A DNA stretch of 64,000 nt from NCBI GenBank assembly GCA_905234815.1, contig CAJOIX010000003.1:1-64000 (forward strand), in the 5' to 3' direction. A program made the translations under genes and the position numbers. Positions 1 through 64,000 of the stretch are shown here, piece after piece. Positions within the stretch are counted from its first letter, which is position 1, and each line of letters begins with the position of its first letter. The DNA is from an uncultured Prevotella sp. GTDB taxonomy: Bacteria > Bacteroidota > Bacteroidia > Bacteroidales > Bacteroidaceae. A model generated the notes under the pieces. It was given only the letters and a program-made list of their open reading frames with translations. It was not told the origin of the DNA and made no database searches.

Positions 1-60
1 TTGGGGTACTTACCCAACACGTTCTGCACATATAACGTGCAGAATATGAGCAAAAAGAAC

Positions 61-95
61 CGAGGCAAGAACCTGTTTTCCAAGTCCTTGCCTCG
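61..95 (-). terminator. Rho-independent-like terminator of ppdK
   Basis: 9-bp stem CGAGGCAAG...CTTGCCTCG followed on the minus strand by a T-rich stretch (GGTTCTTTTTG). Confidence 0.6.
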
Positions 96-124
96 TATCT
101 CACTAATTATCAGCATTCTGTAGT

Positions 125-2845
125 TTATTCCTCTACAGCCGCCTGCGCGGCGGCGAGGCGGGCGATGGGTACACGGAAGGGTGAGCAGCTGGCGTAGTTC
201 AAGCCAATCTTGGCGCAGAACTTCACTGAGCTGGGTTCACCACCGTGCTCACCGCAGATACCGGTGCGGAGGTTCGGACGAACGGCACGGCCTTTTTCTA
301 CGGCCATCTTCACCAACTGGCCAACGCCTTTCTGGTCGAGCACCTGGAAGGGGTCAACCTTCAGAATCTTCTTCTCCAGATATACGGGCAAGAAGGATGC
401 GATGTCGTCGCGAGAGTAACCGAAGGTCATCTGTGTCAGGTCGTTGGTACCGAATGAGAAGTACTGTGCCTGTTCGGCGATGCGATCGGCAGTGAGGGCT
501 GCACGAGGAATCTCGATCATGGTACCGATTTCGAATTCAATCTCTGTGCCATATTCTTCAAATACTTCCTTGGCAGTTTTTTCGATGACGCCTTTCTGCT
601 GTTCGAGTTCATGGAGTGTACCGATGAGGGGCACCATGATTTCAGGCTGAGGATTGAAACCTTCCTTCTTCAGTTCGCAAGCGGCACCGAGGATGGCGCG
701 TGTCTGCATGGCTGTAATTTCGGGGAAGGTGATACCCAAACGACATCCGCGATGACCGAGCATGGGGTTGTTCTCTGAGAGGCTGTCAACGCGACGCTTG
801 ATGGTTTCAACGCTAACGCCCATTTCCTTAGCCATGGTTTCCTGACCTGCAAGATCGTGTGGAACGAATTCGTGGAGAGGGGGATCGAGCAGTCGAATGT
901 TGACTGGGAAGCCATCCATAGCCTTCAAGATTCCCTTGAAGTCAGCCTTCTGGTAAGGCAGGAGCTTGGCCAGAGCCTTCTCGCGACCTTCGACAGTGTC
1001 GGAGAGAATCATTTCGCGCATGGCGATAATTTTCTTATCCTCGAAGAACATGTGCTCTGTACGGGTCAGACCGATACCTTTAGCTCCGAAGGCGCGTGCA
1101 ATTTCTGCATCGTGTGGAGTATCGGCATTGGTGCGTACCTGCAACTTGGTATATTTGTCGCAGAGGTCCATCAGTTCTTTAAAGTCGCCACTGAGCTCAG
1201 CAGCCTTTGTTGGCACTTCGCCGGCATAAACCTGTCCGGTGGTACCATTGAGCGAGATGTAGTCACCTTCTTTATATACCACGCCGTCAATTTCAACGGT
1301 CTTCTGGTGGTAGTCAACATTGAGCGAGCCTACACCGCTGACGCAGCATTTACCCATACCGCGAGCCACCACAGCAGCGTGCGATGTCATACCACCACGA
1401 GCGGTGAGGATACCTTCGGCAGCTGCCATACCGGCGAGGTCTTCGGGAGAGGTCTCGATACGCACGAGTACCACTTTGTGACCATCCTCGTGCCATGCTT
1501 TGGCATCGTCGGCGTGGAATACGATCTGACCGCAGGCAGCACCAGGACTGGCGGGCAGACCCTGAGCAATGACTTTAGCCTTCGAGAGAGCCACCTTGTC
1601 AAACACGGGGTGAAGCAGTTCGTCGAGTTTGTTAGGCTCACAGCGCAAGATAGCAGTCTTCTCGTCGATCATTCCTTCGTGGAGCAGGTCGATGGCAATC
1701 TTCACCATGGCAGCACCTGTGCGCTTACCATTGCGGGTCTGGAGGAACCAGAGGTGTCCTTCCTGCACGGTGAACTCCATGTCTTGCATATCGCGATAGT
1801 GTTTTTCCAGGTTTTCCTGAATTTGGTTGAGCTGTGCATAGATTTCGGGCATAGCTTCTTCCATTGAAGGATATTTTGCAACGCGCTCTTCTTCAGAGAT
1901 ACCAGCACGCTGAGCCCAACGCTGACTGCCGAGCTTGGTAATCTGCTGAGGAGTACGGATACCGGCTACCACGTCTTCACCTTGTGCGTTGACGAGGTAT
2001 TCGCCGTTGAACACGTTCTCACCGTTGGCAGCATCGCGGCTGAAGCAAACACCCGTTGCCGAAGTGTCGCCCATGTTACCGAATACCATGGCCATAACCG
2101 AAACGGCTGTTCCCCACTCGTCGGGTATTCCTTCCATCTTACGATAGAGGATAGCGCGTTCGTTCATCCAAGAGCGGAACACGGCGCAGATAGCACCCCA
2201 GAGCTGTTCGATAGGATCGTTGGGGAAGTCTTTGCCTGTGCGCTCTTTGATAGCGGTCTTGAAGAGTACTACGAGTTTCTTCAATTCCTCAACGCTCAGG
2301 TCTTTGTCGAGTTTCACACCACGTTCGGCTTTCACCTTTTCGATGATTTCTTCGAACGGGTCGATGTCTTCTTTGTTCACGGGCTTCATTTCGAGCACCA
2401 CGTCGCCATACATCTGCACGAAGCGGCGATAGGAGTCGTAAACGAAGTGAGGGTTATTGGTTTTGCGCACCATTCCTTCAGCCACTTCGTCGTTCAGACC
2501 AAGGTTGAGGATGGTGTCCATCATGCCTGGCATGGAAGCGCGGGCACCCGAACGCACCGAGACGAGCAAGGGGTTCTCGGCATCGCCAAACTTTGAATTC
2601 ATCAGAACTTCAATGTGCTTCACTGCAGCCATCACATCATCGTTCAGGAGTTCCATGATTTTCTCCTGACCCACCTGATAGTATTCGTTGCAGCAATCAG
2701 TGGTGATGGTGAAACCTGGAGGCACGGGCACGCCAATCAGGTTCATCTCGGCCAGATTAGCGCCTTTACCACCAAGTTGTTCTCTCATGTTTGCGTTACC
2801 TTCAGCTTTTCCGTTACCAAAGGTATACACTCTTTTTTCACTCAT
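125..2845 (-). CDS. ppdK: Pyruvate, phosphate dikinase
   Basis: 906-aa ORF; GGKGANLAEM N-terminus, GGMTSHAAVVARGMGKCCVSG phosphohistidine motif, C-terminal PEP-binding barrel (FGTNDLTQMTFGYSRDD, GICGEHGG). Confidence 0.98.
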   Translation of the reverse strand: MSEKRVYTFGNGKAEGNANMREQLGGKGANLAEMNLIGVPVPPGFTITTDCCNEYYQVGQEKIMELLNDDVMAAVKHIEVLMNSKFGDAENPLLVSVRSGARASMPGMMDTILNLGLNDEVAEGMVRKTNNPHFVYDSYRRFVQMYGDVVLEMKPVNKEDIDPFEEIIEKVKAERGVKLDKDLSVEELKKLVVLFKTAIKERTGKDFPNDPIEQLWGAICAVFRSWMNERAILYRKMEGIPDEWGTAVSVMAMVFGNMGDTSATGVCFSRDAANGENVFNGEYLVNAQGEDVVAGIRTPQQITKLGSQRWAQRAGISEEERVAKYPSMEEAMPEIYAQLNQIQENLEKHYRDMQDMEFTVQEGHLWFLQTRNGKRTGAAMVKIAIDLLHEGMIDEKTAILRCEPNKLDELLHPVFDKVALSKAKVIAQGLPASPGAACGQIVFHADDAKAWHEDGHKVVLVRIETSPEDLAGMAAAEGILTARGGMTSHAAVVARGMGKCCVSGVGSLNVDYHQKTVEIDGVVYKEGDYISLNGTTGQVYAGEVPTKAAELSGDFKELMDLCDKYTKLQVRTNADTPHDAEIARAFGAKGIGLTRTEHMFFEDKKIIAMREMILSDTVEGREKALAKLLPYQKADFKGILKAMDGFPVNIRLLDPPLHEFVPHDLAGQETMAKEMGVSVETIKRRVDSLSENNPMLGHRGCRLGITFPEITAMQTRAILGAACELKKEGFNPQPEIMVPLIGTLHELEQQKGVIEKTAKEVFEEYGTEIEFEIGTMIEIPRAALTADRIAEQAQYFSFGTNDLTQMTFGYSRDDIASFLPVYLEKKILKVDPFQVLDQKGVGQLVKMAVEKGRAVRPNLRTGICGEHGGEPSSVKFCAKIGLNYASCSPFRVPIARLAAAQAAVEE

Positions 2846-2904
2846 AGTTAGGTAAAAGATATTTAAAAATTACACAAATTTGTTTCGATTGTGCAAAATT
2901 ACAA
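2805..2904. repeat. 100-bp direct repeat copy 1 (ppdK 5' end, leader and -7 box)
   Basis: Same as 3817-3916 except one mismatch (gtgC vs gtgT). Confidence 0.95.
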
Positions 2905-2925
2905 CCATTTTTTATATCGACAAAA
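2894..2925 (-). promoter_or_regulatory. Putative ppdK promoter (TTTTG-N19-TAATTTTG)
   Basis: Minus strand: -33 TTTTG (2921-2925), 19-nt spacer, -7 TAATTTTG (2894-2901), matching the Bacteroidetes consensus. Confidence 0.65.
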
Positions 2926-2988
2926 CTTATATACAAGAAAAATGCAAACTCCACATTACATTTTGTGAGAGTTTGCCTTTTCTGTTTG

Positions 2989-3762
2989 TCAGATGGTTGT
3001 ATATCCTCCGTCAACGGGAAGCGGTACGCCGTTGACATAACTTGAGGCAGGCGACGCAAGGAAGATGGCCGCAGTGTCAAGTTCGCCCTCGTTTCCGTAG
3101 CGTTCAAGAGGTATGGCTCCCTTGGCATATTGGCGGAACCAATCGGTGTCGAGCGTGTCTTTGGTGAGCGGAGTCCAGAAGTAACCGGGACAGATGGCAT
3201 TGACTGTGATGCCATGTTTACCCCATTCAGCCGCCAGAGCACGGGTTAAATTGACTACGCCACCTTTTGCAGCGTGATAAGGAGAGGATGGTGCTATCTT
3301 GTTGCCTACCAAACCGTACATGGAAGCAATGTTGATAATGCGTCCGTAGCGGGCAGGTATCATGGCACGTTTGGCCACCGCGCGAGCCACTTTAAATGTT
3401 CCGAACAGGTCTATTTGCATTTCATGCTCAAACTGTTCGTCGGTGATATCTTCAGCAGGAGCCACTGCTCCGGTTCCTGCGTTATTGATGAGAATGTCAA
3501 TACGGCCGAAATGTTGCATGACACGCTCGACCATTTCGTCGACCATCTGTGTGCTGGTTACGTCACAACGGATGGGCAACGCTTCAACGCCGAAGTCCTG
3601 ATGAAGCGCAGAGGCAACCTCTTCGAGTTTCTCCATGCGCCGCGCGATGGGAACAATGGCACATCCCTGATTGGCTAATGCTCGTGCCATCTGGACGCCT
3701 AATCCGCCGGAACAGCCGGTAACAATGGCTACCTGACCGCTTAAATCAAAGTAATTCTTCAT
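2989..3762 (-). CDS. SDR family oxidoreductase
   Basis: TGCSGGLG cofactor motif, NNAG, S-Y-x3-K (PYHAAKG), DGGYTTI C-terminus; start set at MKNYFDLSGQ rather than the longer track ORF. Confidence 0.92.
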   Translation of the reverse strand: MKNYFDLSGQVAIVTGCSGGLGVQMARALANQGCAIVPIARRMEKLEEVASALHQDFGVEALPIRCDVTSTQMVDEMVERVMQHFGRIDILINNAGTGAVAPAEDITDEQFEHEMQIDLFGTFKVARAVAKRAMIPARYGRIINIASMYGLVGNKIAPSSPYHAAKGGVVNLTRALAAEWGKHGITVNAICPGYFWTPLTKDTLDTDWFRQYAKGAIPLERYGNEGELDTAAIFLASPASSYVNGVPLPVDGGYTTI

Positions 3763-3816
3763 AATTTCGGAGGTTGTTAAGAATAAAAAGTTGTTTTTCA
3801 AGTATTCAAAATTTGC

Positions 3817-3916
3817 GCTTTTCCGTTACCAAAGGTATACACTCTTTTTTCACTCATAGTTAGGTAAAAGATATTTAAAAATTACACAAATTTGTTTCGA
3901 TTGTGTAAAATTACAA
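3817..3916. repeat. 100-bp direct repeat copy 2, upstream of the SDR gene
   Basis: Same as 2805-2904 except one mismatch; offset 1012 bp. Confidence 0.95.
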
Positions 3917-4036
3917 ATAAGTGAGCACAATGCAAAAGAAAATATTATTTTATTTTCATTGTCGAACGAGCGTAAATATATTATTCAACTTTCTGCAGGA
4001 GTCCAGAAGTTCAGGAGTTGCAGGAGTTCAGAACTA

Positions 4037-4127
4037 AGAGTTTAGAGTTGAGAGTTTAGAGTTTAGAGTCAGTTCAAAGTTCAAAGTTCAGAGTTCAAAG
4101 TTTAGAGTGAAGAGTTTAGAGTGAAGA
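4037..4127. repeat. Degenerate heptad repeat tract (AGAGTTT/AGAGTGA)n
   Basis: Repeated agagttt/agagtga/aagttca 7-mers in the intergenic region upstream of htpG. Confidence 0.85.
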
Positions 4128-4289
4128 CAATACTTATTATAATTAAAGAAGCCAAGCAAATACAAAAATACACAAGATTGTTGCCACGAGCAGCTAAAAT
4201 TTTGTTTTTGGCACACAATTTGCAGTAGTCAAGAGTGTGCATTTGGCACGAAAACACGAGACAAATCAATCAAAAAATACAAAAGAACT

Positions 4290-6347
4290 ATGCAAAAAGG
4301 TAACATTGGAGTAACCACCGAGAACATCTTTCCGGTGATTAAGAAATTTCTTTACAGCGACCATGAAATTTTCCTGCGCGAGATGGTATCGAACGCCGTT
4401 GACGCCACACAGAAGTTGAAAACACTCAGCAAGAGTGGCGACTTCAAGGGCGAGGAGGGCGATCTCTCCGTGCGCCTGACGCTCGACGAGAAGGCTGGCA
4501 CACTCACCATCAGCGACCACGGTATAGGCATGACCGCCGAAGAGATTGACAAATACATCAACCAGATTGCCTTCTCGGGTGTGACCGATTTCCTTGAGAA
4601 ATACAAGGATCAGGCCAACGCCATCATCGGCCATTTCGGACTGGGTTTCTACTCTTCGTTCATGGTGTCGAAGAAGGTGGAAATCCTGACCAAGAGCTGG
4701 CAGGAAGGCGCCAAGGCCGTGCGCTGGACGTGCGACGGTTCGCCCGAATACACCATTGAAGATGCCGAAAAGGCCGACCGCGGTACCGACATCATTCTCC
4801 ACATCGACGACGACTGCAAGGAATTTCTGGAAAAGAGCCGCATTGAATCACTGCTGCAGAAATACTGCAAGTTCCTGCCTGTGCCCGTGGTATTCGGCAA
4901 ACAGCAAGAATGGAAAGACGGAAAAATGCAGGACACCGACCGCGACAACGTGATCAACAACGTGGAGCCGCTCTGGACCAAGACACCCTCAACGCTGAAG
5001 GACGAGGACTACACATCGTTCTACCGCACGCTTTATCCCATGCAGGACGAGCCCCTGTTCTGGATTCACCTGAATGTGGACTATCCGTTCCATCTCACCG
5101 GTGTGCTCTATTTCCCCCGCATACAGTCAAACATCGACCTGCAAAAAGGTAAGATTCAACTCTACTCCAACCAGGTGTTCGTGACCGATCAGGTGGAAGG
5201 CATCGTACCCGACTTCCTGACCCTGCTCCACGGTGTGATCGACTCGCCAGACATCCCGCTCAACGTGAGCCGTTCCTACCTGCAGAGCGACCAGAACGTG
5301 AAGAAAATCTCCACCTATATCACCAAGAAAGTGGCCGACCGCTTGAACTCCATCTTCAAGGAGGACCGCGAGAACTACGAGAAAAAGTGGGACGATGTGA
5401 AAATCTTCATCCACTACGGTATGCTCTCGCAAGACGATTTCTACGACCGCGCCAAGGACTTTGCCCTGTTCAAAGACACCGAGGGAAAATACTACACGCT
5501 CGACGAGTATCGCGACGCCATCAAGGAAGCACAGACCGACAAGGACGGCACACTCGTTTACCTCTATGCCAACAACCGCGATGCAGAATATACCTATATA
5601 AATAACGCGCGCAAGAAGGGTTACAGCGTGCTCCTCTTCGACGGACAGCTCGACACGCCGCTGGCCTCCATGCTCGAACAGAAGCTGGAGAAGACACGTT
5701 TCACACGTGTTGATGCCGACACCATCGACCGCCTCATCCAGAAAGAGGAACAGCGCCAGACCAATCTCTCGGCGGAAGACACTACCCTGCTCACCACCCT
5801 CTTCGCCGAACAACTGCCCCACCTCGAGAAGACGGAATTCCACACCGAAGTGCAAGCCCTGGGCGCAGAAGCTGCTCCCGTGGTCATCACCCAGAGCGAA
5901 TATATGCGACGCATGAAAGACATGAGTCGCTACCAGAGCGGAATGGCCTTCTACGGACAGATGCCCGATATGTATCAGTTCGTGCTCAATGCCGACCACC
6001 CGCTCATTACCGCACAACTCTCCGCTGCCAACACGCAGCTCTCCGCAGAGCTGTCGCCCATCCAGAGCGAACTCAAGGGACTCAATGCCCGTCTGGCCGT
6101 ACTCCAGCAGGAGGCCGACAAGAAGAAGCCCGAGGAAGTGACAGCCGAAGAGAAAGCCGACAAGGAGCAGACGCAAAAGTCTATCGACGAGCAAAAGGCA
6201 CGCCTCAACGAGACCATCCGCAACTACGGCAAAGACAACCAGGCCGTGCACCAGCTCATCGACCTGGCGCTCCTGCAGAACGGTATGCTCCGCGGCGAAG
6301 CACTCAACAAATTCGTTGAACGCTCCATCAGCCTGATCAACAAATAA
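4290..6347 (+). CDS. htpG: Molecular chaperone HtpG (Hsp90 family)
   Basis: 685 aa; LREMVSNAVDATQKL, DHGIGMT, GHFGLGFYS GHKL ATPase motifs. Confidence 0.98.
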   Translation: MQKGNIGVTTENIFPVIKKFLYSDHEIFLREMVSNAVDATQKLKTLSKSGDFKGEEGDLSVRLTLDEKAGTLTISDHGIGMTAEEIDKYINQIAFSGVTDFLEKYKDQANAIIGHFGLGFYSSFMVSKKVEILTKSWQEGAKAVRWTCDGSPEYTIEDAEKADRGTDIILHIDDDCKEFLEKSRIESLLQKYCKFLPVPVVFGKQQEWKDGKMQDTDRDNVINNVEPLWTKTPSTLKDEDYTSFYRTLYPMQDEPLFWIHLNVDYPFHLTGVLYFPRIQSNIDLQKGKIQLYSNQVFVTDQVEGIVPDFLTLLHGVIDSPDIPLNVSRSYLQSDQNVKKISTYITKKVADRLNSIFKEDRENYEKKWDDVKIFIHYGMLSQDDFYDRAKDFALFKDTEGKYYTLDEYRDAIKEAQTDKDGTLVYLYANNRDAEYTYINNARKKGYSVLLFDGQLDTPLASMLEQKLEKTRFTRVDADTIDRLIQKEEQRQTNLSAEDTTLLTTLFAEQLPHLEKTEFHTEVQALGAEAAPVVITQSEYMRRMKDMSRYQSGMAFYGQMPDMYQFVLNADHPLITAQLSAANTQLSAELSPIQSELKGLNARLAVLQQEADKKKPEEVTAEEKADKEQTQKSIDEQKARLNETIRNYGKDNQAVHQLIDLALLQNGMLRGEALNKFVERSISLINK

Positions 6348-6401
6348 ACGTAACAGCATTTTTTGCTTCCAGACGGAACAAAAAAAAGGACGTAACCAGC
6401 C

Positions 6402-6446
6402 AATTAGGACAAACGCGGGAAAGACTCCTTTTCGTTTGTCCTAATT
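6402..6446. terminator. Long perfect hairpin downstream of htpG
   Basis: 14-bp perfect inverted repeat AATTAGGACAAACG/CGTTTGTCCTAATT with 17-nt loop; no clear T-tract. Confidence 0.5.
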
Positions 6447-6469
6447 AGCTTCTTACACCCCCGCTTTCT

Positions 6470-6581
6470 GAAAGCTATGCTTTTGACTTCCAATAGCTAT
6501 GCTTTTGCACGCTAAAAGCTATGCTTTTGAAGCCCGAAAGCATAGCTTTTGAAAACGGATTACTAAACCACTGATATTCAG
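6470..6581. repeat. 22-bp-period palindromic array A (4 units)
   Basis: Units at 6470, 6492, 6514, 6536: GAAAGCTATGCTTTT, AATAGCTATGCTTTT, AAAAGCTATGCTTTT, GAAAGCATAGCTTTT; 31-bp flank ending CTGATATTCAG. Confidence 0.9.
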
Positions 6582-6861
6582 ATGTTTACAATTTCCGATT
6601 TTTCACCATTCAAACTACCCGTGCAGCGCACTCGGTTCAGCGCTTCGCAAGCAGGAAAAATCTTCCCTGTTTCCCTGACCGAAAGCATACATCGAAGGGG
6701 TTTGCCCACAGGGGGGGGTGAGAGGAGTCGGAACAAAAAAATCGTAATTTTATTTTATTTTTCAAAGATTTTTATAATTTTGCACCACTTTTTGCGTTAA
6801 TATGAAAGCAAAAAGAAGTTGATATTCAGGAAATTAATTAAAGGAGAAAGTTTTCTACACT

Positions 6862-7734
6862 ATGCGTCAACTAAAGATTCAAAAGAGCATTACCAATCGT
6901 TCCAGTGAAGCACTCGACAAGTATCTTGTTGAGATTGGACGAGCACCGCTTATTTCTATCGACGAAGAGATAGAACTGGCCCAGAAGATTCGCAAGGGCG
7001 GTCCGGAAGGGGAACGCGCCAAGGACAAATTGGTCACTGCCAATCTGCGCTTTGTGGTGTCTGTGGCCAAGCAATATCAGCACCAGGGCCTCACGCTGAC
7101 CGACCTGATTGACGAGGGCAACATCGGACTGATCAAAGCGGCTCAGAAATTTGACGAGACGCGCGGTTTCAAATTCATCTCCTACGCCGTGTGGTGGATT
7201 CGCCAGAGCATCCTGCAGGCCATTGCCGAGCAGAGCCGCATTGTGCGCCTGCCGCTGAATCAGGTGGGCTCGCTCAATAAAATCAACCACGAAATCAACC
7301 GCTTTGAACAAGAGAACCAGCGCCATCCTTCAGTAACGGAACTGGCCGAGGCCACCAATATCGACGAAGAGAAAATTGGCCAGAGCCTCATGGCCGATGG
7401 CCACCACGTGAGCATTGACGCTCCGTTCCAGGACGGTGAAGACAACTGTATGCTCGACGTAATGCCCAGCGGAGAAGACAGCCGTGCAGACCGCGAGGTG
7501 GACCACGAGAGCATGTCGCTCGAACTCGACACCGTGCTCGGCAAAGTGCTCAAAGAGCGCGAAATCACCATCATCAAGAAATGCTTCGGCATAGACTGCC
7601 CCGAACAGGGACTGGAGGAGATTGGCTCACATCTGGGACTGACCCGCGAGCGTGTACGACAGATTCGCGAGAAGAGCATTGCCAAGCTGCGCGACAGCGG
7701 TTACTCCAAGATTCTGATGAAATATCTCGGATAG
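6862..7734 (+). CDS. rpoD: RNA polymerase sigma factor, sigma-70 (RpoD/SigA-like)
   Basis: 290 aa; region 2 FDETRGFKFISYAVWWIRQSI, region 4 LGLTRERVRQIREKSIAKLR. Confidence 0.95.
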   Translation: MRQLKIQKSITNRSSEALDKYLVEIGRAPLISIDEEIELAQKIRKGGPEGERAKDKLVTANLRFVVSVAKQYQHQGLTLTDLIDEGNIGLIKAAQKFDETRGFKFISYAVWWIRQSILQAIAEQSRIVRLPLNQVGSLNKINHEINRFEQENQRHPSVTELAEATNIDEEKIGQSLMADGHHVSIDAPFQDGEDNCMLDVMPSGEDSRADREVDHESMSLELDTVLGKVLKEREITIIKKCFGIDCPEQGLEEIGSHLGLTRERVRQIREKSIAKLRDSGYSKILMKYLG

Positions 7735-7765
7735 CGGTTCATCCACTCACACCCTTATACATACA

Positions 7766-7805
7766 AAAAAGCGGTAACATCTGCATGCAGACGTTGCCGC
7801 TTTTT
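7766..7805. terminator. Bidirectional terminator between the sigma factor and amylase genes
   Basis: AAAAAGCGG...CCGCTTTTT hairpin between convergent genes. Confidence 0.75.
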
Positions 7806-7833
7806 ATATTTAAAAATTTAAGAATTTAAAAAT

Positions 7834-9483
7834 TTAAGAATTAAACTTCAAGAGGAGTCCGAATGAGGGCGGCAGTGTGAGCGCCAGCGGCTGGTCGGGC
7901 AACAGGTTCAGAGCGAGTTTCTGGCCCGTGAGCAAATCGGTGGCTTCGGCCTGCTGCGGTGCTATGTGCAGGTAGTCGAACGCATGAGCCGGAATGTTCA
8001 GCTGCACATCGACGGCATGCTCCTCAAAATTCACCACTGCCAGCAGCGTTTCATCGTTGTACTTGCGCAGGAACGCAAACTGGCGGTGGCCCAAATGTTG
8101 GTTGGCATACATCAGATCAAACATCTCACCACAGGCAATGGCTTGCTCGCCGGCTGCTATCGTGCCAATGAGGCGGTAGCGCTCTTCAAGCGCCCGCTCG
8201 GCGTCGGAGAGATTATTCCGGTCGAAGAACCCGCGACGGATTTTATCAACACACCAATAATCAAAAATGGTGGTGCGCCCGTTCAATCCCGAAAAACCTT
8301 CCTGGTCCATGCCCTGCTCGCCAAACTCCTGACCGGAGTAGAGCATGAGCGGCCCGCGGTGCAGCCATGCACAAACCATCAGCGCAGGCAAGGCACGTTC
8401 AGCCGTGCGGGCAAAGAAATCGTTGGCCAGTCGCAGTTCGTCGTGGTTCTCAAGGAAATAGAGCATATGGTCGAGAATATCGCTGACCGACTGCCAGCGG
8501 GCAGAGATTTCGGCTGTGCCCGACGCATCGGTCAGGATATCGAAGAGCGTGTCGTACATGCCCACCTTGTCGTAGAGATAGTCAAAGCCTGCTGCCACAA
8601 AGTCGCGATACTGAGCGGGATTATACACCTCGCCAATAAAAATCAGACGGGGGTGTTTGGCCTTGACCTGTGCAATGGCCCACTGCCAAAAGGCTACCGG
8701 CACCATTTCAGCCATGTCGCAGCGCAATCCGTCGATACCTTGTCCGGCCCAGAAGAGCAGGATGTCCAACATTTTCTGCCAAGTGTTGGGCACTGGCGAG
8801 AAATGCTCGCTGCGTCCACCGGCATCGCAATAGTCAATGCCATAGTTGAGCTTCACCGTTTCGTACCAGTCGTTCACGCCTGGCGAGGCATCAAAATGGT
8901 CATTTCCAGTGGCCCGTGCGGGTTGCTCCTTATAGTCGCCCACGGGAAACTGAGGCGCAAACGGCTGTCCCCAGCAATAGTAGAAATTGTTGTTGGGATT
9001 GAAGTGATGTTCACGAATATCGTCGGCACCCAAGTCGCGCACACCTGCCGGTTTGGCTATGGAGCAGTATTGACGCGCAACATGATTGGGCACAAAATCA
9101 ATAATCACTTTCAGTCCTGCGGCGTGGGTGCGCTTCAGCAGCTGTTTCCATTCCTGCATACGCTGGTCAACGCTGAGTGCCAAATCGGGATCGACATCGT
9201 AGTAATCGACAATGGCATACGGCGAGCCCGCCTTGCCCTTCACCACTGCAGGATGCTGCGTGGGAATGCCGTAAGCGGAATAATCGGTCTGCGTGGCATG
9301 GCGTATAATGCCTGTGTACCACACATGGCTGACACCGAGCGCTTTGATTTGCTGCAACACGGCATCGTCTATATCGGCAAACTTTCCCGAGCCGTTCGTT
9401 TGCAGGCTGCCGTTTTTCTTCCGCGTGGTGTTGCGGTTGCCCAGCAGCCGCGGGAGGAGCTGATAGATGATTGGTTTTTGCAT
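7834..9483 (-). CDS. Alpha-amylase family glycosyl hydrolase (GH13)
   Basis: VIIDFVPNHVAR, GLRCDMAEMVP, FIGEVY, FLENHDELRLAN; start at MQKPIIYQLLPRL (track ORF extends into fabD). Confidence 0.93.
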   Translation of the reverse strand: MQKPIIYQLLPRLLGNRNTTRKKNGSLQTNGSGKFADIDDAVLQQIKALGVSHVWYTGIIRHATQTDYSAYGIPTQHPAVVKGKAGSPYAIVDYYDVDPDLALSVDQRMQEWKQLLKRTHAAGLKVIIDFVPNHVARQYCSIAKPAGVRDLGADDIREHHFNPNNNFYYCWGQPFAPQFPVGDYKEQPARATGNDHFDASPGVNDWYETVKLNYGIDYCDAGGRSEHFSPVPNTWQKMLDILLFWAGQGIDGLRCDMAEMVPVAFWQWAIAQVKAKHPRLIFIGEVYNPAQYRDFVAAGFDYLYDKVGMYDTLFDILTDASGTAEISARWQSVSDILDHMLYFLENHDELRLANDFFARTAERALPALMVCAWLHRGPLMLYSGQEFGEQGMDQEGFSGLNGRTTIFDYWCVDKIRRGFFDRNNLSDAERALEERYRLIGTIAAGEQAIACGEMFDLMYANQHLGHRQFAFLRKYNDETLLAVVNFEEHAVDVQLNIPAHAFDYLHIAPQQAEATDLLTGQKLALNLLPDQPLALTLPPSFGLLLKFNS

Positions 9484-9514
9484 GATAGAAAAAGGGTTCT
9501 GTAGATTCCGTGCA

Positions 9515-10405
9515 TTACTGGGCAAGGCCGTGGGCCGACACCTCTTTGTTGATACGGCCAATCATGCCTTGGAGCGCCTTGCCTGGGCCGCACTCAATGA
9601 ATTCGGTGGCGCCATCGGCAATCATTTGTTCAACAGAAGCAGTCCAGCGCACGCTGCTGGTGAGCTGACTAATCAGGTTGGCCTTGATCTCTGCAGGATC
9701 GGTGTGAGGCTTGGCATCTACATTCTGATAGATGGGACAGCGGGGCTGTTTCACTTCCACGGCCTCGATAGCGGCGGCCAATTCTTCCTTGGCAGGCTGC
9801 ATCAGCGGAGAATGGAAAGCGCCGCTGACCGGCAGAATCAGCGCACGGCGTGCACCGGCAGCCTTGGCTTTCTCGCAGGCATTGTTGACAGCCTCCACAT
9901 CGCCAGAGATGACCAGCTGGCCCGGGCAGTTGTAGTTGGCAGGAATCACACGGAGCGTATCTGTGCTGGCTTCCTGACAGATGGTTTCCACTTGTTCATC
10001 GGTCAGGCCAATGATGGCGGCCATGGTGCCAGGCACAACTTCGCAGCACTGCTGCATGGCCATGGCACGGGTATAGACCAGGCGCAAGCCATCCTCAAAA
10101 CTCAGCGCTCCGGCAGCAGTGAGGGCAGAAAATTCGCCCAGCGAGTGGCCGGCCACCATGTCGGGCTGGAAGTCGTCGCCCAGACAGAGCGCCGAAATAA
10201 CACTGTGAAGGAAGATGGCGGGCTGGGTGACACGCGTCTGCTTCAGCTCTTCATCAGTACCGGTGAACATAATATCAGTAATGGAAAAACCAAGTACCTC
10301 ATTGGCTTTGTCGAAGAGTTGCTTGGCTTGAGGATAATTGTCGTAAAGGTCTTTACCCATTCCTGAGAACTGGGCACCCTGACCGGGGAATACAAATGCT
10401 TTCAT
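9515..10405 (-). CDS. fabD: Malonyl-CoA:ACP transacylase
   Basis: FPGQGAQFSGMGKDLY, GHSLGEFSALTAAGALSFED, SGAFHSPLM. Confidence 0.97.
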   Translation of the reverse strand: MKAFVFPGQGAQFSGMGKDLYDNYPQAKQLFDKANEVLGFSITDIMFTGTDEELKQTRVTQPAIFLHSVISALCLGDDFQPDMVAGHSLGEFSALTAAGALSFEDGLRLVYTRAMAMQQCCEVVPGTMAAIIGLTDEQVETICQEASTDTLRVIPANYNCPGQLVISGDVEAVNNACEKAKAAGARRALILPVSGAFHSPLMQPAKEELAAAIEAVEVKQPRCPIYQNVDAKPHTDPAEIKANLISQLTSSVRWTASVEQMIADGATEFIECGPGKALQGMIGRINKEVSAHGLAQ

Positions 10406-10431
10406 AGATGTGTCTAAAATTTATTATATTA

Positions 10432-13317
10432 CTATTTTTTCTTTCTTTTACTTGCAACTCGGTCGGTGGCAATAGTATCTTTGCAGCGCTGAAGTTCTTC
10501 GCGCAAGAAACGCGGAGTGTATCCTTTCTTCGATTTTGCCACTGCTTCCGGTGTGCCTTCGTTGATGATAAGGCCGCCACCGCGACCACCTTCAGGACCA
10601 AGGTCGATGATATGGTCGGCCAGCTTCACCACATCGAGGTTGTGTTCAATCACCACGACGGTGTTACCGCGTTCGACAAGTCGCTGCAATACATCCATCA
10701 GAATACGTATATCTTCAAAGTGGAGGCCGGTGGTAGGCTCGTCCAGAATGTAGATGGTTCGTCCTGTGTCGCGTTTGGAGAGCTCGGTGGCCAGCTTCAC
10801 GCGCTGACTTTCACCGCCTGAGAGCGTAGATGAGGGCTGACCTAACTTCACGTAGCCCAGACCTACCTCTTGCAGCGTTTTGATTTTCTGCAGGATATGG
10901 GGCACTGACTCGAAGAATTCAACAGCCTGATTGATGGTCATATCAAGCACATCGGCTATGGACTTTCCCTTGTAGCGCACTTCAAGGGTTTCACGATTAT
11001 AGCGTTTTCCGTGACAGACCTCGCATGGAACCATTACATCGGGCAGAAAATTCATCTCGATGGTCTTGTAGCCATTGCCACCACAAGTTTCGCACCGACC
11101 ACCTCGCACATTGAACGAAAAGCGGCCTGGCTTGTATCCGCGTATCTTTGCTTCGGGGAGTTCTACAAAAAGTGAACGTATATCGGAGAACACGCCAGTG
11201 TAGGTAGCAGGATTGGAGCGGGGCGTGCGGCCTATGGGGCTTTGATCTACATTGACTACCTTGTCAAGATTCTCCAGCCCCTCAACAGAATCGTAGGGCA
11301 GCGGTTTCTTCAATGAGCGGTAGAAGTGCTGCGAGAGAATGGGTTGGAGGGTTTCGTTGATGAGCGTTGATTTGCCTGAACCGGACACACCAGTGACCAC
11401 GGTGAGAGTGCCGAGGGGGAGACGAAAATCAACGTGCTGGAGATTGTTGCCCGACGCGCCACGAATGACGAGCGTCTGACCATTGCCTTTCCGTCTCTGG
11501 GCGGGCAGTGGGATTTGTCGGCGACCGGAAAGATAATCGGCTGTCAGCGTTGAAGGTTGGGAGTCGGGAGTGGTGAGCTGAGCGGGGGTGCCTTGGAACA
11601 CTACTTCCCCACCCTTTCGTCCAGCCCCCGGGCCGATATCAATCAGATAGTCGGCAGCGAGCATCATGTCGCGATCATGCTCGACCACAACCACTGTATT
11701 GTCCATGTCGCGCAAGGACTTGAGCGACGAGATGAGGCGCTCGTTGTCGCGCTGATGAAGACCGATGCTGGGCTCATCGAGTATATAGAGCACATTGACC
11801 AGTTGCGAGCCAATCTGCGTGGCCAAACGGATGCGTTGGGTTTCGCCACCGGAGAGTGAGGCCGTGGGACGATTGAGCGCCAAATAGTCAAGTCCGACCC
11901 GCAGGAGGAAATCTACACGCGCGGAAATCTCTTTGATAATCTCGTGCGCAATACTCTGCTGTGTCGCGTCTTGAACATCGGCAATATGGTTGCACCAGTC
12001 TTTAAGCTGGATGATATCGAGCGAGGATACATCGGCAATGTTCTTATCACCGATACGGAATGCAAGCGATTCCGGTTTGAGACGGGCTCCGTTGCAGGCT
12101 GGGCAAGTGGTGGTGGCCAAGAATTGGTCGGCCCATTTCTGTCCATGGACGGAATCGTCGCCCTCAATGATGTTCTGAAGATATTTCACCACACCGTCGA
12201 AAGACATGAAATAGTCGGACGAGGTATGGACAAGCTCTTTCTTAATCTTAACGTTTTCCAGGGCACCATAGAGCACTTCGTTCATTGCTTCGTCGGGAAT
12301 CTCGCCGATGGGTGTGGACAGCGAACAATCGTACTTCTCCAAGAGTGCTTCAATCTGCCAGAATATCATCTGGTTTTTGTATTTTCCAAGAGGTGTTATT
12401 CCACCATCGCGGATGCTAAGCGAATTGTCGGGGATGACTTTTTTCAGATCTATCTCGTTGACAAATCCCAATCCCTTGCAACGCGGGCAGGCACCTTCGG
12501 GCGAATTGAACGAAAACATATTGGGTGCCGGATCGGGATAGGCCATGCCTGTGACGGGGTCCATCAACCGGCGGGAATAGGAACGAAGTTCTTCGGTATC
12601 GGCATTGAGTATCATCAATACGCCTTCACCTTGCTGCAGAGCGGTTTTCAGACTGCGCTTCAGGCGGTCTTCGATGCCTGCCTTCACACGGAGGCGATCG
12701 ATGATTACCTCGATATTGTGGTTCTGATAGCGATCTACCTTCATGCCGCGCGTCAACTCTTTGATTTCTCCATCCACACGGATGTGGAGATACCCTTTCT
12801 TGCGCATAGACTCGAAGAGTTCGCGATAATGACCCTTGCGCTGTCTGACCAGTGGCGCGAGAATATAGATGGCTGTTCCTTGGTAGTCGTGCTCCACCAT
12901 CTGAAGAATCTTCTCCTCGGTGTATTTCACCATTTTCTCGCCTGAGAGATAACTGTAAGCATCGGCTGTGCGGGCGAAGAGGAGGCGCAGATAGTCGTAA
13001 ATCTCAGTGATGGTACCAACCGTGGAACGGGGATTTTTGTTGGTGGTCTTTTGCTCAATGCTGATGACGGGGCTGAGGCCAGTGATCTTGTCAACATCTG
13101 GACGCTCCATATTGCCCAGGAAGTTGCGCGCATAGGGTGAGAAGGTATCGATATAGCGACGCTGTCCTTCGGCATAGATGGTGTCGAAGGCCAAGGACGA
13201 TTTGCCCGAACCCGACAGTCCGGTCACGACAGTGAGCGTGCCGTGGGGTATGGACACATCGATATTCTTCAGGTTGTGAACCCGTGCTCCAAAAACTTCA
13301 AGATTAGATGATTTCAT
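10432..13317 (-). CDS. uvrA: Excinuclease ABC subunit UvrA (paralog 1, 961 aa)
   Basis: Walker [15 protein letters not shown] and [10 protein letters not shown], two LSGGE signatures, zinc-finger [10 protein letters not shown]...[10 protein letters not shown]. Confidence 0.96.
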
Positions 13318-13341
13318 AGTTCAGACGGCATCGTACAAAGG

Positions 13342-14067
13342 TTACTCAGTAACAGCTGTGGATGTATTTTCGCGGAAACCACGCAACAGATTTACATCGC
13401 GACGAATGTTGAACACGCGACCATCGGCTCCTCGGGCCTTGACTAAACAAAAATATACTCCTTCCTTAACAGGATGACCATTATGGGTTCCATCCCACCC
13501 GGTGGAAGGATCGGTCCACTCGAAGAGTAACTGCCCCCAGCGATTGTAGATATATCCATGAAACTCGACTATCGACTGGTAGCCATCCTTAGGTTTATAA
13601 AGATCATTTCGCTTATCGTCGTTGGGCGAGAAGGCATTAGGCATTTCAAGTTTACTCTCCGATGCAGAGATTGTCAGCGGAGTGGCAGTAGCCCAATACT
13701 CTTCGGTATATTCCTGCACGTCGGAACCCTGCGTAAATGTGGCGTAAAGCATCACATAATGCGTACCCGCTTCAGTGAAGGTGAAAGTGGTTTCCTCTTC
13801 ATTGTTACGCACGAGATAAGGTTCGGTTAAATCATCCTCATGATAAAAGCGCCACTCATAATGAGCGGTCCAGCCATCAGCATGCTCGACTCCACCATAG
13901 AAGTGAACTTCAATAGGTGCCGAACCAGTGAAACTGGTGCCAGACTCTTCCTTTCCCGTGGCATCGACGGCGGTGAGCGATGGACTGATGGACGGCAACG
14001 ATTGCGCAGATGCAATCATCGACATGCTGAGAGTGAAGAGCAATATGAGATAACTTTTTCTAATCAT
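13342..14067 (-). CDS. Gliding motility-associated C-terminal (CHU_C/T9SS type B-like) domain protein
   Basis: Signal peptide; PNAFSPNDDKRNDLYKP...YNRWGQLLFEW...GWDGTHNGHPVKEGVYFCLVKA. Confidence 0.88.
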   Translation of the reverse strand: MIRKSYLILLFTLSMSMIASAQSLPSISPSLTAVDATGKEESGTSFTGSAPIEVHFYGGVEHADGWTAHYEWRFYHEDDLTEPYLVRNNEEETTFTFTEAGTHYVMLYATFTQGSDVQEYTEEYWATATPLTISASESKLEMPNAFSPNDDKRNDLYKPKDGYQSIVEFHGYIYNRWGQLLFEWTDPSTGWDGTHNGHPVKEGVYFCLVKARGADGRVFNIRRDVNLLRGFRENTSTAVTE

Positions 14068-14151
14068 ACCGCGAGTGGGGTTTTAACATTGATATTTTTC
14101 AACTTACAAAAGTACAAAAATCTTTCTGATTAGTGTGCAGATGTGATGGAT

Positions 14152-15042
14152 TTACTTTATCTGTAGAAAATAGCTGAACTTATAAACCTTGAAGAACAGC
14201 AGGGAAGGTTGCGCGGATAGCAGATTTCGCCGCAGGTATGGCAACATACGTACAGACAAAGCACGCAAGAGAAAGACAAGATGAAAACGCTGGAGCATCC
14301 GTACTGTGCGGAGAAGCGTAGAGAGCCCGGCGAGAGATGAGCGCAAGGAAAAGAGCGTTTCGAGCCCAATTTCCGTTTTGCGGAGGAACTGTTCGTTGCT
14401 ATCGAAATGGGCGAATAAAACCGGATTGTCGATGTGGAGTATAGTGAGGGATGCTGTCTGGAGCTCCTTGGCCAACAAAAGGTCTTCATATCCATAGCGC
14501 TGGATAGCCTCGTCGAAAGGATGAGCAGCCATTGCTGCACGCTGAATTAAGAGATTGCAAACGCGAAATGCCCGGTAAGGATGTTGCTGACGCCAAGAAC
14601 GTGTGCGCTGGTGTTTGATTTGCTGTTCGTAGCGATAGCGTAAAGTGGCTTGGGCGAGCTGAGGACTGAGCTCGGCAAGTTCATAATCGCCACATATCGC
14701 CGCATATTGGGGGCTGATATAGTTGAGATAGGTTATCAAGAAGTCGGGATTTTTTATCTGCATATCGCCATCGATAAACAGGAACCATTCATAGCGTGCT
14801 GCTTGCCAGAGCTTATTCCGAACTGCCGAACGCCCTTGACGATGAGAAAATTCCATCAGTCTGACATGGGGCAGATGCTGAATGGATTGATTCTTTGCCT
14901 TTACCTCATCATTGTCGGAAGCATCATCGGCCACAATTATCTCATAGCAGATTGCGGCACGCTCGGCCTGCTCGTGAAGAACTTTGACGAGGGAGCTTAC
15001 ATCGACATTGCGGGCTGGGATGAGAATGGAGATGCAGTTCAT
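14152..15042 (-). CDS. Glycosyltransferase family 2
   Basis: N-terminal SILIPARNVDVSSLVKVL, EIIVADDASDN, FIDGDMQI; 4-nt overlap with upstream uvrA. Confidence 0.9.
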   Translation of the reverse strand: MNCISILIPARNVDVSSLVKVLHEQAERAAICYEIIVADDASDNDEVKAKNQSIQHLPHVRLMEFSHRQGRSAVRNKLWQAARYEWFLFIDGDMQIKNPDFLITYLNYISPQYAAICGDYELAELSPQLAQATLRYRYEQQIKHQRTRSWRQQHPYRAFRVCNLLIQRAAMAAHPFDEAIQRYGYEDLLLAKELQTASLTILHIDNPVLFAHFDSNEQFLRKTEIGLETLFSLRSSLAGLSTLLRTVRMLQRFHLVFLLRALSVRMLPYLRRNLLSAQPSLLFFKVYKFSYFLQIK

Positions 15043-17795
15043 TGCTGAGGAGGTCCTTGATAAACGATTTGTCCGCCGCGGCTACCGCCTTCCGGTCCGA
15101 GAGTGACGAGATAGTCGGCCATGGAAATAATGTCCTGATTGTGCTCTATGACAACAACGGTATGGCCTTGTTTGATAAGCGCATCGAAAGCTTTCAACAG
15201 CGGTATGAGGTCGTGGTGATGAAGTCCAGTGGTGGGTTCATCAAAGATAAAGAGTGTGGGCGTCTCACGATGCCCGGCAGCGATAAAAGCAGCCAGCTTC
15301 AGTCGCTGGTTTTCTCCACCAGAAAGTGATGAGGCAGCTTGTCCGAGATGCAAATAAGAGAGGCCTACATCGAGAAGCGGTTGCAAGCGCTGGGCAATAA
15401 TTTTTTCACCATGCTCTGTAAAGAAATTCACGGCTTCCTCAATGGTCATATTGAGCACATCGTGGATAGACTGTCCGTGGTACTTCACATCGAGAATTTC
15501 CCGCTTGTAGCGCGTTCCATGACATTCAGGACAAGTCAGCGTGACATCAGCCATGAACTGCATGGGAATGGTAATGGTGCCTGCTCCCTGACAGTTATCG
15601 CAACGGCCGCCATCGGCATTAAACGAAAAATGTTGCGCGGTGAAGCCCATCTGCTGCGACAGTTGCTGTTCGGCAAACAAACGGCGAATTTCATCAAACG
15701 CTTTTGTGTAGGTTGCGGGGTTTGAACGCGATGATTTACCTATGGGGCTTTGATCGACCATTTCAACCTGACCGATAGCTGACAAATCGCCTTCAAGCGA
15801 AAGATATTCACCTGGCTGGGGAGCAGGTGTGCCAAGATGGCGCTTCAATGCGAGGTAGAGTGTAGAAGTAATAAGCGACGATTTTCCGCTACCGCTGGGA
15901 CCTGTTACAACAGTGAGTACATTCAACGGGAGATGCAGATTGACACCTTTAAGGTTGTTCATACGAGCCCCTGTAAGTATAATTTCTCGGTTAGACGAGC
16001 GCCGAGATGCTGGCAGTGGGATCTCGTCTTTCCCTGCAAGGTATTTCAATGTGAGGGAGTTGGGGTATTTTTTCAGGAGTTTTTCATCAATCTTATCAAT
16101 TGGCCCTGCATAAACCACCTCTCCACCATGCTGTCCGGCTCTCGGTCCTATATCAATCAGATAATCGGCAGCGGCAATCATCTCTTTATCATGTTCAACC
16201 ACAATGACGGTATTGCCTGCTTCTTGAAGTGCCCGCAATACTTTCAACAGTTTCGCCGTGTCTTTGGAGTGGAGTCCGATAGATGGCTCGTCCAAGATAT
16301 AGAGCGAACCGATGAGCGAAGAGCCGAGAGCTGTTGTCAGATTAACACGTTGCGATTCACCGCCAGAAAGGGTATTCGAGGCACGATTGAGCGTGAGATA
16401 GCCCAATCCGACATTGATTAAATAGCCCAGTCGCGATTTGATTTCTATGAGAAGGCGCTTGGCAATGGCTTGTTCCTGCTCTGTGAGTTCTACTTGTTCA
16501 AACCATGCAGCGAGTTCTTCTACCGACATGGAAACCATTTGCGTGATACTCCGGCCACCAACCAGCACATAGTTGGCTTCCTTGCGTAACCGGCCACCCT
16601 TACATTCGGGACAAACTGTCTTTCCACGATAGCGTGACAGCATGACACGATATTGTATTTTGTACTGGTTATCCTGCACCATTTGGAAGAAAGCATCAAT
16701 AGATACTTGTTCCTCACGTGGACGTTTCCGGTCAGAGGGGAGCCCATGCCATAGCCAGTCGCGGTGTTCGGCACTGAGTTGATTATAGGGAGTGAATATG
16801 GGGAAATTGTCGATGGCTGCCCGACGACAGAATTCGTCTTTCCACATACCCATTTTTTCACCATGCCAACACTGCACACAACCATCATAAACACTCAGCG
16901 TGGTATTGGGAATGACGAGTCGCTCGTCGATACCGATGATATTTCCGTAGCCCTCACAACGCGGACAAGCTCCGATGGGCGAATTGTAGGAGAAAAGATG
17001 TTCGGTTGGTTCTTCAAAATTGATGCCATCAGCTGAGAACTCAGACGAGAAGTCGTATTTTATATTGGCAGGAAGGAAACAGAGCGAACAAGCGTTATGC
17101 CCCTCGAAAAGAGCCGTTTCGATGGAATCGGTCAGTCGTGACAGCGCCTCGTTGGAGAAATCTACTCGCAAGCGATCGACTACAATTGTCACTGCCGAAT
17201 GCCCCGATTGTGGCTGTGCAGCGAGATAATCTTCGATAGATTGTATCTCGTTATCAACATATACACGCGAAAAGCCTTGCTGCTGCAGTGTTTTCAACTT
17301 GGTTTCAAGCAGTTCCCCTTCGTGAAGATGAATGGGCGCAAGCACAAGAAAAGGAGTTCCTTCGCTGTATTGGCGTGTAGCATTGACAATGTCTTCAATG
17401 GTGTGCTTCTTCACTTCCTGCCCTGAAACAGGAGAATAGGTGCGTCCGATGCGTGCAAAGAGTAGTCGCAGATAATCGTAAATTTCTGTCGATGTGCCCA
17501 CTGTGGAACGCGGATTGGAGGCAATGACCTTCTGTTGAATGGCTATGGCAGGGGGTAACCCTTTGATGGCATCGCAGGCAGGTTTTTGCATACGCCCTAA
17601 AAACTGTCGGGCATAGGATGAAAGAGATTCCACATAGCGGCGCTGCCCTTCGGCATAGAGCGTATCGAAGGCCAATGATGATTTGCCGCTACCGCTTAAC
17701 CCCGTAATAAGAATCAACTTATTGCGGGGTATTTTTATGTCAATATTTTTCAGGTTATTGACACGTACGCCTTTCAGTTCTATCCATTTTTCCAT
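15039..17795 (-). CDS. uvrA: Excinuclease ABC subunit UvrA (paralog 2, about 918 aa)
   Basis: [58 protein letters not shown], zinc-finger CDNCQGAG...CPECHGTRY; start set at MEKWIELKG. Confidence 0.95.
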   Translation of the reverse strand: MEKWIELKGVRVNNLKNIDIKIPRNKLILITGLSGSGKSSLAFDTLYAEGQRRYVESLSSYARQFLGRMQKPACDAIKGLPPAIAIQQKVIASNPRSTVGTSTEIYDYLRLLFARIGRTYSPVSGQEVKKHTIEDIVNATRQYSEGTPFLVLAPIHLHEGELLETKLKTLQQQGFSRVYVDNEIQSIEDYLAAQPQSGHSAVTIVVDRLRVDFSNEALSRLTDSIETALFEGHNACSLCFLPANIKYDFSSEFSADGINFEEPTEHLFSYNSPIGACPRCEGYGNIIGIDERLVIPNTTLSVYDGCVQCWHGEKMGMWKDEFCRRAAIDNFPIFTPYNQLSAEHRDWLWHGLPSDRKRPREEQVSIDAFFQMVQDNQYKIQYRVMLSRYRGKTVCPECKGGRLRKEANYVLVGGRSITQMVSMSVEELAAWFEQVELTEQEQAIAKRLLIEIKSRLGYLINVGLGYLTLNRASNTLSGGESQRVNLTTALGSSLIGSLYILDEPSIGLHSKDTAKLLKVLRALQEAGNTVIVVEHDKEMIAAADYLIDIGPRAGQHGGEVVYAGPIDKIDEKLLKKYPNSLTLKYLAGKDEIPLPASRRSSNREIILTGARMNNLKGVNLHLPLNVLTVVTGPSGSGKSSLITSTLYLALKRHLGTPAPQPGEYLSLEGDLSAIGQVEMVDQSPIGKSSRSNPATYTKAFDEIRRLFAEQQLSQQMGFTAQHFSFNADGGRCDNCQGAGTITIPMQFMADVTLTCPECHGTRYKREILDVKYHGQSIHDVLNMTIEEAVNFFTEHGEKIIAQRLQPLLDVGLSYLHLGQAASSLSGGENQRLKLAAFIAAGHRETPTLFIFDEPTTGLHHHDLIPLLKAFDALIKQGHTVVVIEHNQDIISMADYLVTLGPEGGSRGGQIVYQGPPQQ

Positions 17796-17825
17796 TAGAA
17801 AAAGCAATCAGAATTGAGACGTCGT

Positions 17826-19334
17826 TTACCTTGAAGCACGGAAAGAGGCCATGTTTTCGTATCGGCGAACCATCATGCGCTTATAGATATTTTGCAGCCA
17901 CAGACGATTCGTAAGAATGAAAGCAATTCCGATAACGGCCATTACACTGTTGCAAACCCACTCGCCGCCCAAAGCCTGGAGTACTGATGCCAACAGGATT
18001 GGGATGAAGAATACAACCATTTGCACCACTAACTGCATATAATTATTCTCCATACTGTTCTTGCCAATGAACTTTGCATTCAGCGGTATGGTCTGCTTGT
18101 TGTAAACTGCCATCTGGAATAGCAGGAAATACTGTGCTCCTGCAGTATAGAGGGTATATGCCAGTAGCATCCAAATAGACCATTTCCCTGCAAATACGGT
18201 GGGAAGCATGAGCGCGAACGGCAAGACGAGCAAGGCGCAGGAGAACCAATATTTGGCTCTGAACAATGATATAATGTTTTCCTTATGCACCATGAGGGCA
18301 TCGATATAATTGCCTTCGTAGCACATAACGCGAGTGAGCGACATGGCTCCGTAGATGACCAGATTGTAGATACACCAAAAATTGGTAAAGAAATTCCCGT
18401 CGTAAACTGGTGTGAAGGTAATCAGCAGACTGAACATAATCACCACTGCAGTGGACATAATAAATGACTTGCGGGGATTTTTGTTGCGCAAAATCGATTT
18501 CACCTCCAGTTTCAGGTATTCACCCACTTCGCCGTAGCGGTCGAGGAAGTTGAACTTGGAAACACTCTTCAGCGTAGTCTTCTCTTCGGAAAGGGCCTCA
18601 CTGAGAATATGGCGATATTGCAAGATGCGATTGATACCAGCCAAGATTGCCAGTAGTGCTATGGCAAGCGCCACAGGCAGCCACGGCATCTCTTCTATCC
18701 AGGTGCCTGCTGTGCCATAGATATCTACAAATTGGCTCAACGACGCTTTCTTACCTACATAAAGCGGCATGGCCATCAGCGCATAAACGGCAATGGGGAG
18801 CAACCACCAGAGCTGGGAATCAATAATTTTTGTGCGACAAATGAGGTACCACTGACTGTTGGCCACCACCAAAAGATGAGCCACGAGCAGGAAAATTAGT
18901 GCCTTGCCGATACCGAAACTGAATACAATCGACATCAATGCGTAGGGCACGAAGAGGAACATCCACAACAGATGGGTGGCAGAAATCATGGATGTAATGA
19001 CGAAAGTATCTACACAGGCGTAGCGGCTGATGGGCAACGTGAGGTAAGGCTTCACCAACTGCGAGGGTGTCTGCTGCGCAGTGAACCGCAAAAAGAAATC
19101 CACGAGCAGAACGAATGGCAGTATGCCCATGATAGTTTCGAGCGGTGTGCGATACGAACTTTCATTGGCCACGAGCGAGAAGATTACGGCAAAGAAGATT
19201 AAGTAGCCAACCATGAATACGGACAGAAATCCCATTACCCATTTGGCTACCTTGTTTTGCTGAAAGTTAAGGGCTCTTCGCTCAGCCAGTTGGCGGTGAC
19301 GACGCAACTGGAGAAACAGTTGGAATCTATTCAT
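17826..19334 (-). CDS. DUF5687 family polytopic membrane protein (ABC-permease-like)
   Basis: 502 aa, many hydrophobic segments, N-terminal MNRFQLFLQLRRHRQLAERRALNFQQNKVAKW; ATGA-type overlap with the lolA-like gene. Confidence 0.8.
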   Translation of the reverse strand: MNRFQLFLQLRRHRQLAERRALNFQQNKVAKWVMGFLSVFMVGYLIFFAVIFSLVANESSYRTPLETIMGILPFVLLVDFFLRFTAQQTPSQLVKPYLTLPISRYACVDTFVITSMISATHLLWMFLFVPYALMSIVFSFGIGKALIFLLVAHLLVVANSQWYLICRTKIIDSQLWWLLPIAVYALMAMPLYVGKKASLSQFVDIYGTAGTWIEEMPWLPVALAIALLAILAGINRILQYRHILSEALSEEKTTLKSVSKFNFLDRYGEVGEYLKLEVKSILRNKNPRKSFIMSTAVVIMFSLLITFTPVYDGNFFTNFWCIYNLVIYGAMSLTRVMCYEGNYIDALMVHKENIISLFRAKYWFSCALLVLPFALMLPTVFAGKWSIWMLLAYTLYTAGAQYFLLFQMAVYNKQTIPLNAKFIGKNSMENNYMQLVVQMVVFFIPILLASVLQALGGEWVCNSVMAVIGIAFILTNRLWLQNIYKRMMVRRYENMASFRASR

Positions 19335-19933
19335 CGGAGATCAATAATTTCTGCGTTAGGATATTTCTTCGGATTGAATTGGAACAGGCCGTCTGGCTGG
19401 TTCTTTGCTTGCAGCGAGTTGATACGAATGGTGACAGGCTGTCCGTTTTGGTGGAAACGTATTTCCGTGGGCACGCAATCTTTTTTTCTGATGGTAAGCG
19501 TGATGACACCGAGCGTAGGCTTGGTGTTTTTTTGTGGTGTGAGCGTCACTATATAATACCCTGCCCTGCTCACGTGCTTGGCGTTGTAGCCACGCTTGTA
19601 GAGCGAGATGAAGGTGTAGGGGTTCATCTGCTGGCGCCCAACGGCAGAAGGATTGCTGATGCTCACCTCTTCGGTCGATGCCTGATAGACCCACTGGGTC
19701 TTACCGTTAAACCACACTTCCATTTCTCCCAGCACGGCATGAAACTTCTGGCCTTTTATCTGTATGTTGCCAGTGGCTTTTCCCGTTTGCGGATGTGAAA
19801 GGGTAAAGGCAGCGCTGCATCCGCCAGAACGACCTACAACGGCTGCGGCACGGTCGAGTATCTGAGTAGTTGTCTGCGCCTGAACACACAGACAGGCGGC
19901 AAGCATTAAGCAAGAGAACAGTATTTTTTTCAT
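19331..19933 (-). CDS. LolA-like outer membrane lipoprotein carrier
   Basis: Signal peptide; AAFTLSHPQTGKATGNIQIKGQKFHAVLGEMEVWFNGKTQWVY. Confidence 0.88.
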   Translation of the reverse strand: MKKILFSCLMLAACLCVQAQTTTQILDRAAAVVGRSGGCSAAFTLSHPQTGKATGNIQIKGQKFHAVLGEMEVWFNGKTQWVYQASTEEVSISNPSAVGRQQMNPYTFISLYKRGYNAKHVSRAGYYIVTLTPQKNTKPTLGVITLTIRKKDCVPTEIRFHQNGQPVTIRINSLQAKNQPDGLFQFNPKKYPNAEIIDLR

Positions 19934-20012
19934 ATCGGGAGTCGTGTTTTACAATGATTCATATTAAAGCGCTCAACCACCTCACGCTGGCGGCCAAGGC
20001 GCCGGGGGATTG

Positions 20013-22451
20013 TTATTCTTGCCCACGGAGGCGAAGCATGAGGCCGCTCAGTGCATTGGGGTCTTGAATGAGCACATCGCGAGGCTTGGCACCCTGTGCC
20101 GGTCCAACCACGCCTGCTGCTTCCAGCTGGTCCATGATGCGGCCAGCGCGGTTGTAGCCAATGGAGAGTCGACGCTGAATCATGCTGGTAGAGCCTTGCT
20201 GGGTCAGGATAATGGCTTTGGCAGCCTCTTCAAACATGGGGTCGAGATTGCCCATGCCTGCCCCTCCAGCACCTGCCGTACCGCCGTCATCGTTGACGGG
20301 TTCGGGCAGGATAAGGGGTTCTACCGGGCCAGGCTGATTGGCAATATAATTACAGATGCGTTCAACCTCTGGTGTATCAACAAAGGCACATTGCACACGC
20401 ACCGGCTCGCCATTGTCGAGAATAAGCATATCGCCTCGGCCAATCAGCTGTTCAGCTCCGGCACGGTCGAGAATGGTGCGCGAGTCGATGAGTGCCGCCA
20501 CCTTGAAGGCCATACGTCCGGGGAAGTTGGCTTTGATGGTACCGGTAATGATATTGGTGGTGGGGCGCTGTGTAGCGATAATCATGTGCATACCAACGGC
20601 ACGGGCTTTCTGGGCAATACGTGCAATGGGCAGTTCCACTTCCTTGCCGGCAGTCATGATGAGATCGCCGAACTCGTCGATTACCACCACGATGTATGGC
20701 ATGAATTCGTGTCCTTCTTCCGGATTGAGTTGATGCTGAAGGTATTTTTCGTTGTACTCTTTCACGTTGCGGGCGCCGGCCTTGCGAAGCAATGTGTAGC
20801 GGTCGTCCATGAGCACACAGAGTGAGTTCAGCGTTTTCACCACTTTCTGCGGATCGGTGATGATGGTATCGTCGTCAGGATTGACGGTGGCCATGAAGTG
20901 GTCGGCTATGGGCGCATAGATAGAGAATTCCACCTGCTTGGGATCGACAAGCACGATTTTCAGTTCGTTGGGGTGTTTTTTGTAGAGCAGCGAGGTGAGT
21001 ATGCAGTTCAGGCCGACCGACTTACCCTGTCCTGTAGCACCGGCCACAAGCAAATGGGGAATCTTGGCCAAGTCGAGCATGAACAGTTCATTGGTGATGG
21101 TTTTGCCCAATGCAATAGGGAGTTCCATCGTGGTCTGCTGGAATTTCTGGGTGTTCAGAATGGAGTGCATCGAAACGATTTGTTTCTTCTGGTTGGGCAC
21201 TTCTATACCGATGGTTCCCTTGCCGGGTATGGGGGCGATGATGCGGATACCCAGGGCGGCGAGCGAGAGTGCGATATCGTCTTGCAGATTGCGAATACGC
21301 GAGATGCGTACACCCTCGGCTGGCGTGATTTCATAGAGGGTTACCGTAGGTCCGACCGTAGCCTTGATTTCCTTGATGGCCACGCCAAACGAGTGCAGCA
21401 CCTCGACGATACGAGCATTGTTGGCTTTGATTTCGTCGTAGTCAATTTGCGGACGCTGGTCGTTGTCGTATTTCTTCAGCAAATCGAGCGTGGGATACTT
21501 ATAGCGGGTGAAAGGCTCCAGCGGATTGATCGGCTTGCTGAGATCAACTTCGGCATTGAGGCGTTTGCCTTTGGCCTCAGCCTCTTCCTCCATGGTATCT
21601 ACCACGAGGTCGGGTGTGTTGGTATCGGACAGTTGAGCATTTTGAGCGCCCTCCTGCTTTTTCTTACTGGCGGATTGCGATTTTTCAGTGGGCAGGGGCG
21701 TGAGGTCCACCACCGTGGGATGCTCCTCTTCGGCAGGCTGCTCAGCAGCGACAGGCTCATCTGCTTTGTCCTTGTCGGAAAAGAGGTCGTTGGTGACTGA
21801 TGTTTTCACACCACTCATCACATACTTGATGGGATTGAGCGTTTTCTTGATGATATTGATGGTCTCGCTGCTGATGAAAATGAGGAAAATGAGGGCCACA
21901 AGGAAGAGAATAGCCCAGAGCCCCGGCTCGCCTACGATATTGGTGAGATAGTTCTTTACAAACGCGCCATGGTCTCCACCGCAATCGAAGTGGAGCGACG
22001 AAAAGAGCGGCGTGACGGCTGCTGCACAGAACACCGATCCCCAGATGGCTGCGAGCACGAGGGAGAAGAACCACTTCAGCAGGTTCGGCTTCCATGCTCC
22101 TGTGAGCCGCAGGCCGAAAATAAAGAGGATGACAGGCAGGAGAAAGGCTGCCAGTCCGATTCCGCGCGAGAGCATCCAATAGGAAAGCAAGGCTCCCATG
22201 GAACCGCAGTAATTGGTAAGTTCCTTGCGCTGATTGAGGAAATCGCCTTCGCGGAGGTTTTCCAGAATGCTTTGGTCGTGGGCACCTGTGGTGCAGAAAG
22301 AGCCCATGGCCAGGGCCATATAGATGCTGAACGCGATGAGTATCACGCCCAGAATCATGTCGATTCGCTCGGTGAGCAACTGGCTGAAGCCAGTGGCCTC
22401 GGCCAACGATTGTGTTTTCTTTTTCCGGCGGGTGGTATTTTTACTTTTCAT
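20013..22451 (-). CDS. ftsK: DNA translocase FtsK/SpoIIIE
   Basis: 812 aa, N-terminal TM segments, AGATGQGKSVGLN Walker A, VVVIDEFGDLIMTAGKEVE Walker B, C-terminal gamma domain STSMIQRRLSIGYNRAGRIMDQLE. Confidence 0.97.
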   Translation of the reverse strand: MKSKNTTRRKKKTQSLAEATGFSQLLTERIDMILGVILIAFSIYMALAMGSFCTTGAHDQSILENLREGDFLNQRKELTNYCGSMGALLSYWMLSRGIGLAAFLLPVILFIFGLRLTGAWKPNLLKWFFSLVLAAIWGSVFCAAAVTPLFSSLHFDCGGDHGAFVKNYLTNIVGEPGLWAILFLVALIFLIFISSETINIIKKTLNPIKYVMSGVKTSVTNDLFSDKDKADEPVAAEQPAEEEHPTVVDLTPLPTEKSQSASKKKQEGAQNAQLSDTNTPDLVVDTMEEEAEAKGKRLNAEVDLSKPINPLEPFTRYKYPTLDLLKKYDNDQRPQIDYDEIKANNARIVEVLHSFGVAIKEIKATVGPTVTLYEITPAEGVRISRIRNLQDDIALSLAALGIRIIAPIPGKGTIGIEVPNQKKQIVSMHSILNTQKFQQTTMELPIALGKTITNELFMLDLAKIPHLLVAGATGQGKSVGLNCILTSLLYKKHPNELKIVLVDPKQVEFSIYAPIADHFMATVNPDDDTIITDPQKVVKTLNSLCVLMDDRYTLLRKAGARNVKEYNEKYLQHQLNPEEGHEFMPYIVVVIDEFGDLIMTAGKEVELPIARIAQKARAVGMHMIIATQRPTTNIITGTIKANFPGRMAFKVAALIDSRTILDRAGAEQLIGRGDMLILDNGEPVRVQCAFVDTPEVERICNYIANQPGPVEPLILPEPVNDDGGTAGAGGAGMGNLDPMFEEAAKAIILTQQGSTSMIQRRLSIGYNRAGRIMDQLEAAGVVGPAQGAKPRDVLIQDPNALSGLMLRLRGQE

Positions 22452-22583
22452 TGTGTCTGTCTATGCAAATTTTCAAGCTACAAAAGTAGTCTTTTTTTAT
22501 GATTGGGCAATGTTCTTGTTGAACTATTTTCATTTGAGGGCACACAAAGTGTGTTTTTCGTAAACGTCGCCCACAAAATTGGG

Positions 22584-24650
<2,067 letters not shown>

Positions 24651-24743
24651 TTACCTTTTTCAAAAATTTCAACCGCAAAAATACAAAATTCGCTCCAAAA
24701 CGAAACGGCAAATCCAGACTTTTTTCGTCCATTCGCAAGTAGC

Positions 24744-24886
24744 TGATAATCAGGCGCATAGAAACCGTGCTTCAAAAGCATAGCTTTTAGGCGGCAAAAG
24801 CATAGCTTTCGGAGGGCAAAAGCATAGCTTTTAGCGGCCAAAAGGATAGCTTTTGAAAAACAGGAGTTAAACACTGTCGATAAATT
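24744..24886. repeat. 22-bp-period palindromic array B (4 units)
   Basis: AAAAGCATAGCTTTT-type units from 24775 at about 22-bp spacing; conserved flank with CTGATAATCAG at 24744. Confidence 0.88.
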
Positions 24887-24966
24887 TTCGTTTTTTTTGA
24901 CTTTTTCAACAGTAAAAATTGTAATTTTGCAACTCAAACTTTCCATAAAAACTGGAACCAAAAGAA

Positions 24967-25926
24967 ATGAAAACACTCACTCCCCGCGAATATGCCGAGC
25001 AATGCCTGCGCGATGAAGCGCAAGCCGTGCTCGAACTGATACCCCAGCTCAGCGAAACATTCGACCGTGCCGTGGATCTGATTTTCCACTGCAAGGGCAA
25101 GGTCATCGTCACCGGTGTGGGCAAGAGCGGCCACATCGGCGCAAAAATTGCCGCCACCCTCTCATCGACCGGAACACCCTCGTTTTTCATTAATCCGCTC
25201 GACGTGTTCCACGGCGACCTCGGCGTGATGACTCCCGACGACGTGGTGCTCGCCTTGAGCAATTCCGGTCAGACCGACGAACTACTGCGATTCATTCCCA
25301 TGCTGCAGCAAATGGAAGTGCCCATCATTTCGATGACCCGCAACCCCGAATCGCTGTTGGCCAAGTATAGCACGATACACATCACCGTGAGCGTAAAGAA
25401 AGAAGCCTGTCCGCTGAATCTGGCACCCACCTCATCGACCACTGCCGCACTGGCCATGGGCGATGCGCTGGCCATAGCGCTCATGCAGGTGAGACACTTC
25501 AAACCCAAAGATTTTGCACACTTCCACCCGGGCGGCACGCTCGGACGGCGACTGCTCACCACGGCTGCCGACGTGATGCGCACGCAGGATATGCCCATCA
25601 TTCCTAAAGAAATGCATCTGGGCGAGGCCATCATCCACGTGAGCAAAGGGAAACTCGGTCTCGGCGTATCGCTCGACGACGCCGGATGCGTTGAAGGACT
25701 CATCACCGACGGCGACATCAGACGCGCCATGGAACGGTGGCAGGCCGGATTTGTGGAGCATACCGTTGAGGAAATCATGACGCGCGAACCCAAAATTGTG
25801 GCCCCAAACACAAAAATCACAGAAATACAACGCATCATGCACCGGCACAAGGTTCACACCGTGCTCGTTTGCGACAAGGAACGCCGGCTGCTGGGAGTTG
25901 TTGACCACTATTCCTGCATGATTTAA
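24967..25926 (+). CDS. kdsD: KpsF/GutQ family arabinose-5-phosphate isomerase (SIS + CBS)
   Basis: VTGVGKSGHIGAKIAATLSSTGTPSFF, HPGGTLGRRLL, two CBS domains. Confidence 0.95.
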   Translation: MKTLTPREYAEQCLRDEAQAVLELIPQLSETFDRAVDLIFHCKGKVIVTGVGKSGHIGAKIAATLSSTGTPSFFINPLDVFHGDLGVMTPDDVVLALSNSGQTDELLRFIPMLQQMEVPIISMTRNPESLLAKYSTIHITVSVKKEACPLNLAPTSSTTAALAMGDALAIALMQVRHFKPKDFAHFHPGGTLGRRLLTTAADVMRTQDMPIIPKEMHLGEAIIHVSKGKLGLGVSLDDAGCVEGLITDGDIRRAMERWQAGFVEHTVEEIMTREPKIVAPNTKITEIQRIMHRHKVHTVLVCDKERRLLGVVDHYSCMI

Positions 25927-25953
25927 TCATTATTGACAATTGAGAATTGAAAA

Positions 25954-27270
25954 TTGACAATAATGACTACATCCACAGATAGATTGTTCAACTTCGGCGG
26001 AAGGAACCTGCGGCGACTGATTTTTCTCACAGCCGTCATGCTCGCGCCCCTCTTTGCACAAGCACAGACAGCCGACTCGCTGCTCATGGAAGAACTCCGC
26101 CGGGACGGGGTGACTTTCTCCACAAACAATTCGCTCGTGCTTCTGCGCAGCGGACAAGAAAAATTCGACGATATGTTCGCCGCCATCCGCGCAGCCAAAA
26201 GCAGCGTGCATCTGGAATACTTCAACTTCCGCAATGACTCCATTGCGTCGCTCCTATTCGACATTCTGGCCGAAAAAGCCAAGGAAGGCGTGGAAGTGCG
26301 CGCACTGTTCGATGCCTTCGGCAATTCGTCAAACAATCAACCGCTGAAGCGGCGCCACCTCAAAGCCATTCGGGAGAGAGGCATAGAAATCGTGAAATTC
26401 GACCCCATCGTCTTCCCTTGGATTAACCACGGCTTTCATCGCGACCACAGAAAAATCGTGGTCATCGACGGGAAAGTGGCCTACACCGGAGGCATGAACG
26501 TGGCCGACTATTATATAAAAGGTACGGAGGTGGTCGGCTCTTGGCACGATATGCACTGCCGCATAGAGGGCGACGAAGTGAACACCCTGCAGAAGATTTT
26601 TCTCAACATCTGGAACAAGACCACCAAGCAAAACATTTACGGCCCGCAATACTATTTCGGTGTGTACCCCTCGCCGCGCTTTGCCCACCTCAAGCGCGAT
26701 ACCTCTTCCACCGCCGGAAGGAAAACCATCGGCATCATCAACCGCGAGCCGCACACCTCAAATAGAATCATCAGAAAATTCTACGAAGGAGCCATCAATC
26801 TGGCACAAGATTCCATCAAACTTATCAACCCCTACTTCACGCTCAACGGCCGGCTCAAACGCGCACTGCGACGAGCCGTAGAGCGCGGTGTGAAAGTGGA
26901 AATCATGCTATCGACCAAGAGCGATATTCCGCTCACACCCGATTGCGGCTTCTATAATGCCCACCGACTGATGAAACGCGGGTGCACCATCTGGATGTAC
27001 ACTCCAGGATTCCACCACACGAAAATCATTATGGTCGATGGAAAAATCTGCTCTGTGGGCAGTGCCAACCTCAATGCCCGCAGCCTCTCGTTCGACTACG
27101 AAGACAATGCCGTCATCTTCGATCAGGAAACAACGGCCGAACTCGACCAGCTCTTCGAGCGCGACAAGCACGACTGCTTCAAGCTGACCGAAAAACGCTG
27201 GGACCAATGGCGCACACCCTGGAAGAAATTTGTGGGATGGGCGGCCCACCTCATCGCACCCTTGCTTTAA
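25954..27270 (+). CDS. cls: Cardiolipin synthase (phospholipase D family)
   Basis: Two HKD motifs: HRDHRKIVVIDGKVAYTGGMN and HHTKIIMVDGKICSVGSANLNARS. Confidence 0.93.
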   Translation: MTIMTTSTDRLFNFGGRNLRRLIFLTAVMLAPLFAQAQTADSLLMEELRRDGVTFSTNNSLVLLRSGQEKFDDMFAAIRAAKSSVHLEYFNFRNDSIASLLFDILAEKAKEGVEVRALFDAFGNSSNNQPLKRRHLKAIRERGIEIVKFDPIVFPWINHGFHRDHRKIVVIDGKVAYTGGMNVADYYIKGTEVVGSWHDMHCRIEGDEVNTLQKIFLNIWNKTTKQNIYGPQYYFGVYPSPRFAHLKRDTSSTAGRKTIGIINREPHTSNRIIRKFYEGAINLAQDSIKLINPYFTLNGRLKRALRRAVERGVKVEIMLSTKSDIPLTPDCGFYNAHRLMKRGCTIWMYTPGFHHTKIIMVDGKICSVGSANLNARSLSFDYEDNAVIFDQETTAELDQLFERDKHDCFKLTEKRWDQWRTPWKKFVGWAAHLIAPLL

Positions 27271-27277
27271 TGCCCTC

Positions 27278-28480
27278 ATGAGCACACAACCCAATATCGC
27301 CATCATTGGCGGCGGCGCTGCAGGATTCTTCTGTGCCATCAATATCAAAGAATTGCTGCCCCAAGCGCAAGTAACCATCTTTGAGCGCACGGCCAGTCAA
27401 CTAATCAAGGTGGGACTATCGGGCGGCGGGCGGTGTAATTGTACCAACACCTTCGCCGATGTTACTGATTTGCAGCAGGTGTATCCGCGAGGATATCGGC
27501 TGCTGAAACGACTCTTCCCGACCTTCGGGCCCGCTGAAGCCCGGCAATGGTTTCTGACACACGGAGTAGAACTCAAAGAAGAAGCCGGCGGGCGCATCTT
27601 TCCCAAGTCCAACTCATCGCAAACCATCATCAACTGCCTCACCTCCTACTGCGGCAGATACGGCGTCAAAATTGTGCACCAGCGAGCCATTGCGAACCTC
27701 GACGAGCTGAAAGAGTTCACCCACATTGTCATCACCACCGGCAGTTTCTCTGCCAACGACACGCTCTCGCAGCAACTACAGCAACTCGGCCACGAAATCA
27801 TCCCACCCGTCCCGTCGCTTTTCGCCTTCCGCATAGCGGCCCTCGCCGATAGCGACGCCCAGCTGTCGGGCACCGCCTTGCAACACGCACAACTGAGCCT
27901 ACAGGGCACAAAGTTTCAGGCTGAAGGACCCATCATTGTGACCCACGAAGGCTTGAGCGGACCGGCCGTACTCAAACTGTCCAGCATGGCAGCCCGTCAT
28001 CTGGCCGAACAAAACTACAAGGCAACCCTGCAAATCAACTGGATTGCGGAAAATATGCAAGATGCCACCACGTGGATACAACAGCAAATCAACCAAGAAG
28101 GCAAAAAACTGCTCGCCAATTGCCACCCCGAATCTTGCTCTGCGCGACTCTGGCAATATCTCTTGCACCGCGCTATGGGCAATACAGAACAAAAACGCTG
28201 GGCCGAACTCAGCAGAAAAGATGCCAACCGGCTGGTCAACACCCTGACCAACGATTGCTACCCGATAGACGGACGAGCCGCAAACAAGGATGAATTTGTC
28301 ACCTGCGGCGGCATATCTCTGACCAGCGTTAATCCCTCAACCCTCGAGAGCCGCTACCGCCCAAACCTTTATTTTGCAGGCGAGGTGCTCGACATTGACG
28401 GCATCACCGGCGGTTTCAACTTTCAAGCAGCCTGGACCACTGCCCACACCGTGGCGCAGGCCATTGCTCGTGCAATGTAA
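27278..28480 (+). CDS. NAD(P)/FAD-dependent oxidoreductase (HI0933-like)
   Basis: IAIIGGGAAGFFCAINIKE, GLSGGGRCNCTNT, CGGISLTSVNPSTLESR, FAGEVLDIDGITGGFNFQAAW; start set at MSTQPNIA. Confidence 0.93.
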   Translation: MSTQPNIAIIGGGAAGFFCAINIKELLPQAQVTIFERTASQLIKVGLSGGGRCNCTNTFADVTDLQQVYPRGYRLLKRLFPTFGPAEARQWFLTHGVELKEEAGGRIFPKSNSSQTIINCLTSYCGRYGVKIVHQRAIANLDELKEFTHIVITTGSFSANDTLSQQLQQLGHEIIPPVPSLFAFRIAALADSDAQLSGTALQHAQLSLQGTKFQAEGPIIVTHEGLSGPAVLKLSSMAARHLAEQNYKATLQINWIAENMQDATTWIQQQINQEGKKLLANCHPESCSARLWQYLLHRAMGNTEQKRWAELSRKDANRLVNTLTNDCYPIDGRAANKDEFVTCGGISLTSVNPSTLESRYRPNLYFAGEVLDIDGITGGFNFQAAWTTAHTVAQAIARAM

Positions 28481-28591
28481 CAGAAATGTAACACTTTTTC
28501 TTCTCTATAATTCTACCACACTTTTACATTTGCAAAAAGAAAACAACACGCCATAAGGTTGCGCTTCTGCAAAAACCGGCGACTGAACACT

Positions 28592-29197
28592 ATGAAGTAC
28601 GAACTCATTCAAACCGACGGCGAAACAATCAGAATTCCAATAGCCGAAAACTATCACGACTGTGCAGAACTGATTCGTTCCGACGCATATCGCCACAATG
28701 GACGGCGCAGTTCGCTGTTAAGCATCTATCTGAACGGCATCACACGCACTTCCGTGGCCTTCGCCTTCTGGTGGCGATTGGCCCAGCACAAAGGTTTTCT
28801 CTACCCCTTGTGCAAATGGATGTTGCGACGATACAAGCGGCGCTATGGGCTCTTCATCCCCACAAGCGTGAAGATTGGCTACGGCTTCTACATCCAGCAT
28901 TGCCTGGGATTGGTCATCAATTCCAACGCAATAATAGGCAACAATGTGAACATGGGACAGTTCACCACCATTGGCAGCAATCTGCCCAAAGCCGCAGTGA
29001 TTGGCGATAATGTGTATGTCGGACCCAATGTCTGTATCGTAGATGATGTGATGATTCACTCTCATGTAACCATTGGCGCAGGGGCTGTGGTCACTAAAAA
29101 CTGCCTTTCCAACACCACCGTTGCCGGGGTGCCCGCCAAGGTGATACAAACATTCGCACACGACGACTACATCCGCCATCCGTGGCCGTTGGATTAA
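28592..29197 (+). CDS. Serine acetyltransferase-like hexapeptide-repeat protein
   Basis: Left-handed beta-helix repeats ([16 protein letters not shown]...[12 protein letters not shown]), VAGVPAKVI; start set at [10 protein letters not shown]. Confidence 0.88.
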
Positions 29198-29308
29198 AAG
29201 AAACAAAGAGGGCATTGCAGATCAGATTGATACGCAACTGGCTCATTCCTCAACTGAAATAAGAGTGTGTAAATAATTTAGTATTTAACCCTTTTTAAAT
29301 CAAAAACA

Positions 29309-29746
29309 ATGAAGACAAAATCTTTGATTCTCGGCATTTTGGCCTGTATTTGCTCTGTGATGGCTACCGCTTGCAGCAGCGATGACAATCTTGCTGTAAA
29401 CGAAGCCGTGATAACTGCCTTCCAGCAAAAATATCCCAACACCACTGCAAAATGGGGTTTTGAAAACAATCTCTACAAAGCAGAGTTCGTCAAAAATGGC
29501 GCTGAAGTTGATGCCTGGTTCCAGGCAGATGGCACTTGGGTGAAGAGTGAGACCGATCTGCAGGTGAGCGACCTGCCTGCCAATCTGAAAGAAATTATCA
29601 CACGGGATTATGCCCAATACGTTATAGATGATGTGGATTGGATTGAAACGCCCAACGGCAACTATTACGAAGTGGAACTTGAAAAGGCTGGCGCTGCAGA
29701 TCTCTACATCTACATCACTGCCGAAGGTCAGTACGTTAACCAATAA
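29309..29746 (+). CDS. PepSY-like (DUF2874-type) lipoprotein
   Basis: Lipobox VMATACSS; two related halves with FQQKYPNTTAKWGFE and TPNGNYYEVELEKAGAADLYIYI. Confidence 0.8.
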   Translation: MKTKSLILGILACICSVMATACSSDDNLAVNEAVITAFQQKYPNTTAKWGFENNLYKAEFVKNGAEVDAWFQADGTWVKSETDLQVSDLPANLKEIITRDYAQYVIDDVDWIETPNGNYYEVELEKAGAADLYIYITAEGQYVNQ

Positions 29747-29770
29747 CGCAAGGCTGATACCATAAATGAG

Positions 29771-29812
29771 AAATGGAAGTTAACGCAAAAAATTAACTTC
29801 CATTTTTCTTTT
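29771..29812 (+). terminator. Terminator downstream of the PepSY-like gene
   Basis: AAATGGAAGTTAA...TTAACTTCCATTTTT hairpin plus T-run. Confidence 0.7.
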
Positions 29813-29848
29813 TTTTATTTATTGCCATGATTTTCTTATCTTCGCCAC

Positions 29849-30547
29849 ATGAACTCACAACAACGTATTCTTGTAGTCGACGATGAGCAGGACCTTCGCG
29901 ACATTCTTCAGTTTCATCTCTCGCACGAAGGGTTTGCAGTTGATACGGCAGCCTCGGCGCAAAGCGCACTTGAACTGCATCCAGAAAATTATAATCTGCT
30001 GTTGCTCGACGTGATGATGGAGGGGATGAATGGCTTTGAACTGGCCCGACAACTCAAGCAACAGGCCAACTCAGCCGAATTGCCCATCATCTTTCTCACC
30101 GCCAAAGACACGGAAACAGACCTGCTGGAAGGTTTCCAGCTGGGAGCCGACGACTATATTGCAAAACCCTTCTCGCTCAAAGAACTCACGGCTCGCATAC
30201 GTGCTGTGCTCCACCGCACCGACAACAATCAACCATTGCTCAGTTTCAAAGGGCTCGAAGTTCATCCTGAGCAGAAATATGTGATTGTCGATAACCAGTC
30301 CATTGGCGCAACCCCCATCGAATATCAGCTCATGGAGCTTTTTCTGACACACAGAAACAGAATTTACTCACGCGAGGAACTCATTGATATTGTATGGCCC
30401 AGTGATGTGATTGTTACAGAACGAACAGTAGATGTAAACATCACTCGACTGAGAAAAAAACTCGGTGCGTATGCACAATACATTGTCACACGCACCGGAC
30501 ACGGCTATGGTTTCTTCACTTCAACAACAGAAAACACTCCACAATAA
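29849..30547 (+). CDS. OmpR-family response regulator
   Basis: RILVVDDEQDLRDIL, LLLDVMMEGMNGF, FLTAK; winged-helix C-terminus VTERTVDVNITRLRKKLG. Confidence 0.95.
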   Translation: MNSQQRILVVDDEQDLRDILQFHLSHEGFAVDTAASAQSALELHPENYNLLLLDVMMEGMNGFELARQLKQQANSAELPIIFLTAKDTETDLLEGFQLGADDYIAKPFSLKELTARIRAVLHRTDNNQPLLSFKGLEVHPEQKYVIVDNQSIGATPIEYQLMELFLTHRNRIYSREELIDIVWPSDVIVTERTVDVNITRLRKKLGAYAQYIVTRTGHGYGFFTSTTENTPQ

Positions 30548-31467
30548 TGAAAAAAATGACTGAAGGACAAAAGATGTTCGGGAACTTGTTGGCCATATTC
30601 TTCCTCTATGGCCTGTTCTTCATGCTCTTCGAAGATATCGATCGCAACCAGTTTGAGCCGCTCCACGACTTAATAGACTGGCAATTGCTGCTGTTTTTTG
30701 TCATCACGCTCTTTTTAGTTGCTGTTGTGCTGCATCGCTACTCCAAACGCATGGACGAACGCATCAGCCGAGAACAAGCCAAGAAAGAACACCAAATGCG
30801 CCGTGAACTCACGCAAAACATCTCACACGAACTGAAAACACCCGTGGCAAGCATTCAAGGATATTTGGAACTTATGCTCCACAATCCTGACATTAAACCA
30901 ACGCAGCAACAACAGTTTTTGGAAAAAAGTCTTGCGCAGACGCACCGACTCACCGCGTTGCTGCACGATCTCTCCACATTAAACCGAATGGATTATGCCA
31001 CTCAATGCCTCGAAAGAGAAGAGGTTGACATTATAGAAATTGTTCATGAGGTAGATACAAACACCTACCTGGCACGTCAACAACAACAGCAAACATTTAT
31101 AACAAATCTACCTGAAACGCTTCATGTAAGAGGTAACCGTGAACTGCTGTTCAGCATCTTCCAAAATCTTCTTGACAATAGTATCAAATACGCAGGCAAG
31201 AATACTACCATCTGCCTCTCGGCCACCAAAGAAAAGAAATACTGGAAATTTGTTTTCAGCGATAATGGCGTCGGCATCTTGCCTGAACACCGCAACAGGG
31301 TATTCGAAAGATTCTATCGCATAGACAAAGGGCGAAGCCGCAATCTGGGCGGCACGGGACTGGGACTATCCATCGTTAAAAATGCCGTAAAGCTCCATGG
31401 CGGGCAGATAAAAATTCAGGATGTGCCCAATGGCGGTGTGGCATTTGTCTTTACCATCGCCGAATAG
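30547..31467 (+). CDS. Sensor histidine kinase
   Basis: TM segments, NISHELKTPVASIQGYLELM H-box, NLLDNSIKYAG N-box, DNGVGI, GGTGLGLSIVKNAVKLHGG. Confidence 0.95.
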   Translation: MKKMTEGQKMFGNLLAIFFLYGLFFMLFEDIDRNQFEPLHDLIDWQLLLFFVITLFLVAVVLHRYSKRMDERISREQAKKEHQMRRELTQNISHELKTPVASIQGYLELMLHNPDIKPTQQQQFLEKSLAQTHRLTALLHDLSTLNRMDYATQCLEREEVDIIEIVHEVDTNTYLARQQQQQTFITNLPETLHVRGNRELLFSIFQNLLDNSIKYAGKNTTICLSATKEKKYWKFVFSDNGVGILPEHRNRVFERFYRIDKGRSRNLGGTGLGLSIVKNAVKLHGGQIKIQDVPNGGVAFVFTIAE

Positions 31468-31501
31468 AACTCTTGGTAAAAGACAAACTCAAATAAAAAT
31501 A

Positions 31502-31534
31502 AATCCCTGCTGGCATGAGTTGCCAGCAGGGATT
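31502..31534. terminator. Bidirectional terminator
   Basis: 14-bp perfect stem AATCCCTGCTGGCA/TGCCAGCAGGGATT between convergent genes. Confidence 0.8.
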
Positions 31535-31538
31535 ACTT

Positions 31539-31799
31539 TTATTCAATCGTCATCACATCTATATTTGATTCCTCTTCAGGATTAGGATCAGGTATCGTCC
31601 AAATCACTGCAGCATAGGTTAAGGAGGCTACAGCAACCACCAACAGAATAATGCGCATCCACTTGGAGAATAGTTTGCGCCAGCGTCTCCGATTGAAAGC
31701 ATAATCCTTGAATGGATTCAGTGTATCAAATAGCGACTCAGATCTCTTTATGCTGTCGTGATGATGGTGGTGATGATGATGGTGATGATGATCTTGCAT
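31539..31799 (-). CDS. Small single-TM protein with N-terminal His11 tract
   Basis: 86 aa MQDHHHHHHHHHHHDSIKRS... with TM segment IILLVVAVASLTYAAVIW; 30 bp downstream of hppA. Confidence 0.75.
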   Translation of the reverse strand: MQDHHHHHHHHHHHDSIKRSESLFDTLNPFKDYAFNRRRWRKLFSKWMRIILLVVAVASLTYAAVIWTIPDPNPEEESNIDVMTIE

Positions 31800-31829
31800 T
31801 GTTTTATAATTGTAAAATTACCAATCAGA

Positions 31830-34028
31830 TTAATTAAACATGATGGTGAGGCCAGCCATAACGATGGACACCATCGACATGAGCTTAATCAAGATGTTGA
31901 GCGATGGACCGGATGTATCTTTGAAGGGGTCGCCCACGGTATCGCCCACGATGGTTGCTTTGTGAGCAAACGAGCCTTTACCGCCGAAATTGCCTTCCTC
32001 AACATTCTTCTTAGCATTGTCCCATGCGCCACCGGCATTGGCCATGAATACTGCCAGCGTGAAGCCACCAGCCAGACCGCCAACCAGCAGACCCAGCACA
32101 CCTGCTACGCCCAGTACCATACCAACGACGATAGGAATGATAATGGCAAGAATAGATGGGAAAATCATCTCGTGCTGAGCAGCGCGAGTAGAGATTTCTA
32201 CGCAGCGGCCATAGTCGGGAGTACCAGTACCTTCAAGTATTCCGGCAATTTCTTTAAACTGACGGCGCACTTCAACCACCATTTTCTGAGCAGCACGGCC
32301 CACAGCTTCCATGGTCAAACCGCAGAAGAGGAACGCAGCCATGGCGCCAATGAAAGCACCAACCAGCACACGTGGATTCATCAGGTTCACCTGGAAATAG
32401 TTCATAAAGTCGGGAATGGTAGCATCGGCAGCAGCGATTGTATCGCCAGCCAGATTCGTCAATTCCATACCAGCACGCGCCATAGCAATCTTGATTTCTT
32501 CGATATAGGAAGCAAGGAGTGCCAATGCTGTCAAGGCTGCACTGCCAATGGCGAAGCCTTTACCTGTGGCAGCAGTGGTGTTACCAAGTGCATCAAGTGC
32601 ATCAGTGCGATGACGAACCTCTTCGCCCAGTTCACTCATTTCAGCATTACCGCCAGCATTGTCGGCGATAGGACCATAGGCGTCGGTGGCAAGAGTGATA
32701 CCAAGGGTTGAGAGCATACCAACAGCGGCAATACCTACACCATACAGACCATGAGCCAAAGCCTCGGCTGTCATTTCTCCGTTGAATCCATTGGCGCAAA
32801 GATAGCTCAACATGATGGCTACACCGATGGTGATAACGGGGATGCAGGTAGAAATCATACCTGTGCCGATACCTTTAATAATCACGGTAGCAGAACCAGT
32901 GAGACCTGCTTCAGAAATTTTCTGAGTCGGTTTGTATGAGTGAGAAGTGTAGTACTCTGTTGCCTGACCAATGATTACACCAGCTGCCAGACCGCTGATA
33001 ACTGAGAAGGAGAGGCCAATCCAGTTTTTAACGCCAAGCAGATAGAGGATGGCAAACGTGGCCACGGCAATCAGTACGGCGCTGACGTTTGTTCCCAGTG
33101 CAAGCGATTTGAGCAAGTCGCGCATGGTGGCGCCTTCCTTGGTACGAACCAGAAAGATACCGATGAGCGAAAGGAATACGCCCACAGCGGCAATCAGCAT
33201 AGGAGCAATAACAGCTTGGAGTTGTTCCTCGCCCATTCCGGCATAAGCAGCGGCACCAAGTGCAGCAGTGGAAAGGATTGAACCGCAATAGCTCTCATAC
33301 AGGTCGGCACCCATACCAGCCACATCGCCCACATTGTCGCCTACGTTGTCGGCAATGGTTGCAGGGTTGCGGGGGTCGTCCTCGGGAATGTCGGCTTCCA
33401 CCTTACCCACGATGTCGGCACCTACGTCGGCTGCCTTTGTATAGATACCACCACCCACACGGGCAAAGAGCGCCTGAGTAGAAGCACCCATACCGAAGGT
33501 GAGCATAGTGGTGGTGATGATAATCAGTGCGGCAGAGTCGCCCTGATAGAACCAGTTGAGCACAACAAACCAAATGGCAATGTCGAGCAGACCCAGTCCA
33601 ACCACGGTCAGACCCATCACGGCACCTGAGCGGAAGGCGATTTTCAGACCTGCGTCGAGGCTCTTACGAGCTGCATTTGCTGTACGGCCGCTGGCATAGG
33701 TGGCAGTTTTCATACCGAAGAATCCTGCCAAACCAGAGAAGAAACCACCAGTTAGGAAGGCAAAGGGTACCCATTCGTTCTGCACCTTCAGGTAGTAAGC
33801 CATGAAGGCAAACAGGGCGCAGAGGGCGATGAATACGTAGAACACCACCTTGTACTGTTGTTTCAGATAAGCCATAGCGCCGTCGCGCACATACTTGGCA
33901 ATTTCTTTCATTCTCGGAGTTCCTTCGTCTGCCTTAATCATGGTGCAGAAGAAGTAGTAGGCCATGCCTAATGCCACGATAGAAGCGATGGGCACAAGCC
34001 AAAATACTTGAGGAATGTTCTCAAACAT
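31830..34028 (-). CDS. hppA: Membrane-bound (sodium-translocating-type) pyrophosphatase
   Basis: 732 aa; GGGIYTKAADVGADIVGKVEADIPEDDPRNPATIADNVGDNVGD; GNTTAATGKGFAIGSAALTALAL. Confidence 0.97.
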   Translation of the reverse strand: MFENIPQVFWLVPIASIVALGMAYYFFCTMIKADEGTPRMKEIAKYVRDGAMAYLKQQYKVVFYVFIALCALFAFMAYYLKVQNEWVPFAFLTGGFFSGLAGFFGMKTATYASGRTANAARKSLDAGLKIAFRSGAVMGLTVVGLGLLDIAIWFVVLNWFYQGDSAALIIITTTMLTFGMGASTQALFARVGGGIYTKAADVGADIVGKVEADIPEDDPRNPATIADNVGDNVGDVAGMGADLYESYCGSILSTAALGAAAYAGMGEEQLQAVIAPMLIAAVGVFLSLIGIFLVRTKEGATMRDLLKSLALGTNVSAVLIAVATFAILYLLGVKNWIGLSFSVISGLAAGVIIGQATEYYTSHSYKPTQKISEAGLTGSATVIIKGIGTGMISTCIPVITIGVAIMLSYLCANGFNGEMTAEALAHGLYGVGIAAVGMLSTLGITLATDAYGPIADNAGGNAEMSELGEEVRHRTDALDALGNTTAATGKGFAIGSAALTALALLASYIEEIKIAMARAGMELTNLAGDTIAAADATIPDFMNYFQVNLMNPRVLVGAFIGAMAAFLFCGLTMEAVGRAAQKMVVEVRRQFKEIAGILEGTGTPDYGRCVEISTRAAQHEMIFPSILAIIIPIVVGMVLGVAGVLGLLVGGLAGGFTLAVFMANAGGAWDNAKKNVEEGNFGGKGSFAHKATIVGDTVGDPFKDTSGPSLNILIKLMSMVSIVMAGLTIMFN

Positions 34029-34060
34029 AGTGTAAAAAATTTAAGTATTTAGTAATAGTA

Positions 34061-35206
34061 TTAGAATCGGAAATCAAGTTCAATGTCGGCCATGTTGTAG
34101 TTATGGTCGGCCAGTGAACGGTCGTTCACGCGCACTACCTCGGCATTGATCTGAATATTTTTGTGGATGAGATAGTTCACACCGACTTCGTACATGGTCT
34201 TGGCCTTGGACCACTCTGCGTTGCTACGATACAAATCGTAGCGGGCCTTGGCGTAGAGTTTCTTCTTGATGATTGGTGCAATGGTGAGTGCATACACACC
34301 GTCGGCCTTATCGCCAATAGCGGGGTTCAGAGTGCAGTCGCCCGAGTGTTCGGCTTTCTGCATACGGGTTTTGAAGGCCTGACCTGTAGAGTGGATGTAT
34401 TCCGAGCGGAATGTCCAGTCGTTCACTTTGTATTCGGCAGAGAGGGCGTAGCGGCGCTGCGAGAGCGAGCGTGTGCCAGTGCGTTCCACTTGTTGTCCAT
34501 TGGCGTCGGTTTCGGTCCATGTTCCCTTGCGGGCATAAGAGCCGGTCCAGCCAAATGCACCAATGCGCATTCCTCTGACGGGCATCACCCAAAAACCTCC
34601 GATCAGATCTTTGCGCTGGTCAACATCGCTAATGTTGATGCCTTGGCCGTTGAACACGCCCACCTGGTAGTGGAGCAGTGCGCGACCTTTCGCGTTTTTC
34701 AGCAAATCACCCTGAATCTGCACACCGATGTCGCGACCATTGGATGCGTGCATACCGGCACGATCGCTGAAACCAGCCAGAGCACTCACGTTTTGCGAGT
34801 AGCTCATGAAGCCCTGATCGATTGGGTGCATGGGGTTTTCAAAGGTGAACGGACGTTTGAACTGACCTGCTTTCACCATGAAGAAGGGATATTTCTGCCA
34901 TTCGGCAAAGAGATCTACCACACGGGGCGAAGAGCCGAGCGTTGAGGTATTGCCGTTGAACTGAATCTGGGCTTTCCAATAGAAATCGTTGGCAATGCGG
35001 CCATCGAGCGACAGACGCAACATACGCAAACTGAACGAGTTGGACTTTGCCCCTTCCTGACCATTGGCCTGATACTGAAGCATACCATAGCCTGTAAGTT
35101 TCACGTCTTGAATCCAATCGGGAATCTTAATGGTCTTTTCTTTCTCCTGAGCGTTTGCCGTAAGGGCGAGACAGGCTACAAAGAGAGATACGAGAAGTTT
35201 TTTCAT
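34061..35206 (-). CDS. Phosphate-selective porin OprO/OprP-like outer membrane protein
   Basis: Signal peptide MKKLLVSLFVACLALTANAQ; short-chain porin pattern with AGQFKRPFTFENP; aromatic C-terminus IELDFRF; start set at MKKLLVS. Confidence 0.8.
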   Translation of the reverse strand: MKKLLVSLFVACLALTANAQEKEKTIKIPDWIQDVKLTGYGMLQYQANGQEGAKSNSFSLRMLRLSLDGRIANDFYWKAQIQFNGNTSTLGSSPRVVDLFAEWQKYPFFMVKAGQFKRPFTFENPMHPIDQGFMSYSQNVSALAGFSDRAGMHASNGRDIGVQIQGDLLKNAKGRALLHYQVGVFNGQGINISDVDQRKDLIGGFWVMPVRGMRIGAFGWTGSYARKGTWTETDANGQQVERTGTRSLSQRRYALSAEYKVNDWTFRSEYIHSTGQAFKTRMQKAEHSGDCTLNPAIGDKADGVYALTIAPIIKKKLYAKARYDLYRSNAEWSKAKTMYEVGVNYLIHKNIQINAEVVRVNDRSLADHNYNMADIELDFRF

Positions 35207-35277
35207 CTGGTATTTAATTAAAGTAACGGGCAAATATATACATTTTTTATTATATGCCTCTATTTTTCCTAATTTTT

Positions 35278-36963
35278 TTAACAAGCGAGCACCATGAGCT
35301 GTGCGGTGAAGATGCGCAGGAACATGGCCAGCGGATAAACCGTTGAATAACCCACGGCGGGGGCTTGCTTGCTACATTCGCCGTTGGCAAAGGCCAATGC
35401 GGGCGGATCGGTATATGAACCGGCTATCATACCCATCAGCGTGAAGTAATTGATTTTATACTTCAGGCGGGCGAAGGTGCCCACAAGCAGAATGGGGATA
35501 ACAGTGATCAGGAATCCACAATAGACAAACTTGATGCCATCGCCTGCCACAACCGTGTTCCAGAAACTTGCACCGGCTTTAATGCCGACACTGGCCAGGA
35601 ACAGCGCCAGACCGGTTTCGCGCAGCATCAGGTTGGCCGATGTGGTGGTGTAGTTCACGAGTTTGAGCAAGTGTCCATATCGCCCAATGAGGATGGCGAT
35701 GATGAGCGGACCGCCGGCCAAACCGAGCTTCAAGGGAACGGGCAATCCGGGAATGGCAAAGGGGATGCTACCGAAGATCAGGCCCACGAAGATACCGATG
35801 AAGATAGTGGCGATATTGGGGTGGTTCAGTCGCTGCTGCGAATCGCCAAAGAGTTCGGCTACACGCTGCACATTGTCTTCCGGACCAACCACCATGACGC
35901 GGTCGCCCACATGGAAGTGGTGGTTGCGCGAGGCAAAGAGTTCTATGCCGTGGCGGGTGATGCGGGTGATATTCACGCCATACACACTCGAGAAGTGCAT
36001 CTTGGCCAGTGTTTTTCCGTTGATTTTCTGCGAAGTGACAACCAGTCGGCGCGATACCATCGGCATATTCTCGTCAACGTGCTCCCACTCTTTCTCCAAG
36101 CGCGGGCCGATGAAGGTCTGAATGGGCTCGGCGTCGGCCTCGGCGCAGACGATGAGCACCTCGTCGCCAATGTGGAGCTGCGTGTCGCGATTGGGGATAG
36201 AAATCTGACCATCGTGCAAGATTCGGGTGCAAACCACGTCACGCTTCAGAAATTCGTTCACTTCCATCAGCGTACGACCGGCTATAAACTCGTTCTGCAC
36301 GCGCAGAATCATCTGGTGGGGCTTTTCGTGCGGGTTGGCTGCTTCGGCATCGGCCAGCTGCTGCTCTTCAGCCTGATAGCTTACCTTGCAGATATAGCGA
36401 ATGGCTATCATGGAGAGGATGATGCCCACAACGGCCAACGGATAGGCACAGGCATAGGCCGAAGCGATATCGGGTGCATTGCCGTTGGGGAAAAAAGCAC
36501 CCAATGCCTCGTTGGCTGCACCCAGACCTGGCGTATTGGTCACGGCGCCATAGAGCGTACCGATAAGCATGGGCAGATGCTGAGTGGTGGTTGTGTCGAA
36601 AAAGAGATAATAACAACCGAACATCACGGCGATGTTCAACAATACAATGCAAGTGGTGAGAATGTTCATGCGAACGCCGCCGGCGCGGAACGATTCAAAA
36701 AAGCCCGGGCCTACCTGCAAACCGATGCAAAAGACGAAGAGCACCAAGCCGAAATCTTGCATGAATGTGAGCACCGGCTGGGGACCCGTGAAGTGCAGAT
36801 GACCGGCCAGAATACCGGCGAAGAGCACGAAGGTCACGCCGAGGTTGATACCGAACACCTTGATTCGGCCAAGCATGACACCCACAAAAATTACACTTGC
36901 GTAGAGCAAAATGATGTGAGCCACAGAGTCTGTAGCTGTGAACAGGTTAATTATCCAATCCAT
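35278..36963 (-). CDS. AspT/YidE/YbjL-family transporter with TrkA-C domains
   Basis: Repeated membrane halves (GRIKVFGINLGVTFVLFAGILAGHL; GLALFLASVGIKAGASF), two internal RCK_C domains, TDPPALAFAN. Confidence 0.9.
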   Translation of the reverse strand: MDWIINLFTATDSVAHIILLYASVIFVGVMLGRIKVFGINLGVTFVLFAGILAGHLHFTGPQPVLTFMQDFGLVLFVFCIGLQVGPGFFESFRAGGVRMNILTTCIVLLNIAVMFGCYYLFFDTTTTQHLPMLIGTLYGAVTNTPGLGAANEALGAFFPNGNAPDIASAYACAYPLAVVGIILSMIAIRYICKVSYQAEEQQLADAEAANPHEKPHQMILRVQNEFIAGRTLMEVNEFLKRDVVCTRILHDGQISIPNRDTQLHIGDEVLIVCAEADAEPIQTFIGPRLEKEWEHVDENMPMVSRRLVVTSQKINGKTLAKMHFSSVYGVNITRITRHGIELFASRNHHFHVGDRVMVVGPEDNVQRVAELFGDSQQRLNHPNIATIFIGIFVGLIFGSIPFAIPGLPVPLKLGLAGGPLIIAILIGRYGHLLKLVNYTTTSANLMLRETGLALFLASVGIKAGASFWNTVVAGDGIKFVYCGFLITVIPILLVGTFARLKYKINYFTLMGMIAGSYTDPPALAFANGECSKQAPAVGYSTVYPLAMFLRIFTAQLMVLAC

Positions 36964-37078
36964 TTTTTGATTTATATATTATTAATTTTCTTGTCCACTG
37001 ATGGGCGAGGTCGGCACGGCTCTCTTCATGCGCTGAACGCGCCTGCGGGCCGAGCACGGCTCCTCTAAAAAGTGCCCA

Positions 37079-37111
37079 CAAAAGTAAGAAAATGTATCCA
37101 ATGTGCCAAAA
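37079..37111 (-). promoter_or_regulatory. Putative promoter of the AspT-like transporter (TTTTG-N20-TACTTTTG)
   Basis: Minus strand: -33 TTTTG at 37107-37111, -7 TACTTTTG at 37079-37086. Confidence 0.6.
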
Positions 37112-37399
37112 TATACACCGCAGTCTAACGATTCTACTTGATTTAAATCAAAAATAAACAAATTTTCAAAAATTTCCGATAAAAAAGTTTAAAATTATTA
37201 ACGATTACCCTGTATTTTTGTCTCAGCAATCAAGCTCAAGTCTTTAATAGGTTAGGTAAAAAGAAAAACATTTGGTACATTCTTGTACCAAGACAAAACG
37301 AGAGAGAACGAAAAAAGAGTGAATGAACGCAGTGTTCATTTGCTCTTTTTTTTGCATTTTACACCCCCTCAAAAAACAGGTGCAGAACTATCGGTTTCT

Positions 37400-37511
37400 A
37401 AAAGCTATGCTTTTGCCCTTCAAAAGCTATCCTTTTGCAGCCTAAAAGCTATGCTTTTGCCGTCCAAAAGCATAGCTTTTGAAAGCGGGTTTCTATCTTA
37501 TTGAAAATCAA
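37400..37511. repeat. 22-bp-period palindromic array C (4 units)
   Basis: Units at 37400, 37422, 37444, 37466; 31-bp flank ending TTGAAAATCAA. Confidence 0.9.
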
Positions 37512-37532
37512 GTGCTTAGTAAACTAAAAAAA

Positions 37533-37560
37533 AGTGATGTCTTGTTGAAAGGACATCACT
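37533..37560 (-). terminator. Terminator overlapping the stop codon of the MBL-fold gene
   Basis: AGTGATGTC/GACATCACT stem with minus-strand T-run. Confidence 0.75.
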
Positions 37561-38350
37561 CCGTATCGAGTTCAAATAACATTGGTTCAGTTCTGTTGAG
37601 CACGGTCAACTGCACATCGGGGAAACGCTCCAGCGCACTGGCGGCACAACTGTAGGCAATTTCGGGGCGGTTGTTGTCGCGCGAGAGATGACAAAGCCAT
37701 ACGTGCTGGCAGCGTTCGGAAAGATAATCGCTCAGCGCCTGGGCACACGCAGCATTGCTCAAATGCCCGCGCGGACTCAATATGCGCCGTTTCAGCATCT
37801 CCGGATAACGGCCTGCGCGCAGCATTTCCTCATCGTGGTTCGACTCCAGCACCAGATAGTCGGCCTGACTTATTTCCTGACAGAGCTCTTCAGTGAGCTT
37901 TCCGCAATCGGTGATAATCACGAACCGGCGGCCTTCGTGGCTCAGCGTGTACGATACGCAGTCCCAACTGTCGTGGCTGACCTGCTGAACGCATATAGTA
38001 AACGCACCCAAGGTAAACTCATTGCCCACTGCCACCTCGCGACGCAGCTCGTAAGGAACCTTCGGATGGATGACCGGATTGTTGTCTATACCCTGAAACG
38101 TGCTATGGGTAGCATAAACAGGTATCTTATGGCGCGTGGCAAGTTTACCGGCCGTGCGGGCATGGTCGCCATGGTCGTGTGTGAGCAACAGCGCGTGGAT
38201 GTTATTCAGCGCGTGACCATAACGCCACAGCGTGCTCTTCATCGTGCGAATGCCAATGCCCGCATCAATCAAGAGCGACGTGCGACCGTCGCTCAGCAGA
38301 TAGCTGTTGCCACTGCTGCCACTGCCCAGTGAAAGAAACTTCAACTTCAT
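37556..38350 (-). CDS. MBL-fold metallohydrolase (YycJ-like)
   Basis: LGSGSSGNSYLLSDG, LLTHDHGDHARTAGKLA, ESNHDEEML, LCHLSRDNN. Confidence 0.92.
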   Translation of the reverse strand: MKLKFLSLGSGSSGNSYLLSDGRTSLLIDAGIGIRTMKSTLWRYGHALNNIHALLLTHDHGDHARTAGKLATRHKIPVYATHSTFQGIDNNPVIHPKVPYELRREVAVGNEFTLGAFTICVQQVSHDSWDCVSYTLSHEGRRFVIITDCGKLTEELCQEISQADYLVLESNHDEEMLRAGRYPEMLKRRILSPRGHLSNAACAQALSDYLSERCQHVWLCHLSRDNNRPEIAYSCAASALERFPDVQLTVLNRTEPMLFELDTE

Positions 38351-38461
38351 ACGAACTGCAAAGTTATAAAAAAATTCATTCTTTGCAGTCGATCGGGCAT
38401 CGCATTTTCGTCGCCGCTCCTACAATTTTTCGGGCTTTCAGCACTTTTTCTTCCCCGTCGG

Positions 38462-39238
38462 TCACATCACCACGTCGAGCACCATCATCAGCGCAAAGCC
38501 AACGGCAAAACCAATCGTGCTGAGATTGGAGTGTTTGCCACTCGATGCCTCGGGAATCAACTCTTCCACCACTACATAGAGCATGGCTCCTGCCGCAAAG
38601 GCGAGCATATAGGGAAGCACCGGCATTAGCGCCGATGCCAGCAGCATCACGGCCAATGCGCCGATAGGTTCTACCACACCGCTGGCCGAGCCTATCAGGA
38701 AAGAGCGCCAACGGCTGTTGCCAGCGGCTCGCATCGGCATGGAAATGATGGCGCCTTCGGGAACATTCTGAATGGCAATACCTATCGCCACGGCCATGGC
38801 TGCCGCCGAAGATAACTGCGCTGCACCATGCTCGGCACCAGCAAACACCACACCCACGGCCATTCCCTCGGGCAGATTATGTATCGTCACGGCAAGCACC
38901 AGCATGGCGGTCTTTGACAAACGGGCACGCAGACCTTCGGGCTTGTCCGTGCCGATATGCAGGTGGGGCGTCAATTCGTCAACCAACAACAGGAAACCTA
39001 TGCCTAACAGAAAGCCCACCACTGCGGGAACAACAGCCCACTTGCCACTATCGCTCATCATCTCTATCGCGGGAATCAACAGTGACCACACCGATGCGGC
39101 CACCATTACGCCAGATGCAAAGCCAAGCAGAGACTTCTGCAGGCGATCCGAAAGCTCACCGTGAATAAAGAAAACAAAGGCTGAACCGAGCACAGTGCCT
39201 AACAGCGGAATGAGCAGGCCGATAAGAATTGTATCCAT
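38462..39238 (-). CDS. ZIP family metal transporter
   Basis: Hydrophobic; HNLPEGMAVGVVFAG and QNVPEGAIISMPMRA motifs; start set at MDTILIGLL. Confidence 0.93.
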   Translation of the reverse strand: MDTILIGLLIPLLGTVLGSAFVFFIHGELSDRLQKSLLGFASGVMVAASVWSLLIPAIEMMSDSGKWAVVPAVVGFLLGIGFLLLVDELTPHLHIGTDKPEGLRARLSKTAMLVLAVTIHNLPEGMAVGVVFAGAEHGAAQLSSAAAMAVAIGIAIQNVPEGAIISMPMRAAGNSRWRSFLIGSASGVVEPIGALAVMLLASALMPVLPYMLAFAAGAMLYVVVEELIPEASSGKHSNLSTIGFAVGFALMMVLDVVM

Positions 39239-39349
39239 AGTTATCAATGAGGTGGTTACTTTTTGCAAAAATACGAAAATTAAAAAGAAACAACCACCGA
39301 ACGAGAAATTTCCTTCGCTGGCCCAATCCGCCAGCGGGCCTGCCCCACT

Positions 39350-39548
39350 CTGCCACGGGCTGAGCTACATAAATGAAAAGACCGCAGCGTGAAAAAAATC
39401 TTTCGCTGCGGTCTTTTCTTTTGTGACTCCCGCGGGATTGACTTTCGTCCATCCCTTCCCTGCCACGGGCCGAGCTACACAAAAGAAAGACCGCAGCATG
39501 AAAGAAATCTTTCGCTGCGGTCTTTTCTTTTGTGACTCCCGCGGGATT
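39350..39548. repeat. About 110-bp tandem duplication of the tRNA-Arg 3' end plus terminator
   Basis: 39350-39439 and 39460-39548 near-identical: TGCCACGGGC...GACCGCAGC hairpin...TTTGTGACTCCCGCGGGATT. Confidence 0.9.
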
Positions 39549-39606
39549 CAAACCCACAACCTTCTGATCCGTAGTCAGATGCTCTATTCAGTTGAGCTAG
39601 GGAGCC
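39533..39606 (-). tRNA. tRNA-Arg(ACG)
   Basis: GGCTCCC/GGGAGTC acceptor stem, anticodon loop CTACGGA, T-loop GGTTTGAATCC. Confidence 0.95.
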
Positions 39607-39674
39607 AGCATATTAACCTTTTTGCGCCTCCATTTTTGGATTTGCGGTTGCAAAAGTAGTAAGATTTTTCGTTC

Positions 39675-40730
39675 CTACAAAACTTTTACAGAGTTTTTTT
39701 GAATTATTTTTTCACTCAGCTGGCTGAAATGACGCTTTCCTCTGGCATAGTACTGCCACAGAATGGAGTGCTGATGCTTCTCTTCGCAGCCGCTGATTCG
39801 GCGGTTTTGCTGTATGCGCTGGCGGTCACCTTCAAAATCTTTGCGCCACTGGCGATAAGCGCGCCGACCGCGGATAATGGCCATACAGTCGGCCAGATTC
39901 CGGTTGAGCAACAGCGTCTGCAAGGCTGCCAACAGGTCGAGCAGCAAACGGATGCGCATGGTGGAGGGCAATTCGTCGGCCGGCAGGTTCTTGTAGAGCA
40001 TGGTCAGATTGTTGCGGAAGTTGAGGAAAGTCTTCATGGGGTTTGACTTTGGCAGCGTGCCGCCACCCACATGATAAACCACACTGGCCGGTATGCAGGC
40101 CAATCGCCGCCCTGCCAACCGCAATCGCCAACAGAAATCTATTTCCTCCTGATGGGCAAAGAAGCGGGCATCGAGTCCGCCTACGGCAAAAAAGTCGTCG
40201 CGGCGTACCATCAGTGCCGCACCCGTTGCCCAGTGGATATCCACAATGTCGTCATATTGTCCGGCATCGCGTTCCACCGTATCGAAGATTCGCCCACGGC
40301 AGTAGGGATAGCCCCACTTATCAATGTAGCCGCCGGAGGCTCCTGCATATTCAAACGCAGAGCGATCGAAAATCGAGCGTAGCTTCGGCTGACAGGCAGC
40401 ATAGTCAGGGTGTTCGTCGAGAAATACTAACATCGGTTCCAACCAGCCTTCAGACACTTCTATATCGCTGTTGAGCAACAGCAGAAATTCTTCCTTCGTC
40501 TCCTGCAGGGCACGGTTGTAACCTTCGGCGAAGCCATAATTTTGGTCGAGCAGTATAAGCGGCAGCTGCGGATATTCGCGCCGCAGGAAGTCAACAGAAT
40601 CGTCGGTCGAAGCATTATCGGCAATATAGACCGTGGCCAGGTGCGACGAATGAGCCACCACCGAGGGCAGATATTTCTCCAGCATCTGCCGCCCGTTCCA
40701 GTTGAGAATGACGATTGCTATCCGTTTCAT
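39675..40730 (-). CDS. Glycosyltransferase family 2 (rhamnosyltransferase-like)
   Basis: IAIVILNWNGRQMLEKYLPSV, ADNASTDDSVDFLR, LLLNSDIEVSEGWLEPM, GGLDARFFAHQEEIDFCWRLR. Confidence 0.93.
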   Translation of the reverse strand: MKRIAIVILNWNGRQMLEKYLPSVVAHSSHLATVYIADNASTDDSVDFLRREYPQLPLILLDQNYGFAEGYNRALQETKEEFLLLLNSDIEVSEGWLEPMLVFLDEHPDYAACQPKLRSIFDRSAFEYAGASGGYIDKWGYPYCRGRIFDTVERDAGQYDDIVDIHWATGAALMVRRDDFFAVGGLDARFFAHQEEIDFCWRLRLAGRRLACIPASVVYHVGGGTLPKSNPMKTFLNFRNNLTMLYKNLPADELPSTMRIRLLLDLLAALQTLLLNRNLADCMAIIRGRRAYRQWRKDFEGDRQRIQQNRRISGCEEKHQHSILWQYYARGKRHFSQLSEKIIQKNSVKVL

Positions 40731-40736
40731 CTTGAT

Positions 40737-42080
40737 TTATTTTATAATTTCGGCCATGAGTGCCGTTGCGTCGGCATTGAAATTGCCGAGCCGCACACGC
40801 ACCAGCTGGTTGTCGAACTGTTCGTTCTGGACGCTGGCGGGCAGCTCCGCCCGCAGATAGTTGCGCGTAAAGCCGTGCATGGGCTTATCGGCGGCAGCCC
40901 GCTCGAAGAGCACTTCGGCCTCCTGGCCAATGTGCCGGGCGTAGAAAGCGTGAGTCTTTTTCTCGGAAAGCTGCAGCAATTCATGTGCGCGCCGTTTCTT
41001 CTCCTCGGGCGACACGATATAGGGGATGCGCAGTGCAGCCGTGCCTGGGCGCTCGCTATAGGGGAAGACATGGAGCTGGGTCACATCAAGCCCGCTCAGG
41101 AAGTCGAAACACTCTTGGAATAGTTCAGGTCGTTCGCCTCGCGTGCCCACCATCACATCCACGCCAATGAAAGCCTCGCGCATACGTTCCTTTATATAAT
41201 ATATTTTATGGGCGAACAATTCGGTGTTGTATCGGCGGTGCATCAGCCGCAACACTTCATCGCTACCACTCTGCAGGGGAATGTGGAAATGAGGCATAAA
41301 TGCACGGCTCTGGGCACAGAAATCTATGATCTCGTCGGTCAGGAGGTTGGGCTCGATACTCGAAATGCGGTATCGATGAATGCCTTCAACCTGATCCAAG
41401 GCGCGGAGCAAATCGAGAAAGTTCTCGCCCGTGGTCTGACCGAAATCGCCAATGTTCACACCGGTGAGCACGATTTCTTTTCCTCCCTCGCGCACCACCT
41501 GTTCAGCCTGTGCCACAAGCGACGCAATGCCGGGATTGCGCGAGAAACCACGGGCGAAGGGAATGGTGCAGTAGGTGCAGAAATAGTTGCAGCCGTCTTG
41601 TACCTTAAGGAAATACCGAGTGCGATTGCCGCGCGAACACGAAGGGGCGAACGATTGGATGTCCTTGGTCTGGCCCTGGGCTATGGAGCGCACCGCGGTC
41701 GATTGGCCACGGGCAATCAGCGCGTCGTGGAGATGCTGCACAAGATTGGCCTTTTCGTCCGAGCCGAGCACCAGATCAACACCGTCGATTCGGGCCACTT
41801 CCTTAGGTGACAGCTGGGCATAGCAACCAGTGACAACCACAAATGCGTCGGGATTTTCGCGCACCAGCCGCTTGATGATTTGCCGACACTTCTGATTGGC
41901 CACGGACGTGACCGAGCAGGTGTTGACCAAACAGAGGTCTGCCCCACCCGAATCTGACAGTGTCTCAACGCCCAGTTTTTCCAACTGCGCGGCAAACGAG
42001 GCCGTCTCTGAGAAATTCAGTTTGCAGCCTAACGTATAATAAAACGCCTTGCGTCCGTGAAAGAGTGAACTGTCAATCAT
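40737..42080 (-). CDS. mtaB: tRNA t6A37 methylthiotransferase MtaB
   Basis: Radical SAM CNYFCTYCTIPFARG, N-terminal FYYTLGCKLNFSETA, MTTase domain, TRAM-like C-terminus. Confidence 0.94.
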   Translation of the reverse strand: MIDSSLFHGRKAFYYTLGCKLNFSETASFAAQLEKLGVETLSDSGGADLCLVNTCSVTSVANQKCRQIIKRLVRENPDAFVVVTGCYAQLSPKEVARIDGVDLVLGSDEKANLVQHLHDALIARGQSTAVRSIAQGQTKDIQSFAPSCSRGNRTRYFLKVQDGCNYFCTYCTIPFARGFSRNPGIASLVAQAEQVVREGGKEIVLTGVNIGDFGQTTGENFLDLLRALDQVEGIHRYRISSIEPNLLTDEIIDFCAQSRAFMPHFHIPLQSGSDEVLRLMHRRYNTELFAHKIYYIKERMREAFIGVDVMVGTRGERPELFQECFDFLSGLDVTQLHVFPYSERPGTAALRIPYIVSPEEKKRRAHELLQLSEKKTHAFYARHIGQEAEVLFERAAADKPMHGFTRNYLRAELPASVQNEQFDNQLVRVRLGNFNADATALMAEIIK

Positions 42081-42257
42081 TGCTAAATGCCGTCAATGTT
42101 TGAAACGACAGTACAAAAGTACAAAGTATTTTCGTATTTAGAGGTAGATAAAGGAGAAATCTTAAAAACGCGCAAATTTGCACATTTTCTAAACTATTGA
42201 TTTTCAACTATTTGCGAAAAAGTTACAAAAAAGTTTGAAAAATTTATTAAAAAAAAC

Positions 42258-42287
42258 TTGCAGGTATCGAAAAAGTCCTTACCTTTG
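42258..42287 (+). promoter_or_regulatory. Putative promoter TTG-N19-TACCTTTG
   Basis: TTG at 42258-42260, TACCTTTG at 42280-42287, upstream of the small lipoprotein gene. Confidence 0.65.
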
Positions 42288-42341
42288 CAGCGTTGTTTAT
42301 AACACAATTGATTGTTTTACAGATTTAAAAGCAAAAAGAAA

Positions 42342-42500
42342 ATGAAGAAATTGGTATTCATGTTCGTAGCTATCGCAGCCATCTCTTTCGCTTCTTGCGG
42401 ACAGAAGGCTCAGGAAGCTCCTGCTGCTGACACTGACACTGTAGTTGTTGACACTGTTGACACTGTTGCCCCTGCAGCTGTTGATTCTGTAGCTGAATAA
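42342..42500 (+). CDS. Small (52-aa) lipoprotein
   Basis: MKKLVFMFVAIAAISFASCGQKAQEAPAADTDTVVVDTVDTVAPAAVDSVAE; lipobox FASC; consensus promoter and terminator. Confidence 0.75.
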   Translation: MKKLVFMFVAIAAISFASCGQKAQEAPAADTDTVVVDTVDTVAPAAVDSVAE

Positions 42501-42528
42501 TTCGTAGGTTACGAATTCGAACAGAGAA

Positions 42529-42563
42529 AACCGCTAGGCCATAAGCCCAGCGGTTATTTTTTT
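42529..42563 (+). terminator. Terminator of the small lipoprotein gene
   Basis: AACCGCT...AGCGGTT hairpin followed by ATTTTTTT. Confidence 0.8.
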
Positions 42564-42578
42564 GCCTTTTTGCAAGCA

Positions 42579-42743
42579 GTGATTTTCAAGACTGAATTCA
42601 TTCAATTTCAAAAGCTATGCTTTTAGGCGCTAAAAGCATAGCTTTTGGAAGGCAAAAGGATAGCTTTTGGAGCGCAAAAGGATAGCTTTTGGAGCGCAAA
42701 AGCATAGCTTTTGAAAACCGATTTGCAATCTGTTGAAAATCAG
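42579..42743. repeat. 22-bp-period palindromic array D (5 units)
   Basis: Units at 42610, 42632, 42654, 42676, 42698; both 31-bp flanks carry inverted TGATTTTCA / TGAAAATCA boxes. Confidence 0.9.
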
Positions 42744-42767
42744 CAAGATACAAATACAAAAAAAAAC

Positions 42768-43589
42768 TTACTTGAAATAAGCCAGCGCTGCCCCGATGGC
42801 AGTAGAAAATTCGCTGTGCTTAGGTATGATAAATTTCACGCCGAAGAGTTTTTCCAGACCAGGGAACACATCTTTACACTGCGGCAGCCGCGTGAGATTT
42901 CCAATCAACACAAAATCTTTTATGTCCAAGCCGATGGCCGAGAGGATGGTGGCTGAGCCAATGGTCTGCAGCGTGGTGGTGATCAGACCCAAGGCAATGT
43001 CCTCGCGTGTGGCGTTGCTCTTGGCATTGGCAAAGAGCGAGGCCGTGGCATTCTGCGGCAGTCCGGGCAATGCCGACGGGCTGATATCGCCTATCTGCAC
43101 GTCGATGTTTTTCAAATCGCCCTGCATGGCCAGCGATGTCACTTGCTTGATATCGTCGGTCTTGAGCATAATGCGCGACAGTCCGGCCAGCATACCGCCG
43201 CCCAGTCCCAAACCGCCAATGCGGCGAATACCGTTTTCATCGCACTGTACGATGCTGGTGCCGGTGCCCATGCTCACCACGAGCATACGCTCCAGATTGG
43301 TGTCGTACTGCGCACCCAGGCCGTCGGCCAGAAATTCTTCCACCCGTCGCGTTGGACAGTCGTACACGTTCTCCTGTATATATGCCGACCCTACGCCGGT
43401 GAGCATCACTTGCTGCACGTCGGAAATGGCTATCTCATTGTCGTGCAAAAACTTACCAAAGGCACCATAGAGCGATGTAACCGGATCGGTGGCGGTGATG
43501 CGCAAGGGTGAAAGGATTTTCTTCTGCTCGTTCAGCCCAACTATCTTGGTCGTGCTGATACCCACGTCGATACCTAAAATAAATTTCAT
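42768..43589 (-). CDS. coaW: Type II pantothenate kinase
   Basis: ILGIDVGISTTKIVGL, VVSMGTGTSIV, GGLGLGGGMLAGLSRIM; start set at MKFILGID. Confidence 0.92.
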   Translation of the reverse strand: MKFILGIDVGISTTKIVGLNEQKKILSPLRITATDPVTSLYGAFGKFLHDNEIAISDVQQVMLTGVGSAYIQENVYDCPTRRVEEFLADGLGAQYDTNLERMLVVSMGTGTSIVQCDENGIRRIGGLGLGGGMLAGLSRIMLKTDDIKQVTSLAMQGDLKNIDVQIGDISPSALPGLPQNATASLFANAKSNATREDIALGLITTTLQTIGSATILSAIGLDIKDFVLIGNLTRLPQCKDVFPGLEKLFGVKFIIPKHSEFSTAIGAALAYFK

Positions 43590-43736
43590 TTTCGGGAAAT
43601 GTTCAATTTGTTTCAAAGGCCAAAGATAGAAAGAAATTGGCGATTAACCATCATTTCGGGGCAAACAAATCTGAACGGCACAAAAAAAATACAAGAAAAC
43701 AACCGCCTTTGGTCTGATTTTCTTGCATCTGCGATG

Positions 43737-43809
43737 AGCGGTAGACGAGGTTCGAACTCGCGACCCCCAGCTTGGGAAGCTAGTGCTCTGCCAACTGAGC
43801 TACTACCGC
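43737..43809 (-). tRNA. tRNA-Gly(CCC)
   Basis: GCGGTAG/CTACCGC acceptor, anticodon loop TTCCCAA, GTTCGAACC T-loop. Confidence 0.95.
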
Positions 43810-43813
43810 AAAG

Positions 43814-43886
<73 letters not shown>

Positions 43887-43977
43887 AAAAGTTTTCACGG
43901 CGAAACACGCGCTGCGCATTTCGGAGGGCAAAGGTATATATAATTTGGGAAATGGAAAAATTTAAAATTGTAAAAAT

Positions 43978-44775
43978 TTATTTTTTCACAGACATCATGC
44001 CAGCACTGGAGAGCTGCGACTGGCGAAAGGCAGCCAGCGTCAATGCCGTGGCCGTGCCTACATTCAGGCTCTCTGGCCACTGCTTGTCGGCTGGGAACCG
44101 AGGTATCAGCAGTTTGTGCGTAAGCAGGGCGCGCACCTCGGCCGAGATGCCGTTGCCCTCGTTGCCCATGACGACCACTCCGCCGGCAGTCAGGTCGGTT
44201 GCATAGAGGTTCTCGCCGTCAAGCACGGTACCATAAACAGGGGTCTCGGCAGGAAGTTGCTTTAACCATGCCGGCAGATTGACATATTGCACCGATACGC
44301 GCGCCAAGCTGCCCATGGATGCCTGCACCACCTTCGGATTGAACACATCGGCCGTATCGAGCGAGCAAACCAAGTGCTCCACGCCGAACCAATCGGCCGT
44401 GCGAAGAATCGTGCCCAAATTGCCCGGATCCTGCACACCGTCGAGCGCAAGTATCAGCTTCGAGCGCTGCGCAATGGGCGACGCCGAATCATGAGGAGAG
44501 ACCTTGCGCGACTGGCGAAACACCGCCAACACCTCTTGCGGAGCCTGAAGCAGCGAGATGCGCTGCAGCTCGTCGGGCGAAACGGCAATGCGCTCGCCAC
44601 CAGTAGCATGGGCATCCAGCCAAGCCGGCAGCGCCACAATCAGTTCGGGCTCAAAGACAGCAAGCAGTTCTTCAACCACCTTACGGCCCTCAGCCACAAA
44701 CAATCCTGTTTCGCGGCGGTACTTCTTCTGCGCCAGCGAACGGATGAGTTTTATTTTCGGTTTACTCAACATCAT
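43978..44775 (-). CDS. TrmH/SpoU-family RNA methyltransferase
   Basis: LALDGVQDPGNLGTILRTADWFG, VVMGNEGNGISAEV, IPRFPADKQWPESLNVGTATAL. Confidence 0.93.
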   Translation of the reverse strand: MMLSKPKIKLIRSLAQKKYRRETGLFVAEGRKVVEELLAVFEPELIVALPAWLDAHATGGERIAVSPDELQRISLLQAPQEVLAVFRQSRKVSPHDSASPIAQRSKLILALDGVQDPGNLGTILRTADWFGVEHLVCSLDTADVFNPKVVQASMGSLARVSVQYVNLPAWLKQLPAETPVYGTVLDGENLYATDLTAGGVVVMGNEGNGISAEVRALLTHKLLIPRFPADKQWPESLNVGTATALTLAAFRQSQLSSAGMMSVKK

Positions 44776-44955
44776 ACCCTTGTTTATACGTTATGTTGCG
44801 GGAGCGTGGGAGCGCGGAGCACCACTCAACAGTAGAGGAAGCGGAACTTCCAAAACATCAAATCCCTTATTTTTGGCAAAAGTACAAAATTGTTAGGGCT
44901 TTCAGGCGGCTGTTTGAAGAGATTTTTTTATTTTTGCAGAAATAAACACGCAGCC

Positions 44956-47220
44956 GTGACCACCAGCCAATACATTCACCGGTTTTTACTTTTAACACTC
45001 ACCGTATGTATCTTTGGAGCCTGCTCGAGTACAAAGTTTGTGCCCGACAGCGAGTATTTGCTCGATCGCGTGGAGGTATCCTGCCAAGACAAGAGCTTAG
45101 ACGCCGCCACCTTGGAGCCATACATCCGCCAGCAGACCAACAGCAAATGGTTCTCGGTATTTAAAATTCCACTCTACACCTATTCGCTTGCCGGACGCGA
45201 CACTACCGCTTGGCTCAACCGCAAGCTGAAAAGCATCGGCGAAGAGCCCGTTATCTACGATCCCATACAGGAAGAACTTTCGCGAAAAGATCTCATTGCT
45301 GCCATGCACAATCTGGGCTATATGCACGCCCAAGTGGAGGTGGCCCGCAAGCACAAAGGCAAGAAGATACGCCTGAATTACCAGCTATCGCCCGGCGAAG
45401 CGTATAAAATCGGCAAGGTGGAATACTACGTGTTCGACCCGCAAATCAGCAGCCTGCTGCACTTGGAGCGTGCTGACAATCAGCAACTGAAAAGCGGTTC
45501 GCCCTTCACCGTTGACCGACTGGACCAAGAGCGCAAGCGCATTACCAATATTCTGAATAACGAAGGCTACTATAAATTCCACAAAGACTACATCCGATTT
45601 GAAGCCGACTCCGCACGCAATGAAAACGACATTCACCTGCGGCTCGTGCTCCATGCCTATCAAGGCGCTCCGACTACCGAAACGGCACAAGCCGGCGACT
45701 CTGCGGCCAACGACCGTCATTCTGTCTTCACCCTACCCCTCCACCCACGCTACAAAATAGGCGAAGTGCGCTTTCACAACAGCCAGGAATCATATTCCTA
45801 TCTGCGCGAGAGCATACTGCGTATGTACACTCAAATCAAGCCCGGACAATGGTACTCGCAACGCGACCTGCAAAACACCTACAACAATTTTGCACGCCTC
45901 GGAGCTGTGCGCTATACCAACATACGCTTCACCGAGCAGCCCGACACCACGCTCAACTGCGATATCACCATATCCACCCACAAGCCGAAATCCATCTCCA
46001 TTCAGCCCGAAGGCACCAACACCGCCGGCGATTTAGGCGCAGCCATCGCACTGACATACGAAAACAGAAACCTCTTCCACGGCAGTGAATCTTTCTCCTT
46101 GCGACTGCGCGGAGCCTTCGAAGCCATAACCGGACTGGAGGGATATCAAGACCAAGACTATCAGGAATACGGCATCGAAGCCGCGCTCTCTTTCCCCCGC
46201 CTGCTGGCCCCATTCCACATCGGACAGCACAACCGGCTGAACGGCACCAGATCCAACCTGTCCGTTTCGTGGAATATGCAAAACCGTCCCGAGTTCCACC
46301 GGCGAGTCTTCACCACGGCATGGCGCTACCGATGGACACACCCACGCAAGAACCTGGCCTACCGACTCGATCTGATAGACCTGAACTACATCTATATGCC
46401 CTGGATTAGCGCTACGTTCCGAGCCGATTATCTCGACAACGAAACCTCGCGCAATGCCATTCTGCGCTACAACTACGAGGACCTCTTCATCATGCGTATC
46501 GGCTTCGGACTGACATATTCGGGCCCCACCGATATTTTCCGCTTCAATATCGAAACCGCCGGCAATCTGCTCGATGCCATTGCCTCGGCTGCCGACACAA
46601 AAGTGAACAACAACGGACAGCACACACTGTTCAACATTGCCTACGCACAATATCTGAAAGCCGACTTCGACTATACGCACCTGCTCCATTTCGACCAGCG
46701 AAACACGCTCGCCTTGCACGCCAGTCTGGGCATTGCCTGTCCCTATGGCAACAGCAAGATTCTCCCATTCGAGAAGCGTTACTTCTCTGGCGGTGCCAAT
46801 TCGGTGCGCGGATGGAACGTCAGAGAACTCGGCCCGGGTCGCTTCCGCGGTACTGACGGCCGCATCGATTTCATCAACCAGACGGGCGACATGAAACTTG
46901 ACTTCAACGCAGAACTGCGCTCACGCCTCTTCTGGAAATTCCAAGGAGCACTCTTTGTCGATGCCGGAAACATCTGGACGCTGCGAAATTACGAAGATCA
47001 ACTTGGCGGACAATTCAAATTAAAAAACCTGCTACGCCAGATGGCCGTGGCCTACGGAGCAGGATTGCGACTGGACTTCGACTATTTCCTCGTCCGTCTC
47101 GACCTCGGTATGAAAGCCATCAATCCCGCCTACAACACACATCGCGAGCATTATCCCGTCTATCATCCATCCATCGGGCGAGATCTCTCGGTGCATTTTG
47201 CCGTCGGACTTCCCTTCTGA
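44956..47220 (+). CDS. BamA/TamA-family outer membrane protein with lipoprotein signal
   Basis: Lipobox IFGACSS, POTRA-like N-terminus, barrel with KRYFSGGANSVRGWNVRELGPG and HFAVGLPF C-terminus; in-frame GTG at 44956 as likely start. Confidence 0.9.
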   Translation: MTTSQYIHRFLLLTLTVCIFGACSSTKFVPDSEYLLDRVEVSCQDKSLDAATLEPYIRQQTNSKWFSVFKIPLYTYSLAGRDTTAWLNRKLKSIGEEPVIYDPIQEELSRKDLIAAMHNLGYMHAQVEVARKHKGKKIRLNYQLSPGEAYKIGKVEYYVFDPQISSLLHLERADNQQLKSGSPFTVDRLDQERKRITNILNNEGYYKFHKDYIRFEADSARNENDIHLRLVLHAYQGAPTTETAQAGDSAANDRHSVFTLPLHPRYKIGEVRFHNSQESYSYLRESILRMYTQIKPGQWYSQRDLQNTYNNFARLGAVRYTNIRFTEQPDTTLNCDITISTHKPKSISIQPEGTNTAGDLGAAIALTYENRNLFHGSESFSLRLRGAFEAITGLEGYQDQDYQEYGIEAALSFPRLLAPFHIGQHNRLNGTRSNLSVSWNMQNRPEFHRRVFTTAWRYRWTHPRKNLAYRLDLIDLNYIYMPWISATFRADYLDNETSRNAILRYNYEDLFIMRIGFGLTYSGPTDIFRFNIETAGNLLDAIASAADTKVNNNGQHTLFNIAYAQYLKADFDYTHLLHFDQRNTLALHASLGIACPYGNSKILPFEKRYFSGGANSVRGWNVRELGPGRFRGTDGRIDFINQTGDMKLDFNAELRSRLFWKFQGALFVDAGNIWTLRNYEDQLGGQFKLKNLLRQMAVAYGAGLRLDFDYFLVRLDLGMKAINPAYNTHREHYPVYHPSIGRDLSVHFAVGLPF

Positions 47221-47286
47221 CCTCTCTCACCAATTGAACAGAATAAACATTCACAACTCAATATCCACCACTCAGTAAAGGCATCT

Positions 47287-48477
47287 ATGCAATCGCTCTC
47301 ACCCATCCACAAAACAATCGTCGGCATCCAGTTTCTCTTCGTCGCATTTGGTTCAACAGTATTGGTGCCCCTCCTTGTAGGACTTGACCCCGCCACAGCA
47401 CTCTTCACAGCAGGCATCGGCACGCTGATTTTCCACATGGTGACAAAAGGGAAAGTACCCATCTTCCTCGGCTCCAGCTTCGCATTCATTGCCCCCATTA
47501 TCTCTGCATCGAAACAATGGGGAATGTCTGGCACGTTGGCTGGCTTAATCGGTGTCGCACTCGTTTATTTCATCATGTCGGCACTGATCAAATGGCAAGG
47601 ACAAAAACTGCTGGCAAGATTGTTTCCACCTGTAGTCATTGCCCCTATCATCATTCTTATCGGCCTCTCGCTCGCGCCAACAGCTATTGATATGGCAAAA
47701 GGCAACTGGACCTTGGCCATCATCTCGCTGGCTACAGCCATCATCGTGCTGACCTTTGGACGCGGAATGTTGAAACTTCTGCCTGTCATCTGCGGTATTA
47801 TTGTGGGCTACATCACAGCAATCATCATGGGAGTAGTCGATTTTTCCGCTGTGGAAGCCGCACCCTGGTTCGCCCTGCCCTCATCTATTGCTCATTTCCA
47901 ACTGCCACAATTTGCCTGGGAACCTTTTCTCTTCATGATTCCTGTGGCCATTGCGCCAGTGATTGAGCACATCGGCGATATCTATGTGGTAAGCGCCGTA
48001 GCAGAAAAAGACTTCGTAAAAAGTCCTGGACTGCACCGCACAATGTTGGGCGATGGACTCGCCTGCCTTTTTGCAGCATTCTTTGCAGGCCCGCCCGTCA
48101 CAACTTATAGCGAAGTGACCGGTGCCATGCAAATCACACGAGTGAGCCACCCGCAAGTGATACGCATTGCAGCAATAACAGCCTTACTCATCTCCGTGGC
48201 AGGCAAACTCACCGCATTGCTTCAATCTATCCCCACACCTGTGCTCGGAGGTATCATGATTATGCTCTTCGGTTCAATAGCTGCCGTCGGAATACAGAAC
48301 CTGATACAGTCGAAAGCAAACCTCAACGAGACCCGCAATACCATCATTATCGGCGTCACTCTGACAGCAGGTATCGGCGGAGCCGTTGTCTATTTCGGCA
48401 CATTCTCTATCAGCGGCATCGGCCTCTCCGCGCTCATTGCCGTATTGCTGAATCTCATCCTGCCAAAAACGAAGTAA
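47287..48477 (+). CDS. uraA: Uracil/xanthine permease (NCS2 family)
   Basis: QFLFVAFGSTVLVPLLVGLDPATALFTAGIGTLIFH, IEHIGDIYVVS, GPPVTTYSEVTGAM. Confidence 0.94.
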   Translation: MQSLSPIHKTIVGIQFLFVAFGSTVLVPLLVGLDPATALFTAGIGTLIFHMVTKGKVPIFLGSSFAFIAPIISASKQWGMSGTLAGLIGVALVYFIMSALIKWQGQKLLARLFPPVVIAPIIILIGLSLAPTAIDMAKGNWTLAIISLATAIIVLTFGRGMLKLLPVICGIIVGYITAIIMGVVDFSAVEAAPWFALPSSIAHFQLPQFAWEPFLFMIPVAIAPVIEHIGDIYVVSAVAEKDFVKSPGLHRTMLGDGLACLFAAFFAGPPVTTYSEVTGAMQITRVSHPQVIRIAAITALLISVAGKLTALLQSIPTPVLGGIMIMLFGSIAAVGIQNLIQSKANLNETRNTIIIGVTLTAGIGGAVVYFGTFSISGIGLSALIAVLLNLILPKTK

Positions 48478-48496
48478 TTTCTGCCTGATTTCCACC

Positions 48497-49396
48497 ATGA
48501 TGCGCTATCTCCTGTCGTTACTCCTCTTGATTGTTCCCTGCTGTTCGGATGCACAAGGCTATCTAAGCCCGCAATATCTGAACTATATCAACCAGTACAA
48601 GTCGATAGCCATCGAACAGATGAAGAAACACGGCATACCAGCCAGCATCACACTGGCGCAAGGCCTTTTGGAAAGCCGTGCCGGACAGAGCGATTTGGCC
48701 ACAAAGGGCAACAATCACTTCGGTATCAAATGCCATGAATGGACCGGCGCAACCGTTTATCATGACGACGATGAACGCCATGAGTGTTTCCGAGCCTACC
48801 GGTCAGCACGCGAAAGCTACGAAGACCACTCCATGTTTCTCGTGAAAAAGCAGCGATACAGACGCCTCTTCGACCTCAAACCCACCGACTACAAAGGGTG
48901 GGCACGCGGATTGAAAGCCTGCGGCTATGCCACCAATCCCCGCTACGCAGAACAACTCATCAGCATCATAGAGCGCTACCAGCTCCACCAGTACGACTCC
49001 CAGTCGTCAAGACACCACACGCAAAGGTTCTCGCTCCCGCAACCGGCCGATGAACACAGAATCTACATCTACAACAAAAACCTCTATGTCATTGCCCGCG
49101 ATGGCGACACATGGCTGTCGCTGAGCAAAGAACTGGGCATTGGCAAGCGAAAACTGGCACGCTACAACGAACGCAGCCATAAAGAGCCGCTACATCAGGG
49201 CGACATCATATACCTCAAGCACAAACGCACCAAGGCCGACAAAGCTTTCAAGCACCGCCCACATACTGTCGTGGCTGGCGAAAGTCTTTACGATATTGCC
49301 CAGAAATACGGCATCACGCTCCGCGCGCTCTACAAGAAGAATCAGCTCACACCCGACAGCAACATCAGCGTGGGCCAGCAGCTGCGCGTTTATTAA
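48497..49396 (+). CDS. Glucosaminidase + LysM peptidoglycan hydrolase
   Basis: GIPASITLAQGLLESRAGQSDLATKGNNHFGIKC; C-terminal LysM VVAGESLYDIAQKYGITLRALYKKN. Confidence 0.93.
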   Translation: MMRYLLSLLLLIVPCCSDAQGYLSPQYLNYINQYKSIAIEQMKKHGIPASITLAQGLLESRAGQSDLATKGNNHFGIKCHEWTGATVYHDDDERHECFRAYRSARESYEDHSMFLVKKQRYRRLFDLKPTDYKGWARGLKACGYATNPRYAEQLISIIERYQLHQYDSQSSRHHTQRFSLPQPADEHRIYIYNKNLYVIARDGDTWLSLSKELGIGKRKLARYNERSHKEPLHQGDIIYLKHKRTKADKAFKHRPHTVVAGESLYDIAQKYGITLRALYKKNQLTPDSNISVGQQLRVY

Positions 49397-49420
49397 TGAA
49401 TCAAGAATCGGTTACTGAAA

Positions 49421-50707
49421 ATGAAACGACTAATAAAACGCCCCTACATTCGAGAAATGTTTAGGACAACCATCCAGAGAGGCATCTTGCTGCTGTTTGC
49501 TGCTTGCTGCTGCACATCGCAGGCACAAGACTTCTCCACCTATTTCACCGACCGGACCCTCCGATTGGACTACTCGCTCGTGGGCAATGCGCAGCAACAG
49601 GCCATTGCGCTCGATGAGCTCTATTCGCTGCCCAACTGGTGGGGCAAACGAATACATCTGTCTGAAACACCCGTCGAGGGAAACGCACAAGTGAAAGTCT
49701 TCTCCACAACAGGCGAACTCATCTATAAGCAAAGTTTCTCCACACTCTTTCAGGAGTGGCTCTCCTACCCCGAAGCACAAACAGTGAACCGCTCGTTCGA
49801 GCAGGTGTTGCTCGTGCCCTACCCCAAAGATTCCGTTCGCATCCAGGTGGAACTCTACAACAATCGAAGAGAAGTGATGACACAGCTGTCACACATCATC
49901 CACCCCAGCGACATACTCATCCATCCCATCGGAGAAACCAGTGTGCAGCCTTACCGCATCATTCAGCAACCCAAAGATTCACTCCACTGTGTGAACATTG
50001 CATTCGTGGCCGAGGGATACCAAGAGCACGAGATGAAAACCTTTCTTGCCGATGTTGACACGGCACTGGTAGCCCTCTTTGCCCACGAGCCATTCAAGAG
50101 CAACCGAGACGCCTTCCGCATCGTTGCAGTAGAGTCGCCATCGCAGGACACTGGCGTCAGCGAGCCGGGCAATCACCTCTGGCGACACACAGCCGTAGGC
50201 TCGCAGTTCGACACGTTCTACATGCCGCGCTACCTGACCACCCTCCACATGAAGCAACTCCACAACACGCTGGCTGGCATCCCCTACGACCACATCATCG
50301 TGCTGGCCAACACATCTCACTACGGAGGAGGCGGCATCCTAAATTTCTACAATCTCTCCATGACCCACCATCGGCTCTACAAGCAAGTCGTCGTTCACGA
50401 ATTTGGCCACTCCTTTGCGGGTCTGGCCGACGAATATGCCTACGAAAATGAGCAAATTCCCATGTATCCGCACGACGTAGAACCATGGGAGCCCAACATC
50501 ACCACGCTGGTCAATTTCTACTCCAAATGGAGCGACCTCATTGGCCAAGACCCCGAAGCAGGACTCTACGAAGGTGCTGGCTACAACACCGAAGGCATCT
50601 ATCGCCCCTACTTCGACTGCCGTATGCGCACCAACGAAAACCCGGAGTTCTGCCCCGTATGCCGACAAGCCATCCAACACGTCATCGATTTCTACACCAA
50701 GCCCTAA
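49421..50707 (+). CDS. M64 family metallopeptidase (IgA peptidase M64-like)
   Basis: HEFGHSFAGLADEY zinc motif, LHCVNIAFVAEGYQEHEM, VESPSQDTGVSEPG. Confidence 0.92.
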   Translation: MKRLIKRPYIREMFRTTIQRGILLLFAACCCTSQAQDFSTYFTDRTLRLDYSLVGNAQQQAIALDELYSLPNWWGKRIHLSETPVEGNAQVKVFSTTGELIYKQSFSTLFQEWLSYPEAQTVNRSFEQVLLVPYPKDSVRIQVELYNNRREVMTQLSHIIHPSDILIHPIGETSVQPYRIIQQPKDSLHCVNIAFVAEGYQEHEMKTFLADVDTALVALFAHEPFKSNRDAFRIVAVESPSQDTGVSEPGNHLWRHTAVGSQFDTFYMPRYLTTLHMKQLHNTLAGIPYDHIIVLANTSHYGGGGILNFYNLSMTHHRLYKQVVVHEFGHSFAGLADEYAYENEQIPMYPHDVEPWEPNITTLVNFYSKWSDLIGQDPEAGLYEGAGYNTEGIYRPYFDCRMRTNENPEFCPVCRQAIQHVIDFYTKP

Positions 50708-50714
50708 ACCCCAA

Positions 50715-51329
50715 ATGAGACACTACACCCACATATTGTTGCTCCTCATCTGCCTCCTGCCGTGCCGGCTCTCTGCACAGGTCAAAGACAGCGACCGACT
50801 GGGAATGGCCATCAACTATTTCCAAGACCAGCAATACCACGAGTGTCTCCTCATCCTTGCCGACTTAGACAAAACCTACAAACTGAATCCCCGTTTCCGA
50901 GCCTACCTCGCCGTGTGCCACTACTACGAATGGAACTTTGCCGAGGCATCAAAGATATTCGTTGCAGTGCTGCCGCAGCTCCAAGGGCTCGCACCCCACG
51001 AACAGTCGTTCTATCTCTTCGCCACGGCCGAAAGCCTGTTCTATCAGGACAAATTTGCCGAAGCACGGCCATACTACCAACAAATGATGCCCCTCTGCTA
51101 CCCCAACGAACGCGGCGATGCCTATTACAAAATAGCCTTCTGCCTCATCCGGGAAGAAAACTACGTTGAAGCCTACATCGCCCTCAACCAAGCCCTCACC
51201 TACTATCAGCAATACAGAAACACACAAGACACCCAGCCGCGCATCCGGCAAATAGAAAACATGCTCTACGGCTGTGCCGAAAAAATGCTCACACAAATCA
51301 TCGCCCCAACCAAAACTCTAAACCCTTAA
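50715..51329 (+). CDS. Secreted TPR-like protein
   Basis: Signal peptide MRHYTHILLLLICLLPCRLSAQ followed by helical-repeat-like sequence; 7 bp after the M64 gene. Confidence 0.7.
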   Translation: MRHYTHILLLLICLLPCRLSAQVKDSDRLGMAINYFQDQQYHECLLILADLDKTYKLNPRFRAYLAVCHYYEWNFAEASKIFVAVLPQLQGLAPHEQSFYLFATAESLFYQDKFAEARPYYQQMMPLCYPNERGDAYYKIAFCLIREENYVEAYIALNQALTYYQQYRNTQDTQPRIRQIENMLYGCAEKMLTQIIAPTKTLNP

Positions 51330-51343
51330 AATCGCACATCACT

Positions 51344-53278
51344 ATGGACAAACGATACCTTCGCCTCCTGGCACAATCCTACCCCACCATAGCCGCCGCC
51401 GCCACTGAAATCATCAACCTCGAAGCCATCACCAATCTGCCCAAGGGCACCGAACACTTCCTGGCCGATCTCCATGGCGAAAGCGACGCCTTCCGCCATG
51501 TACTCAAAAACGCCTCAGGCAACATCAAACGGAAAGTGAACGAAATCTTTGGCAACGAGATTCGCGAAACAGAGAAAAAAGAACTCTGCACCCTCATCTA
51601 CTATCCCGAAGAAAAACTCGAACTCATCCGCGCCAACGAAACCGACATCGACGACTGGTACCACACCACCATCCACCAGCTGGTGCGCGTCTGCCGCGAT
51701 GTCTCCAGCAAATACACCCGCAGCAAGGTGCGAAAAGCATTGCCACAGGAATTTGCCTACATCATTGAAGAACTCCTCCACGAGCGGCTCGACGAGAAAA
51801 ACAAAGCCGACTACGTCAATATGATCGTCGATACCATCATCACCACCGACCGCGCCGACGACTTCATCTGCGCACTCTGCAACGTCATCAAACGACTCAT
51901 CATCGACCAGCTCCACATCCTCGGCGACATCTTCGACCGCGGACCTGGAGCACACATCATTCTCGACACCCTGCAAACATACGACCAGTGGGACATACAG
52001 TGGGGCAACCACGACGTCCTCTGGATGGGAGCACGCATCGGCAACGACGCCTGCATCTGCAACGTACTCCGACTCTCCCTCCGCTACGGCAACATGGCCA
52101 CCCTCGAAGACGGCTATGGCATCAACCTCCTGCCACTCGCCACCTTCGCACTCGACACCTATGCCGACGACCCCTGCGACGACTTCCTACCCCGACTCCT
52201 CCGACCCTCCAACATGGACGACAAGACCAAGCAGCTCATAGCCAAGATGCACAAGGCCATCACCATCATCCAACTCAAGACCGAAGCCAACATCATACGC
52301 CGACACCCCGAGTGGCACATGCAAGACCGATGCCTCCTCAACAACATCAACCTCACCAAGCAAGTCTGCACACTCAATGGCCAGGAATACGACATGAAAT
52401 CCTGTTCCTTCCCCACCCTCGTCGGCAACGACTTCGAGCAGCTCACCCCCGCCGAGCAGGAACTCATGCAGAAACTCCACCACTCATTCCGCGTCAGCGA
52501 AAAACTACGCCGACACATAAACACCATCCTCGCCCACGGAAGCATGTTCCGCGTCTGCAACTCCAACCTCCTCTTCCACGCATCAGTACCACTCAATGCC
52601 GACGGCACACTCAAAGAAGTCGAAATCTGCGGCGAACGCTTCGCAGGACGAGCACTCATGGAGCGAACCACACACATCATTCGCGACGCCTTCGCGGCCG
52701 ACACCGAGCCCGAATACAAACAATACGCCCGCGACTATTTCCTCTATCTATGGTGCGGACCAGACTCCCCACTCTTCGACAAATCCAAAATGGCCACCTT
52801 CGAGCGATACTTCCTTATCAATAAAGAAACCCACATCGAAGAAAAAGGCTACTACTTCCAGCTCCGCGACAACCAAGACGTCTGCGACTACATACTCGAC
52901 GCCTTCGAAGTCGATGGCGACAACCGACACATCATCAACGGACACGTACCCGTACATGCATCCCAAGGCGAAAATCCCATCAAGGCCAACGGACGACTCA
53001 TGGTCATCGACGGAGGATTCTCCGAAGCCTACCACACCACAACCGGCATCGCAGGCTACACACTCATCTACCACAGCCGCGGATTCCAACTCGTACAGCA
53101 CGAGCCCTTCACCACCACCAAAGACGCCATACTCAACGGCACCGACATCAAGTCAACCACCCAAATCGTCGAAATGTCCACACACCGTATGCGCGTAGCC
53201 GATACCGACAAAGGCAAAGAACTCCGCGCACAAATCAACGACCACACGCCTACCGCCACGGAACAATATAAAATGTAA
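51344..53278 (+). CDS. fbp: Fructose-1,6-bisphosphatase class III
   Basis: 644 aa; LHILGDIFDRGPGAHIILDTL, WGNHDVLWMGARIGN, NGHVPVHASQGENPIKANGRLMVIDGGFS. Confidence 0.95.
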   Translation: MDKRYLRLLAQSYPTIAAAATEIINLEAITNLPKGTEHFLADLHGESDAFRHVLKNASGNIKRKVNEIFGNEIRETEKKELCTLIYYPEEKLELIRANETDIDDWYHTTIHQLVRVCRDVSSKYTRSKVRKALPQEFAYIIEELLHERLDEKNKADYVNMIVDTIITTDRADDFICALCNVIKRLIIDQLHILGDIFDRGPGAHIILDTLQTYDQWDIQWGNHDVLWMGARIGNDACICNVLRLSLRYGNMATLEDGYGINLLPLATFALDTYADDPCDDFLPRLLRPSNMDDKTKQLIAKMHKAITIIQLKTEANIIRRHPEWHMQDRCLLNNINLTKQVCTLNGQEYDMKSCSFPTLVGNDFEQLTPAEQELMQKLHHSFRVSEKLRRHINTILAHGSMFRVCNSNLLFHASVPLNADGTLKEVEICGERFAGRALMERTTHIIRDAFAADTEPEYKQYARDYFLYLWCGPDSPLFDKSKMATFERYFLINKETHIEEKGYYFQLRDNQDVCDYILDAFEVDGDNRHIINGHVPVHASQGENPIKANGRLMVIDGGFSEAYHTTTGIAGYTLIYHSRGFQLVQHEPFTTTKDAILNGTDIKSTTQIVEMSTHRMRVADTDKGKELRAQINDHTPTATEQYKM

Positions 53279-53316
53279 AAAATTAAGAATGTAATAATTT
53301 AAAAATTAGCCATCCC

Positions 53317-53416
53317 ACTCCTCACTCTTCACTCTTCACTTCTCACTCTTCACTCTTAACTCTTCACTCTTAACTCTTCACTCTTAACTCCTCACTCTTA
53401 ACTCTTCACTCTTAAC
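53317..53416. repeat. Heptad/14-bp tandem repeat (CTCTTCA/CTCTTAA)n
   Basis: ctcttcactcttaa units ending one base before the ATG at 53418. Confidence 0.9.
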
Positions 53417-53417
53417 A

Positions 53418-54899
53418 ATGAAAAACAAACTATTCTTGCTACTCGCAGCCTGCTGCATAGCACTCAACCTCCAAGCACAAGTAGAACGACCAAAACTCGT
53501 TGTCGGACTCGTCGTCGACCAAATGCGCTGGGACTACCTCTACTTCTATAACGATGAATTCTGCGAAGGAGGCTTCAAACGCCTGCTCGCCGAAGGCTAC
53601 TCCTGCGAAAACACCATGATCAACTACGTGCCCACCGTCACAGCCATCGGACACACCAGCATCTACACCGGCACAACCCCGGCACTACACGGCATCGCAG
53701 GAAACAATTTCTACCAAGACGGCAAATCCTTCTACTGCTGCGGCGATGAAACAGTCAAACCCGTAGGCAGCAAAGGAAAAGCCGGACTCATGTCACCACG
53801 CAATATGCTCGCCACAACCATCGGCGACCAACTACGCCTCGCCACCAACTTCTCATCGCGCGTCTTCGGCGTAGCACTCAAAGACCGCGCAGCCATCCTG
53901 CCCGCAGGCCACAGCGCCAACGCAGCCTACTGGTACGACAAAGAAGCAGGACACTTCATCACCAGCACCTACTACATGAACCAACTCCCACAATGGCTCA
54001 ACCAATTCAATCAGCAAAACAAAACCACCGAAGACATCCGGGCCACTGACCAAGGCGTCACACTCACATTCAAACTCGCCGAAGCACTCATCCAAAACGA
54101 GCAACTCGGACAACAACCACAAACCGATATGCTCTGCGTCAGCATCTCATCCACCGACATGATAGGCCACGCCACAGGCACACGAGGCAAAGAAAACCGC
54201 TCCGTCTATCTCCAACTCGACCGAGACCTCGCCCACTTCCTGCAAGTCCTCGACCAACAAGTCGGACCAGGCAACTACCTCCTCTTCCTATCAGCCGACC
54301 ACGGAGCCGTGCACAACCCCAACTACCTCAAGCAGCACCACCTCCCCGGAGCAGGATTCCCCGCATGGGAGGCAGCAAAGGAACTCAACAAGACACTCGC
54401 AAAAAAATACCAAATCAAAGGAAACATCATCCTCGGAACAGGCTCAAACAGCCTATACCTCGACCACAAACTCCTCGACAAAAACAACCTGCAGCGACAA
54501 CAAGTCATCAGCGACATCCGCAACCTCCTCATGCCCGACCCACGCGTAGCCTACGTCGTTGACCGACAAAACGTAGCCACCCAATCCATACCACAACTCC
54601 TACGCGAACGAATCATCAACGGCACACACCCCAAACGCTCCGGCGACATACTCATCATCACCACACCAGGAGTAGTGCCAGGCTCCGACAAACCCGACTA
54701 CATAGGCACAAGCCACGGAGCATGGAACCCATACGACGCACACATACCACTCATCTTCTACGGATGGCACATCCAACATGGCGCCACCGCAGCCACCAAC
54801 CACATCGTCGACATCGCACCAACCATCTGTGCCATGCTGCACATACAGCAACCAAACGCCTGCATCGGACAAGCCATCACCACCGCCTTCGAACAATAA
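53418..54899 (+). CDS. PafA-like alkaline phosphatase family protein
   Basis: Signal peptide; VVGLVVDQMRWDYL, AIGHTSIYTGTTPALHGIAGNNFY, LSADHGAVHNPNYL. Confidence 0.88.
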   Translation: MKNKLFLLLAACCIALNLQAQVERPKLVVGLVVDQMRWDYLYFYNDEFCEGGFKRLLAEGYSCENTMINYVPTVTAIGHTSIYTGTTPALHGIAGNNFYQDGKSFYCCGDETVKPVGSKGKAGLMSPRNMLATTIGDQLRLATNFSSRVFGVALKDRAAILPAGHSANAAYWYDKEAGHFITSTYYMNQLPQWLNQFNQQNKTTEDIRATDQGVTLTFKLAEALIQNEQLGQQPQTDMLCVSISSTDMIGHATGTRGKENRSVYLQLDRDLAHFLQVLDQQVGPGNYLLFLSADHGAVHNPNYLKQHHLPGAGFPAWEAAKELNKTLAKKYQIKGNIILGTGSNSLYLDHKLLDKNNLQRQQVISDIRNLLMPDPRVAYVVDRQNVATQSIPQLLRERIINGTHPKRSGDILIITTPGVVPGSDKPDYIGTSHGAWNPYDAHIPLIFYGWHIQHGATAATNHIVDIAPTICAMLHIQQPNACIGQAITTAFEQ

Positions 54900-54910
54900 A
54901 CCAACCCCCA

Positions 54911-55053
54911 CTGAAAATCAACCACTTACAACCCCCGTTCCAAAAGCTATGCTTTTACCCTTCAAAAGCTATGCTTTCACCCACCAAAAGCTATGCTTTC
55001 GCAACCCGAAAGCATAGCTTTTGAAAAACGGAAGAATAACACCTGAAAAACGG
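54911..55053. repeat. 22-bp-period palindromic array E (4 units)
   Basis: Units at 54942, 54964, 54986, 55008; 31-bp flanks on both sides; CTGAAAATCAA on the left. Confidence 0.9.
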
Positions 55054-55073
55054 AAACTTAAAGACACGAAAAA

Positions 55074-55108
55074 GCCCTTTCGCAATTACTTGCCAAAGGG
55101 CTCATTTT
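55074..55108. terminator. Bidirectional terminator
   Basis: AGCCCTTT...AAAGGGCT stem with T-runs on both strands. Confidence 0.75.
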
Positions 55109-55160
55109 TTATTATTATAACAACTAAAACTTTCCTTTTTGGGGGAAAGCCACTTGGACT

Positions 55161-55250
55161 TTATTTATTGTCCAATTTGTGGCTTACGTGAATGGCCTGT
55201 GCAATCATGATTGCTACTACGGCACTACTAAACAACATTGTTTCCATCAT
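55161..55250 (-). CDS. Putative 29-aa membrane peptide
   Basis: MMETMLFSSAVVAIMIAQAIHVSHKLDNK; A-rich pre-start region, TACTTTTG -7-like box upstream, terminator downstream. Confidence 0.45.
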   Translation of the reverse strand: MMETMLFSSAVVAIMIAQAIHVSHKLDNK

Positions 55251-55484
55251 TTTTCTTCAGTTTTTTAGAGTTAAACTTCTATTCCTGAATTCTTTTCAGT
55301 CAGTCGCTCTCGGCATGACTAAATGTTAATCCTGAAATCTTTTTACCTTAATTGACACTGCAAAAGTAATGCCTTTTCAGCGCCGTTGGAAACAAAATCA
55401 TGAGTTAAGCAAATAAAACGCCCTTTTTTTTGACCTGCGTCAAAACTTTGATACAGGTCAAGCAGAACCCTCGGAAATGGGCAT

Positions 55485-58400
55485 TTAGTCAATCATCATC
55501 GGACCGCCGAAACCGCCGCTGCGCGGGCGAAATCCGCCGCCACCGCTTGGCCGACCGCCCTGACCGCCACGGAACTCTGGCCGACCGAAGTCGGGCCGTC
55601 CCTCACGACCGTGCATCTGCTGCCGCGCATCTTTCGAGCCAAAGAGATTCATCCGGTAAATGACATGGAGCATGGCATACGAATTTATCGCGTTGTACTC
55701 CGTGTCTGTACGCTGCGTAGCGTTGATAGACCGCGAGAGGTTGCTCTGACGGTCAAGAATATCGTAGAACTGCAGCGACACGGTGAGCGGCTTGCCGCGA
55801 AGGAAACCCTGCGATAGCTGCGCGTTCCACACCAGCTCGTTGGTATTGAGCGACGCATCGTTATATCCGCGGCGCGAGTTCATGTGCATCGACGTGTTCA
55901 GCTGTGTGCCCCAGGGAGCGGTGAGCGTAAGCGTACCGCCATAGGCGAACTGCCAAGTGTTCAAATCGGCCGACGACTGCAGTTTGTTCTTCGACGATGT
56001 ATAGGTGAACGAACCGTCGAGCGCAAGCTCCAGCCACGAGTTGCGGTAGGAGCCGGCAATGCGCTCGCTGATAGAGGTAGAGCGCGTGCGGTTCTTGATA
56101 GCCCCGTCAAGCGTTGGCGAGAGCTGAGCCAGCAGCGCCGCATCGGCCAGATAGGCTACATAATTATTATACTGCGCACGCGTAAACGTGTTGATGTTCC
56201 AGTATCCGAGCGTGTCGAGCGACGTGTTATACATCAGCGCCGCGTTCACATCCCAGTTGCCGTTGATATTCTCCGGGCGCGTAGTGCGGCCGCCGGTCGA
56301 TTCGTCGTAGGTCACCAAATCAGAAATAGCGTTGCGCGTATTGCTGTAGTTGATGAATGTCATGATGGCCTGCTGGTGGTCTGGAATGTAGGTATTGTAG
56401 AACAGACGGAAGCGATTGGTGAACGAGGGTTTCAACCCGGGGTTACCCTTGCGAATGTTCAGCGGGTCGCTGTCGTCGGTAATGTCGAGCAGATCGGTCA
56501 TTCCTGGCTGCGAGGTGGTGCCGCGATAGTTGATGCGGAGGTTCGACACTTTATTGAACCGATAGCGGAAATCCAATGTCGGCGAGAAGTTGGTCACCGT
56601 GCGTGTGGTGTCGGTATGCAGACCCTGATAGTCCTGCGTGAAGTGCGACCGCTGCGGCTGCAGCATCACACCGAAGTTCAGGTTATACTTCTTGCGCACA
56701 AACCGCATCATCACTTCCAGTTCGTGGGTATAGTTCCTATACTCCGAGTATCGGCTCAAGGCCTCGTCGCGATACTGCGCCAAGTCGCCCGACACCCTAC
56801 TGAGATAGCCTGCCCAGCCGCGATAAATCACCGGCACGCCGTCGATGAAGGCTTCGCCCAGGTCGGAAAAATCGAACGTGGAGCGGTCAGACTTCGAGTA
56901 ACTATAGTTGTAGGTATATCCAAACTGCAGGAAGGTGGCACGCCAGAGCGGTTCGCTGTAGGTTGTCTTGAGCGAGTAGCCCCAGTTGCGCGTGGGGGTA
57001 TAGTTGTAGCGGTTGGTCTGATAGTCGGTCAGCCCCAACGAGTTGGTGGCTTGGTAGAGGTGCACGTCCGTGGTAGAGAGCGACTGAGCCAGCGTATTGC
57101 CCCAGTTGCCATCCACGCGGAAGGTGATATTGCGCCCCATGGCGTTCAGGCGGCGGTTGTATTGAAGCATCGACCTCACCGTCTTCGACGTGGAATAGGT
57201 GATTGAAGTGGTCGAGCGCGTGTTGACCAGCAGCCCCAGTTCCTTCATCTTTTCCAGTCCTGCTTCAGACAGCGGACTGTCCACTTGCTCGTAGGGATCG
57301 CTGTTGAAGGCCGCCGAGATGCCCTCCGAGCGGCTGTCGCTGGCAGAATAGGAGAACGAGGGGCGGAACATGATGCTCGTAAGCGAGTCGGGGGTCCACT
57401 CCAGTCGCAGTCGCGCGTCCCACGAGTTGCCGCGGGAATATTGCTGCGTGCGGCTGTTGGTGAAGGCTCCCGTCGAACTCACAAAGTTTTCAATGCTCTG
57501 CAGCGTGTTCAGATCAGCATCGTTGTGGTTCCAACGGATGGAGCCGTCCACTTTCAGCGTATCTTTCTTTTCGTAGTTGAGGTTGGTACCGAGCATTTTG
57601 GTGGCATTCAGTCCCTGCCGTCCAGCCCCGAAACGGCCGAATCCTCCACCGCCGGGGAACCCTTGGTCGTTGGTATTGTTGGCCGAACCGAAGAGCATCA
57701 CGCGCCAATCGTCTTTAAAATAAGCACCCATCAGTTTTTCGGAATAGCGCGAGCGGGTGCCAACGGCAGCATCGGCATTGACAAAGAGGCCGTGGTTCAT
57801 GCCTGGCTTGATGCCAAAGTCGAGCACGGTTTCTTCGTTTCCGTCGTCAATACCGGTCACACGCGAAAGGTCGCTCTTCTCGTCATAGACCTTCAGCTGA
57901 TTGATAATCGACGTTGGCAGGTTCTTCAGCGCCGTCTTTGTGTCGCCGGTCATAAATTCTTTGCCATCGACCTTGATTTTCTTCACTTCCTTTCCGTTGA
58001 TTTTGATAGTACCGTCATCGCTCACCTCGGCACCAGGCAGCCGCTTGACCAGTTCCTCCACGGCCGAGCCTTCGGGGGTGCGATAGGCCGAGGAATTGTA
58101 AACGAAGGTGTCCTCCTTGAGCACTACCTTCCGCGCCTGGGCCGTAACAGTGGTGCCCTTGAGCATGATGGCCTCCGCACCACAGACAATCCGGCCCAGA
58201 ACTACGTTGCCACCATTTTTTATTTCCACACGCTTCGTGGTGGGAAGATAGCCCACGTTGGTAATTTTCACAATGTAAGCACCGTCTTCGGGAGCCTCGA
58301 GCCGGAACTCGCCCTGCTCGTTAGAGAGCGTTCCCTTCACGTAGGTACTGTCGCGACGCAGCAATTGCACAGTGGCCTGTTCAATCACTTCCTTCGTGTC

Positions 58401-58514
58401 GCGGTCGGTGAGCGTACCGGTTATCACACGCTCTTGCGCTTGCAGCGAGAGGCAAGCGGCAAAAAGCAAAATCAGAGAAAAGAATATATTTTTCATTTGT
58501 TCATTGATTTTCAT
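55485..58514 (-). CDS. Outer membrane beta-barrel (TonB-dependent-receptor-like) protein
   Basis: 1009 aa; signal peptide, carboxypeptidase-regulatory-like N-domain, plug-like GTTVTAQARKVVLKEDTF...GTIKINGKEVKKIKVDGKEF, Gly/Arg-rich C-terminus. Confidence 0.88.
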   Translation of the reverse strand: MKINEQMKNIFFSLILLFAACLSLQAQERVITGTLTDRDTKEVIEQATVQLLRRDSTYVKGTLSNEQGEFRLEAPEDGAYIVKITNVGYLPTTKRVEIKNGGNVVLGRIVCGAEAIMLKGTTVTAQARKVVLKEDTFVYNSSAYRTPEGSAVEELVKRLPGAEVSDDGTIKINGKEVKKIKVDGKEFMTGDTKTALKNLPTSIINQLKVYDEKSDLSRVTGIDDGNEETVLDFGIKPGMNHGLFVNADAAVGTRSRYSEKLMGAYFKDDWRVMLFGSANNTNDQGFPGGGGFGRFGAGRQGLNATKMLGTNLNYEKKDTLKVDGSIRWNHNDADLNTLQSIENFVSSTGAFTNSRTQQYSRGNSWDARLRLEWTPDSLTSIMFRPSFSYSASDSRSEGISAAFNSDPYEQVDSPLSEAGLEKMKELGLLVNTRSTTSITYSTSKTVRSMLQYNRRLNAMGRNITFRVDGNWGNTLAQSLSTTDVHLYQATNSLGLTDYQTNRYNYTPTRNWGYSLKTTYSEPLWRATFLQFGYTYNYSYSKSDRSTFDFSDLGEAFIDGVPVIYRGWAGYLSRVSGDLAQYRDEALSRYSEYRNYTHELEVMMRFVRKKYNLNFGVMLQPQRSHFTQDYQGLHTDTTRTVTNFSPTLDFRYRFNKVSNLRINYRGTTSQPGMTDLLDITDDSDPLNIRKGNPGLKPSFTNRFRLFYNTYIPDHQQAIMTFINYSNTRNAISDLVTYDESTGGRTTRPENINGNWDVNAALMYNTSLDTLGYWNINTFTRAQYNNYVAYLADAALLAQLSPTLDGAIKNRTRSTSISERIAGSYRNSWLELALDGSFTYTSSKNKLQSSADLNTWQFAYGGTLTLTAPWGTQLNTSMHMNSRRGYNDASLNTNELVWNAQLSQGFLRGKPLTVSLQFYDILDRQSNLSRSINATQRTDTEYNAINSYAMLHVIYRMNLFGSKDARQQMHGREGRPDFGRPEFRGGQGGRPSGGGGFRPRSGGFGGPMMID

Positions 58515-58610
58515 TGTTGTTTTGACGATTTTCGCAGGCGGAAAGTTTAATAGATTGTGAGTTTTTTTTACTTTTGTGAGCGATGAATCGTAAATTTCGA
58601 ACCGCCGACT

Positions 58611-59573
58611 ATGAAAAAAGTCTTTCTCGCTGACGAAAATACTGCCCGCCTGTGCTTACCGCGCTTAGGCTCAAACCTGCCCGTCATCACCATTCCTGCT
58701 GGCGAAGCATATAAATCGCCCGACACCGTGATGCAGATTTGGCACGCGATGGAGCAGATGGGCTTGGACCGGTACTCCACGCTGGTCAATGTTGGCGGCG
58801 GAGTAGTGTGCGACCTGGGAGGCTTTGCAGCCGCCACTTTCAAGCGCGGAATACAGTTTATCAACATCCCCACCACACTGCTCGCCATGGTCGATGCGGC
58901 GGAAGGAGGCAAAACAGGGTTTAACTTCGACGGATTGAAAAATCAGATTGGACTCTTTGCCCAGCCGACAGAGGTGGTAATCAATACTGACTTTTTGGGC
59001 ACATTGCCACACGAAGAACTGATGTCAGGGGCAGCCGAGATGCTGAAACACGGGCTGGTGGGTTCATCCATACACTGGGCCGAGACCATCACATTCAATT
59101 GGGAGCAGCCCGATTTCCATGCCTTAGAACCGATGATTGACCGTTCGCGCGAAATAAAAAAATCCTTCACCGAGCAAGATCCGCTCGATAAAGGACTGCG
59201 CAAGGCATTGAATCTCGGACATACCTTTGCCCACGCCTTTGAAGAATGGGCACTGGAGAAACAACAGCCTCTCCGACATGGCCATGCCGTGGCACTGGGA
59301 CTGGTCTGCGCACTGTATGCGTCGGTCATTAAATTCTGCTTTCCATCGGGCATCCTCCAACAAACCGCTCAATGGGTGAAAGCACACTTCTCGCCGCTGG
59401 GTATCACCTGCGATGACTACCCCCGACTGAAGCAATTCATGCTGAGCGACAAGAAAAACAACGACGGAACGATTCGCTTCACGCTGCTGAAAGATATGGC
59501 CCAGCCCTGTGTTGGGCAAGTTCTCTCCGACACAGAAATCTTTGAGGCTTTCGATTTCCTACGCGAGGGATAG
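58611..59573 (+). CDS. aroB: 3-dehydroquinate synthase
   Basis: GGGVVCDLGGFAAATFKRGIQFINIPTTLLAMVDAAEGGKTGFN, NLGHTFAHAFE, HGHAVALGLVCA. Confidence 0.96.
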   Translation: MKKVFLADENTARLCLPRLGSNLPVITIPAGEAYKSPDTVMQIWHAMEQMGLDRYSTLVNVGGGVVCDLGGFAAATFKRGIQFINIPTTLLAMVDAAEGGKTGFNFDGLKNQIGLFAQPTEVVINTDFLGTLPHEELMSGAAEMLKHGLVGSSIHWAETITFNWEQPDFHALEPMIDRSREIKKSFTEQDPLDKGLRKALNLGHTFAHAFEEWALEKQQPLRHGHAVALGLVCALYASVIKFCFPSGILQQTAQWVKAHFSPLGITCDDYPRLKQFMLSDKKNNDGTIRFTLLKDMAQPCVGQVLSDTEIFEAFDFLREG

Positions 59574-59583
59574 TCGAACGAGA

Positions 59584-59793
59584 TTACAGGTCGCCTTCGA
59601 GGTCGAAGTCAAAGTCGTGCCAGCGGGGTGCAGCCGAGCCACCGCCAGGCATATCACCTTCGTCATCGTGAACTTCTCCATCCTGGCTGCCATTTTCTAT
59701 GTCACGATCACCAGGGGAGGTAACCATGATTTGCTGCAGATGAATCGTTATTATATGGCACCGAGGAGCTATATAAAGTTTGGAAGTCTTCAT
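59584..59793 (-). CDS. Small protein (69 aa) directly coupled to the BspA-like gene
   Basis: MKTSKLYIAPRCHIITIHLQQIMVTSPGDRD...; ATG immediately follows the upstream TAA (TAAATG). Confidence 0.65.
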   Translation of the reverse strand: MKTSKLYIAPRCHIITIHLQQIMVTSPGDRDIENGSQDGEVHDDEGDMPGGGSAAPRWHDFDFDLEGDL

Positions 59794-62700
59794 TTATCTT
59801 ATTACTACTTTTTTCCCGTTAATAATGTAAATACCCTTTGCCAGACCATCGGGTGATAAGTCGTGATTGCCATCAGTTACCTTGCGGCCGTCAAGGGTGT
59901 AGATGCAGTTGTCAGCGTTCAGCGTTTCTGGCTCGCCATCCAACGTACTGATGCCTGTGGTCTGTTCGTTGCTGGTGTCGTCAAAAGCCATGAGATAGGA
60001 GGCGCGCTGCACCTGACCATCAACAACGAAGTGGTCTTCTTGCGGTATGAAGTTAAAGTGGTAGGAGGTACGCGTGGATACATCCATCATCGCATGTTTC
60101 TTGGCCGACTTTGTTTGAACGGGAATCTCCGTTTCGTTGGTAATGAGTTTGGGATTGGCCCCAATAAGAGCGGAATTGCCATTCCACTGGCCCTTATAGG
60201 CATCGCCCCAGACATTTCGGTACCAAGTGTTGTAGCTCTTTTTGCTGTTATAGGACATGAAATAGGAGTAGTCGGGAATACGGCCCATAGGATCGTAGGT
60301 GCCAAGGAAAAGATAGGTGTACTTCCCATTCTCGCCGTAGGTCTCATGCTCTTCAGTTTTGCCGCTCTTTTTGTAAGCCCAGACATTCCAATCCTGGTAA
60401 GGAACCTTCGCTTCGTCGCCTGTACCAATTTCATAGCCCCTAGCTTCAAACTGCAGTTTGGCATATGCACGGATATCTTTTGCAGCCGTTTCGTATATAT
60501 CCTTGGGCACAACAGGCACAATGAGGTAGGGATAACCAGCCCGCATCACGATGGGGCTTCCGTCAGTACCTTTTTCGGCTTGGTCGTAGGTTTCCGTATC
60601 AGTGTTCCACCAGCACAAACCTGTGTCATGGGCTTTGGTCATCAGGTTTTCGGCAAAGTGGAGGGTGATTTGGCGGGTATCGTAATTGCGAGTGACACGA
60701 TAGAGGGTGCTCACCAGAGGCTCATAACCCGTTTCACCGGCAGTAATCTCACCCTTTTTCAGAGTCTGCACCTTCGCTCCAGCGGGGGCGCCGAAGATTT
60801 CCATCAACTGTTTGTAGGTAAGATCGAAGGGAAGACAAATGGTATAGTAATCCATTTCGCGATATTCCGTTGCATCGGGCGTGACGGTTGGATTATAATC
60901 TACCGACCCTGTGAGCACAAACTGATGCCAGCCGGCATAGGCGGTATCAAATTTGTACTGGTCATCATCGCTTGGTTTGGCTGCTGATACCTGTTCGGCT
61001 GTGGTCTGATAACCTGACATTCCGGCAGAAAGCGTCTTGTCGTAGGCATCCCACAAATAACCATAAGTACCGGTAATGAAGGCGTGGAGATATTCCGTTT
61101 GGTTGGGCCAAACGAGCACATGACCGTCACCATCAATGTTCTGCAATTCATCGTAGATGGAATACTGGCGCGTCGTATCGGTATAGCACTTCACTATCTC
61201 TTTCGAAAGGCCAGCAGGCCAGTGCAGGATAGCAAACACTTTACCACTCTCGCCTTCGCCATTGACATAACTTTCGCGTGTGATGGGCGAAACATTGTTA
61301 AATCCGCCCCAACCAACAAGTGTGCCCTCGCCAAAGGAGAAAGCCTCACAAGTGGGCGCTTCGCCTGTTCCAAGCAAGAATACATCTGTGAAATGCTCAT
61401 CGAGCGAGAATGCGCGGTGCTTCACGCTTTCCAGATTTGCAGGCAGTGTGATGGTGTGTGGACGATCGGCAACGTCCATAGTGGCAATATCGCCCTCTTC
61501 GAGCTTTGCATCGGCATTATAGCAGAGTTCGCGTCCTGTGCCGTTGCCATCCTCATCGAGTTCGGTTGTGGTAACGGTCACGAGAGGATCGTTATCGTAG
61601 AAGGCATAGGCACCTATGTGCTTGTAGTTGCCAGGTATGCAGATATAGGTCATCTGTTTCACATTGCCAAGCATATAGTCAGGCAGGGTGGTCATCGAAA
61701 CATCAGTGGGCAGTTTCACACTTTCAACCGCTGCTCCCCAATGGGCATTTTCAACATTCTCGCCACCATGACCAGTGAAGACCATATCCGTCTGCGTGGG
61801 GAATACAGCCTTGGAGAGATCGGCTGTCTGGATGCGGGCATTGTCCAGTCCGCCACCTGCACTCACTTGAATATCGTCCATATTCAACCGACCTGCGAGC
61901 ACAATGTGTTGCAATCCGTCGCAGAAGGTGGTGTTTTTCTCCATGCGCTGCTCACTGGTAGTTGGATGAATCATAAGTGTGAGCGGGCGCATCTGGCCTG
62001 GTTCGGCAGTCCAAGCGGTGTAGGTATTGGTCGTTGTGTTGTAGGAACCTACGACTTTAAGATTTTTGCAAGCTGTCTTATAGTTGCAGTTTTTGTAGTC
62101 TGATGCGCTGAGCGAGGTGTCGTTGTCGGGCAAGGCCAGCTGTTGAACCACCTCGTTACCTGTAATACTTTCAGTCAAGTTAAGGCCGCTGACGAGTGTT
62201 GCCAGATGGAGATCCACCTGTGTGGCGGCGGTATAGTTCTTCAATTCAGCCACATCGGCAGCATTGATGGTGCCGATAAGGTTCAGACGCGGTGTCCGTT
62301 GTGTGCTGCTGTTCAAACAGTTACGTACACCTGCAAACGAACCGGCAGTGCGGATATAACTGATCAGGGTTGGCCGGTCGCAGGTGAACACGCCTCCACT
62401 GTATTTACAGTTGTTGGAGAAGGGTGCCACCACATTCTTAAAGGTAGAAACCGTTTCGAGGGTTGCCGGATAGGTATAGGACTTCTCGTCGTTAAAACCT
62501 GCGTACGCCTCATTGCCTTCTTTATTCGTGGCATTGGTGGGGATAATAATATGCTTTACTGTGCTGTTCAACTTAGAGAAATCATAGCCCAGTTGTGAGA
62601 TGTTCACCCAGGTGAAGTCAACGGCTCCACACTTCAAATAGGCAAGTTCATCCCAGAGAGAGATAGGATTTTTGCTACCATCGTTCACGCTCCAATTCAT

Positions 62701-64000
62701 ATAGGGATAGTCGGCAAAGGTGCCGTTGCTCTGGAATTTTGGCATGAACGAGATGGTGGTTTCCTCGTTTACCACGGCACTATAGTGGCGCATATTGAGT
62801 TTACCCGGATACGTCCAGATAGAGAGTCGCTTCTTTGTGTTGTCGTCGTACCGTGCAAAGGTGAGGAGTCGGTTCCAGTCGCCATCGTATTGGAAGTCTG
62901 TTACACCGTTTTTTGAGTCCGTTGCTGTGGCGGGAGTGGGCAGGATATAAGCCACCTGGTCGTTGTATTCCTTATTACCTGTGATGATATTACGCAATTC
63001 GGTGCCAGGGGCAAGGCTGCAATCAGAGAGATCAATGAGCCACGCGTTTGGCAAACGGCCAAAGTATTTCAAATCGGCATTGTTCAGAGTGCCTTGTATG
63101 GTGAGATATTTGAGCACTTCGCGCTGAGTGGGTTCCACCAGCAGGAAGGCATTTTCGCACTGGCCCGCCTCCGATACTTTTACACGGACTATGTTTTTGT
63201 TTTCTTCGCCCGACAAATCGTATTCCACAAGGGTTTTCAGTTGAGGCTTCAGCGAAGAATAATCAATAGCGCCCTTGGTCACGCCGAGACGTTCAAGGTT
63301 TGGCAGGGTGGCGGCATTGAGCGAGAGTTTTTCTTCTATTTCTGCATTGAAAAGATTCAAGCCTTTCAAGCGGGTGTAATCATTGAGGGCAGCAATATCG
63401 GCAGCGTTGAGTTTTACCATCTCGGGATAGGTAGCGGTCTTTACTACCAGATTGTTGACCGCTTCTTGCTCTACCATTCGGCTGGCCAGAGAGATGATAT
63501 CGCCCAGTTCACCAGAGCGATAGACAGTCACTTCGCCATTGGAATTGCCGCCGTAGCGTTGCAGTTTCAGCAGGGTGACACGGCTTTCCAGGGGGATGCG
63601 GTCGTCGGTGTTGACGAAATTGCTATCGTCGGTACCCACGAGATACATCATTGATTTCTGGCGCAAATCGCTATGGAACATGGCTATGTCGGCACCTGCG
63701 TTGAAATGCTGACGGGTTTGGTCGTTGCGGATTTCCTCGTTGTCGTCCGCGCCTTTATTGACGAACATAAGCGAAACGATTTGAGTATCGTTGATGGCAC
63801 GGGCACGCCCCGCAAACTCAACACAGCGTGTGGCCACTTGGTCAACGGTGAGTTCGCTGTCGCTGATGTTTTGCGGCATCAGAATTCCCAACGGCTTCTT
63901 GAACTTGCCATCGTCAATCATTTGCAGAAAACTCTTCAAGCCAGCAACGGCCGCAGCGGCATTGGATTCGGTGGTAGTGTCAATATCGTAAAGGTCGAAA
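59794..64000 (-). CDS. BspA-like leucine-rich-repeat surface protein (partial, 5' end beyond window)
   Basis: LRR_5-like segments (YICIPGNYKHIGAYAFYDNDPL), C-terminal IYTLDGRKVTDGNHDLSPDGLAKGIYIINGKKVVIR; reading frame stays open to the window edge. Confidence 0.85.
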   Translation of the reverse strand, partial: FDLYDIDTTTESNAAAAVAGLKSFLQMIDDGKFKKPLGILMPQNISDSELTVDQVATRCVEFAGRARAINDTQIVSLMFVNKGADDNEEIRNDQTRQHFNAGADIAMFHSDLRQKSMMYLVGTDDSNFVNTDDRIPLESRVTLLKLQRYGGNSNGEVTVYRSGELGDIISLASRMVEQEAVNNLVVKTATYPEMVKLNAADIAALNDYTRLKGLNLFNAEIEEKLSLNAATLPNLERLGVTKGAIDYSSLKPQLKTLVEYDLSGEENKNIVRVKVSEAGQCENAFLLVEPTQREVLKYLTIQGTLNNADLKYFGRLPNAWLIDLSDCSLAPGTELRNIITGNKEYNDQVAYILPTPATATDSKNGVTDFQYDGDWNRLLTFARYDDNTKKRLSIWTYPGKLNMRHYSAVVNEETTISFMPKFQSNGTFADYPYMNWSVNDGSKNPISLWDELAYLKCGAVDFTWVNISQLGYDFSKLNSTVKHIIIPTNATNKEGNEAYAGFNDEKSYTYPATLETVSTFKNVVAPFSNNCKYSGGVFTCDRPTLISYIRTAGSFAGVRNCLNSSTQRTPRLNLIGTINAADVAELKNYTAATQVDLHLATLVSGLNLTESITGNEVVQQLALPDNDTSLSASDYKNCNYKTACKNLKVVGSYNTTTNTYTAWTAEPGQMRPLTLMIHPTTSEQRMEKNTTFCDGLQHIVLAGRLNMDDIQVSAGGGLDNARIQTADLSKAVFPTQTDMVFTGHGGENVENAHWGAAVESVKLPTDVSMTTLPDYMLGNVKQMTYICIPGNYKHIGAYAFYDNDPLVTVTTTELDEDGNGTGRELCYNADAKLEEGDIATMDVADRPHTITLPANLESVKHRAFSLDEHFTDVFLLGTGEAPTCEAFSFGEGTLVGWGGFNNVSPITRESYVNGEGESGKVFAILHWPAGLSKEIVKCYTDTTRQYSIYDELQNIDGDGHVLVWPNQTEYLHAFITGTYGYLWDAYDKTLSAGMSGYQTTAEQVSAAKPSDDDQYKFDTAYAGWHQFVLTGSVDYNPTVTPDATEYREMDYYTICLPFDLTYKQLMEIFGAPAGAKVQTLKKGEITAGETGYEPLVSTLYRVTRNYDTRQITLHFAENLMTKAHDTGLCWWNTDTETYDQAEKGTDGSPIVMRAGYPYLIVPVVPKDIYETAAKDIRAYAKLQFEARGYEIGTGDEAKVPYQDWNVWAYKKSGKTEEHETYGENGKYTYLFLGTYDPMGRIPDYSYFMSYNSKKSYNTWYRNVWGDAYKGQWNGNSALIGANPKLITNETEIPVQTKSAKKHAMMDVSTRTSYHFNFIPQEDHFVVDGQVQRASYLMAFDDTSNEQTTGISTLDGEPETLNADNCIYTLDGRKVTDGNHDLSPDGLAKGIYIINGKKVVIR

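Follow-up and report, generated by a model that had tools for sequence, protein, structure and literature searches.

Downstream of htpG (4290-6347, + strand) and upstream of a sigma-70 gene (6862-7734, + strand) in a 64-kb stretch of Prevotella DNA, hereafter the window, four short palindromes follow one another at a constant distance. The locus raises the question of what such an array is, how often it recurs on the chromosome, and whether it acts as DNA, as RNA, or as a mobile repeat.

Palindrome arrays in the window

A search for AAAAGCNNNGCTTTT with at most 1 mismatch returns 21 matches in the window, where 0.20 are expected and 0 of 100 shuffled sequences reach 21. The matches make up five arrays with 22-bp steps, designated A to E (Table 1). 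The unit starts that an initial annotation of this DNA gave for array A, at exact 22-bp steps, are confirmed. That annotation also ascribed the core AAAAGC-TAT-GCTTTT to each unit of array A, which is correct for unit 3 (an exact AAAAGCTATGCTTTT), but the three remaining units deviate from it (GAAAGC.., AATAGC.. and GAAAGCATAGC...). The last unit had been described as flipped. Because the rest of the core is palindromic, this difference amounts essentially to one central base pair (TAT versus ATA).

Arrays B to E had been described as built like array A, and they do share its 22-bp steps and flank motif, but array D has five units, the fifth apparently arising by local duplication of one unit together with the linker GGAGCGC. 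A 31-bp flank had been proposed as well; what recurs is not a general 31-bp block but the palindrome CTGAWWWTCAG, which keeps a constant offset and usually stands on one side only. Genes that flank arrays in the window have no common theme, and encode Hsp90, a sigma factor, DNA ligase, a permease and a radical SAM protein.

Table 1. Positions of the palindrome arrays and their flanking palindromes in the 64-kb window.
Feature	Position	Strand	Description
Array A	6470..6550	.	four 15-bp palindromic units (6470-6484, 6492-6506, 6514-6528, 6536-6550); 22-bp period
Array A flank palindrome CTGATATTCAG	6571..6581	.	+20 from array edge; overlapped by an IHF-consensus-like site (11/13) from 6576
Array B	24774..24854	.	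four units; gap of divergent genes: DNA ligase (-), SIS/CBS protein (+)
Array B flank palindrome CTGATAATCAG	24743..24753	.	left of array, offset as in array A; IHF-like score 12/13
Array C	37400..37480	.	four units; both neighbouring genes on the - strand
Array C flank palindrome TTGAAAATCAA	37501..37511	.	+20; IHF-like WATCAANNNNTTR 13/13 from 37506
Array D	42610..42712	.	five units; both neighbouring genes on the - strand
Array D flank palindrome TTGAAAATCAG	42733..42743	.	+20 of array
Array E	54942..55022	.	four units; gap of convergent genes
Array E flank palindrome CTGAAAATCAA	54911..54921	.	left of array, offset as in array A

Other repeats are also present in the window. Degenerate heptamer runs (AGAGTTT / CACTCTT-type, in multiples of 7 bp) occupy intergenic DNA at 4011-4143 and 53302-53427, and these two runs (I24 and I25) are mutually reverse-complementary. 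A 100-nt repeat with 99% identity is found at 2805-2904 and 3817-3916; the copies are 1 kb apart, each at the start of one of two adjacent - strand ORFs. A GC-rich stem-loop, AAAGACCGCAGC..GCTGCGGTCTTT, occurs in tandem at 39377-39439 and 39486-39548; its copies are 97% identical and have a T-rich tail, and together they look like a doubled terminator-like element.

A four-unit element across the genome

The genome to which the window belongs (G000) is an incomplete assembly from the large Prevotella group, with 1.62 Mb in 56 contigs and 82% completeness. It has no close sister in the genome collection, and its closest named relatives, judged by HtpG, are mostly rumen Prevotella MAGs. The family had been put at five loci, a figure that proves far too low. 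A scan for further 22-bp-phased copies found a clear excess, with 69 arrays in the 830 of 1618 kb that array counts cover, and a pattern search of the whole genome detected 131 adjacent perfect core pairs, compared with 0 in the reversed control. The chromosome carries well over a hundred near-identical four-palindrome elements.

The organization of these elements is strict. Exactly four units are present in 62 of the 69 arrays. When distances to the next core were collected up to 120 bp with no period assumed, 199 of 206 were exactly 22 bp, and the remainder were mostly multiples. Within the unit, AAAAGCWWWGCTTTT, the AAA, the TTT and the adjoining GC are nearly invariant, and the centre is WWW. 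The 7-nt linkers are largely free (131 distinct sequences among 186), with R-N5-Y as the sole constraint, and the earlier proposal of conserved cores joined by variable linkers is therefore borne out. According to coding calls from a simple home-made gene caller, at most 1 of the 69 arrays lies inside a coding region, in a genome that is 84% coding. Arrays occur between tandem (38), convergent (15) and divergent (12) genes.

A second motif at a fixed offset

The palindrome CTGAWWWTCAG lies ~20 bp from the array edge, on the right in 38 and on the left in 2 of 62 oriented arrays in G000. Its shorter form, TGAWWWTCA, is found within 60 bp of 34 of the 69 arrays, versus 0.4% of random 60-mers. 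Where the flank motif is clear (35 arrays), neighbouring elements point in opposite directions in 13 cases and in the same direction in 5, which is not significant; along the window the directions are > < > < >.

TGAWWWTCA starts at +21 in G000, +20 in G010, +10 in G057 and +9 in G083, so that the offsets fall into two registers that differ by about one helical turn (G000 and G010 versus G057 and G083). Read outward, the motif runs on into WATCAANNNNTTR, which is similar to the IHF consensus. The 138 flanks contain 10 perfect matches to WATCAANNNNTTR and 21 that score at least 12/13, all at offset 25, and the background rate of such matches is ~8.5e-5 per position. Of 35 G083 elements, 24 have an IHF-like site adjoining the array. 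The locked offsets in two registers suggest that a second DNA-bound factor recognizes the flank motif, although the likeness to IHF is a resemblance in sequence only.

Even spacing along the chromosome

In the genome of the window, the median of 49 successive inter-array distances is close to 10 kb, the shortest is 5.2 kb and the coefficient of variation (CV) is 0.47, whereas random placement of an equal number of arrays in intergenic regions gives a CV of 0.82 and a minimum of 0.9 kb. Intervals of 7.5-12.7 kb account for 69% of those observed versus 25% under this null model, and 0 of 10,000 intergenic placements match the observation. This regularity emerged initially from 446 kb, and contigs added later repeat it, with 15 of 19 intervals falling between 8.0 and 11.4 kb. 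Long gaps tend to have low GC content (Spearman -0.39, p 0.006). The longest, 37.5 kb at GC 0.45 and 27.4 kb at GC 0.476, have the appearance of islands that entered an already existing ladder. The regular spacing could have arisen from exclusion resembling target immunity while the element spread.

The 10-kb ladder is seen in one genome, which is one incomplete MAG. It is absent from the relative G083, where arrays have a similar mean density and a CV of 0.88 (P 0.5 versus the intergenic null model). Spacing in G083 is random-like, which means that the ladder is not shared by the family as a whole.

The same period with other palindromes in related bacteria

Of 150 genomes of the genus, 86 contain AAA-N7-TTT three times at 22 bp, with as many as 503 occurrences, and the palindromes involved differ from species to species. 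The other 64 of the 150 have no AAA/TTT-type arrays, and the site is therefore not essential to the lineage. We also scanned other Prevotella DNA in an unbiased way, asking for 15-bp palindromes that recur with periods from 14 to 45 and setting no condition on A/T content. Period 22 was singled out, with 18 cases versus at most 3 for unrelated periods; 33 and 44 are harmonics. Some other species have 22-bp arrays whose palindromes lack A-tracts, such as GGTAG..CTACC in L247 and TATACAC..GTGTATA in L248. Clear arrays are found in other genera of the Bacteroidaceae too (G496, G423, G486 and G446). In the cultured species Hoylesella saccharolytica (JCM 17484; L300), an array of four units lies upstream of htpG. 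Among the matches listed for G119 there are two unit families, both at 22 bp, one of AAAGGTAAGCTTT-type with up to six units and one of TAAACATATCGTTTA-type with four.

In G083, four units are present in 35 of 37 arrays, and the array is part of a dispersed element with a constant length of 186 bp, bounded by TGTAAAGATAATTC and GAAAAATATTTACA. Because the whole 186-bp element is common to the G083 copies, dispersal must have happened. Comparison with G017, which has ~91% nucleotide identity to G083, places two elements at orthologous sites, and there the array changes less than the adjoining intergenic DNA. The third of the three comparable sites has no element in G017, and the flanking DNA at that site has been replaced. 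Inversion or rearrangement breakpoints between L207 (G017 C72) and G083 328-352 kb are at or beside elements, which suggests recombination between element copies at these breakpoints. Other intergenic tandem arrays with a period of ~23 bp are also present in these two genomes, and consist of CCACTCGTGG palindromes in G083 C1 (about 347.9-348.1 kb) and CGCAACGGAGTTACGGCAATCAT repeats in G017 (L222, about 13230-13420).

The core pair is found in only three viral contigs among 2.9 million, one of which is GC-rich and looks like coding DNA, and a phage origin of the arrays was rejected on these counts. A contig filed as viral, IMGVR_UViG_2558860931_000002 (49.6 kb; L335, L337), has two four-unit arrays with a GCATAGC core, and may be phage, prophage or mis-filed host DNA.

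Candidate functions

Three hypotheses had been proposed for array A: a phased protein-binding array, a bidirectional transcription barrier, and a MITE-like element. The first is the best supported of the three, given the 22-bp distance in 199 of 206 cases, the free linkers, the four units and the recurrence in other species, although protein binding itself is something that we infer. The two-turn phase, fixed number of units, palindromic cores and free linkers point to cooperative protein assembly on double-stranded DNA. We estimate a probability of roughly 0.45 that the arrays are sites at which four dimers of one protein dock in helical phase, with ~90 bp wrapped and a role as a boundary or anchor.

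In such an arrangement, each array would be a stretch of double-stranded DNA, fixed in length, on which a nucleoprotein complex assembles, and four dimers of one sequence-specific protein would occupy its four 15-bp palindromes. The 22-bp phase, equal to two helical turns, would set the dimers on one face of the helix, allowing ~90 bp to be bent or wrapped. The helically phased TGAWWWTCA may be where a second factor, possibly IHF/HU-like, docks. The arrays would then serve as chromosomal boundary or anchor sites, acting as barriers to supercoil diffusion or in nucleoid organisation, and would not be operators of particular genes. We prefer a boundary role over gene-specific regulation because orientation is ignored, the arrays separate transcription units, the neighbouring genes are functionally unrelated, and the spacing is even. 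In Escherichia coli, palindromic BIMEs hinder the diffusion of supercoils, and the lower bound on topological domain size is about 10 kb (PMC6907758), which makes the boundary reading reasonable, but does not prove it.

Alternatively, the arrays might be mobile repeats that are MITE-like or BrickBuilt-like and have no host function, moved by a transposase acting in trans and decaying in place, with the 22-bp repeats as a minisatellite inside. The 186-bp dispersed unit of G083 fits this idea, since its ends are imperfectly inverted (TGTAAAGATAATTC/TGTAAATATTTTTC), and so do the coincidence of elements with inversion breakpoints and, less clearly because the flanking DNA there is replaced as well, the lack of the element at one of three comparable sites in the sister genome G017. 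However, 32 G083 elements have no target-site duplication (the longest flank repeat is 2.84 versus 2.84 in shuffled controls), the number of units is fixed and not variable, and cores are constant while linkers differ among copies. In G000, inverted ends common to the copies were not found, only the array and short flanks being shared, and spacing there is far from random. The MITE-like hypothesis is partly borne out in the relative G083; as an account of the arrays without host function we consider it unlikely, but still deserving of some weight.

BrickBuilt itself, from Porphyromonas gingivalis, has a 23-nt unit (AGAYCATARTATCCTCTCRTRTG) in direct repeats without spacers, with 1 to 22.8 copies at 19 loci (PMC4596501). 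The Prevotella arrays resemble it in belonging to Bacteroidales, in their intergenic location, in a tandem unit of similar length and in flanking segments, and G083 has a form with imperfect inverted ends. They differ in their 22-bp period, in unrelated palindromes that are separated by spacers, in having four copies, and in occupying over a hundred loci. Because sequence, organisation and copy-number behaviour all differ, the arrays do not match this catalogued repeat.

Operators for a regulator of the Lrp/AsnC (feast/famine) family would also account for the geometry, with an octamer on four phased palindromes and flanking genes regulated by nutrient state. Dimers of Lrp-type proteins bind 13-17-bp palindromes with an AT-rich centre, and form octamers on helically aligned sites with ~100 bp wrapped (PMC2995911), and BarR occupies 4-5 sites of 15 bp at regular intervals (PMC10201364). 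The Prevotella arrays, with their four 15-bp sites in 22-bp steps, are close to these designs and have enough sites for an octamer, and Lrp/AsnC proteins are present in all ten genomes tested. Nevertheless, in an alignment that comprises relatives of the G000 protein and not that protein itself, the recognition helices of both conserved paralogs are almost identical across species with different cores (CGVSRAAIHQRVQ; CNVSGAAIHQRIQ). Because constant helices are paired with changing cores, neither paralog is likely to be what reads the core of each species, and both were rejected as the specific binder. The flanking genes in the window are functionally unrelated, and even chromosomal spacing is not expected of operators. 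Known operator arrays (FL11, BarR, Ss-LrpB) share imperfect 13-17-bp palindromes, helical alignment and ~100 bp of wrapped DNA with the Prevotella arrays, but are single regulatory regions, whereas the latter form a chromosome-wide series whose core varies by species. Regulation of this kind is distinctly improbable. Our search found no binding protein, the conserved Lrp/AsnC paralogs having failed the specificity-tracking test; the reader may be a diverged Lrp/AsnC paralog or a member of another family.

An RNA-level element, in which transcribed hairpins terminate transcription both ways or protect 3' ends, is very unlikely. All five arrays of the window are predicted to fold into long hairpins, better than shuffled sequences do (z -4.2 to -9.3), and there is a mild, non-significant excess of arrays in convergent gaps (15 of 31 such gaps versus 50 of 169 others; p 0.059). 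Yet complementarity within arrays is below that of shuffled partners, a result that may partly reflect uncertain element orientation and is taken only as absence of positive covariation, and no compensatory change was detected. No terminator-like site (stem plus T-run) was found at array A, arrays also lie between divergent starts, and an RNA element has no need of strict 22-nt spacing. The RNA hairpin or terminator was therefore rejected despite its strong predicted folds, and the lack of a pairing signal argues against selection on RNA or cruciform structure. The bidirectional transcription barrier, understood as a terminator, is likewise unsupported: arrays occur in all gene orientations, the search at array A found no terminator-like site, and compensatory change was not seen.

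Plain intrinsically curved DNA, with A-tracts about every 11 bp that are read through bending and without a specific protein, is if anything less probable still. The AAA/TTT tracts do show strong phasing, at 10.5-11.5 bp (0.10-0.125 versus 0.024 in shuffled sequences), and in this respect the arrays are like the A-tract clusters and ~11-bp periodicity of bacterial genomes, which likewise have A-tracts phased near 11 bp. However, bases between the tracts are conserved as much as the tracts in G000, and the palindrome arrays of L247 and L248 keep the 22-bp period without A-tracts. Unlike A-tract clusters, the Prevotella arrays are made of discrete, palindromic, sequence-specific units in fixed number, and A-tract curvature was rejected as the defining feature because A-tracts are not universal in 22-bp arrays.

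That the arrays form a REP/BIME system kept by a RAYT (Y1 HUH) transposase is scarcely credible: they are extragenic palindromes with >100 copies and species-specific sequence, as in the definition of REPs as extragenic, many-copy, species-specific palindromes that appears in PMC2817692, but Y1_Tnp (PF01797) is absent from the array-rich G000, G083, G017, G057, G119, G012 and G077 and does occur in genomes poor in arrays, which largely refutes the idea, and the G000 core AAAAGCWWWGCTTTT has no GTAG/CGTC foot, a tag that REPs bear on a palindrome of 20-40 nt. Resemblances to E. coli BIMEs of the RIB type extend to short intergenic palindromes in hundreds per genome, neutrality to orientation and, beside the Prevotella arrays, an IHF-consensus-like motif. 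RIBs are BIMEs that bind IHF. The sequences are unrelated, however, and the Prevotella arrays are distinguished by a 15-bp palindromic unit, an exact 22-bp phase, four units, no Y1/RAYT gene and, in G000, near-even 10-kb spacing.

Implications of the proposed docking sites

A literature search found no description of the core sequence or of such arrays. New here are the over-regular spacing of arrays in G000 and the position-locked second motif TGAWWWTCA. More tentatively, the arrays may possibly represent a new class of site, namely a ~10-kb ladder of phased sites for four dimers, whose recognition sequence diverges while the 22-bp geometry is kept across Bacteroidaceae.

As sequences that may define bacterial supercoiling domains and chromosome loops, the Prevotella arrays are discrete, mappable candidate sites that are evenly placed in one genome. 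If they are docking sites for phased dimers, the stoichiometry of the protein on each array can be predicted from this geometry. They also pose an evolutionary puzzle, in that related species keep the geometry but have entirely different recognition sequences.
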